DNA from: Candidatus Tayloriibacteriota bacterium
Lineage (GTDB): Bacteria > Patescibacteriota > Minisyncoccia > Phycocordibacterales > UBA10002
Assembly (NCBI GenBank): GCA_009694955.1
Contig: SIBZ01000006.1
Location: 1-35,191, forward strand
Length of the DNA stretch: 35,191 bases
Reading direction: 5' to 3'
The position numbers and the translations under genes were made by a program. Below are positions 1 through 35,191 of the stretch, piece after piece; the first letter of the stretch is position 1; each line of letters opens with the position of its first letter. The notes under the pieces were generated by a model, which saw only the letters and a program-made list of their open reading frames with translations, had not been told where the DNA came from and ran no database searches.

Positions 1-325
1 GTTTTGCGAAATCCTTTCCCCAAAAAATAGTTTTCGCAAAACCGAGTCCGCATTAGTCCCGCCGAGGCTCTGCGAGGCGGTGGCGGGGCTGATTCATTCG
101 TTCAGTTTCCGCTCGAAAAAAGTTCGCGCAAAGTGTATAATTACAGCACCAAAATAGAACTAGACGGTTTTTTAGAAGCCAAAATGCGGGACGCGCGAAG
201 CGCGTCCCAAGGATTCCCGCCGAATTCCCCAAACGAATTCAGAATTTTTGGCGCGCTTGCGCGCACTGATTTTTCGCCAAGGAGGAGGTTCGAAATCAGA
301 AGCTAGGAATTTGCTTTGTCCGAAA

Positions 326-501
326 ATACAAAAAGAATTTTTGTTGCGGAAATATTTTTGGTATACTAACTTTGCACACAATTATTAGTAGTTAATCGGC
401 AGGAATAGCTACATTGGTAACAATTTGATTAACGTTAAATTGTGTGCACCAGTGTAGCTATTCCTGTTCCAAAAATATATATGCAAAAATTCTTTTTGTA
501 T
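326..501. repeat. Nested imperfect inverted repeat upstream of and into the recombinase 5' end
   Basis: 326-343/484-501 (18 bp perfect), 352-361/469-478 (10 bp), 400-418/448-466 (18 of 19 bp), 420-426/437-443 (7 bp). Confidence 0.8.
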
Positions 502-2037
502 GCTCGCAAGTCCACTGATGTCGAGGACAAGCAGGTGTTATCTATCGAAGCGCAACTCACCGAATTGCGGGAGTATGCCAAGCGAGAGAATATCGAAATC
601 TCCGCCGAATTAGTGGAAAAACAATCTGCCAAAGTTCCAGGTCGTCCTATTTTTAATAAACTTCTCAATGACATCGAAAAATTCGGCGGAAGTATTCTCG
701 CATGGCATCCAGATCGTTTAGCCCGCAATTCGGTGGATGGTGGTCGGGTGATTTATCTCCTCGACACAGGGAAACTTGCGAGCCTGAAGTTTCCAACCTT
801 TTGGTGTGATTCCACATCACAAGGTAAATTTATGTTGAACATGGCTTTCGGGCAAAGCAAATACTATGTGGATTCTCTTTCCGAAAATACCAAAAGAGGA
901 CTTCGCCAAAAAGTTAGAATGGGTATATTTCCGAGCCAAGCGCCTTTGGGGTATCTCAACGATTCGAGAACAAAGACAATCGTGGTGGAAAAGAAAAAAT
1001 CTCGTATAGTGCGCTTGGCTTTTGAGAAATACACAAAAGGTAATATGCGATTGGAAGATGTGTCAAACTTTTTGGCGAAATCCGGCGCTACAACAAGAAC
1101 CGGAAAGAGAATCTCAAAAACAAAAGCGTCTTTTATCCTCTCAAATCCTTTTTACATCGGACTATTCAAATATGGTGGTGAAATCCACGAAGGAAAGCAC
1201 GAGCCAATCATTTCAAAGAAACTTTTTGATGAAGCACAGGAAATGTTGAAGTTTCGCGGACAACCCGAACGAAAACCACAGAACGAACCTCAACCATATT
1301 GCGGACTTATTTCCTGTGCTTCATGCGGAATGATGATAACTGCTGAAAACAAAACGAAGCGACAGAAAAATGGTAATGTTCATCACTATGTGTATTACAG
1401 ATGTACCAAGAAATCTAAAACGGTTAGATGTCCCGAAATGTCGCTTCGTTCTGAAAAACTAGATGAGCAGTTATCATCCTTAATCAAAAAAGTTTCTTTG
1501 CCCAAAGACTGGGCGGAGGAATTAAATCGTCTTGCTTTGCAAGACCACAAAAACTCCGCCCCGTCTTTGACTGCTTGTGTGGAAGAAAAAAAGAAAAAGA
1601 TTTCTTCTTTGTCGGAAAAGTTAGAGCGACTTCTTACGGGGTATCTTGACCAAGTAATTGACCAGCCAGACTACTGTTTACAAAAAGCTAAACTGCTTTC
1701 CGAAAAGAAGTCGCTCGAAGAAGAAATCTTTAACTTTTCACACAAGCAGAATGATTGGCTCGCACCTTTCCAAAACTGGCTAAAAGACGCTCAATCATTG
1801 GACAAAATTGCTTCTGATTCAGACCTTTTTGCGAAAAAGGTCTGTGCCAAAGAAATCTTTGGCTCGCACCTGCTTCTTGGCGAAAAAACAATCCGTCCCG
1901 CCGAAGGCGGGAATCCGAATTCATTGGCGAAAACGGACGAAACAGCGTGGGCGTGCCTACGGCACGCCCACTCCTTGGTTGGTTCTCAACCGCTAAGTTC
2001 CATTCTGGTGCCGAGGGAGGGACTTGAACCCTCATGA
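442..2037 (+). CDS. Large serine recombinase (resolvase N-terminal + recombinase + zinc-ribbon + coiled coil); likely start at ATG 481 (MQKFFLYARKSTDVEDKQ)
   Basis: FLYARKSTDVEDKQVLSIEAQ, WHPDRLARN, CxxC...C zinc ribbon (CGLISCASCGMM...YYRCTKK); ends inside the antisense of tRNA-Leu. Confidence 0.9.
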   Translation: MCTSVAIPVPKIYMQKFFLYARKSTDVEDKQVLSIEAQLTELREYAKRENIEISAELVEKQSAKVPGRPIFNKLLNDIEKFGGSILAWHPDRLARNSVDGGRVIYLLDTGKLASLKFPTFWCDSTSQGKFMLNMAFGQSKYYVDSLSENTKRGLRQKVRMGIFPSQAPLGYLNDSRTKTIVVEKKKSRIVRLAFEKYTKGNMRLEDVSNFLAKSGATTRTGKRISKTKASFILSNPFYIGLFKYGGEIHEGKHEPIISKKLFDEAQEMLKFRGQPERKPQNEPQPYCGLISCASCGMMITAENKTKRQKNGNVHHYVYYRCTKKSKTVRCPEMSLRSEKLDEQLSSLIKKVSLPKDWAEELNRLALQDHKNSAPSLTACVEEKKKKISSLSEKLERLLTGYLDQVIDQPDYCLQKAKLLSEKKSLEEEIFNFSHKQNDWLAPFQNWLKDAQSLDKIASDSDLFAKKVCAKEIFGSHLLLGEKTIRPAEGGNPNSLAKTDETAWACLRHAHSLVGSQPLSSILVPREGLEPS

Positions 2038-2092
2038 GATTGCTCTCGCTGCGACCTGAACGCAGTGCGTCTGCCAATTTCGCCACCTCGGC
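2006..2092 (-). tRNA. tRNA-Leu(CAG), CCA encoded
   Basis: GCCGAGGTGGCGAAATTGGCAGACGC...CTGCG-TTCAGGT-CGCAG...GGTTCAAGTCC...CCTCGGCACCA. Confidence 0.93.
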
Positions 2093-2350
2093 AAATTACA
2101 CGGGGTAACTATACCAATTCGCTATCTGCCCGACTAAAAGAGTATAGCTTTTTAGGGCCAATAATCAAACGAGGAGAAATTCATTCAGGTAATGTGAGCG
2201 TGCCAGGACATTCGACTCTTACAGAGTCAGTACCCTGTTTGGATTTTTTCTTCGTTTAAGAAACTCGAAAAAATTCTCAAACAGGCTTCGAGTCCTGGAC
2301 GGAAGCGTCCCACGCTTCCTCACGCCCACACTCCTCACTTCGTTCGCCGG

Positions 2351-2424
2351 TGCGCGTGCCAGGACTCGAACCTGGGACCTCGTCATTATCAGTGACGCGC
2401 TCTAACCACCTGAGCTACACGCGC
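2351..2424 (-). tRNA. tRNA-Ile(GAT)
   Basis: GCGCGTGTAGCTCAGGTGGTTAGAGCGCGTCACTGATAATGACGAGGTCCCAGGTTCGAGTCCTGGCACGCGCA; CCA not encoded. Confidence 0.93.
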
Positions 2425-2506
2425 GAATATGCACTATAAGCGCCCAAAGAATATAGCAAAAAGAGAGCATTACAGCAACAAAAAAGGTGGTGCGGACAAA
2501 AAATTA

Positions 2507-2536
2507 GGCGTCGAGCGGACCGTAGTCGCTCGACGC
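2507..2536. terminator. Strong hairpin, GC stem without an obvious U-tract
   Basis: ggcgtcgagcg-gaccgtagt-cgctcgacgcc. Confidence 0.4.
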
Positions 2537-2543
2537 CGTAAAG

Positions 2544-2840
2544 TCATCCTCGAAAGTGGCAATACGCCGATATGACGACCATCATGACCATTGCTGAAGA
2601 TAACACAATGGCCATTCCGCGTTCAAACGGCGAGAGTTCTTCCCGCCAGAACTTTTTCCATTGAAACCAAGGCCACTTTACCTTGGGGAGCGGAGTTCTC
2701 GGCTGTTGGAGATGAAGAGGTACGGACAAGAACTCCGAACCTTCTTCTCGTCTCAAACCGGTAACTCGACGCTGTCCGTTCAGCCCGTGGGCCGAACCAT
2801 TCGTCTCTTCTGCCCTCACTTTGTGCACTTGTAAGTGCAT
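2544..2840 (-). CDS. Possible small membrane protein of unknown function
   Basis: Basic N-terminal region and C-terminal hydrophobic segment GMAIVLSSAMVMMVVISAY; hairpin follows the stop. Confidence 0.35.
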   Translation of the reverse strand: MHLQVHKVRAEETNGSAHGLNGQRRVTGLRREEGSEFLSVPLHLQQPRTPLPKVKWPWFQWKKFWREELSPFERGMAIVLSSAMVMMVVISAYCHFRG

Positions 2841-2939
2841 AGGTTTTACCCTTTCGTTTGGGGTTGCGGTTGAGCACTGTTTTTCTGTGCTCTCGAGAGA
2901 GTATCATATAAAGTAGTACGTGTCAATGTTTAGAGCACA

Positions 2940-2972
2940 GCAAAAAAACCGCCCATCTGGGCGGTTTTTTTG
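2940..2972. terminator. Bidirectional intrinsic terminator downstream of 16S
   Basis: aaaaaaaccgcccatctgggcggttttttt. Confidence 0.85.
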
Positions 2973-3144
2973 CTCTACTATTCTCTATTCTGTTCCGTTC
3001 GCACGGCTCGTCACCCTTACGGGCAAGCGGCCTTTTACCAAGTCTTCCCTTAGTGCCAATCTGTTTAAGGTACCAGACAAACCATTGCACGCTCTATAGA
3101 GACGCACAATATCGACTCGTTCACCCCCAACCGAAGTTGAGGAG

Positions 3145-4688
<1,544 letters not shown>

Positions 4689-4843
4689 TCGTTCAAACTT
4701 GTGATTTGAGCAATCGCGAACGGAACAAAATACAGAATAGTATTACTACATTCTCTACAAAGTTCCTTAATGAGTTTGACCTTTCGCTAACTTGCCCGTC
4801 CCTTGATTAGAGGTCCGGGTGGAATTACTTTCAAATTAATAGA

Positions 4844-4863
4844 CGTTAACTTGCGTTAACGTT
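4844..4863. repeat. Palindrome in the 16S leader
   Basis: acgttaac-ttgc-gttaacgt. Confidence 0.6.
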
Positions 4864-4915
4864 CTCTACATTTCAATTGTCAAAGACCGCACTCTCTCTT
4901 TGTGAGTGCTGGACT

Positions 4916-4943
4916 ATTATACTTATATAGAGAGCGGTGTCAA
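4916..4943 (-). promoter_or_regulatory. Promoter for 16S: TTGACA-16-TATAAT
   Basis: -35 at 4938-4943 and -10 at 4916-4921, exact consensus hexamers. Confidence 0.8.
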
Positions 4944-4997
4944 ACAAAAAGGAGGCTGTTCTGAACAACCCCCTTCTGAAACCACCTTTTCTGCCTC

Positions 4998-6569
4998 TTA
5001 GCTCAAAAGCGCATATTCTAGGCCGTCAATTAAGGCTTTGAGACTTGCCTTAATGACGTTCGGACCAACACCTATCGTAGTCCATCTACGATGACTCAAC
5101 CGGAACCCGATAAGGACCCTCGTTTTCGCGGCAGAACCAAGGCGATCTTTAATGATCCGGACTTGGTAATCCACCAACTGAACTTGCTTCAATTTAGGGA
5201 AACTGCGAGCGAGAGCTTTACGAAGCGCACTGTCGAGCGCGTTCACCGGCCCGTCACCGTCCGCAACGGCATGAAACTCCTTCTTTCCCATTCTGAGTTT
5301 CACCGTAGCAGTACATTCATCAGACGTACCTGTTGCAGCCAATGAACCGTCCCCTGCAAGTACGACGTTGTACTTTGATACAGTGAATGGCAGCGTACGT
5401 TTTGAAACGGCCTGCCGAAACAAAAGAAACAGTGACGCACCTGCTTCCCGATAACTGTACCCGAGCGCCTCCTGCCGTTTAACCGCATCAAGCACCAAGC
5501 CGAATTTCTCTTTGCGAATCCGAAGACCTAAGTTTTTCGCCATGAGGGCAATGCTGGCTTTTCCTGATTGTCCGCTCACGATAATGGTACTCCTGTTTCC
5601 CACGTGTTCGGGATCAATATGTTGGTAGCTGTTCGCGTTGAGGCCGACTGCATGCGCGTGCCGACCACCGTTGTGGCTGAAGACTAAGTCCCCGAAGAAA
5701 GGACGGCGAGGGTTGCTTTGCATATCGCCAAGTTCATCCACAAACTGTGACAGTTCCGTGAACCTACGAAGTGAACGTGCCGGAAGACAGTGATATCCCA
5801 TTTTCAATTGCAGATTGGCAGCCGCTTCAAGCAAAGACAGATTGGTTCCACGCTCACCGTAACCGTTGATGGTCCCTTGCACCTGCCTCGCCCCTGCTTC
5901 TACCGCCGCAAGAGCGTTGGCCGTTGCAATACCGCAGTCGTTGTGCGGATGAATTCCAACCTCACAGCCGGGAAGTAACTGCACAGCCTCTCGTGTAACC
6001 TTGGCGATTTCCCGAGGAAGTGTGCCACCGTTGGTGTCGCAGAGAATAACTGCCTCCGCTCCGGCTTCCCGAGCCGCACACCACGTTGCGCGAGCATATT
6101 CAGCGTCGTACTTGAATCCATCAAAGCCGTGTTCAGCATCATAGAAGACCGTCCTCCCTTTTGCTCGTAGGTAGGCAACCGTATCCGTAATCATTCGCAG
6201 ATTTTCCTCGGGAGAACAACGAAGCACATTCTGCACCTGCCAAAGCGAGGACTTGCCGTAGATGGTAATAATCGGCGTCTTGGCACGAAGAAGCGCTTGT
6301 ACCTGCGGGTCACTTTCCACTTTCAGATTTTTACCCCCCGTCGAACCAAATGCGGCCACCTTGATACGACTGAATGTGTGTCGAGCTGCAAGGGTAAAGA
6401 ATTCATCGCTTTCCGCATTTGCACCCGGCCATCCCCCTTCGAAGTAGTGGAAGCCCATCGCATCCAAACGTACTGCGAGCTTAAATTTCCTTTTGCCGGG
6501 AAGTTTAAACTCCGCATCTTGCGTCCCATCCCGCCCTGTCACGTCATAGAGTTTGACTAAGATTTTCAT
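4998..6569 (-). CDS. cimA: Citramalate synthase / LeuA-family acyltransferase with C-terminal regulatory domain
   Basis: LYDVTGRDGTQDAEF, HPHNDCGIATANALAAVEAGARQVQGTINGYGERGTN; LeuA-dimer-like C-terminus. Confidence 0.85.
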   Translation of the reverse strand: MKILVKLYDVTGRDGTQDAEFKLPGKRKFKLAVRLDAMGFHYFEGGWPGANAESDEFFTLAARHTFSRIKVAAFGSTGGKNLKVESDPQVQALLRAKTPIITIYGKSSLWQVQNVLRCSPEENLRMITDTVAYLRAKGRTVFYDAEHGFDGFKYDAEYARATWCAAREAGAEAVILCDTNGGTLPREIAKVTREAVQLLPGCEVGIHPHNDCGIATANALAAVEAGARQVQGTINGYGERGTNLSLLEAAANLQLKMGYHCLPARSLRRFTELSQFVDELGDMQSNPRRPFFGDLVFSHNGGRHAHAVGLNANSYQHIDPEHVGNRSTIIVSGQSGKASIALMAKNLGLRIRKEKFGLVLDAVKRQEALGYSYREAGASLFLLFRQAVSKRTLPFTVSKYNVVLAGDGSLAATGTSDECTATVKLRMGKKEFHAVADGDGPVNALDSALRKALARSFPKLKQVQLVDYQVRIIKDRLGSAAKTRVLIGFRLSHRRWTTIGVGPNVIKASLKALIDGLEYALLS

Positions 6570-6653
6570 ATGTAAAAGACCAAACGTCTCTTCTCGTCCC
6601 CTGTTTGCTCAGTACCGTTATTGAATCGTCTCCACACGGAGCATCCATAACGA

Positions 6654-6684
6654 AAAGTGAGCGCTTCGGGGCGAAGAGCTCACT
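6654..6684 (-). terminator. Attenuator terminator of the cimA leader
   Basis: RNA: AAGUGAGCUCUUCGCCCCGAAGCGCUCACUUUU. Confidence 0.8.
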
Positions 6685-6712
6685 TGTATTCGTTTCTTAC
6701 TTTTGGGATTAG

Positions 6713-6793
6713 TTAGAAGCGCGCACGAGCAAAATCTCCACCGGTTGAGCCGGTAATAATAATGCTAATAGCGATAATCGCGCTTTGTGTCAT
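6713..6793 (-). CDS. Leader peptide MTQSAIIAISIIITGSTGGDFARARF (26 aa) upstream of cimA
   Basis: Complete ATG..TAA ORF, Ile-rich (IIAISIII), shared GGDFARA motif, followed by terminator. Confidence 0.8.
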   Translation of the reverse strand: MTQSAIIAISIIITGSTGGDFARARF

Positions 6794-6802
6794 CGTTCTT
6801 GT

Positions 6803-6830
6803 ATCCTACACCCGCCGAGAAAACTGTCAA
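6803..6830 (-). promoter_or_regulatory. Promoter of the cimA leader: TTGACA-16-TAGGAT, ATG 9 nt after the -10
   Basis: -35 6825-6830, -10 6803-6808. Confidence 0.65.
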
Positions 6831-6884
6831 CAAAAAGCCGCCGATTCACGATGAATCGGCGGTGGTGAAAGAACTCTGTGGGAA

Positions 6885-7844
6885 TTACTGTCCCTCAAAC
6901 ATCTGTTCTTCTAGCAAGGAGTGTTCGAGTTTGTCAGGGTCGAACTCGTCTCCTTCGAAGCGTCTGCGACCGCCAAAGAGCCGCGACATTTCGTTGAAGG
7001 CTCGTTTCCATGTGGTGACTTCATCGCACTCGTTCAGAATCTCGGCAACATGATTTATTCTTGCAGCCCTTCTCGGACGAAGCCATACTTCCTTTCGCAC
7101 AGCGGAGATAAAAATGGCGCTCTTGTTCCCGCGAGCCAGCCATACCTCAATGGTAGGAATGGGGCCACAATTTCTGCGCTCCGCGTTCAGGGCGTCCGGA
7201 GTAATATCCTCCTCACCTTGTTTTTTCGCTCTATTTTTCATAAGAGTAGGAAAATGTGCAAAGGTGTTCCAGTAATCACAGAGTAAGAGTTCCGGTTCCG
7301 GATAGAGCGGCTCAAGTTCCCAGTACGTCTGGAATAAGAATGAGAGTGGCTTCTCGTTCCAATTGATTTCTCTCTCGTCATCAAGATTCCAGACATCCAG
7401 GATGACTTTCCCCGCGGCTGTTTTTTCGAGAACAAACACCGCCGCGTATAGGCCATCGGCTATATCGCAAGGGGTATGCCCGATGATGATTCGGTCTCCT
7501 GCTTCGAGCCTAGAGGCGTATTCGATAGCGAACTGCACTCCGACCTGCACGTCGGTGAGGGAAAGCATTTTTTGAACTGCCTGCTTTGTAATCTCTCCAT
7601 ACGTCGGATAGCGAGACCCACTATGTAAGAACCAAATATCCAGCCTTTCAGGAAGGATTATGGCGAATCTTCGCTCATAGATTGGAGGCCTGATAACCAG
7701 TTTCGGTGAACTGATAAGCTTCCGTGAGTCTTCGGTAAGCTCAATAGAATGCTCTGCGAGCTTACCCATGATGGTGAGCGGTAGAAGCGGTTGTACACTT
7801 CCATGCCGAAGCCTTATCGGTAATCCGATTGTTGGTAGTTTCAT
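6885..7844 (-). CDS. Protein of unknown function (319 aa), behind a Leu/Ile/Val-rich leader peptide
   Basis: Long uninterrupted ORF between leuA and cimA; no family recognised. Confidence 0.75.
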   Translation of the reverse strand: MKLPTIGLPIRLRHGSVQPLLPLTIMGKLAEHSIELTEDSRKLISSPKLVIRPPIYERRFAIILPERLDIWFLHSGSRYPTYGEITKQAVQKMLSLTDVQVGVQFAIEYASRLEAGDRIIIGHTPCDIADGLYAAVFVLEKTAAGKVILDVWNLDDEREINWNEKPLSFLFQTYWELEPLYPEPELLLCDYWNTFAHFPTLMKNRAKKQGEEDITPDALNAERRNCGPIPTIEVWLARGNKSAIFISAVRKEVWLRPRRAARINHVAEILNECDEVTTWKRAFNEMSRLFGGRRRFEGDEFDPDKLEHSLLEEQMFEGQ

Positions 7845-7924
7845 TTCCGTTGTTTCGTTGTCAAAGAGCTAACGCTCTTTCATCCCCTATTCCTTTTTCC
7901 TCGCTTCGTTATGAAGTAAAAGAA

Positions 7925-7953
7925 AACCAACTCCCGGGGTGGAGAGTTGGCTT
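7925..7953 (-). terminator. Attenuator terminator of the 319-aa gene
   Basis: RNA: AGCCAACUCUCCACCCCGGGAGUUGGUUUUCUUUU. Confidence 0.8.
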
Positions 7954-7974
7954 TTGCTTACTTAAAACTGTAAT

Positions 7975-8073
7975 TTACTGATTTACATTTTTTAAATATG
8001 CACAGGCAAAATCTCCACCGTTTTTTAGAACGAGGATAATTAGCCCAATCAGATTTTGTATTTTGTTTTGCAT
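7975..8073 (-). CDS. Leader peptide MQNKIQNLIGLIILVLKNGGDFACAYLKNVNQ (32 aa)
   Basis: Complete ATG..TAA ORF, BCAA run LIGLIILVL, GGDFACA motif, terminator downstream. Confidence 0.78.
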   Translation of the reverse strand: MQNKIQNLIGLIILVLKNGGDFACAYLKNVNQ

Positions 8074-8193
8074 ATATTTCCGCATTCTTTTTCGTCCCGA
8101 CAAATCGGAACGAAATTCGATAGAAGAAAAAATCGTATCCAGCAGAGAGTCGCTTGCGCGAACCTCTCTGCCAGACCGATGTGTTTTGTTCCC

Positions 8194-9909
8194 CTATAAC
8201 CCTTTTTCTTTAGATGCGTCAGAACGCCTTATCCTCTCTGCACGATTGAGCGCGCTGAAGGTCGCTTTAACTGCGGCTTGCGTGATGTCTGTGTCTATTC
8301 CGACACCCCACGCGACATCATTCCGATTACGAATCTTCACGTAGGATATAGCCGATGCTTCAGCACCATATCCAAGTGAATGTGTATGATAATCCAAGAC
8401 TTGGAAAGGCACGTACTCATCGAAGGAACGTACCAAAGCCTCAATGGGTCCATTTCCCTCCCCGACAAACTCATGAGGAACGACGTTATTACGGCCACAG
8501 TCTTCCTCAAACCTCACCTTACAGCTTGTTCTGATGCCCGAATCAGTGATGGTAAAGTCTTTAAGCTTCCACGGAAAACGATTATTGCCCTCCAGATAAT
8601 CGTATTCTCCAAGGAACATCGTTTTCAGTTCATCCGAGGTTGCTTCGCACTGTTGTTCGTCAGTGTGTTTTTTGACAAGCAGACTAAACTCTTCGAGAAG
8701 TTCTTTTGGTGGATTAATATGCTCCTGTTCAAGCAGAAATGCCACTCCGCCTTTCCCGGATTGAGCATTGACCCGAATCGAAGTTTGATACTCTCGGCCC
8801 AAATCAGTGGGATTGAATGGAAGATAGGGTACTTCCCATACTTTCTTCTCTCCAGCTTCCCAATCACGTAACCCCTTTCTGATAGCATCTTGGTGTGAAC
8901 CGCTAAATGCGGTGCACACGAGTTTACCGACATAAGGGTGACGCGGATGAATGGGCATTCTGGTACACCGCTGGTACTCCTCGGCAATTGCGGGGAGATT
9001 GTGCAAGTCGAGTTTGGGGTCCACTCCTTGCGTGTACATATTGAGGGCAAGGGTGACGAGGTCGGCATTCCCTGTCCGCTCTCCATTGCCAAACAGAGTT
9101 CCTTCCACCCGCTCCGCACCTGCGAGAAGCGCGAGTTCTGTTGCGGCAATTCCTGTCCCTCTATCATTATGCGTATGCACGCTAATGATAGCGCTCTCAC
9201 GGTTTTCCAGATGTCGGATGAACCACTCGATTTGGTCGGCATATCGGTTCGGTGTTGAAACCTCGACGGTAGCCGGAAGATTGAGAATGATTTTGTTGTC
9301 GGGAGTCGGCTTCCACAAATCCATGACTTGCTGGCAGATGTGCAAAGCGAAGTTGGTCTCCGTAGCGGAAAAGCTCTCGGGAGAATACTCGAGAATGAGT
9401 TCTGTACCACTCACGATTTCCTGATGCTTTTGAATCCACTCTACTCCTCTAGCCGCTATGGATATCGTCTGATGCATGTTGTGATCAAACACGATTCTCC
9501 TTTGCGCGGGCGAAGTCGAATTGTACAAGTGGATTATCGCCCGCCGCGCGCCCACAAGCGATTCAAGAGTTCTGATGATGAGGTCCTCTTTCGCCTGTAC
9601 CAAGACCTGAATAGTCACATTGTCCGGAATTCGCTTCTCCTCAATGAGCTTCCGGCCAAAGTTAAACTCGGTAGGCGATGCTGAAGGAAAGCCGATTTCG
9701 ATTTCCTTAAAACCGCAACTCACCACCGTTTCAAAGAAGTACAACTTGCGAAGAATGTCCATTGGCACCGGAAGCGACTGATTCCCGTCTCGTCCGTCGG
9801 TACTGACCCAGATTGGCGGAACAGTAATTGTCTTATCGGGCCACTTGCGGTCTTTGAGTGTAATAGTTGGTTTGAACGGATGGTATTTTTTCAGTGATTC
9901 AGTATTCAT
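8194..9909 (-). CDS. leuA: 2-isopropylmalate synthase (long LeuA type)
   Basis: PPIWVSTDGRDGNQSLPVPMD, SVHTHNDRGTGIAATELALLAGAERVEGTLFGNGERTGNADLVTLALNMY; 571 aa. Confidence 0.95.
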   Translation of the reverse strand: MNTESLKKYHPFKPTITLKDRKWPDKTITVPPIWVSTDGRDGNQSLPVPMDILRKLYFFETVVSCGFKEIEIGFPSASPTEFNFGRKLIEEKRIPDNVTIQVLVQAKEDLIIRTLESLVGARRAIIHLYNSTSPAQRRIVFDHNMHQTISIAARGVEWIQKHQEIVSGTELILEYSPESFSATETNFALHICQQVMDLWKPTPDNKIILNLPATVEVSTPNRYADQIEWFIRHLENRESAIISVHTHNDRGTGIAATELALLAGAERVEGTLFGNGERTGNADLVTLALNMYTQGVDPKLDLHNLPAIAEEYQRCTRMPIHPRHPYVGKLVCTAFSGSHQDAIRKGLRDWEAGEKKVWEVPYLPFNPTDLGREYQTSIRVNAQSGKGGVAFLLEQEHINPPKELLEEFSLLVKKHTDEQQCEATSDELKTMFLGEYDYLEGNNRFPWKLKDFTITDSGIRTSCKVRFEEDCGRNNVVPHEFVGEGNGPIEALVRSFDEYVPFQVLDYHTHSLGYGAEASAISYVKIRNRNDVAWGVGIDTDITQAAVKATFSALNRAERIRRSDASKEKGL

Positions 9910-9936
9910 TATTTTTTTCGTTTCTGAATTTTCAGT

Positions 9937-11259
9937 TTAGGTTTGTTCTGGTTGTTGAGGCATAAGTCCCGCTGCTATACGAGCAGCTTCCTCCCGAGCA
10001 TTCGTGCCGGGTGTTCCTTTGCATCGGATAACCTCCTGCATAAAGAGACATTGGGTTAACTCCTCTAGGAAACGTTTCCAGAAAAGCTCCGTTCGGTCTC
10101 CCAGAGTGAACGACTCTGCAGGCCACCCACAGATAGTAGGTCCGTTTAGGCTTTCATAGGAAGTCGCAATTGCCTTCGCATAAAGGGAAGCGATTCTGGA
10201 CCAACTATTTTGCAACGCTTCGGCAACCGATGTTTGCAATATATACTTGAAGCGCTCATCTCCACATCGCATCGCCACAGAGAAGTCGAAAGACGGCAGA
10301 TCCGATGTTTCTACAAGCATCAGTGAATCTGCAAGTCCGTACTCAGACGAACGTCGCATGACTTCCCCGCATCTAAAGCGGGGAGAAATAAGTACGACCG
10401 GCCGGCCTATATGCAGCTTCGCAGATCTCTGAAACATCTCGACAGCGGCCTCGGGTGTATCAGCATCATAGGACGTGATGAACTCTGGTGCATGCCAACT
10501 ACGGAGATACTTTGCATAGAGTTTGTTTGCCACGAACATCGGCTGCCTTGGAGTATCGCTCGACTCTAGAATACTTCCTTCTGTGGGACATACAGTGCCC
10601 CCAGTCCCCCGCCACCAAAGGGCAGCGAGCTTAAACTTCCACCCTGGGACCGAGACAAAATCCACTCCCTCGGTCATCAACTGAACCATGTCGGGCAAAC
10701 CAAGGATGATGTCATATTGCGGCAGAGCGGGCGAATACTGTAGTCCTTCTAACGCCGTTTCCGGTGTAATGTTCGAGGTGATAGTAACTCTTCCAAAAGG
10801 ACTAAATGTTCCGGCTAGTATCTGGGCGAAACCTTCCAACATCTCCGAAAGGTAGTGAGGAAGCACTACGATACCAACAGAAACCTTTTGCCGTTTGGTG
10901 ATCGTCGTAAGCGTACCGGCCTGTGCAGCCTTTCGCATACCGACTTCATCTGCTTTACGCAACTCGAAATTAAGAGCTGACTCTACATCAGAATTCAGGA
11001 TCAAGCCTAGGGAGGTACAGACAGATTTAGGTTCCAGACTAAGCAACACAGCTATTCGTGTGAGGGTGCGGACCCATGCACGAATCTGACGGCGAGACAT
11101 AGAGTCCTGTCCGTCTCCCCACGGGAACTTCTTCTCCAAAATCGTTTGGAACGTCTCTGTAGCAATGCGAGCATCTTTTATAAGCTTGTTCCGTCCATGT
11201 GTGTAGGCATATTCCTGTAGCTTCGTGTAGAACTCGGCTTTTTCGACTTGTTCGTTCAT
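9937..11259 (-). CDS. Protein of unknown function (440 aa), apparently co-transcribed with leuA; N-terminal helical/possible HTH region
   Basis: ORF ends 27 nt before leuA start; SRRQIRAWVRTLTRIAVLLSLEPKSVCTSLGL region; KVSVGIVVLPHYLSEMLEGFAQILAG could resemble a substrate-binding fold. Confidence 0.75.
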   Translation of the reverse strand: MNEQVEKAEFYTKLQEYAYTHGRNKLIKDARIATETFQTILEKKFPWGDGQDSMSRRQIRAWVRTLTRIAVLLSLEPKSVCTSLGLILNSDVESALNFELRKADEVGMRKAAQAGTLTTITKRQKVSVGIVVLPHYLSEMLEGFAQILAGTFSPFGRVTITSNITPETALEGLQYSPALPQYDIILGLPDMVQLMTEGVDFVSVPGWKFKLAALWWRGTGGTVCPTEGSILESSDTPRQPMFVANKLYAKYLRSWHAPEFITSYDADTPEAAVEMFQRSAKLHIGRPVVLISPRFRCGEVMRRSSEYGLADSLMLVETSDLPSFDFSVAMRCGDERFKYILQTSVAEALQNSWSRIASLYAKAIATSYESLNGPTICGWPAESFTLGDRTELFWKRFLEELTQCLFMQEVIRCKGTPGTNAREEAARIAAGLMPQQPEQT

Positions 11260-11314
11260 AGCATTTCTTTCGTTGCGGTATTTCTGTAATCGGACATCCG
11301 AATTGTGTAAGGCT

Positions 11315-11400
11315 AAATCAATTCACGGTGAATTGATCGCCCGAATCTGCATATGCAGATTCTAGGGTTATAGGTTTTCAAAGAGCCTAACCCCGATGGT
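11315..11400. repeat. Run of perfect palindromes in the untranslated leader of the 440-aa gene
   Basis: caattcacggtgaattg, gaatctgcatatgcagattc, ctaaccccgatggttag. Confidence 0.7.
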
Positions 11401-11460
11401 TAGCCATACTCTTCTTCGTCCTTCAGGACTGGTTTTGTTCGCTTACTAAAGAAAAACAAA

Positions 11461-11486
11461 ACCAGCGCTTCGGGTGAAGAGCTGGA
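11461..11486 (-). terminator. Attenuator terminator of the 440-aa/leuA operon
   Basis: RNA: CCAGCUCUUCACCCGAAGCGCUGGUUUUGUUUUUC. Confidence 0.8.
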
Positions 11487-11521
11487 TGATAGTTGTAAGT
11501 TACAAGCGAGAAGTTTGTAAG

Positions 11522-11596
11522 TTACCAAACACGAGCCAGCGCTCCACCTTTTTGGAGGGTTAGAAGCGCTAGGTTGTTGTGATTTATCTTTTGCAT
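11522..11596 (-). CDS. Leader peptide MQKINHNNLALLTLQKGGALARVW (24 aa)
   Basis: Complete ATG..TAA ORF, Leu run LALLTL, GGALARV motif, terminator downstream. Confidence 0.8.
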   Translation of the reverse strand: MQKINHNNLALLTLQKGGALARVW

Positions 11597-11635
11597 GATT
11601 TTGAATTAAAGAAATTGATTGAAAAAATAGGTTGC

Positions 11636-11672
11636 CTTGGGAATACTTTTTCGTATATTCCCAAGGCTACCG
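11636..11672 (-). terminator. Intrinsic terminator of the 71-aa ORF
   Basis: RNA: AGCCUUGGGAAUAUACGAAAAAGUAUUCCCAAGGCAACCUAUUUUUU. Confidence 0.85.
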
Positions 11673-11690
11673 TGATACTCTGCGCAAGGC

Positions 11691-11906
11691 CTATGCCAAC
11701 TCCTCGCCAGTAGGCCCGCCTACATATTTCAGTTGTTCCTGCCTGCGTTCAGTCAGCGGTTCTTTTCTTGTGAGACCCTCTGGTTCGGCGGGATTAGGTG
11801 AATCAGTCTTCATAATCTTCGCCAATCGACGGCTGTCGGCGGTGCTTGCTCGCTTGTTGCGTTCATCAATGATCTTCTGATTGTGTGTGCGCTCTTGTGC
11901 ATTCAT
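11691..11906 (-). CDS. Small protein of unknown function (71 aa, MNAQERTHNQKIIDERNKRAS...)
   Basis: ORF between a leader-peptide attenuator and a strong terminator. Confidence 0.55.
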   Translation of the reverse strand: MNAQERTHNQKIIDERNKRASTADSRRLAKIMKTDSPNPAEPEGLTRKEPLTERRQEQLKYVGGPTGEELA

Positions 11907-11971
11907 AAAGAACAAACTCCTTCATCCGCATAGTTTCAACATCGTCTTCGTACGCCCGTACGAAAACAAAA

Positions 11972-12003
11972 AGCCCAGTCCCTGCGGTAGTGGAGACTGG
12001 CTT
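11972..12003 (-). terminator. Attenuator terminator of the 71-aa ORF
   Basis: RNA: AAGCCAGUCUCCACUACCGCAGGGACUGGGCUUUUUGUUUU. Confidence 0.8.
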
Positions 12004-12033
12004 CCTTATGCTTACTATCCTTAGATTGCCTAG

Positions 12034-12120
12034 TTAGGCCTTGTGAGAATAAGCACGAGCAAACGCTCCACTTGTGGTGGATAGCGCTAGACCTAGAAGG
12101 TTTACGTTGCTTGATTGCAT
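12034..12120 (-). CDS. Leader peptide MQSSNVNLLGLALSTTSGAFARAYSHKA (28 aa)
   Basis: Complete ATG..TAA ORF, Leu run LLGLAL, GAFARA motif, consensus promoter and terminator. Confidence 0.8.
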   Translation of the reverse strand: MQSSNVNLLGLALSTTSGAFARAYSHKA

Positions 12121-12129
12121 AGTGTTTTT

Positions 12130-12158
12130 ATACTAATCCACACCCCAAAAGCTGTCAA
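12130..12158 (-). promoter_or_regulatory. Promoter TTGACA-17-TAGTAT with ATG 9 nt after the -10
   Basis: -35 12153-12158, -10 12130-12135. Confidence 0.75.
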
Positions 12159-12167
12159 GCGGGCAAC

Positions 12168-13994
12168 CTAGTGCCTCTCTTTGGTGAGTATGGCTTTGAT
12201 TTCCTTAAATTGCGGGCTTTCTGTTTGATTTTGCGACCACTTTCCCGTTACAAACTCGGGGTCGAAGTAAATGGAGTTTCCGAGCTCCATAAAACGAGAG
12301 TAATCACGTCTGTCGAAATAGGCTCCGAACATTTGCTCAAACAACTTTAAGTCCCGCCTGAAATATATATCAAGCAGTCTTTCAACAGGAATTCTTGATT
12401 CGAGAAGGTCGATGGTTTTAATCGACGCGACATACGCTTGTGCGTCATAGTCGGCTATGCTCATATTCAAATGGTCCTGAAGCGCCAGCTTGTCAAACCA
12501 CTCTGTCATCCCCTCATCAAGGAACGGGGGAAATGTCCCGGGGCCGAACGCGTAGTAATGCAACATCTCATGCATCACGACTTTGAGATAGTCGATGAAA
12601 GAAGCGCTTCCTCCCTCTTTGATATAAATCGTATCGGGAGAGATAAAGACTCCCGCCTCCTCGGTTCCGGTTATCGGGGATTTATCAAGTTTATCCAGCA
12701 CGCTCTGCAGTTCGCGGATACTCTTCTCCCACGATGCGATCGAGGAAGCAATCTCCTGGTTAAAGCGCGGGATATTTGTCCGATTTTCTTCAATAATAGC
12801 TTTATTCCGCTCAAGCTCCTGTATGTTCTTCTCCAATGTCCCTTGCAACTCTTTGCAGTTTGAGATGAGCTCTCTCCCCATCTGGCATTTTTCCTGATAT
12901 TCGCTCTGCAGGTCGGTGACGTATGTGCGATAGTCCGCTTGGTATTTTTCGTCAGTCTGGGAAGTGAGGAGCTTCTCATTACTCGCCCGCATGACAGACG
13001 CGTCGGCAATACTTTGCCTGACCGACACGATGTACTCCCGGATGTTTTTCTTCATCGCTTCCATACGCGTATTCCTGAGTGACACATATAAGTCGGGAGC
13101 ACTCGTAAGAATCGAGGGTGTCTTTTTTGTTAGGTATGTTCCAAAACGAGCGCGGAGGTATCTGTCCGCGAGTACGGGAACAAGCGTGCGCACAACGGGG
13201 ATTGTGGTAGTGCCAATCACAAGCGTGTGGTCAGGAAACCACAGCGCCTCAAATGCTATCGTTTCCAACTGCTTCTCCTGAGCACCGCTCGGATGTTCAA
13301 TGGCGTACGGAACCATAACCGCGCGATACAAGGTGGTGGTAGCGGCAGGGTCAATACCGTGCGCAAGCATTACCGCCGACTCCTTCCCCTCCCAAAACGA
13401 AGGAGCTCCGGAAGTGTCGCGTATCATACGTGCTATGTCATCCAAAGAACGCTCCGACGTGCTATTTACCTTGAAAGCGAGCTGTTCCAGAGCCGTTTGC
13501 GCGTCTTCGTATGCCTGCGCGGTACCGAATTGAGCCACTACAGCGAGTGGGCCGAGAAAGGCAATGCCCCACGCGACCAGAAAAAAGACTTGCGCCACGA
13601 TGAAATACCCCGAAAGCCGGAACCACCGGAATTCGGCTCTCCGGCGGAATATCCGCCAGACAAGCACGAGCTCGAATAGAAGTAGGACTGCAAGTTGCGT
13701 CAAAACTCCTTTTTGAAAACCGGAACTCTCTTCAGCCCGCAAATCCAATTCAAGAAGTTCTGTCACCATCGAAATATGCGAATCGGGGACAATGACGACC
13801 GGAGAAAAATCAGACGTATTGAGGGGTATCCACAATGAATACGCCGCGACACTTCCAATGGCCAGAAGGAGAACGAATAAGACGCACGCGTACACCACAT
13901 TGCGGAGCGAAAAGACGAGCCGAGTAGGCTTAGGGACCTCAACCGGAATAGCAACCGGCGGTACTGCTTCAATAGAAGCGTTTGGCTCTTCCAT
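12168..13994 (-). CDS. Membrane-anchored protein with coiled coil and HExxH metallopeptidase-like motif
   Basis: N-terminal TM segments; VVMHEMLHYYAFGPGTFPPFLDEGMTEWFDKLA (HEMLH...E). Confidence 0.75.
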   Translation of the reverse strand: MEEPNASIEAVPPVAIPVEVPKPTRLVFSLRNVVYACVLFVLLLAIGSVAAYSLWIPLNTSDFSPVVIVPDSHISMVTELLELDLRAEESSGFQKGVLTQLAVLLLFELVLVWRIFRRRAEFRWFRLSGYFIVAQVFFLVAWGIAFLGPLAVVAQFGTAQAYEDAQTALEQLAFKVNSTSERSLDDIARMIRDTSGAPSFWEGKESAVMLAHGIDPAATTTLYRAVMVPYAIEHPSGAQEKQLETIAFEALWFPDHTLVIGTTTIPVVRTLVPVLADRYLRARFGTYLTKKTPSILTSAPDLYVSLRNTRMEAMKKNIREYIVSVRQSIADASVMRASNEKLLTSQTDEKYQADYRTYVTDLQSEYQEKCQMGRELISNCKELQGTLEKNIQELERNKAIIEENRTNIPRFNQEIASSIASWEKSIRELQSVLDKLDKSPITGTEEAGVFISPDTIYIKEGGSASFIDYLKVVMHEMLHYYAFGPGTFPPFLDEGMTEWFDKLALQDHLNMSIADYDAQAYVASIKTIDLLESRIPVERLLDIYFRRDLKLFEQMFGAYFDRRDYSRFMELGNSIYFDPEFVTGKWSQNQTESPQFKEIKAILTKERH

Positions 13995-14039
13995 ATTGGT
14001 ATCGATGACACGTCCCCTGCTCTTATCCGAGTGGCGACG

Positions 14040-14942
14040 TTATACCTTATGTTGCCACTTTTCTACCGTCACGAGAAGTGGAGAACCGATGAAGATAGAC
14101 GAGTACGTTCCGGCAACGATGCCGATAAGGAGCGCGAGGGAGAAATGTTTGGTGATTTCGGGACCGACAACATAGAGCACGACGAGGGCAATAACGGTTG
14201 TGAGCGAGGTATTGATGGAACGAACAAAGGTTTGCTGGATGCTCTCGCCGACGATAGTCGCGAAATCTTTCTTGTCCCGCACTTCGTGCGACACACGGAG
14301 GTTCTCGCGCACGCGGTCAAAAACGACAATCGTGTCGTGTACCGAGAAACCGAGTACAACAAGAAGCGCGGTGACGAACAGCGTATCGACTTCATATCCC
14401 GCATAGTGCCCGAGAATGGCGAACGCTCCGGTGGGGATGAATACATCGTGGAGGAGAGCGACAATGGTAATCACCCCGTACTTCCACGAAGCAACCGGTA
14501 AGGAGACCTTGCGGAACGCGAAGGTGATAAAGAGAACAATACAGAGCATGACCATGACGATAGCAACCAACGATTTGCCTATCGCTTCTTTCCCAAGAAG
14601 CGGACCGATGGTATCGAACCGTTCCTCAACTATTTTAACTTTGCCGTTCAATGACACCGCTGTCCTGACTTTTCCCTGTTCAACCTCGGAAAGGTCTTTC
14701 ATACGAATGATGTAGCTCTTCTCTTTCGTGGGGCGCACCGACGCGTCAACATTCAAAGGTTTTAGTGCTTCTTCCACCTGCACCTTTTCCGGCCGGCCGT
14801 CGGGATAGGTCACTTCAAAGAGTGAACCGCCTTTGAAATCGATGCCCGGCTTCAATCCCCAAAGTGCGAGTGCGGCGAGAGAAGCCGCGAAGAGTAGCGC
14901 GGAGAGTGCGTAAAATATTTTTCTGTGTGTAACGACGAACAT
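14040..14942 (-). CDS. secF: Protein translocase subunit SecF
   Basis: LWGLKPGIDFKGGSLFEV, VVLGFSVHDTIVVFDRVREN. Confidence 0.95.
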   Translation of the reverse strand: MFVVTHRKIFYALSALLFAASLAALALWGLKPGIDFKGGSLFEVTYPDGRPEKVQVEEALKPLNVDASVRPTKEKSYIIRMKDLSEVEQGKVRTAVSLNGKVKIVEERFDTIGPLLGKEAIGKSLVAIVMVMLCIVLFITFAFRKVSLPVASWKYGVITIVALLHDVFIPTGAFAILGHYAGYEVDTLFVTALLVVLGFSVHDTIVVFDRVRENLRVSHEVRDKKDFATIVGESIQQTFVRSINTSLTTVIALVVLYVVGPEITKHFSLALLIGIVAGTYSSIFIGSPLLVTVEKWQHKV

Positions 14943-14948
14943 ATATAT

Positions 14949-16310
14949 TTATTTAATTCCGGAACCGAATAGAAACTTGGCAAACTTACTATCTCCTCTT
15001 GCGCCGACTGCCTTCAGTAATGTTCGTGACGCGGTAATGGCGGTGAACATGCTGGTGACGACGCCGATGAAAAATACCAGCGCGAAGCCTCTGATAACCG
15101 GGGTGGAAGCAAAGTAGTAGAGAATAATCGCGGTGATGATGCTGGATGTGTTGGAGTCGCGGATGGATGTCCATGCTCGATGGAACCCTTCCTGAATCGC
15201 GTCAGAAAGTACACGCCCACGTCGGAGTTCCTCTTTCATACGTTCAAAGATGAGGATATTCGCGTCCACCGCCATACCTAAGCTGAGGATGAACCCGGCG
15301 ATGCCGGCGGTCGTAAGCGTGACGGGGATGAGCTTGAACAGCGCGAGGTTCAGCGCCACATAGATAGCGAGCGCGATGGTGGCAAGAAGTCCCGGCAATC
15401 GGTACCAGATGATAAGAAAGAGCGCGATGATGGCAAACGACCAGAGTCCCGCGCGAACGCCGGCCACGGTCGCTTCGTCACCGAGCGATGCTCCGACTGT
15501 CTGCGTGGACGCAAGCGTAATGGGTACCGGAAGCGCGCCGTAGTTTAAGTTGCGTACGAGGTCACGCGCCTCGGTCGGGGTAAATCCTCCCGAAATCGTC
15601 GCCGTACCCCCTTTGATTTCCTGCCGGATAACCGGCACCGAAATCGGTAGGCCGTCGAGGAAAATCGCGAGCACACGCCCGACATTGTCCTTCGTGAGTT
15701 TCGCGAACAGCTCTTCGCCTTCGGTATTGAACTTCAGCAACACTTGCGGTTCCCTTGTTGTTTGATCAAACACCAATTGCGACTTCTCCAAGTAACGTCC
15801 GGTAAGTGCTGTCGGCACAAACACTTCACTCAGCTTTTTCTGATTGAGCTCTTCTTGCGGAAGTTTCTCCGCTTCCGCGGTCATCAACTTAAATTCGAGA
15901 AGTGGTGTCTTGCCGATGAGGTCTGTCGCCACTTTGAGGTTGGTAACACCGGGAAGCTCAACGATAAGACGTTGTTCCCCGCCCCCAAGCACGCCTCCTT
16001 CCTCTGTTTGTACAATCGGTTCCGAAACGCCGAACATATTGACGCGCCGTTCAATCACCTCGCGAAGGCTGTCCATTGCGCCCTTGACGTCGCCTGCGCC
16101 AAGCAGGCTTGTGTCGGCGCGGTAAACGAGGTGTGAACCGCTTCGAAGGTCAAGCCCGAGTTTAAACGCGTATTTGGACTGCATGGCGACGGAGGGTGTC
16201 GAAGTGCTGACGCTTGCCGTTTCTACCGGCAGTTCAGTTGTATACACAAAATAGCCGACAAGCGCGGCTATGACGAGGATGAACAAGGCGCTAAAACGGT
16301 ATTTCCACAT
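14949..16310 (-). CDS. secD: Protein translocase subunit SecD
   Basis: FKLGLDLRSGSHLVYRAD, LSLGMAVDANILIFERMKEELRRG. Confidence 0.95.
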   Translation of the reverse strand: MWKYRFSALFILVIAALVGYFVYTTELPVETASVSTSTPSVAMQSKYAFKLGLDLRSGSHLVYRADTSLLGAGDVKGAMDSLREVIERRVNMFGVSEPIVQTEEGGVLGGGEQRLIVELPGVTNLKVATDLIGKTPLLEFKLMTAEAEKLPQEELNQKKLSEVFVPTALTGRYLEKSQLVFDQTTREPQVLLKFNTEGEELFAKLTKDNVGRVLAIFLDGLPISVPVIRQEIKGGTATISGGFTPTEARDLVRNLNYGALPVPITLASTQTVGASLGDEATVAGVRAGLWSFAIIALFLIIWYRLPGLLATIALAIYVALNLALFKLIPVTLTTAGIAGFILSLGMAVDANILIFERMKEELRRGRVLSDAIQEGFHRAWTSIRDSNTSSIITAIILYYFASTPVIRGFALVFFIGVVTSMFTAITASRTLLKAVGARGDSKFAKFLFGSGIK

Positions 16311-16317
16311 GAGGGGG

Positions 16318-16346
16318 AGTATAAGGTATTAGGTATGAAGTATCAA
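16318..16346 (-). promoter_or_regulatory. secD promoter TTGATA-17-TATACT, 7 nt before ATG
   Basis: -35 16341-16346, -10 16318-16323. Confidence 0.7.
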
Positions 16347-16393
16347 GGCATGCCAGCGTTGCAATATACAGGAGGAAGTTAGGCAACAAGTGG

Positions 16394-16725
16394 CTACTTC
16401 TTTTTGCCGAATTGAGCTTTGATCCCGGTCAATCCCGCGAGTGTCAGAGGAAGCAGAAGAAGCGATAGAATGAGAAAACCAACCAACCACCACACATTTT
16501 CGTCATAGGTTACTACTGCGGCATAGAGAGCGAATGCCATCCAAAATAATCCCGGAAGAAACAGCGCGAAAAAGCAAAAAAGCAAAAAAGCACAGACATA
16601 ACCCTAACCCAAGTCGGTTTGTTTGGGTTGCTCATTCCCCGATAAAAATCTCCCTCCATTCTGACAATACCTATCGGGGTATTGTCAGGCTGAGGAACTC
16701 CGAAATCTTTTCTATTTTCGTTCAT
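16394..16725 (-). pseudogene. Small two-TM protein split into two frames at an 8-nt tandem repeat
   Basis: Upstream frame MNENRKDFGVPQPDNT...VMSVLFCFFA, downstream frame LFCFFALFLPGLFWMAFALYAAVV...; deleting one 8-nt unit restores one ~108-aa ORF. Confidence 0.6.
16568..16591. repeat. Tandem 8-nt repeat gaaaaagc-aaaaaagc-aaaaaagc
   Basis: Direct reading. Confidence 0.9.
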
Positions 16726-16736
16726 AACAAATATCT

Positions 16737-16961
16737 TTATAACAAATCTAAAAACTGTTCAATGGAAAGTCCTGCATCCTGAATAATCTTCCGCAAGAGG
16801 CCACGACCGATAGTTTTATGCCGAGGAACGGTAACCGGCCATTGTGGTCGCGCCAGACTTGCCATCCGAATATGACTGCCACGTTGTCGGACAATCTTAT
16901 ACCCTCCCCGCTCAAGAGCTTTAACCACTTCTCTACCGGATAAAATCGGGAGTTGCGGCAT
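16737..16961 (-). CDS. hicA: HicA-family mRNA interferase toxin
   Basis: GREVVKALERGGYKIVRQRGSHIRM...VTVPRHKTIGRGLLRKIIQDAGLSIEQFLDLL. Confidence 0.88.
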   Translation of the reverse strand: MPQLPILSGREVVKALERGGYKIVRQRGSHIRMASLARPQWPVTVPRHKTIGRGLLRKIIQDAGLSIEQFLDLL

Positions 16962-16967
16962 CGAAGG

Positions 16968-17234
16968 TTATAAAGAAATAGTATGCAAGCTCAATTCCCG
17001 CGGCCGATAGGAGGCGAGTAAATCGCGATTTTCTTTTTCTTCCAAGCAAAGCCCGATAACTTCACGGATATTTTTGAGTGCCTCGTCAAGCGTCTTACCT
17101 TGCGTAAAGCAACCATTCAGAACCGTACACTGCACGACATAAAAACCGTCCTCGTCGCGCTCAACGATGACCGGAAATTTTTTATTTTTGGCTATGCGTA
17201 CAATGGCCTTTTTCATGACCAAATCATACCACAT
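16968..17234 (-). CDS. hicB: HicB-family antitoxin (start may be internal Met, MKKAIVRI)
   Basis: FPVIVERDEDGFYVVQCTVLNGCFTQGKTLDEALKNIREVIGLCLE. Confidence 0.85.
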   Translation of the reverse strand: MWYDLVMKKAIVRIAKNKKFPVIVERDEDGFYVVQCTVLNGCFTQGKTLDEALKNIREVIGLCLEEKENRDLLASYRPRELSLHTISL

Positions 17235-18163
17235 TATTTCAGCCCGTACAATTTTTTGAGCTCGGCTATCCCTTCCTCCAGCGTCACCTCCGGTTTCCAG
17301 CCGAGGAGCTTCTTCGCAAGTGAATTATCCGCAAGCGTATCGTGCGGTTCTATTTTCGGAGGCTCTCGCCTGACGGGTCCGCCGATAAGTTTCGCCAGTT
17401 CATTAACCGAAAAATTCTTCCCCGCGCCGATATTGATGACTTCTCCCTTCCCCACTTTTTTGCTCTCCATCGCAAATAGATTTGCCCGTACCACATCGCG
17501 TACGTGGGTGAAATCGCGCGTCTGCGAACCATCGCCCCAAATGGTAAGGGGCTTCCCTTCCTTCCGCTGTTTTAGAAACTTACCGATGGCGAGTGCGTAC
17601 GCACCATCCGGATTAAGTCTCGGTCCATACACATTGAAATAGCGGAGGGAGACCGTCTCAAGCCCGTATATGTCACTCCACACCTTGCAGTATTCTTCCC
17701 CGATATACTTTTGGAGACCATATGGGCTTTTCGGCATCGGCGTCATCGTCTCTACCAAGGGCATTGTTTTCTGGTCGCCATAGGCTGAACTGGACGCGGA
17801 ATACACAACGCGCTTCACTCCTCCTTCTCTTGAAGCGATGAGTACATTAAGCATGCCTGTCACATTCACTTCATGCGTTTCCGCCGGATGTTCAATAGAG
17901 TACTGCACGCGCGGGAGCGCCGCGAGATGAAAGACGTATTTCGCGCCGCTCACAATCGGTGCAATCTCGGCGAGATTTCGGATGTCTGCTGTATGCAATA
18001 CCGCTTCCGGATTGATGTTCTCCCTCTTTCCACCCGAAAGATTATCAATGACGTGTACGTCATATCCTTTTTTAACAAGCGCGTCGGTAATATGCGAGCC
18101 GATAAAACCCGCCCCGCCAATAACGACAACCTTAGTCTTTTTATTTGAGTTCTGTTTAGTCAT
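17234..18163 (-). CDS. NAD-dependent epimerase/dehydratase (UDP-glucose 4-epimerase-like)
   Basis: VVIGGAGFIGSHITDALVKKGYDVHVIDNLS, YSASSSAYGD, YGLQKYIGE. Confidence 0.92.
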   Translation of the reverse strand: MTKQNSNKKTKVVVIGGAGFIGSHITDALVKKGYDVHVIDNLSGGKRENINPEAVLHTADIRNLAEIAPIVSGAKYVFHLAALPRVQYSIEHPAETHEVNVTGMLNVLIASREGGVKRVVYSASSSAYGDQKTMPLVETMTPMPKSPYGLQKYIGEEYCKVWSDIYGLETVSLRYFNVYGPRLNPDGAYALAIGKFLKQRKEGKPLTIWGDGSQTRDFTHVRDVVRANLFAMESKKVGKGEVINIGAGKNFSVNELAKLIGGPVRREPPKIEPHDTLADNSLAKKLLGWKPEVTLEEGIAELKKLYGLK

Positions 18164-18330
18164 GATACTTTCTATAACTCCTGCCCTACACCTGAGGTTA
18201 TGTCGTTGGAATTATCAATTTTCAAGTCTCAATTTTCAGTGAATCTCCAATGATTTAATTTTCAACATTAAAACATTTCGGGCTTTGATTGAAAATTGTA
18301 AATTGATAATTGAAAATTCTCTCGCGGTTC

Positions 18331-19704
18331 TTAGACCCCTGAGCGCGAGAGTAGCACTTTGACGGTCTTCAACGCTATTTTGAGGTCGAGCCACACCGAA
18401 CGGTTTTTCAAGTAGTAGAGGTCATACGAAAGCTTAATCGCGGTCTCGTTCGGATTCGCGTCCACTTTCGGCGGATTTTTGTGATAGAGCTGGGCCCAGC
18501 CCGAAAGTCCTGGTTTGATGAGATGGCGGGTGCCGTAATACGGCACTTCGCGTTCGTAGATTTCCACCAGTGAAGGGAGTTCCGGACGCGGGCCGATAAG
18601 CGACATATCTCCGCGGACAACATTCCAGAGTTGCGGAAGTTCATCGATGCGTGTCCGCCGGAGAAACGCGCCGACGCGCGTCACTTTATTTCCTTGCTTC
18701 AACTCTTCCCGTCCCGCGTCATCACGCGACATTGTCCTGAACTTGATGGTGCGGATACTTCGGTTGTTCTTCCCCACGCGTTTCTGGTGGACAAAAATAG
18801 GTCCTCCGTCGTCAAGCTTAATGGTAACGTACAGAAACGGGTACAGAACGAGAGACAGAAGCCCAAGCACGGACGAGATAATGATATCCATCAGGCGCTT
18901 CAGAAAATCATAGGTAAAGCGCGACGAGACGGGCGACAGGTTTTCGAGAAACCAGTTGTGCTGTACGAGCGAGAGCGGAATGCGGTCGAACATATCTTCA
19001 TATACCTTGTGCATATCGGCGAACCTGACACCTTTCGTCAAGAGCTCGAACAAGCGCGGTAACAGATGATGGGCCGTCCCGGCATGCAAGTCGACAACAA
19101 TCAGACTAACTTCTTCAGCCGTGACACGTCGCATAAAATCGGTGGTGTCTGCGTCCGAAAGCGAATCCGGGTCCACGGAAAACACAAACCGTATGCGATA
19201 ACGCGGATTGTTATTGATTTCGCGGGAGATTCTCTCCATCTCCTCCCCGCTTCCGATAATGACTGCCTGCTCCTTGTCCGCGGTCTTGCCTACGCTGAAG
19301 TTGTATCGTCTCCACAGAAAGAGAAAAATCGATGAAACAAAGAGACACAAAAAGAGGTTAACTTTAGGAGCTATCTTGAACGCCGGAAGGAAATAAAAGA
19401 AGACGATGGCAATGACCACATTGACGAACAACGCCTTAGTAAGAAGCTGGGGAAGTTGTTTTTGGAGAAACAGCGTATGTTTCTCATAGAGACCTGCAAT
19501 GAAAAAGACGAGGAGCCACAAAACAAACAGAATTGAAAACGGAAACATATGGAGACCGACCATTTGGCGGAAGTCGAACTCCGAGGAAGCGGGGTAGCGG
19601 AAAAACAAGGTGAGGAACAGCGACCCGTACAAAATAAGCACATCCCCCAAAAACAGAAAGACCGCTTCAGCTCGGTTTGAGATTGACATAGTCCTGGATA
19701 GCAT
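18331..19704 (-). CDS. Exopolysaccharide biosynthesis polyprenyl glycosylphosphotransferase; start probably MSISNRAE at 19689
   Basis: C-terminal sugar transferase domain KRLMDIIISSVLGLLSL...MSLIGPRPELPSLVEIYE...KPGLSGWAQL. Confidence 0.93.
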   Translation of the reverse strand: MLSRTMSISNRAEAVFLFLGDVLILYGSLFLTLFFRYPASSEFDFRQMVGLHMFPFSILFVLWLLVFFIAGLYEKHTLFLQKQLPQLLTKALFVNVVIAIVFFYFLPAFKIAPKVNLFLCLFVSSIFLFLWRRYNFSVGKTADKEQAVIIGSGEEMERISREINNNPRYRIRFVFSVDPDSLSDADTTDFMRRVTAEEVSLIVVDLHAGTAHHLLPRLFELLTKGVRFADMHKVYEDMFDRIPLSLVQHNWFLENLSPVSSRFTYDFLKRLMDIIISSVLGLLSLVLYPFLYVTIKLDDGGPIFVHQKRVGKNNRSIRTIKFRTMSRDDAGREELKQGNKVTRVGAFLRRTRIDELPQLWNVVRGDMSLIGPRPELPSLVEIYEREVPYYGTRHLIKPGLSGWAQLYHKNPPKVDANPNETAIKLSYDLYYLKNRSVWLDLKIALKTVKVLLSRSGV

Positions 19705-19727
19705 ACAATAAAAATCGGATTTGACAA
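19700..19727 (-). promoter_or_regulatory. Promoter TTGTCA-16-TATGCT, 10 nt before ATG 19689
   Basis: -35 19722-19727, -10 19700-19705. Confidence 0.6.
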
Positions 19728-19747
19728 CCCGTATCTCTCTATAACCG

Positions 19748-20962
19748 ATGCGGATATACTTATGCTACAGGGCCACCACCATGCCTACTGCAAAGAAAAA
19801 AATCATTTACATCATCACCAAAGGCAATTGGGGCGGCGCGCAGCGCTATGTTTTTGACCTTGCCACAGCACTCCCCCAAGAGAACTTTGACGTCGTTGTC
19901 GCTTGCAGCGAATCAAAGAAAACAGAAGGAGGGTTGCCAGGGATACTCGTACAAAAATTGCTTGAACTCGGTATTAAGGTAATTCCGATCCATTCATTTA
20001 CACGCGACATTTCAATATTAAAAGAATTTTCGGCGTTGAGGGAACTCTACTCTGTCATCAAAATAACAAACCCTGATGTTGTGCATCTCAATAGTTCCAA
20101 GGCTGGCGGCATAGGAGCCTTTGCGGCTCGCGTTTGTAGAACCAAAGAAATTATTTTTACAGTGCATGGTCTTCCGTGGGATGAAGACCGTAACATACTA
20201 TCTCGCACCCTTATATTTCTCAGCTCGTACCTTACATTTCTGCTATGTCACAAAGTAATTCTTATCTCTAAAAACAATTTTGAAAGAATAAGAAGACTGC
20301 CGTTCTGCGGTAGAAAAGCAGTCTTAATTCATAATGGTGTCGCACCGATAGATTTCCGGCCTCGAGAAGAAGCGCAGCGAGAGATTATGGGAACACCCAT
20401 ACGAAAAACACCGTGGGTAGGAGTCATTGCAGAATTTACTAAGAACAAGGGTCTTTTATATCTCATCGAGTCCGCCGCAATACTTAAAAAGCATGGTGTG
20501 GCCTTTCGAATGTCCATCATTGGGGATGGGGACATGCTTCCAGAAGTTAAAAAGCGAGCTATAGAATATGGCCTCTATAATTCTCCAAACTCACCCGTAT
20601 ACATTGACCTCCCTGGTTTTGTAAGTGACGTTGCCACAAATTTAAAAGCATTTGATATGCTTGTGCTCCCTTCAACAAAAGAGGGTTTGCCTTATGTGCT
20701 TCTTGAAGCCGGATTAGCGTCACTGCCGGTTATTGCAACTTCTGTTGGTGGTATTCCGGACATCATTCAAAATGGAAAAACTGGACTTATTGTTCCTCCT
20801 GGGGATAGCCAACGTTTGGCTGAAGAAATGCAGAAACTCCTTGGACAACCGAATATGCAGGCAGAACTTGGAACAACACTCAGGAAACATGTGGAGCGGG
20901 AGTTCTCATTCGAAGCTATGCTACAAAAAACATTTGCGCTCTACGCGAGCGCTAGAGAGTAG
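19748..20962 (+). CDS. Glycosyltransferase family 4; start probably internal (MPTAKKK)
   Basis: GNWGGAQRYVFDLA...MLVLPSTKEGLPYVLLEAGLASLPVIATSVGGIPDII. Confidence 0.92.
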   Translation: MRIYLCYRATTMPTAKKKIIYIITKGNWGGAQRYVFDLATALPQENFDVVVACSESKKTEGGLPGILVQKLLELGIKVIPIHSFTRDISILKEFSALRELYSVIKITNPDVVHLNSSKAGGIGAFAARVCRTKEIIFTVHGLPWDEDRNILSRTLIFLSSYLTFLLCHKVILISKNNFERIRRLPFCGRKAVLIHNGVAPIDFRPREEAQREIMGTPIRKTPWVGVIAEFTKNKGLLYLIESAAILKKHGVAFRMSIIGDGDMLPEVKKRAIEYGLYNSPNSPVYIDLPGFVSDVATNLKAFDMLVLPSTKEGLPYVLLEAGLASLPVIATSVGGIPDIIQNGKTGLIVPPGDSQRLAEEMQKLLGQPNMQAELGTTLRKHVEREFSFEAMLQKTFALYASARE

Positions 20963-22184
20963 TCACGCCGACAAACTCGTTTTGTGCGGCTTCTTTGTGT
21001 GCGACCCTTCTGTACCTCCGCATCCCCATAAGAATGCCGAGTCCGGCAAACATAATGAGGAGGTTCGTACCTCCATAGCTCATAAACGGGAGCGTAATTC
21101 CGGTCACCGGAAGCAGTCCTATGTTCATACCGACGTGGATGAGAAAGTGACTCATAATGAGCACCGCGAGTCCGAGTCCGTAGAGTATTTCAAAATTTGA
21201 GAGACCATAGAGCGAATTGCGCAAAATGCGCCAAATCACAACCGCGTAGCAGAGACAGAGTACGATAATACCCATAAAACCCCACTCCTCGGCGAACGCC
21301 GCGAATATGAAATCAGTCTCGTATTCTGGGAGAAATTGCAGGCGTGACTGCGTACCGTATCCCACTCCCTTTCCGAACAGTCCTCCCGAACCGACCGCAA
21401 CCATCGATTGATACGCGTTATATCCGGACCCTCGGATATCGGTAAGCGGATGGATAAACGTAATGAGACGCTGTTTCTGATAGTCCTTAAACACATACGT
21501 CCAAAGGAACAGCCCCGAAAGCGCGCCAATGAGAAACACCGTGAGTAAATGCCGTTTCGAAATGCCGGAGAGCATCACCATACCGAACCAGATGCACGCG
21601 ATGACGAGCGCTCCGCCGAAATCTGGTTGCAGAAGTACCAGCAAGAATAAAATAAACGCATACACGCCCGACACGAGGATGTGCCGTATGTGGGCGATTT
21701 CAATGTGCCTCCGCGAGAAATATTTCGCCAATACGAGTATTAAAATAAGTTTAACAGGCTCGACAGGCTGGACGTTAAACGCACCGAGCCTCAGCCACCC
21801 GTGAATGCCTCTCGTCGTCCCGAGGAGAAAGAGGACGAGGAGAAGCAGACAACCAAGCACAAAGAGGCCGAACAGGACGTCGCTCCGCCGGAGAAAACGC
21901 CAGTCAATAAAACTTCCCGCGAAGAAAGCGATAAACGAAACGACTATCCAGATGAGTTGCCGAGAGAAAAACGGGTTCTCCACTGGACTTCCTTCCGTGC
22001 ACGACTCCGACGAGAGTGATGCAGAAACCTCTGTGGTGTTAAGCACGCAAGAAGCGGAGTCTGTCTTCTCAAAGGAATACATTGTCACGAGTCCCGCACC
22101 AAGAATAGGAATGAGCGCGAGAAAGAGCACCCAATCGATTGAGCGTGGTGTAGCTATTGCGACTGGATTTTTAGCGAGAGACAT
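20952..22184 (-). CDS. rodA: RodA/FtsW-family cell-wall polymerase
   Basis: GIHGWLRLGAFNVQPVEPVKLILILVLAKY, GGLFGKGVGYGTQSRLQFLPEYETDFIFAAFAEEWGF. Confidence 0.93.
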   Translation of the reverse strand: MSLAKNPVAIATPRSIDWVLFLALIPILGAGLVTMYSFEKTDSASCVLNTTEVSASLSSESCTEGSPVENPFFSRQLIWIVVSFIAFFAGSFIDWRFLRRSDVLFGLFVLGCLLLLVLFLLGTTRGIHGWLRLGAFNVQPVEPVKLILILVLAKYFSRRHIEIAHIRHILVSGVYAFILFLLVLLQPDFGGALVIACIWFGMVMLSGISKRHLLTVFLIGALSGLFLWTYVFKDYQKQRLITFIHPLTDIRGSGYNAYQSMVAVGSGGLFGKGVGYGTQSRLQFLPEYETDFIFAAFAEEWGFMGIIVLCLCYAVVIWRILRNSLYGLSNFEILYGLGLAVLIMSHFLIHVGMNIGLLPVTGITLPFMSYGGTNLLIMFAGLGILMGMRRYRRVAHKEAAQNEFVGVTTL

Positions 22185-22317
22185 ATTTTAAATTTCTAAT
22201 TCACCTAAGTACCTAATTTCTAATGAAATCCCAAATGCACAAATCTGGTTTCACCCTTTTATTAGGTACTGCCTGTCCTAACGTGGTTTAAGGATTAGAC
22301 AATTAGAAATTCCCTTC

Positions 22318-23073
22318 CTAGAGTCTCCCCGGCACCGCGTAGAGTACCTCGGTCCTCGCGGGAAGAGGAAGTTTGCTAGGCCATGTAAACGTGAGAACGG
22401 ACTGCGCTTCTCCGGCGAGTGTCTTAACGGTGGTGGCTGAAGCACCAATTACATTCCCGTCTCTGCCGTAAAGGAGCGCGGTAAGCTCGATGCCTTCTAT
22501 GGGAACGCGAGACAGGTTGGAAAGCGTCGCCTCAAGGAATGAACCTCTCTCGTCCGCCGTAAAGCCTTTCGTAACAACCGAAAGCGCCGGTTCACTCATA
22601 CGCACAAACTCCGGCTCCGCTTCAAACTCAAAGGTGGCGCGCGTCGGTGTACGGCTACCACTCTGCATCTGTCCCTCAAATATCGCGAACACTTTTCGAG
22701 GCGGGATAAATGCCAAACCGTGCCGTTCATAGAGAAGGAGGTTCTCTGCGTCATAGAGTTTGAATACATACGGTACGTTCCGTGACCCCGCTCCCGTGTT
22801 CCGGTTCTCTCCGGATGCGACGGCACCCCAGACACCTTTGCTCACCTCAAACGTACGGGTGAAATGCACAATAAGTGGGACTGTGTCGGCCCTGCATACC
22901 CGAAGACACGACCCTCCGCAGTCGACTCCCCTCTCATCGCCGTCCCGTGAGCCATTCCGGCAGTCGGGCGCGTTGTAGAACGCAAAAAGACCATAGATGC
23001 CGAATACCACCAGAAGGAAGAGCAGTACCCCTCCGATGAAAAAAATACGACGCTGTTGTGCCCACGAAAGCAT
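22318..23073 (-). CDS. Single-pass membrane protein of unknown function with DGxExGVDCGGSC motif
   Basis: TM at N-terminus; NGSRDGDERGVDCGGSCLRVC; -10 TATACT at 23080-23085, 6 nt before ATG. Confidence 0.7.
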   Translation of the reverse strand: MLSWAQQRRIFFIGGVLLFLLVVFGIYGLFAFYNAPDCRNGSRDGDERGVDCGGSCLRVCRADTVPLIVHFTRTFEVSKGVWGAVASGENRNTGAGSRNVPYVFKLYDAENLLLYERHGLAFIPPRKVFAIFEGQMQSGSRTPTRATFEFEAEPEFVRMSEPALSVVTKGFTADERGSFLEATLSNLSRVPIEGIELTALLYGRDGNVIGASATTVKTLAGEAQSVLTFTWPSKLPLPARTEVLYAVPGRL

Positions 23074-23160
23074 AGAAATAGTATATAGCACTTACGCTCT
23101 GGAAAACAGACAAGCAAAAGTGCCTCGCCGTAACAGCACTGCAAATCCCACACCAGAGGT

Positions 23161-24945
23161 CTACTTCTTGAACCACCCTTTCATCTTCTGAATGATGCCT
23201 GGTTTTTTCTTTGGCTCGATAGGTTTGGTCACAACAGGAGCGGGTTTTGCAATTGTTGAGGTGGCGATTGTCTGCTTCGTCTGTGTTTGTACGGCAGGAG
23301 TCCTTGTCTTTGGCTTCGTGACTATCGGGATATCCTTTTTTGACGTATCGAGTATTCGTTGAATGTCCGAGGTTGGCTTTTGGGGCAAGGATGGTTTGGG
23401 CGTTGAAACAGCCGTTGTTGTCGCCGGCACCACCGCGGGTTTTGATATGTCGGTTAGAGTGGCAGGGGGCAGGTTCACTGGTTTCAGATTCACACCAGTT
23501 TCGGTGAAATACTGTGGAATTTGTTCCTTGATGTAGGAAATAATGACAGCATCCTCTTCTCCCTCTTCCCTCTTTTCTTGTGTAAGTCCCGCTACTTTTT
23601 CAGCGAAGTGAGCATCACCATTAAACGGAAAGAGTACTCCGTCAGGCACATTCGTCCCGACAATTTTGCCGATAGTTCCCACAATAGGGTCAGAGTCGCA
23701 GTTATTGCAAATCTCGTTCCATTCTGCATCTTTGAGTCGCGCATAGAGTTGCCTCATACCATTTCTCCCTTTTTCATGATACAGACGCCGGAGAACAAGT
23801 GCTCCATGAGCGTACGAAGTGTAGGTTGGGTAGTATGCAGTCCCTGAAAGGTCGAAATCAAACGGTTTTGCATATTTGTTTTTCAGTTCAGGAACGGAAA
23901 AAAGATGCCCGCTGTAGCTTCCGGTAAGGTCGTACGACATACGGGCCGTGTGGGTGGTGAGCAGTCGGTCACGCATCTCGAGCTCGACTGCGGTGGCGAT
24001 ACCTTCCGCAAACCACGATGCATCAAAGACCGCCCCTTTGAAAAGGGATTTCCCCATTTCGACAAGATGTGTACTCTCATGAGAAAGGAGGAGTTTAAGG
24101 TCAATATCGGTATGCGTGGCGATAAGCGATCGATTGAGAAGCATCGTGTTGGGAGGAATTGCCAGACCTGAAGCTTCAAACGAAAGGTGTACTGGATCAA
24201 GGTCGGCTATCATCACGTATATATCCGAAGGGAGCGAAGTGTCAAGGAGTTCCTGCACCACGCTATCGAGTTCGCCTAGACCCTTGGCCGCCTCTGCAAC
24301 CCTTCGTACGGACTCTTTGTCTCCGGCAATAGTAAAGCGCCCTTCCTTTTGAAGCACCGTACCATTCGGGAGTGGGTCAGGCATAAAGAGTAGGACTGCC
24401 TGAGGCGCGTACACAGTACTTGTAGGATAGGTTATCTCAACAGGACTTGTTTTCTCTGGAGGAGGCCACGACGAGATAAATTTGAGATTGCTCGGATAGC
24501 TCACGGAAAGCTTCGGACTCCGGAAGAACGCTCCGCTGAAGATGGGAAACTCATAGAGGATGAACGGCGCTCGGAACGGCGGTTTAAAATCGTAGTCCAG
24601 ATAGAGATTGCGGATAAAACGCCCGGATTTATAGCCTGAATTCACATACGCAAAATCCTCGGGCTCATGGGAAAAAGTGATAGGACCATTCTCGTTCGAT
24701 GCCCCCACAAGCGTATAGGAAAACGCTCCGCTGAAGCCGAAATTCTTATACTCGGGCAGAGTGTAGATATCGGTTTCCGCAGTGAACGCGGGAAGCGTCC
24801 ACCGTGCTTTAACGCTCCAATCCGGAGAGATGACAACGTCTACTTTTTGATTCTTGAATGTGTCTTCCGTCGGTTCGGCAGCGATGGTAATCAGTGGCCC
24901 CGCGGTCAATACGCATACAAGCATTGTGGCAAAAAGTCGTTTCAT
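23161..24945 (-). CDS. Secreted HExxH metallopeptidase-like protein with Pro/Thr/Lys-rich tail
   Basis: Signal peptide; LKLLLSHESTHLVEMG...SWFAEGIATAVELEMRD; low-complexity C-terminus. Confidence 0.75.
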   Translation of the reverse strand: MKRLFATMLVCVLTAGPLITIAAEPTEDTFKNQKVDVVISPDWSVKARWTLPAFTAETDIYTLPEYKNFGFSGAFSYTLVGASNENGPITFSHEPEDFAYVNSGYKSGRFIRNLYLDYDFKPPFRAPFILYEFPIFSGAFFRSPKLSVSYPSNLKFISSWPPPEKTSPVEITYPTSTVYAPQAVLLFMPDPLPNGTVLQKEGRFTIAGDKESVRRVAEAAKGLGELDSVVQELLDTSLPSDIYVMIADLDPVHLSFEASGLAIPPNTMLLNRSLIATHTDIDLKLLLSHESTHLVEMGKSLFKGAVFDASWFAEGIATAVELEMRDRLLTTHTARMSYDLTGSYSGHLFSVPELKNKYAKPFDFDLSGTAYYPTYTSYAHGALVLRRLYHEKGRNGMRQLYARLKDAEWNEICNNCDSDPIVGTIGKIVGTNVPDGVLFPFNGDAHFAEKVAGLTQEKREEGEEDAVIISYIKEQIPQYFTETGVNLKPVNLPPATLTDISKPAVVPATTTAVSTPKPSLPQKPTSDIQRILDTSKKDIPIVTKPKTRTPAVQTQTKQTIATSTIAKPAPVVTKPIEPKKKPGIIQKMKGWFKK

Positions 24946-25583
24946 TGCGGTATGTACCGTTTTTCGCTATCGGTTAACAGTCGCATCTCCGACACCATAT
25001 CTTCCAGAACAGCTTTGCTTTCCTGGCGTGAAGCAATGTATGAAGATGTGATGCGATACACACTGTCGCCGTTGAACACAAATCGGTCCGTCGTGTATTC
25101 ATCGTAGTGGTCGTACGCTCTGCTTTTATATTCAAGAACAAGCGATGGCAAACCAAGGTCCTTCCCTCTTCGCACACTGAGCACCTTAAACGCATTCGCT
25201 GTGCGCGCAAGCCGATCGATATAGAAGTTTACCAAATCCGCATCGGAGAGTTTGGTTCTGAGCCGCGCGGGGATATCAAACACGCCTTCGATAGTGGAGA
25301 TATATACTGAAATGGAAGAACCGATACGGCTTCCTTTCTCGGCACGGGGATAGATAAAGAGGTAGCGTGCCTTGGGACCACGGAGCGTCTCCTTCACCAC
25401 GGGTTCGGTGACGAGCCACTGTTTTGGAATGAGGAGACGGAGACCAGTTTCGAAATTTCTTGACTCCACCGCGTTCTCGAAGAGAGGGTTGCCCAGCGCC
25501 ATAAGAGTCGGCGCAACGGCAAAAAGCGCACCCACCGACAGGCACGCTCCGACGATTCCCCGGCACAGTGAGGATATGCGCAT
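24942..25583 (-). CDS. Secreted protein of unknown function (213 aa); ATGA overlap with the downstream peptidase-like gene
   Basis: Signal-peptide-like N-terminus; overlap at 24942-24945; -10 TATACT 6 nt before ATG. Confidence 0.7.
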   Translation of the reverse strand: MRISSLCRGIVGACLSVGALFAVAPTLMALGNPLFENAVESRNFETGLRLLIPKQWLVTEPVVKETLRGPKARYLFIYPRAEKGSRIGSSISVYISTIEGVFDIPARLRTKLSDADLVNFYIDRLARTANAFKVLSVRRGKDLGLPSLVLEYKSRAYDHYDEYTTDRFVFNGDSVYRITSSYIASRQESKAVLEDMVSEMRLLTDSEKRYIPQ

Positions 25584-25608
25584 ATGAATAGTATAGATTG
25601 AAGACTTT

Positions 25609-25723
25609 GTTCTGGCGACTAGCTACTCTCCCCCGCTCGCGCGAGGTACCATCGCCTCTACAAGGCTTAACTTCCGAGTTCGGAAAGAGATCGGGTGTGA
25701 CCCTTGCGACAAATCACCAGAAC
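25609..25723 (-). rRNA. 5S rRNA
   Basis: GTTCTGGTGATT...CCGAACTCGGAAGTTAAGCC...CTAGTCGCCAGAAC, terminal stems complementary. Confidence 0.93.
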
Positions 25724-25790
25724 AAAATGTTCAAACTATTTTCTTGAAGACGGGGTAATGGATCCCGATTACAGCGACGTAATCAGGAGT

Positions 25791-25865
25791 TGGCGGAGAG
25801 AGCAGGAATCGAACCTACGTGGCCGGATCTTTAGCCCGGTGCCTTAACCACTCAGCCATCTCTCC
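25791..25865 (-). tRNA. tRNA with predicted anticodon loop CTAAAGA (apparent anticodon AAA), CCA encoded; identity uncertain
   Basis: GGAGAGATGGCTGAGTGGTTAAGGCACCGGGCTAAAGATCCGGCCACGTAGGTTCGATTCCTGCTCTCTCCGCCA. Confidence 0.75.
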
Positions 25866-25977
25866 ACCGAAAGGAACAAAGGATTGATCGGGAAACGCAA
25901 TCTGAAGCAAGGAGGTCGAATGCGGAAAACGACCCCCCGATTCTACCATTGCGTCCCCCAAAAATGCGGAAATTTGG

Positions 25978-26049
25978 AGCGGGCGAAGGGAATTGAACCC
26001 TCGACCCATGCGTTGGAAGCGCAAGGCTCTACCGCTGAGCTACACCCGC
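25978..26049 (-). tRNA. tRNA-Gly(TCC)
   Basis: GCGGGTGTAGCTCAGCGGTAGAGCCTTGCGCTTCCAACGCATGGGTCGAGGGTTCAATTCCCTTCGCCCGCT. Confidence 0.93.
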
Positions 26050-26690
26050 CCAAAAATCCTAAATCCATTATCCAGTCTTCAAGATTGCATCCGCCTAAAT
26101 TTGCAAAGCAAATTTGTGCGGATAAACAGATATCAATGTTCACATGGCTCTCTCGCGAATCGCAAAGCGTGAAGCGCATAACGTCAGAAAATTCTGGCGA
26201 TACACGTTGCGCGTTTTACGATACACGTAAAGATTCCATGGAGCAGGATTAATTTTCGTAGTTTACCCACATCCGCTGTTACCAGCGAACGGGGGCTTAC
26301 AAGTTTCCCGACAGGATCGACCAATTAGTATGCCTCGGCTAAACAGATTACTCTGCGTACACCTAGCACCTATCAACCTAGTCATCTCCTAGGGGTCTAT
26401 AACGATTCCTCATCTTAGGGACGGTTTCCCGCTTAGATGCTTTCAGCGGTTATCCGGTCCGAACATAGCTACCCTGCGGTGCCCTTGGCAGGACAGCAGG
26501 TACACCAGAGGTCCGTTCGTTCTGGTCCTCTCGTACTAAGAACGAAGCCCTTCAAGAATCAACGCCTGCAGCAGATAGGAGACCAACCTGTTTTACAACG
26601 GTCTGAACCCAGCTCACGTACCACTTTAATTGGCGAACAGCCAAACCCTTGGGACCTTCTCCAGCCCCGGGATGTGGTGAGCCGACATCG

Positions 26691-27134
26691 CTGTCGGTCA
26701 AATTTGTCTGCGATTACTCGCAGGATCGGACTATATCTTCATCCTTCTCAACAGATTGTTGAATGAGGAGTTTGGCGTGTTAGCTTCCCCCTTACTGAGG
26801 GAAACTCCGCGTCTCACAAACGCAAGTCTCTACGGGGTCGTGAACTTCATTGAGAAGGCAAACAGATTGTTTACCCATGTGTAGGAAAGCAGGGGTTGTA
26901 CCCTGAGCAACGTCGGGTGTTGCCTTTACCTCCCCAGAACATCTCTTTCATCTCTCAACAAAGAACTTCTCAATGAAGTTCACGACTTCCCACGGTATCG
27001 TCCTCGGAACACATTGTTCCGTAGGAGTTCACCGTTATAAGCCAAATTTTTTGATCCCTGTATATGTGGGTTCATTGGTCTCACATATACAGAGACGACT
27101 AATGCTCTTTCGAGCATGGCACCCCGATTTGTTA
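26691..27134 (-). ncRNA. Group I intron in 23S (L2500-type), 444 nt, no endonuclease ORF
   Basis: Excision restores GGCACCU|CGAUGUCGGC; P1 GGCACCU with IGS GGGGUGCC (U.G at splice site); R segment GUAGAGACUUGCG and P7 AAGAUAUAGUCC; terminal G. Confidence 0.9.
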
Positions 27135-27703
27135 AGGTGCCGAACTCCGCCGTCGATATGGACTCTTAGGCGGAACTAGCCTGTTATCCCCGGAGTAGCT
27201 TTTAGCAGATAATCTTCCACCGCATCTAATGCGAATGGTCGGTTCACTATGCCCCGCTTTCGCGTCTGCTCGACACTTACGTCTTACAGTTAGGCTCTCT
27301 TATGCCATTGCACTATCGGCACGGTTTCCATTCGCGCCTAGAGAACCTTGATGGACCCCTCCGTTACTCTTTAGGAGGGTAGCGCCCCACTAAAACTGCC
27401 CGCCAGGTACTGTCTCTTAACGTTTTTGCCGTCAAGGTTAGCATGTATATTCTTAAAGGATGGTGTTTCATCGACGGATCCACGTCAACCGAGATCAACG
27501 CTTCAAATCCTACCATCTACGCTACGCATCAAGAACATACAGGCAATACCAAGTTGCAGTAAAGCTTCCGGGGTCTTTTCGTCTAGCTGCAGGTAACCGG
27601 CATCTTCACCGGTATTGTATTTTCACCGAACGGGTCTCCGAGACAGTTGCCCAGACGTTACACTATTCAACGCGTCGGAACTTACCCGACAAGGAATTGC
27701 GCT

Positions 27704-27890
27704 CTTCTATTCCTTACGAAGGACTATGTCTTCACCCGAACATTTTTTGCAAAATGTTGTAGGGGCATGGCGTATAGTCTCTTGGAGCCATGTGTACTCT
27801 CCGTGTTACCACGAAGTAAGGTAGCGTGTGCGTTTTCATGTCGAACTCTAATCGTCCCAATCCTTCCCTTACTCTTTGCAGAGTAAGGAA
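27704..27890 (-). ncRNA. Mini group I intron in 23S (L1931-type), 187 nt
   Basis: Excision restores GUCCUAAGGU|AGCGCAAUUCC; R segment CAAGAGACUAUACG, P7 GAAGACAUAGUCC, P8 AACAUUUU-GCAA-AAAAUGUU; terminal G. Confidence 0.87.
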
Positions 27891-29291
27891 ACCTTAGGAC
27901 GATTATAGTTATCGCCGACATTCACCAGGGCTTATAACAGTCAGCTTCTCCCTGCCTTGCGGCAGAGAGAAACCGCCGTTATTTGACCTTCTGGCATTGG
28001 TCAAGTGTCACCCCCTATACATCCTCTTACGAGTTCGCAGGGAGCTGTGTTTTTGATAAACAGTCGCCAGGCAGACTTTAGCTGCGGCCTTTCTTGCGAA
28101 AGGCAGGCCTTATCCCGAAGTTACGGCCGCTTTTTTGCCGAGTTCCTTGGAGACCTCTCATTCGTTCGCCTTGCTCTACTCGAGCTGACTACCTGTGTCG
28201 GTTTACGGTACGGTCAAGTCGCGTTTAATCTTAGAAGTTTTTCTTGGAAGTCTGATTTGCCATATTTACCGGCTTTCGCCGACATTTTCTCTGCTCCTTT
28301 GATTCACCATTAAAGGCATATTCCCGGATTTACCTGGGAATAATCTTCGAGCCAAGAACGTCAAATCCAATAATGCGCACGGCATACTCGACTTCGTCAC
28401 TCCATCGAAACGCGCCTCGGTCATGGAATATTAACCATGTGTCCATCAGGTGCGGCTTTCGCCATCCCCTTAGGCCCGACTAACCCTCCTCTGACAATCA
28501 TCGAGGAGGAAACCTTAGTCTTTCGGCGTGCGGGTTTCTCACCCGCATTGTGGTTACTTGTGCCAACATTCTTACTTCGCAACGCTCCACCATGGGTCAC
28601 CCCTTTGGCTTCACTGCAGATGCGAATACTCTCCTACCGCATTGGTATATCCGAAGATATACCAAGCCCTCAGTTTCGGTACTGCGCTTAACCCCGATCA
28701 TCTTCGGTGCAGAATCTCTCGATGAGTGAGCTGTTACGCTTTCTTTCAATGATGGCTGCTTCTAAGCCTACATCCTCATTGTCTAAGAAATTCCACTTCC
28801 TTGTGATGTACTGAGCGCAGATTTTGGGACCTTAACTGGAGATCAAAGGCTCTTCCCTTTTTGACCTTTGGAGCTTAGCCCCCACGGTCTAACTGCCGTG
28901 CTTAACTCATTGGTATTCGAAGTTTGATTGGTCTAACGGTATTTCTACCTATTTAGACCATCCAGAGCTCTACCCCCAAGAGGAACACACGACGCTAGCC
29001 CTAAAGCTATTTCGGAGAGAACCAGCTATTACCAGATTCGATTAGCTTATCACTCCTTACCACAAGTCATCGAAGAGTATTGCACAGCTCTATCGTTCGG
29101 ACCTCCCCAAGACTTTCGTCTTGGTTCATCCTGCTCATGGTAAGCTCATCTGGCTTCGGGTCTGATGAATACTACTTGTCGCGCTATTAACACTCGGTTT
29201 CCCTACGGCTCCACCCTGAAAGGGCTTAGCCTTGCAGTATGCATCAACTCGTTGGCTCATTCTTCAATAGGCACGCCACCACGGATGCAAC

Positions 29292-29390
29292 GCGCAAGTT
29301 ATAAAGTTCATAAAGTTGAAAGTTCATAAAGCAGAGCGTCTTGTCTACTTTACAGACTTTAAAAACTTTTTACTTTACAAACTGTGTGCT
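29292..29390 (-). ncRNA. AT-rich insertion in 23S near helix 25 (candidate intervening sequence)
   Basis: caagttataaagttcataaagttgaaagttcataaag pairs imperfectly with ctttacagactttaaaaactttttactttacaaactg. Confidence 0.6.
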
Positions 29391-29454
29391 GCACCCGCTA
29401 TGACTCCTTGTAAGCATATGGTTTCAGGTCTATTTCACCGCCCTCACCGGGCTG

Positions 29455-29494
<40 letters not shown>

Positions 29495-30452
29495 TTAAGA
29501 AGTATTTAGCCTTGCCGGTTAGTTCCGGCGGGTTCCCTCAAGCTATTCGTGTCTTGAGGTACTCAAGAACAGCAACAAGAAAGACTGTTTGTTTTCGTGT
29601 ACGGGACTATCACCCACTGGGGTGTCGCTTTCCAGCAACTTCCACTAACAAACAATTTGGTAACTTTCCTCGTATAAATACGACGTCACTGCCTTACAAC
29701 CCCGAGTTTTTCTTGCGAAAAATTCGGTTTGGGCTTCTCCGCGTTCGCTCGCCGCTACTGACGGAATACTTATTGGTTTCTACTCCTCCTGGTACTGAAA
29801 TGTTTTACTTCCCAGGGTACGCTCCCCGGCTTGCGCCAGAGTCTCTGCGTTTTACGCAGAGGGGTTTCCCCATTCGGACATCTTCGGATCAAAGGTTGCT
29901 CGGCACCTCCCCGAAGCGTATCGCCGCCACGCTACGTCCTTCATCGCCTTCTTAAGCCAAGGCATCCACCATACGCCCTTGTTTCCCATCAGGAAACTTA
30001 TATACCCGCTCCGACTTACAATCAGAGTGGGTAAACCACTTAATTAATCCTGCTCCATAGAATCTATGAAGCAATGTATCTGTTGTATCCTCACCTATCT
30101 CTCAATAGGTTTGGATACGCCCAAATGGACTCTTGAACATCCATTTGAGTTTGTTCTCGCAAACGTTACTCACGTTTGTCCAAACGTCCGACTCCGAAGC
30201 TAAAAGACCCCTGAATCTATGCCTAAAGAAACATAGACCCAAAAGCGCTTCGTGACGGGATGGAGTTTTCAAAGTGTCAGTCGTTCCGAATTTCGACCGT
30301 TCTGTGTCCGCGGGAACGAATGAAATTCACTCATTCCCGTAAAAACAGAAACCCCGCCTTTCAAGCGGGACTCACTAAATACGCAAAATGGCTCTGCGTC
30401 TAGGTTTTCCGCTGTGAAATTAGGGTGATTTTTGACATCGGTTGTAGCGGTA

Positions 30453-30480
30453 AGTATAGCCATCGGCGAGTTTTTGTCAA
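30453..30480 (-). promoter_or_regulatory. Promoter of the 23S unit: TTGACA-16-TATACT
   Basis: -35 30475-30480, -10 30453-30458. Confidence 0.75.
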
Positions 30481-30743
30481 ACACCGTAGTAGATTTTCGC
30501 ATTGCTTCAACGGAATGAATTCTCAATGTGTCAAAATAGGGCGAATTATAAGAGTTTTATGTCTATTATTTCTGTGCATGCTACAGAGCAACGATGCGAA
30601 AATTCACTACGGGGTCAAATCTATCCCGTATCTAACTGTGTATTACCTGTGGATAGCGCGTAAACTCCGCTCGCCCTATCCCTGTGCAGGAGCGCGGGGA
30701 GTTCTGGCGGAAGTCTTAAGATAGCCTTGTACATAAGGAAAAC

Positions 30744-30778
30744 CGCTCCAGATAGAGCTGGAGCGGTGCTTTTCCTTT
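30744..30778. terminator. Intrinsic terminator after the MscS-like gene
   Basis: aaaaccgctccagatagagctggagcggtgctttt. Confidence 0.75.
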
Positions 30779-30798
30779 TCTACGTATTACGTAACTTC

Positions 30799-31491
30799 TT
30801 ATTTCTGAGGCTTCATCTCGTCGCGCATCTTTTCGATGAACGAAGCTGCCGCCTGCTGGCCACCGAGGCCGAACGAGAGGCCGAATGCGAGCGAAAGCGC
30901 TACCACGATACCCTGGAAGAGTGTCTGAATGAGCGGACCCGCGATGTTAAGCTGGAAGAGCGCCATAAGGACGGCGAAAATCCAGATTGCCCACTTGGTG
31001 ACGGAACCGAGGAAATTGGCGGACTTCACGCCGGCTGCCAATGCCGCGCCAACAACAATGCGTTGCATTGCCGAAGCGATGACCGCGGCCACGAGAAGTA
31101 TAAGGATAGCTACAATCACCTGAGGCAAGTACATCACCACCTCATTGAGGAATGCAGTTACTTGCGTGAGTCCGAAGACATCAAGCGAGGCGACGAGGAA
31201 AACGATAACAACGAACCATTCGACGATATCTCCGAGGAAGCGACCGAAGTCAAGGTTAAAACCGGCTCGTTTCAGCACATCATCCACCTTTACTTGCCTA
31301 AGAAGATTATCTACCTTGAGCGACTTGATAATCTGGGAAACAACAGAGCCGAGAAAACTCCCAATTGCCCACCCGATAACGAAGATAACAAGCGCGATAA
31401 GCAATTTCGGGAGAAACTGAACCGCTCCCGCTCCTATATCATAAAAGGACTCTCGTAGTCCTTGACTGAGACTGGAAAAGAAATCGTACAT
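30799..31491 (-). CDS. MscS-like / conserved-TM-helix membrane protein
   Basis: Repeated amphipathic TM units; ALSLAFGLSFGLGGQQAAASFIEKMRDE. Confidence 0.8.
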   Translation of the reverse strand: MYDFFSSLSQGLRESFYDIGAGAVQFLPKLLIALVIFVIGWAIGSFLGSVVSQIIKSLKVDNLLRQVKVDDVLKRAGFNLDFGRFLGDIVEWFVVIVFLVASLDVFGLTQVTAFLNEVVMYLPQVIVAILILLVAAVIASAMQRIVVGAALAAGVKSANFLGSVTKWAIWIFAVLMALFQLNIAGPLIQTLFQGIVVALSLAFGLSFGLGGQQAAASFIEKMRDEMKPQK

Positions 31492-31692
31492 AACGTATAT
31501 AAGTGCTCCCGTTTCGTACATACGTACGGAACAAAGAGATTACGACTAATTGATAATGAGGAACCAAACAGCAGCGCGCCCTCTGCGAAAAGAGTGCGAA
31601 GCTTCTCCGACCTTATTTGGCTTTAAGTTCCACCGCTAAATTATACCACCTGTACAAAGGAGCGTTGTGGATATCTTTAAAGGAAGTGGCGT

Positions 31693-32340
31693 TTATCGCC
31701 TGCCGGTGTCGAGAGGAGGAAGTCCGAGTCTGTCAAATATGATTTGGTGGGGATAATCAAGCACATCTCGCACGAGTTTGTCGTACAAGCCAAGACGATA
31801 GTTGAATTCACCTGTTTCGAACGCGGTATACCGGAGCTCTTTGCCGATTTCGGACTCAATCGCTTTCATCTTGTTCTCGACGACCCCCTTCTTCAAATGG
31901 TCGCCGACCACCAGAATATCGAGACGGCTCTCGGAATCCTGAATAAACAGTCCCGCGATAATGACGAGCTTCAGCCGGCCGGCGGAAGAGAGTCGTTTTG
32001 TTATCTCTTCGCCCTTCAGCAAGCTGACGTCGAGAAGCAACCGCTGTAATTCCTTTAGGTACGGGAAAGAGGTGTCAAGAATAAAACCGGAAACCTTGCG
32101 CTTGATAAGCTTCGCGGACTCCTTCCCTTTCTTCCGGACCGCCACGCGAGCAACAAACGACTTCTGCTTGACGAACTTCATCTGCCGGAGCGTCGCAAGT
32201 TCTTGCCGTGTGGAGAAGAGTCCCGCCTTGATACGGTCAGCGACAGCCTCGGCCGAAAAAGGAGTATCTGAATTGAACAGGAAAAGACGCATCATCTTCA
32301 CCTTGTTTTCGGAACCGAATAGTTTGCCTAAAATATCCAT
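31693..32340 (-). CDS. Winged-helix-like putative transcriptional regulator (start MDILGKLFGSENKVKMMRLF)
   Basis: KVKMMRLFLFNSDTPFSAEAVADRIKAGLFSTRQELATLRQMKFV; SESRLDILVVGDHLKK. Confidence 0.7.
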   Translation of the reverse strand: MDILGKLFGSENKVKMMRLFLFNSDTPFSAEAVADRIKAGLFSTRQELATLRQMKFVKQKSFVARVAVRKKGKESAKLIKRKVSGFILDTSFPYLKELQRLLLDVSLLKGEEITKRLSSAGRLKLVIIAGLFIQDSESRLDILVVGDHLKKGVVENKMKAIESEIGKELRYTAFETGEFNYRLGLYDKLVRDVLDYPHQIIFDRLGLPPLDTGRR

Positions 32341-32575
32341 ACGAAAATACGAATTATGCGAATATACGAATGGCTGCGAATAAGGAAAATCTTTCTGCCT
32401 CCTCACCTCTTTAGAGGGGAGGATTGAGGTGGGGTGTTTGTTTTTCTTAAAAGCTAAAAGCTGTGTTCTGCATTCTAGCACTCGCGAAAAATTGCGCTAG
32501 GGAGTTGACAGATTACATATAGCATGATTAGATAATTTCTGCGAATGCACTCAACTAAATTCAGACAGGAAGAAT

Positions 32576-32908
32576 ATGGAAGAAAGAATGATAGGTTGTA
32601 AAAGTGAGAAAACCGGAACTGCTCTTTGGAAACTTCCCCCAGACTTAGCCGAACAGATTCTTCAGGATGAGAGCGAAATTCGGGAGTTGATACGAGGATT
32701 TCCGGCAGACGAAGGGGAGATTAGGCTAATTGAATCGGTCGCCTCCGACGGCACCGATGAGACGGTCAGACAGGTCCAATCGGTCATGCAGACTTTCTTT
32801 GGGCTTGTAGCGAAAGCGAGTCGTGAGAAAAAACCTCTTTATCTGATCTCGCAGGGGTTGATAGGTATCGCAGAGGAGTTGTTTGGACCCCCTCCATCCG
32901 CGAGATAA
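32576..32908 (+). CDS. Small protein of unknown function (110 aa)
   Basis: TTGACA promoter-like element at ~32504, aggaag before ATG, terminator at 32935-32965. Confidence 0.6.
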   Translation: MEERMIGCKSEKTGTALWKLPPDLAEQILQDESEIRELIRGFPADEGEIRLIESVASDGTDETVRQVQSVMQTFFGLVAKASREKKPLYLISQGLIGIAEELFGPPPSAR

Positions 32909-32934
32909 TCGCCGTGCTGATCAAACGCAAACCG

Positions 32935-32965
32935 CCCGCAGGGAGACATCCCTGCGGGTAATTTT
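32935..32965 (+). terminator. Intrinsic terminator
   Basis: cccgcagggagacatccctgcgggtaattttt. Confidence 0.75.
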
Positions 32966-33025
32966 TATTCACCACTGCCCCATCTTCACAAGTAAAACCG
33001 GTAGGTTCTACGTGCGAAGATAACA

Positions 33026-33054
33026 AAACTGCTCCATGTGGAGCAGTTTTGTTA
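33026..33054. terminator. Bidirectional intrinsic terminator downstream of rplL
   Basis: aacaaaactgctccatgtggagcagttttgtt. Confidence 0.8.
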
Positions 33055-33106
33055 TGTCCTATACTGGGTCCCCACTTTCGTGGGGATGACTTTGAAGTAA
33101 TTCTTA

Positions 33107-33502
33107 TTACTTCAAAGTCACTTTCCCTCCGGCCGTCTCAATATCTTTCTTGAGTTTTTCGGCATCATCTTTCTTCAAACCTTCCTTGAGCATCTTCGGG
33201 GCGGCATCAACGAGGTCCTTCGCCTCCTTGAGACCCATCGCGAGGGCTTCCTTGACTACCTTGATGACGGCGATCTTTTGCGCGCCAGCATCGGTAAGTT
33301 CGACATTAAACAGGGTTTTCTCTTCCCCTGCTGAAACCGCTCCCGCTGCCGGTCCCGCGACCGCAACTGCGGCTGCCGAGACGCCGAATTTCTTCTCAAG
33401 CGTCTTTACGAGTTCATTGAGGTCCATGACCGACATCTGCTCAACCGCATCAATGATTGATTTGAACTTCGCCGGGATTTCTACTGGTGTTTCGTCTGCC
33501 AT
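33107..33502 (-). CDS. rplL: 50S ribosomal protein L7/L12
   Basis: [17 protein letters not shown]...[48 protein letters not shown]. Confidence 0.97.
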
Positions 33503-33524
33503 AATACTACTGATTAATGAGTAA

Positions 33525-34022
33525 TTATTGCTTTTTCTTCGCTACTTCACTAAGCCCTATCACGAATCGCTGTATCGGAGAATTCACGAGGTTCGCGAAC
33601 TGCGCGTAGAGCGTCTGTCGTGGCGGGATGGTCGCAAGCGCCATCACCTGCTCTTCTTTGATGAATGCACCCTCGAAGATGCCTCCAATGAGTTTTACCG
33701 CCTTTTCAAGCTTCTTTTCGAAACCGAACACTTCGCGTGCCGGAGCGGTAATGTCGTCTCCCGTCTCAAGATAGGCCACGGCGACTTCCCCGCTGAGTTC
33801 CGGGAGTTCCCCCGTCACCTTCCCTCCTTCAAGCGACTTCCGAATGAGGGTCTTCTTGGCAACAAAGTAACCGGTGCCCGCCTCACGAAGCTTTCTGCGG
33901 AGGGCCTGCGCGTTTGCGACCGTGAGCTTGTTAAACTGCACGAATGCAACTGCCGGTGATTTCGCAAAGATATCTTTGAGTTTCTCGACGATTTCTACTT
34001 TCTTTTGTTTGCTTATAGCCAC
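33525..34022 (-). CDS. rplJ: 50S ribosomal protein L10 (GTG start)
   Basis: [57 protein letters not shown]. Confidence 0.96.
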
Positions 34023-34027
34023 AATTT

Positions 34028-34200
34028 TAGCTTTCTAGCTTAAGAGCTGACCAGCTTCTTAGTAAATAAAAACGACCTTTATTCAGGTCTTGAGATCCCC
34101 CCTAACGAACTAGAAAGCTAAGAAGCTAACAGCTGTTGGGTTGTCTCGGTAGGCCCCTTTCGAGATTAAAGCTTTCGCTACCATACTGTCTTTGACCTTG
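34028..34200 (-). promoter_or_regulatory. Candidate autoregulatory L10 leader RNA
   Basis: Long structured 5' UTR: agctttctag/ctagaaagct and agcttcttag/ctaagaagct; upstream promoter TTGACA-16-TAGTCT. Confidence 0.5.
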
Positions 34201-34289
34201 TGCTGAAAAGACTATCACATACTTTAAAAATGTCAAAAGAAAGTGCCTCGCATCCGGCGCGAGGCAGTTTGACGTAAGGTAATCGATTT

Positions 34290-34508
34290 TCACGATTTTC
34301 CCGACACATAAATCTTGAGCTGCTTGAACAGACGAGAAAGCCCGAGGCTCTCGGCAAACTCTTCCAGACTTGCTCCGGAAGGGGCGAGAACGGTTATTTC
34401 TGCTCCTCCATCAACGGCGCGTTTGATTTCAGCCCAACTGCGTTTTTCAAACGCGAGGTGTATGGGCAGATAACCTCGTTTGTCTTTTATATCGGCTGCG
34501 GCTTGCAT
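34290..34508 (-). CDS. Small protein of unknown function (72 aa)
   Basis: GYLPIHLAFEKRSWAEIKRAVDGGAEITVLAPSGAS. Confidence 0.5.
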   Translation of the reverse strand: MQAAADIKDKRGYLPIHLAFEKRSWAEIKRAVDGGAEITVLAPSGASLEEFAESLGLSRLFKQLKIYVSGKS

Positions 34509-34639
34509 GTGTATTCCTTCCCTTTCTGAAAGTATTGTTCATGCCGTTTTGACACGAAAAAAGCCCATCCGCCTGTGAATGAGCCTCTAAAATAGCAGTA
34601 TGACATGGGAATCCCGGCAAGCATCTGGGGATAGTCGAT

Positions 34640-34804
34640 TTAACGACTATCCAGCCCATTTGTAAATGCTTCCATAAGCGCGGCGTAATTCGCTTTGGTC
34701 TCGCGCCAAGCGCCAAAAATAGTAAGCAGGGAAAAACTGACAAGGAGGATAAGCACGAATCCCGAAAGGAATTTCCAAAAGGCTTTATCGAGCAGTTTAA
34801 ACAT
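34640..34804 (-). CDS. Small single-TM protein (54 aa), absent from the ORF track
   Basis: MFKLLDKAFWKFLSGFVLILLVSFSLLTIFGAWRETKANYAALMEAFTNGLDSR. Confidence 0.6.
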   Translation of the reverse strand: MFKLLDKAFWKFLSGFVLILLVSFSLLTIFGAWRETKANYAALMEAFTNGLDSR

Positions 34805-34969
34805 ATACAAAGTATACAGGTGACAGATGCTCGTAACAAGCTGTGGAATTGACTGTCTTGTAACACATAACTGCCCGCCTGGGCAGGCAGGAACGCAGAC
34901 AAAGAGAAACTGAAAACAGGTAACCGGCGTGTGCCGATTACCTGTTCCAGTTATGCGTTACTGTCCTTC

Positions 34970-35191
34970 TTACTGTCCGAGTTGTCCCTGCAATACCTTT
35001 ATCTTCTGCATCGAATCCTCGATTTGCTGGTCTGGATTCCCCGCCTTCCCCGCAAGCGAATTCAGAATTGTCCGGGTCATTGGACCGACATTTCCGTATC
35101 CGCTGTCTCCTGGCTTCGAAATACCGTACTTGACCTGGAATTTCTGTACTGCTTTGAGCGTCGACGGACCGAAGTAGGTACTCTCGCTTCC
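34970..35191 (-). CDS. C-terminus of a peptidoglycan-binding-domain-like protein, truncated by the window edge
   Basis: ...GSESTYFGPSTLKAVQKFQVKYGISKPGDSGYGNVGPMTRTILNSLAGK... Confidence 0.75.
   Translation of the reverse strand, partial: GSESTYFGPSTLKAVQKFQVKYGISKPGDSGYGNVGPMTRTILNSLAGKAGNPDQQIEDSMQKIKVLQGQLGQ

Follow-up and report, generated by a model that had tools for sequence, protein, structure and literature searches.

The stretch at 6648-6830 (-) is very probably an isoleucine-responsive, ribosome-mediated transcription attenuator of the citramalate synthase gene cimA, and we put the probability of this reading at roughly 0.87. It lies in the 35,191-nucleotide stretch of DNA that was analysed as a whole, hereafter the window. 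The features that carry this reading are a leader ORF, runs of regulatory codons, a promoter, an intrinsic terminator, alternative RNA pairing, covariation among relatives, and a partition of leader codons according to the downstream gene (positions in Table 1). The leaders form an apparently undescribed family of amino-acid switches, in which the response to Leu, Ile or Phe would be set by the codons. Searches of an open-access library found nothing relevant on attenuators or 2-isopropylmalate synthase in Patescibacteria/Candidate Phyla Radiation, nor on cimA attenuation.

Table 1. Positions of the leaders, their RNA parts and the neighbouring genes in the window.
Feature	Position	Strand	Details
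L4, MQSSNVNLLGLALSTTSGAFARAYSHKA (starts MQSSNVNLLGLALS), Leu-rich	12034..12120	(-)	before 74-aa ORF; promoter TTGACA-17-TAGTAT 9 nt upstream
L4 region 2, AGTGGAG	12066-12072	(-)	
L4 region 3, CTCCACT	11989-11995	(-)	compensatory A-U
L4 terminator	11975-12000	(-)	
L3, MQKINHNNLALLTLQKGGALARVW (starts MQKINHNNLALLTLQ), Leu-rich	11522..11596	(-)	upstream of 440-aa ORF and leuA; region 2 11542-11548, region 3 11473-11479, terminator 11462-11485
440-aa protein between L3 and leuA	9937..11259	(-)	no Pfam/NCBIfam match
leuA, 2-isopropylmalate synthase (NF002991)	8194..9909	(-)	754.9 bits, cutoff 455
L2, MQNKIQNLIGLIILVLKNGGDFACAYLKNVNQ (starts MQNKIQNLIGLIILVLK), mixed Ile/Leu	7975..8073	(-)	before 319-aa ORF; region 2 8013-8019, region 3 7938-7944, terminator 7923-7954
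319-aa protein downstream of L2	6885..7844	(-)	no Pfam/NCBIfam match
Terminator closing upstream 319-aa unit	6838..6862	(-)	
Promoter of leader-cimA unit, TTGACA-16-TAGGAT	6803..6830	(-)	9 nt 5' of leader ATG; consensus scan
L1, leader peptide ORF MTQSAIIAISIIITGSTGGDFARARF, 26 aa	6713-6793	(-)	upstream of cimA
L1 regulatory codon run IIAISIII, 6 Ile/8 codons	6755..6778	(-)	
L1 region 1, 5' arm of 1:2 hairpin	6750..6755	(-)	pairs with 6739-6744; fold -11.8 kcal/mol
L1 region 2, GGTGGAG, conserved core	6736..6742	(-)	5' arm of antiterminator, inside leader ORF; shared by the 71 leaders and covarying with region 3
L1 conserved continuation ATTTTGCTCGTG after core	6724..6735	(-)	column counts; YGTG kept even where leader reads another frame
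L1 region 3, CTTCGCC	6670..6676	(-)	complementary to region 2; within terminator 5' arm and loop
L1 intrinsic terminator AGTGAGCTCTTCGCCCCGAAGCGCTCACT then TTTCGTTA	6648..6684	(-)	stem-loop 6656-6684 and T-rich tail, before cimA
cimA, citramalate synthase family (TIGR00977)	4998..6569	(-)	541.5 bits, curated cutoff 450

Codons 6-13 of L1 read ATT ATC GCT ATT AGC ATT ATT ATT, and the whole peptide contains no Leu. Ile accounts for 6.5% of residues in the longer proteins of the window, and a simulation gave a probability of about 3e-5 for at least six Ile within any eight-codon stretch of a peptide of this length. The same density was not reached anywhere in 6,925 aa of real proteins, and L1 was the sole frame to reach it among 1,147 short stop-to-stop frames of the window. 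A chance ORF was ruled out on these statistics.

On the minus strand the order is L4 (Leu), the 74-aa ORF, L3 (Leu), the 440-aa ORF, leuA, L2 (Ile/Leu), the 319-aa ORF, a terminator, L1 (Ile) and cimA. The sequence-only reading of this DNA had described a cimA leader that lacks Leu and has Ile at six of eight consecutive codons, as was confirmed for L1. It had called the leaders of leuA and of a "71-aa" ORF Leu-rich, which is true of L3 and L4, although the ORF actually has 74 aa; the mixed leader L2 is a fourth copy in the window that was absent from it. Its cimA assignment was borne out by the TIGR00977 score (Table 1) and by the alignment, in which the RDG, HxH and GERxxN motifs and the catalytic His of the linker domain are all retained. 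Every IPMS equivalog model scores far under its own cutoff. When named genomes were scanned once, the nearest named relatives of the window CimA proved to be just 38-46% identical. Of the relatives in the initial search, which covered 147 genomes, 1 has a full cimA.

The product of the 74-aa ORF had no match in Pfam or NCBIfam, and no homologues of the 319-aa, 440-aa and 74-aa proteins were seen in the relatives' loci retrieved. The predicted structures of the 319-aa (pLDDT 39) and 440-aa (pLDDT 35) proteins were too poor for use. Elsewhere in the window, a 23S rRNA match at 26306-29992 (-) is 3,687 bases long, whereas the model has 2,925 positions; the gene therefore carries large insertions, possibly introns.

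In the L1 RNA, the terminator and the antiterminator GGUGGAG:CUUCGCC are mutually exclusive. When the RNA was folded as ending at region 3, the antiterminator formed in all four window leaders (L1: -23.7 kcal/mol). The complete RNA folded into the terminator in L1, L2 and L4, and for L3 the antiterminator was the full-length MFE structure. All four leaders share the core [AG]GTGGAG-n3-T-n-GC[TC][CT]GTG. Positions 7 and 17 of the core are G and position 16 is a pyrimidine, in agreement with G(-10)Y(-1)G(+1), the pattern known for RNA polymerase pausing. The ATTTTGCTCGTG segment is a possible pause element, and a pause at the core, if real, would aid coupling between ribosome and polymerase. The host genome holds four copies of the element, all within the window; an exact match to the core pattern in host contig C36 falls within the coding sequence of an ftsB-like gene and was discarded as chance.

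With a covariance model built from seven leaders (E up to 0.05), 397 genomes of the same order were searched, and 50 of them contain the element. Genome sizes across the order, 0.4-1.2 Mb, suggest small-genome, Patescibacteria-like bacteria. Beyond the order, evenly drawn samples gave matches in three genomes of the class and in one genome of the phylum outside the class, the latter being a Leu leader (MHQAIQQANLLLGLLLLSPSGGRFACA). A curated set of 71 leaders was extracted from the matches. Sorted by rule, 39 are rich in Leu, 16 in Ile and 4 in Phe; the other 12 include some misassigned frames. The first pattern match in G102 (L068) looked like a chance palindrome; at that site the covariance model identifies a genuine Leu leader, but on the other strand.

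Pairing between regions 2 and 3 is maintained where the sequence varies. In 27 leaders region 2 is not GGTGGAG; the pairing of each with its own region 3 gave a score of 140.6, a value that none of 5,000 permutations reached (mean 99.9, sd 6.4). The 2:3 pairing is part of the search model, which somewhat favours paired matches, but the terminator arms were located independently of region 2. The compensatory region 2/3 pairs include TCTGGAG/CTCCAGA, GGTTGAG/CTCAACC and AGTGGAG/CTCCACT, and GGTCGAG/CTCGATC is another example of such pairing. Support for the 1:2 hairpin across the family is modest (0.706 vs 0.649 shuffled, p=9e-4). A tandem pair of Phe leaders, MKSATNTETFFFSNTMNMSGVFACI and MTRQTAALFFFLTTKPLSVEV, stands before a prephenate dehydratase gene in G001 (L147, 6340-6020 (-)), and the first of them has GTGGGG opposite CCCCGC, an apparent compensatory change.

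A terminator-like hairpin followed by a T-rich tail was found downstream of all 71 curated leaders. This bears on translational attenuation, in which a ribosome-binding site would be freed instead of termination being relieved. The Shine-Dalgarno-like GGAG of region 2 does stand 9 nt before a conserved GTG in 57 of the 71 leaders and might make a second start site with it, but the mini-ORFs opening at this GTG are mostly tiny and variable in length. Furthermore, region 3 of L1 lies about 100 nt upstream of the cimA start, and no structure was seen linking the two. With a terminator at every leader, such translational control is very unlikely, and we retain transcription attenuation as the reading.

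The leaders themselves are probably translated without a leader. TTGAC occurs 20-40 nt 5' of the start in 51 of 71 leaders, against 1.2 expected from shuffles, and in most leaders a sigma-70-like promoter ends 6-9 nt before the start codon. At the usual start-site spacing the mRNA would thus start at or next to the ATG. Only 11 of the 71 carry a Shine-Dalgarno-like 4-mer. L1 fits this description: it has no Shine-Dalgarno sequence, its ATG is at or adjoining the predicted transcript start, and it is probably leaderless or nearly so.

Many leaders end in the recurrent peptide tail GG[DGA][FL]A[RC][VA]. Such a tail could act as an arrest peptide, with GG-x-(F/L)-A-R stalling the ribosome alone or with a ligand and the Ile run being incidental. 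However, the tail nucleotides are out of frame or interrupted by a stop in eight or more leaders, among them the leuA leader of G081, the prephenate dehydratase leader of G001, and those of G157, G198, G014, G080, G191 and G644. These leaders keep the nucleotides without the peptide, and selection therefore acts on the nucleic acid. The codon runs, moreover, follow the downstream gene. An arrest peptide was rejected on the frame evidence and is highly improbable; stalling within the codon run itself is the preferred reading.

Leader codon content was compared with the downstream gene, defined as the next recognisable enzyme without an intervening leader and assigned by family models and BLAST. 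Leu predominates in each of the nine leaders that precede LeuA, which together have 51 Leu and 6 Ile codons ahead of region 2. Ile predominates in each of the nine whose downstream enzyme is CimA, a CimA-type regulatory domain or IlvA (in some cases with RidA in between), where the totals are 53 Ile and 1 Leu. The one-sided Fisher test of this partition gives p=2.1e-5, for loci that are not fully independent by descent and that come from about six families of the order on each side. Five genomes (G000, G007, G019, G081 and G153) hold both kinds of leader, which differ as expected. The genes behind Ile leaders include ilvA and ridA-ilvA-ilvB, and a Phe copy precedes prephenate dehydratase.

This comparison between cimA-type and leuA leaders in relatives is the check that the sequence-only reading had put forward, and it came out in its favour. 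Attenuation, which it had also proposed, is supported by the covarying alternative RNA structures together with the codon partition; codon content alone is consistent with it and is no proof. Its further claim, that leader residues match the end product of the pathway, holds as a partition between codons and genes. It should not be taken literally as a pathway, and the end-product reading is incomplete, because the remaining Ile/Leu enzymes IlvC, IlvD, LeuC and LeuB were not recognisable in the host genome and in 16-17 of 17 relatives.

The conserved RNA core and terminator would also suit a riboswitch or T-box, that is, a ligand- or tRNA-binding leader RNA with the small ORF as a by-product. 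Rfam had no family matching the leader region at gathering score, and a search of 4900-12300 with E up to 1 returned nothing except two sub-threshold eukaryotic RNAs, and no T-box. The amino-acid content of the ORF follows the regulated gene, and start codons and promoters are conserved in position; both observations argue against a by-product. A ligand- or tRNA-binding leader is the least probable of the alternatives considered here, and a translated leader that reports on its own codons remains our interpretation.

Several leaders depart from the simple Leu, Ile or Phe types. Leaders before M20 peptidase genes (G005 L141 ~1434-1599 (+), G006 L146 ~6200-6038 (-), G202 L152 ~6300 (-)) occur in two different families of the order and carry one or two codons each of many amino acids, e.g. 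TGVMYFWHLIRKT, as if sensing a shortage of any of about ten amino acids together. Val- and Ile-rich leaders (MQRIRKHSVVIIVTS and MKQARTIKVVSVIVIS) were found in G152 (L125) and G225 (L132) before genes without assigned function. An Ile leader in G008 (L105, ~1963-2140 (+)) has its codon run split by the in-frame insert SASEDRRGSFLAYMASERRRN.

Two Ile leaders are followed by a LeuA_dimer (CimA regulatory) domain that stands alone, with no catalytic domain attached (L128:3659-4216 in G007, L102:2463-3059 in G060). Small proteins (75-113 aa) for which Pfam gave no credible match lie behind Leu leaders (L101:6320-6625, L110:1847-2071, L126:1654-1947) and behind Ile leaders (L101:5672-6010, L109:1669-1989, L105:2283-2612). 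The small proteins behind Leu leaders form one BLAST cluster and by eye resemble the C-terminal half of the LeuA regulatory domain.

The other enzymes of the Ile and Leu pathways were searched in the host and 17 relatives. IlvC and IlvD were found in 0 of these 18 genomes, and an aconitase-family (LeuC-type) gene and a LeuB-type gene in one each, both in G002, with the host genome 88.6% complete and most relatives near complete. The controls were detected in 14 of 14 known genomes. LeuA and CimA thus appear to be orphan first-step enzymes in the host and nearly all relatives tested, since IlvC, IlvD, LeuC and LeuB are not recognisable.

These absences, and the relatives that retain the CimA regulatory domain only, would suit a decaying relic in which cimA and leuA are orphaned and their regulation no longer matters. 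Against this, codon runs, promoters, pairing and terminators are maintained across many families, and the cimA and leuA frames are intact with family-level scores, the CimA catalytic motifs included. A relic is accordingly unlikely. For Leu or Ile supply, the regulated genes may serve a route through unrecognised enzymes, an exchange of intermediates with partners or another role, or they may be decaying. The question raised is why starvation-controlled LeuA, CimA and bare CimA regulatory domains persist without recognisable IlvC, IlvD, LeuC and LeuB.

The element is best described as a new form of ribosome-mediated transcription attenuation, and from its architecture we infer that ribosomes stall, that the RNA switches structure, in which direction the response runs, and that initiation is leaderless. 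Transcription would begin at the leader ATG or immediately upstream of it, with a ribosome translating the Ile-rich peptide close behind the RNA polymerase. With ample charged tRNA-Ile, the ribosome would cross region 2 (GGUGGAG) and reach the stop codon; region 2 would be masked or refolded with region 1, the terminator (3:4) would form, and cimA would be off. The L1 stop codon lies 27 nt beyond region 2, so a ribosome parked there may not cover region 2, and the model therefore relies on the 1:2 hairpin. With scarce charged tRNA-Ile, the ribosome would stall in the Ile codons. Region 2 could then pair with region 3 (GGUGGAG:CUUCGCC, extended by GCUC:GAGC), no terminator would form, and cimA would be transcribed. 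The same RNA scaffold with other codon runs would serve other genes: Leu for leuA; Ile for ilvA, ridA-ilvA-ilvB and CimA-type regulatory domains; and Phe for prephenate dehydratase.

A broader proposal is offered tentatively, at somewhat less than even odds. The element may be a leaderless attenuator that travels as a cassette: its RNA core is conserved, and codons alone re-tune it to Leu, Ile, Phe or, before M20 peptidases, about ten amino acids. In amino-acid-auxotrophic bacteria with small genomes it would sense starvation and drive genes outside complete pathways, including orphan LeuA and CimA and CimA regulatory domains that stand alone. Little is known of how such bacteria regulate their genes, and the leader is a candidate for a defined amino-acid starvation switch. 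The natural specificity variants on one scaffold also offer a clean series for how codon runs set attenuator specificity.

The trp, his, leu and ilvGMEDA attenuators of E. coli combine a short ORF rich in regulatory codons, mutually exclusive 1:2, 2:3 and 3:4 pairings, an intrinsic terminator and a biosynthetic gene downstream. L1 resembles them in its codon-rich ORF, alternative pairings, intrinsic terminator and downstream biosynthetic gene. Unlike in those systems, region 2 is here part of the leader ORF, and its sequence is kept even between leaders that respond to different amino acids by codon content. A further difference is that the leader here is probably leaderless, and that it stands before cimA and orphan genes in small-genome bacteria.

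In Actinobacteria, the accessible part of one study describes candidate ilvB, leuA and leuS leaders with Ile/Val/Leu or Leu runs before branched-chain amino acid (BCAA) genes, and a LEU element that is a pseudoknot tied to the leuA Shine-Dalgarno sequence (PMC1262725). The leader peptides with BCAA codon runs are alike; unlike the LEU element, the system here has an intrinsic terminator and a GGUGGAG:CUYCACC antiterminator, and that part of the study contains no cimA case among its leaders (PMC1262725). The uORF of the Corynebacterium ilvB-II motif, as far as the available text of its report goes, is a conserved leader ORF and RNA motif controlling a BCAA gene (PMC10272879). It shares this conservation of ORF and RNA with the window element, which has no Rfam match, and differs in lineage and gene. 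For the S. aureus BCAA operon, the available portion of the source describes a Leu-rich attenuator peptide through whose codon content starvation is sensed (PMC5794164). The sensing of BCAA codons is alike in the two systems, while separate Ile and Leu copies of a single element are present here at one locus.
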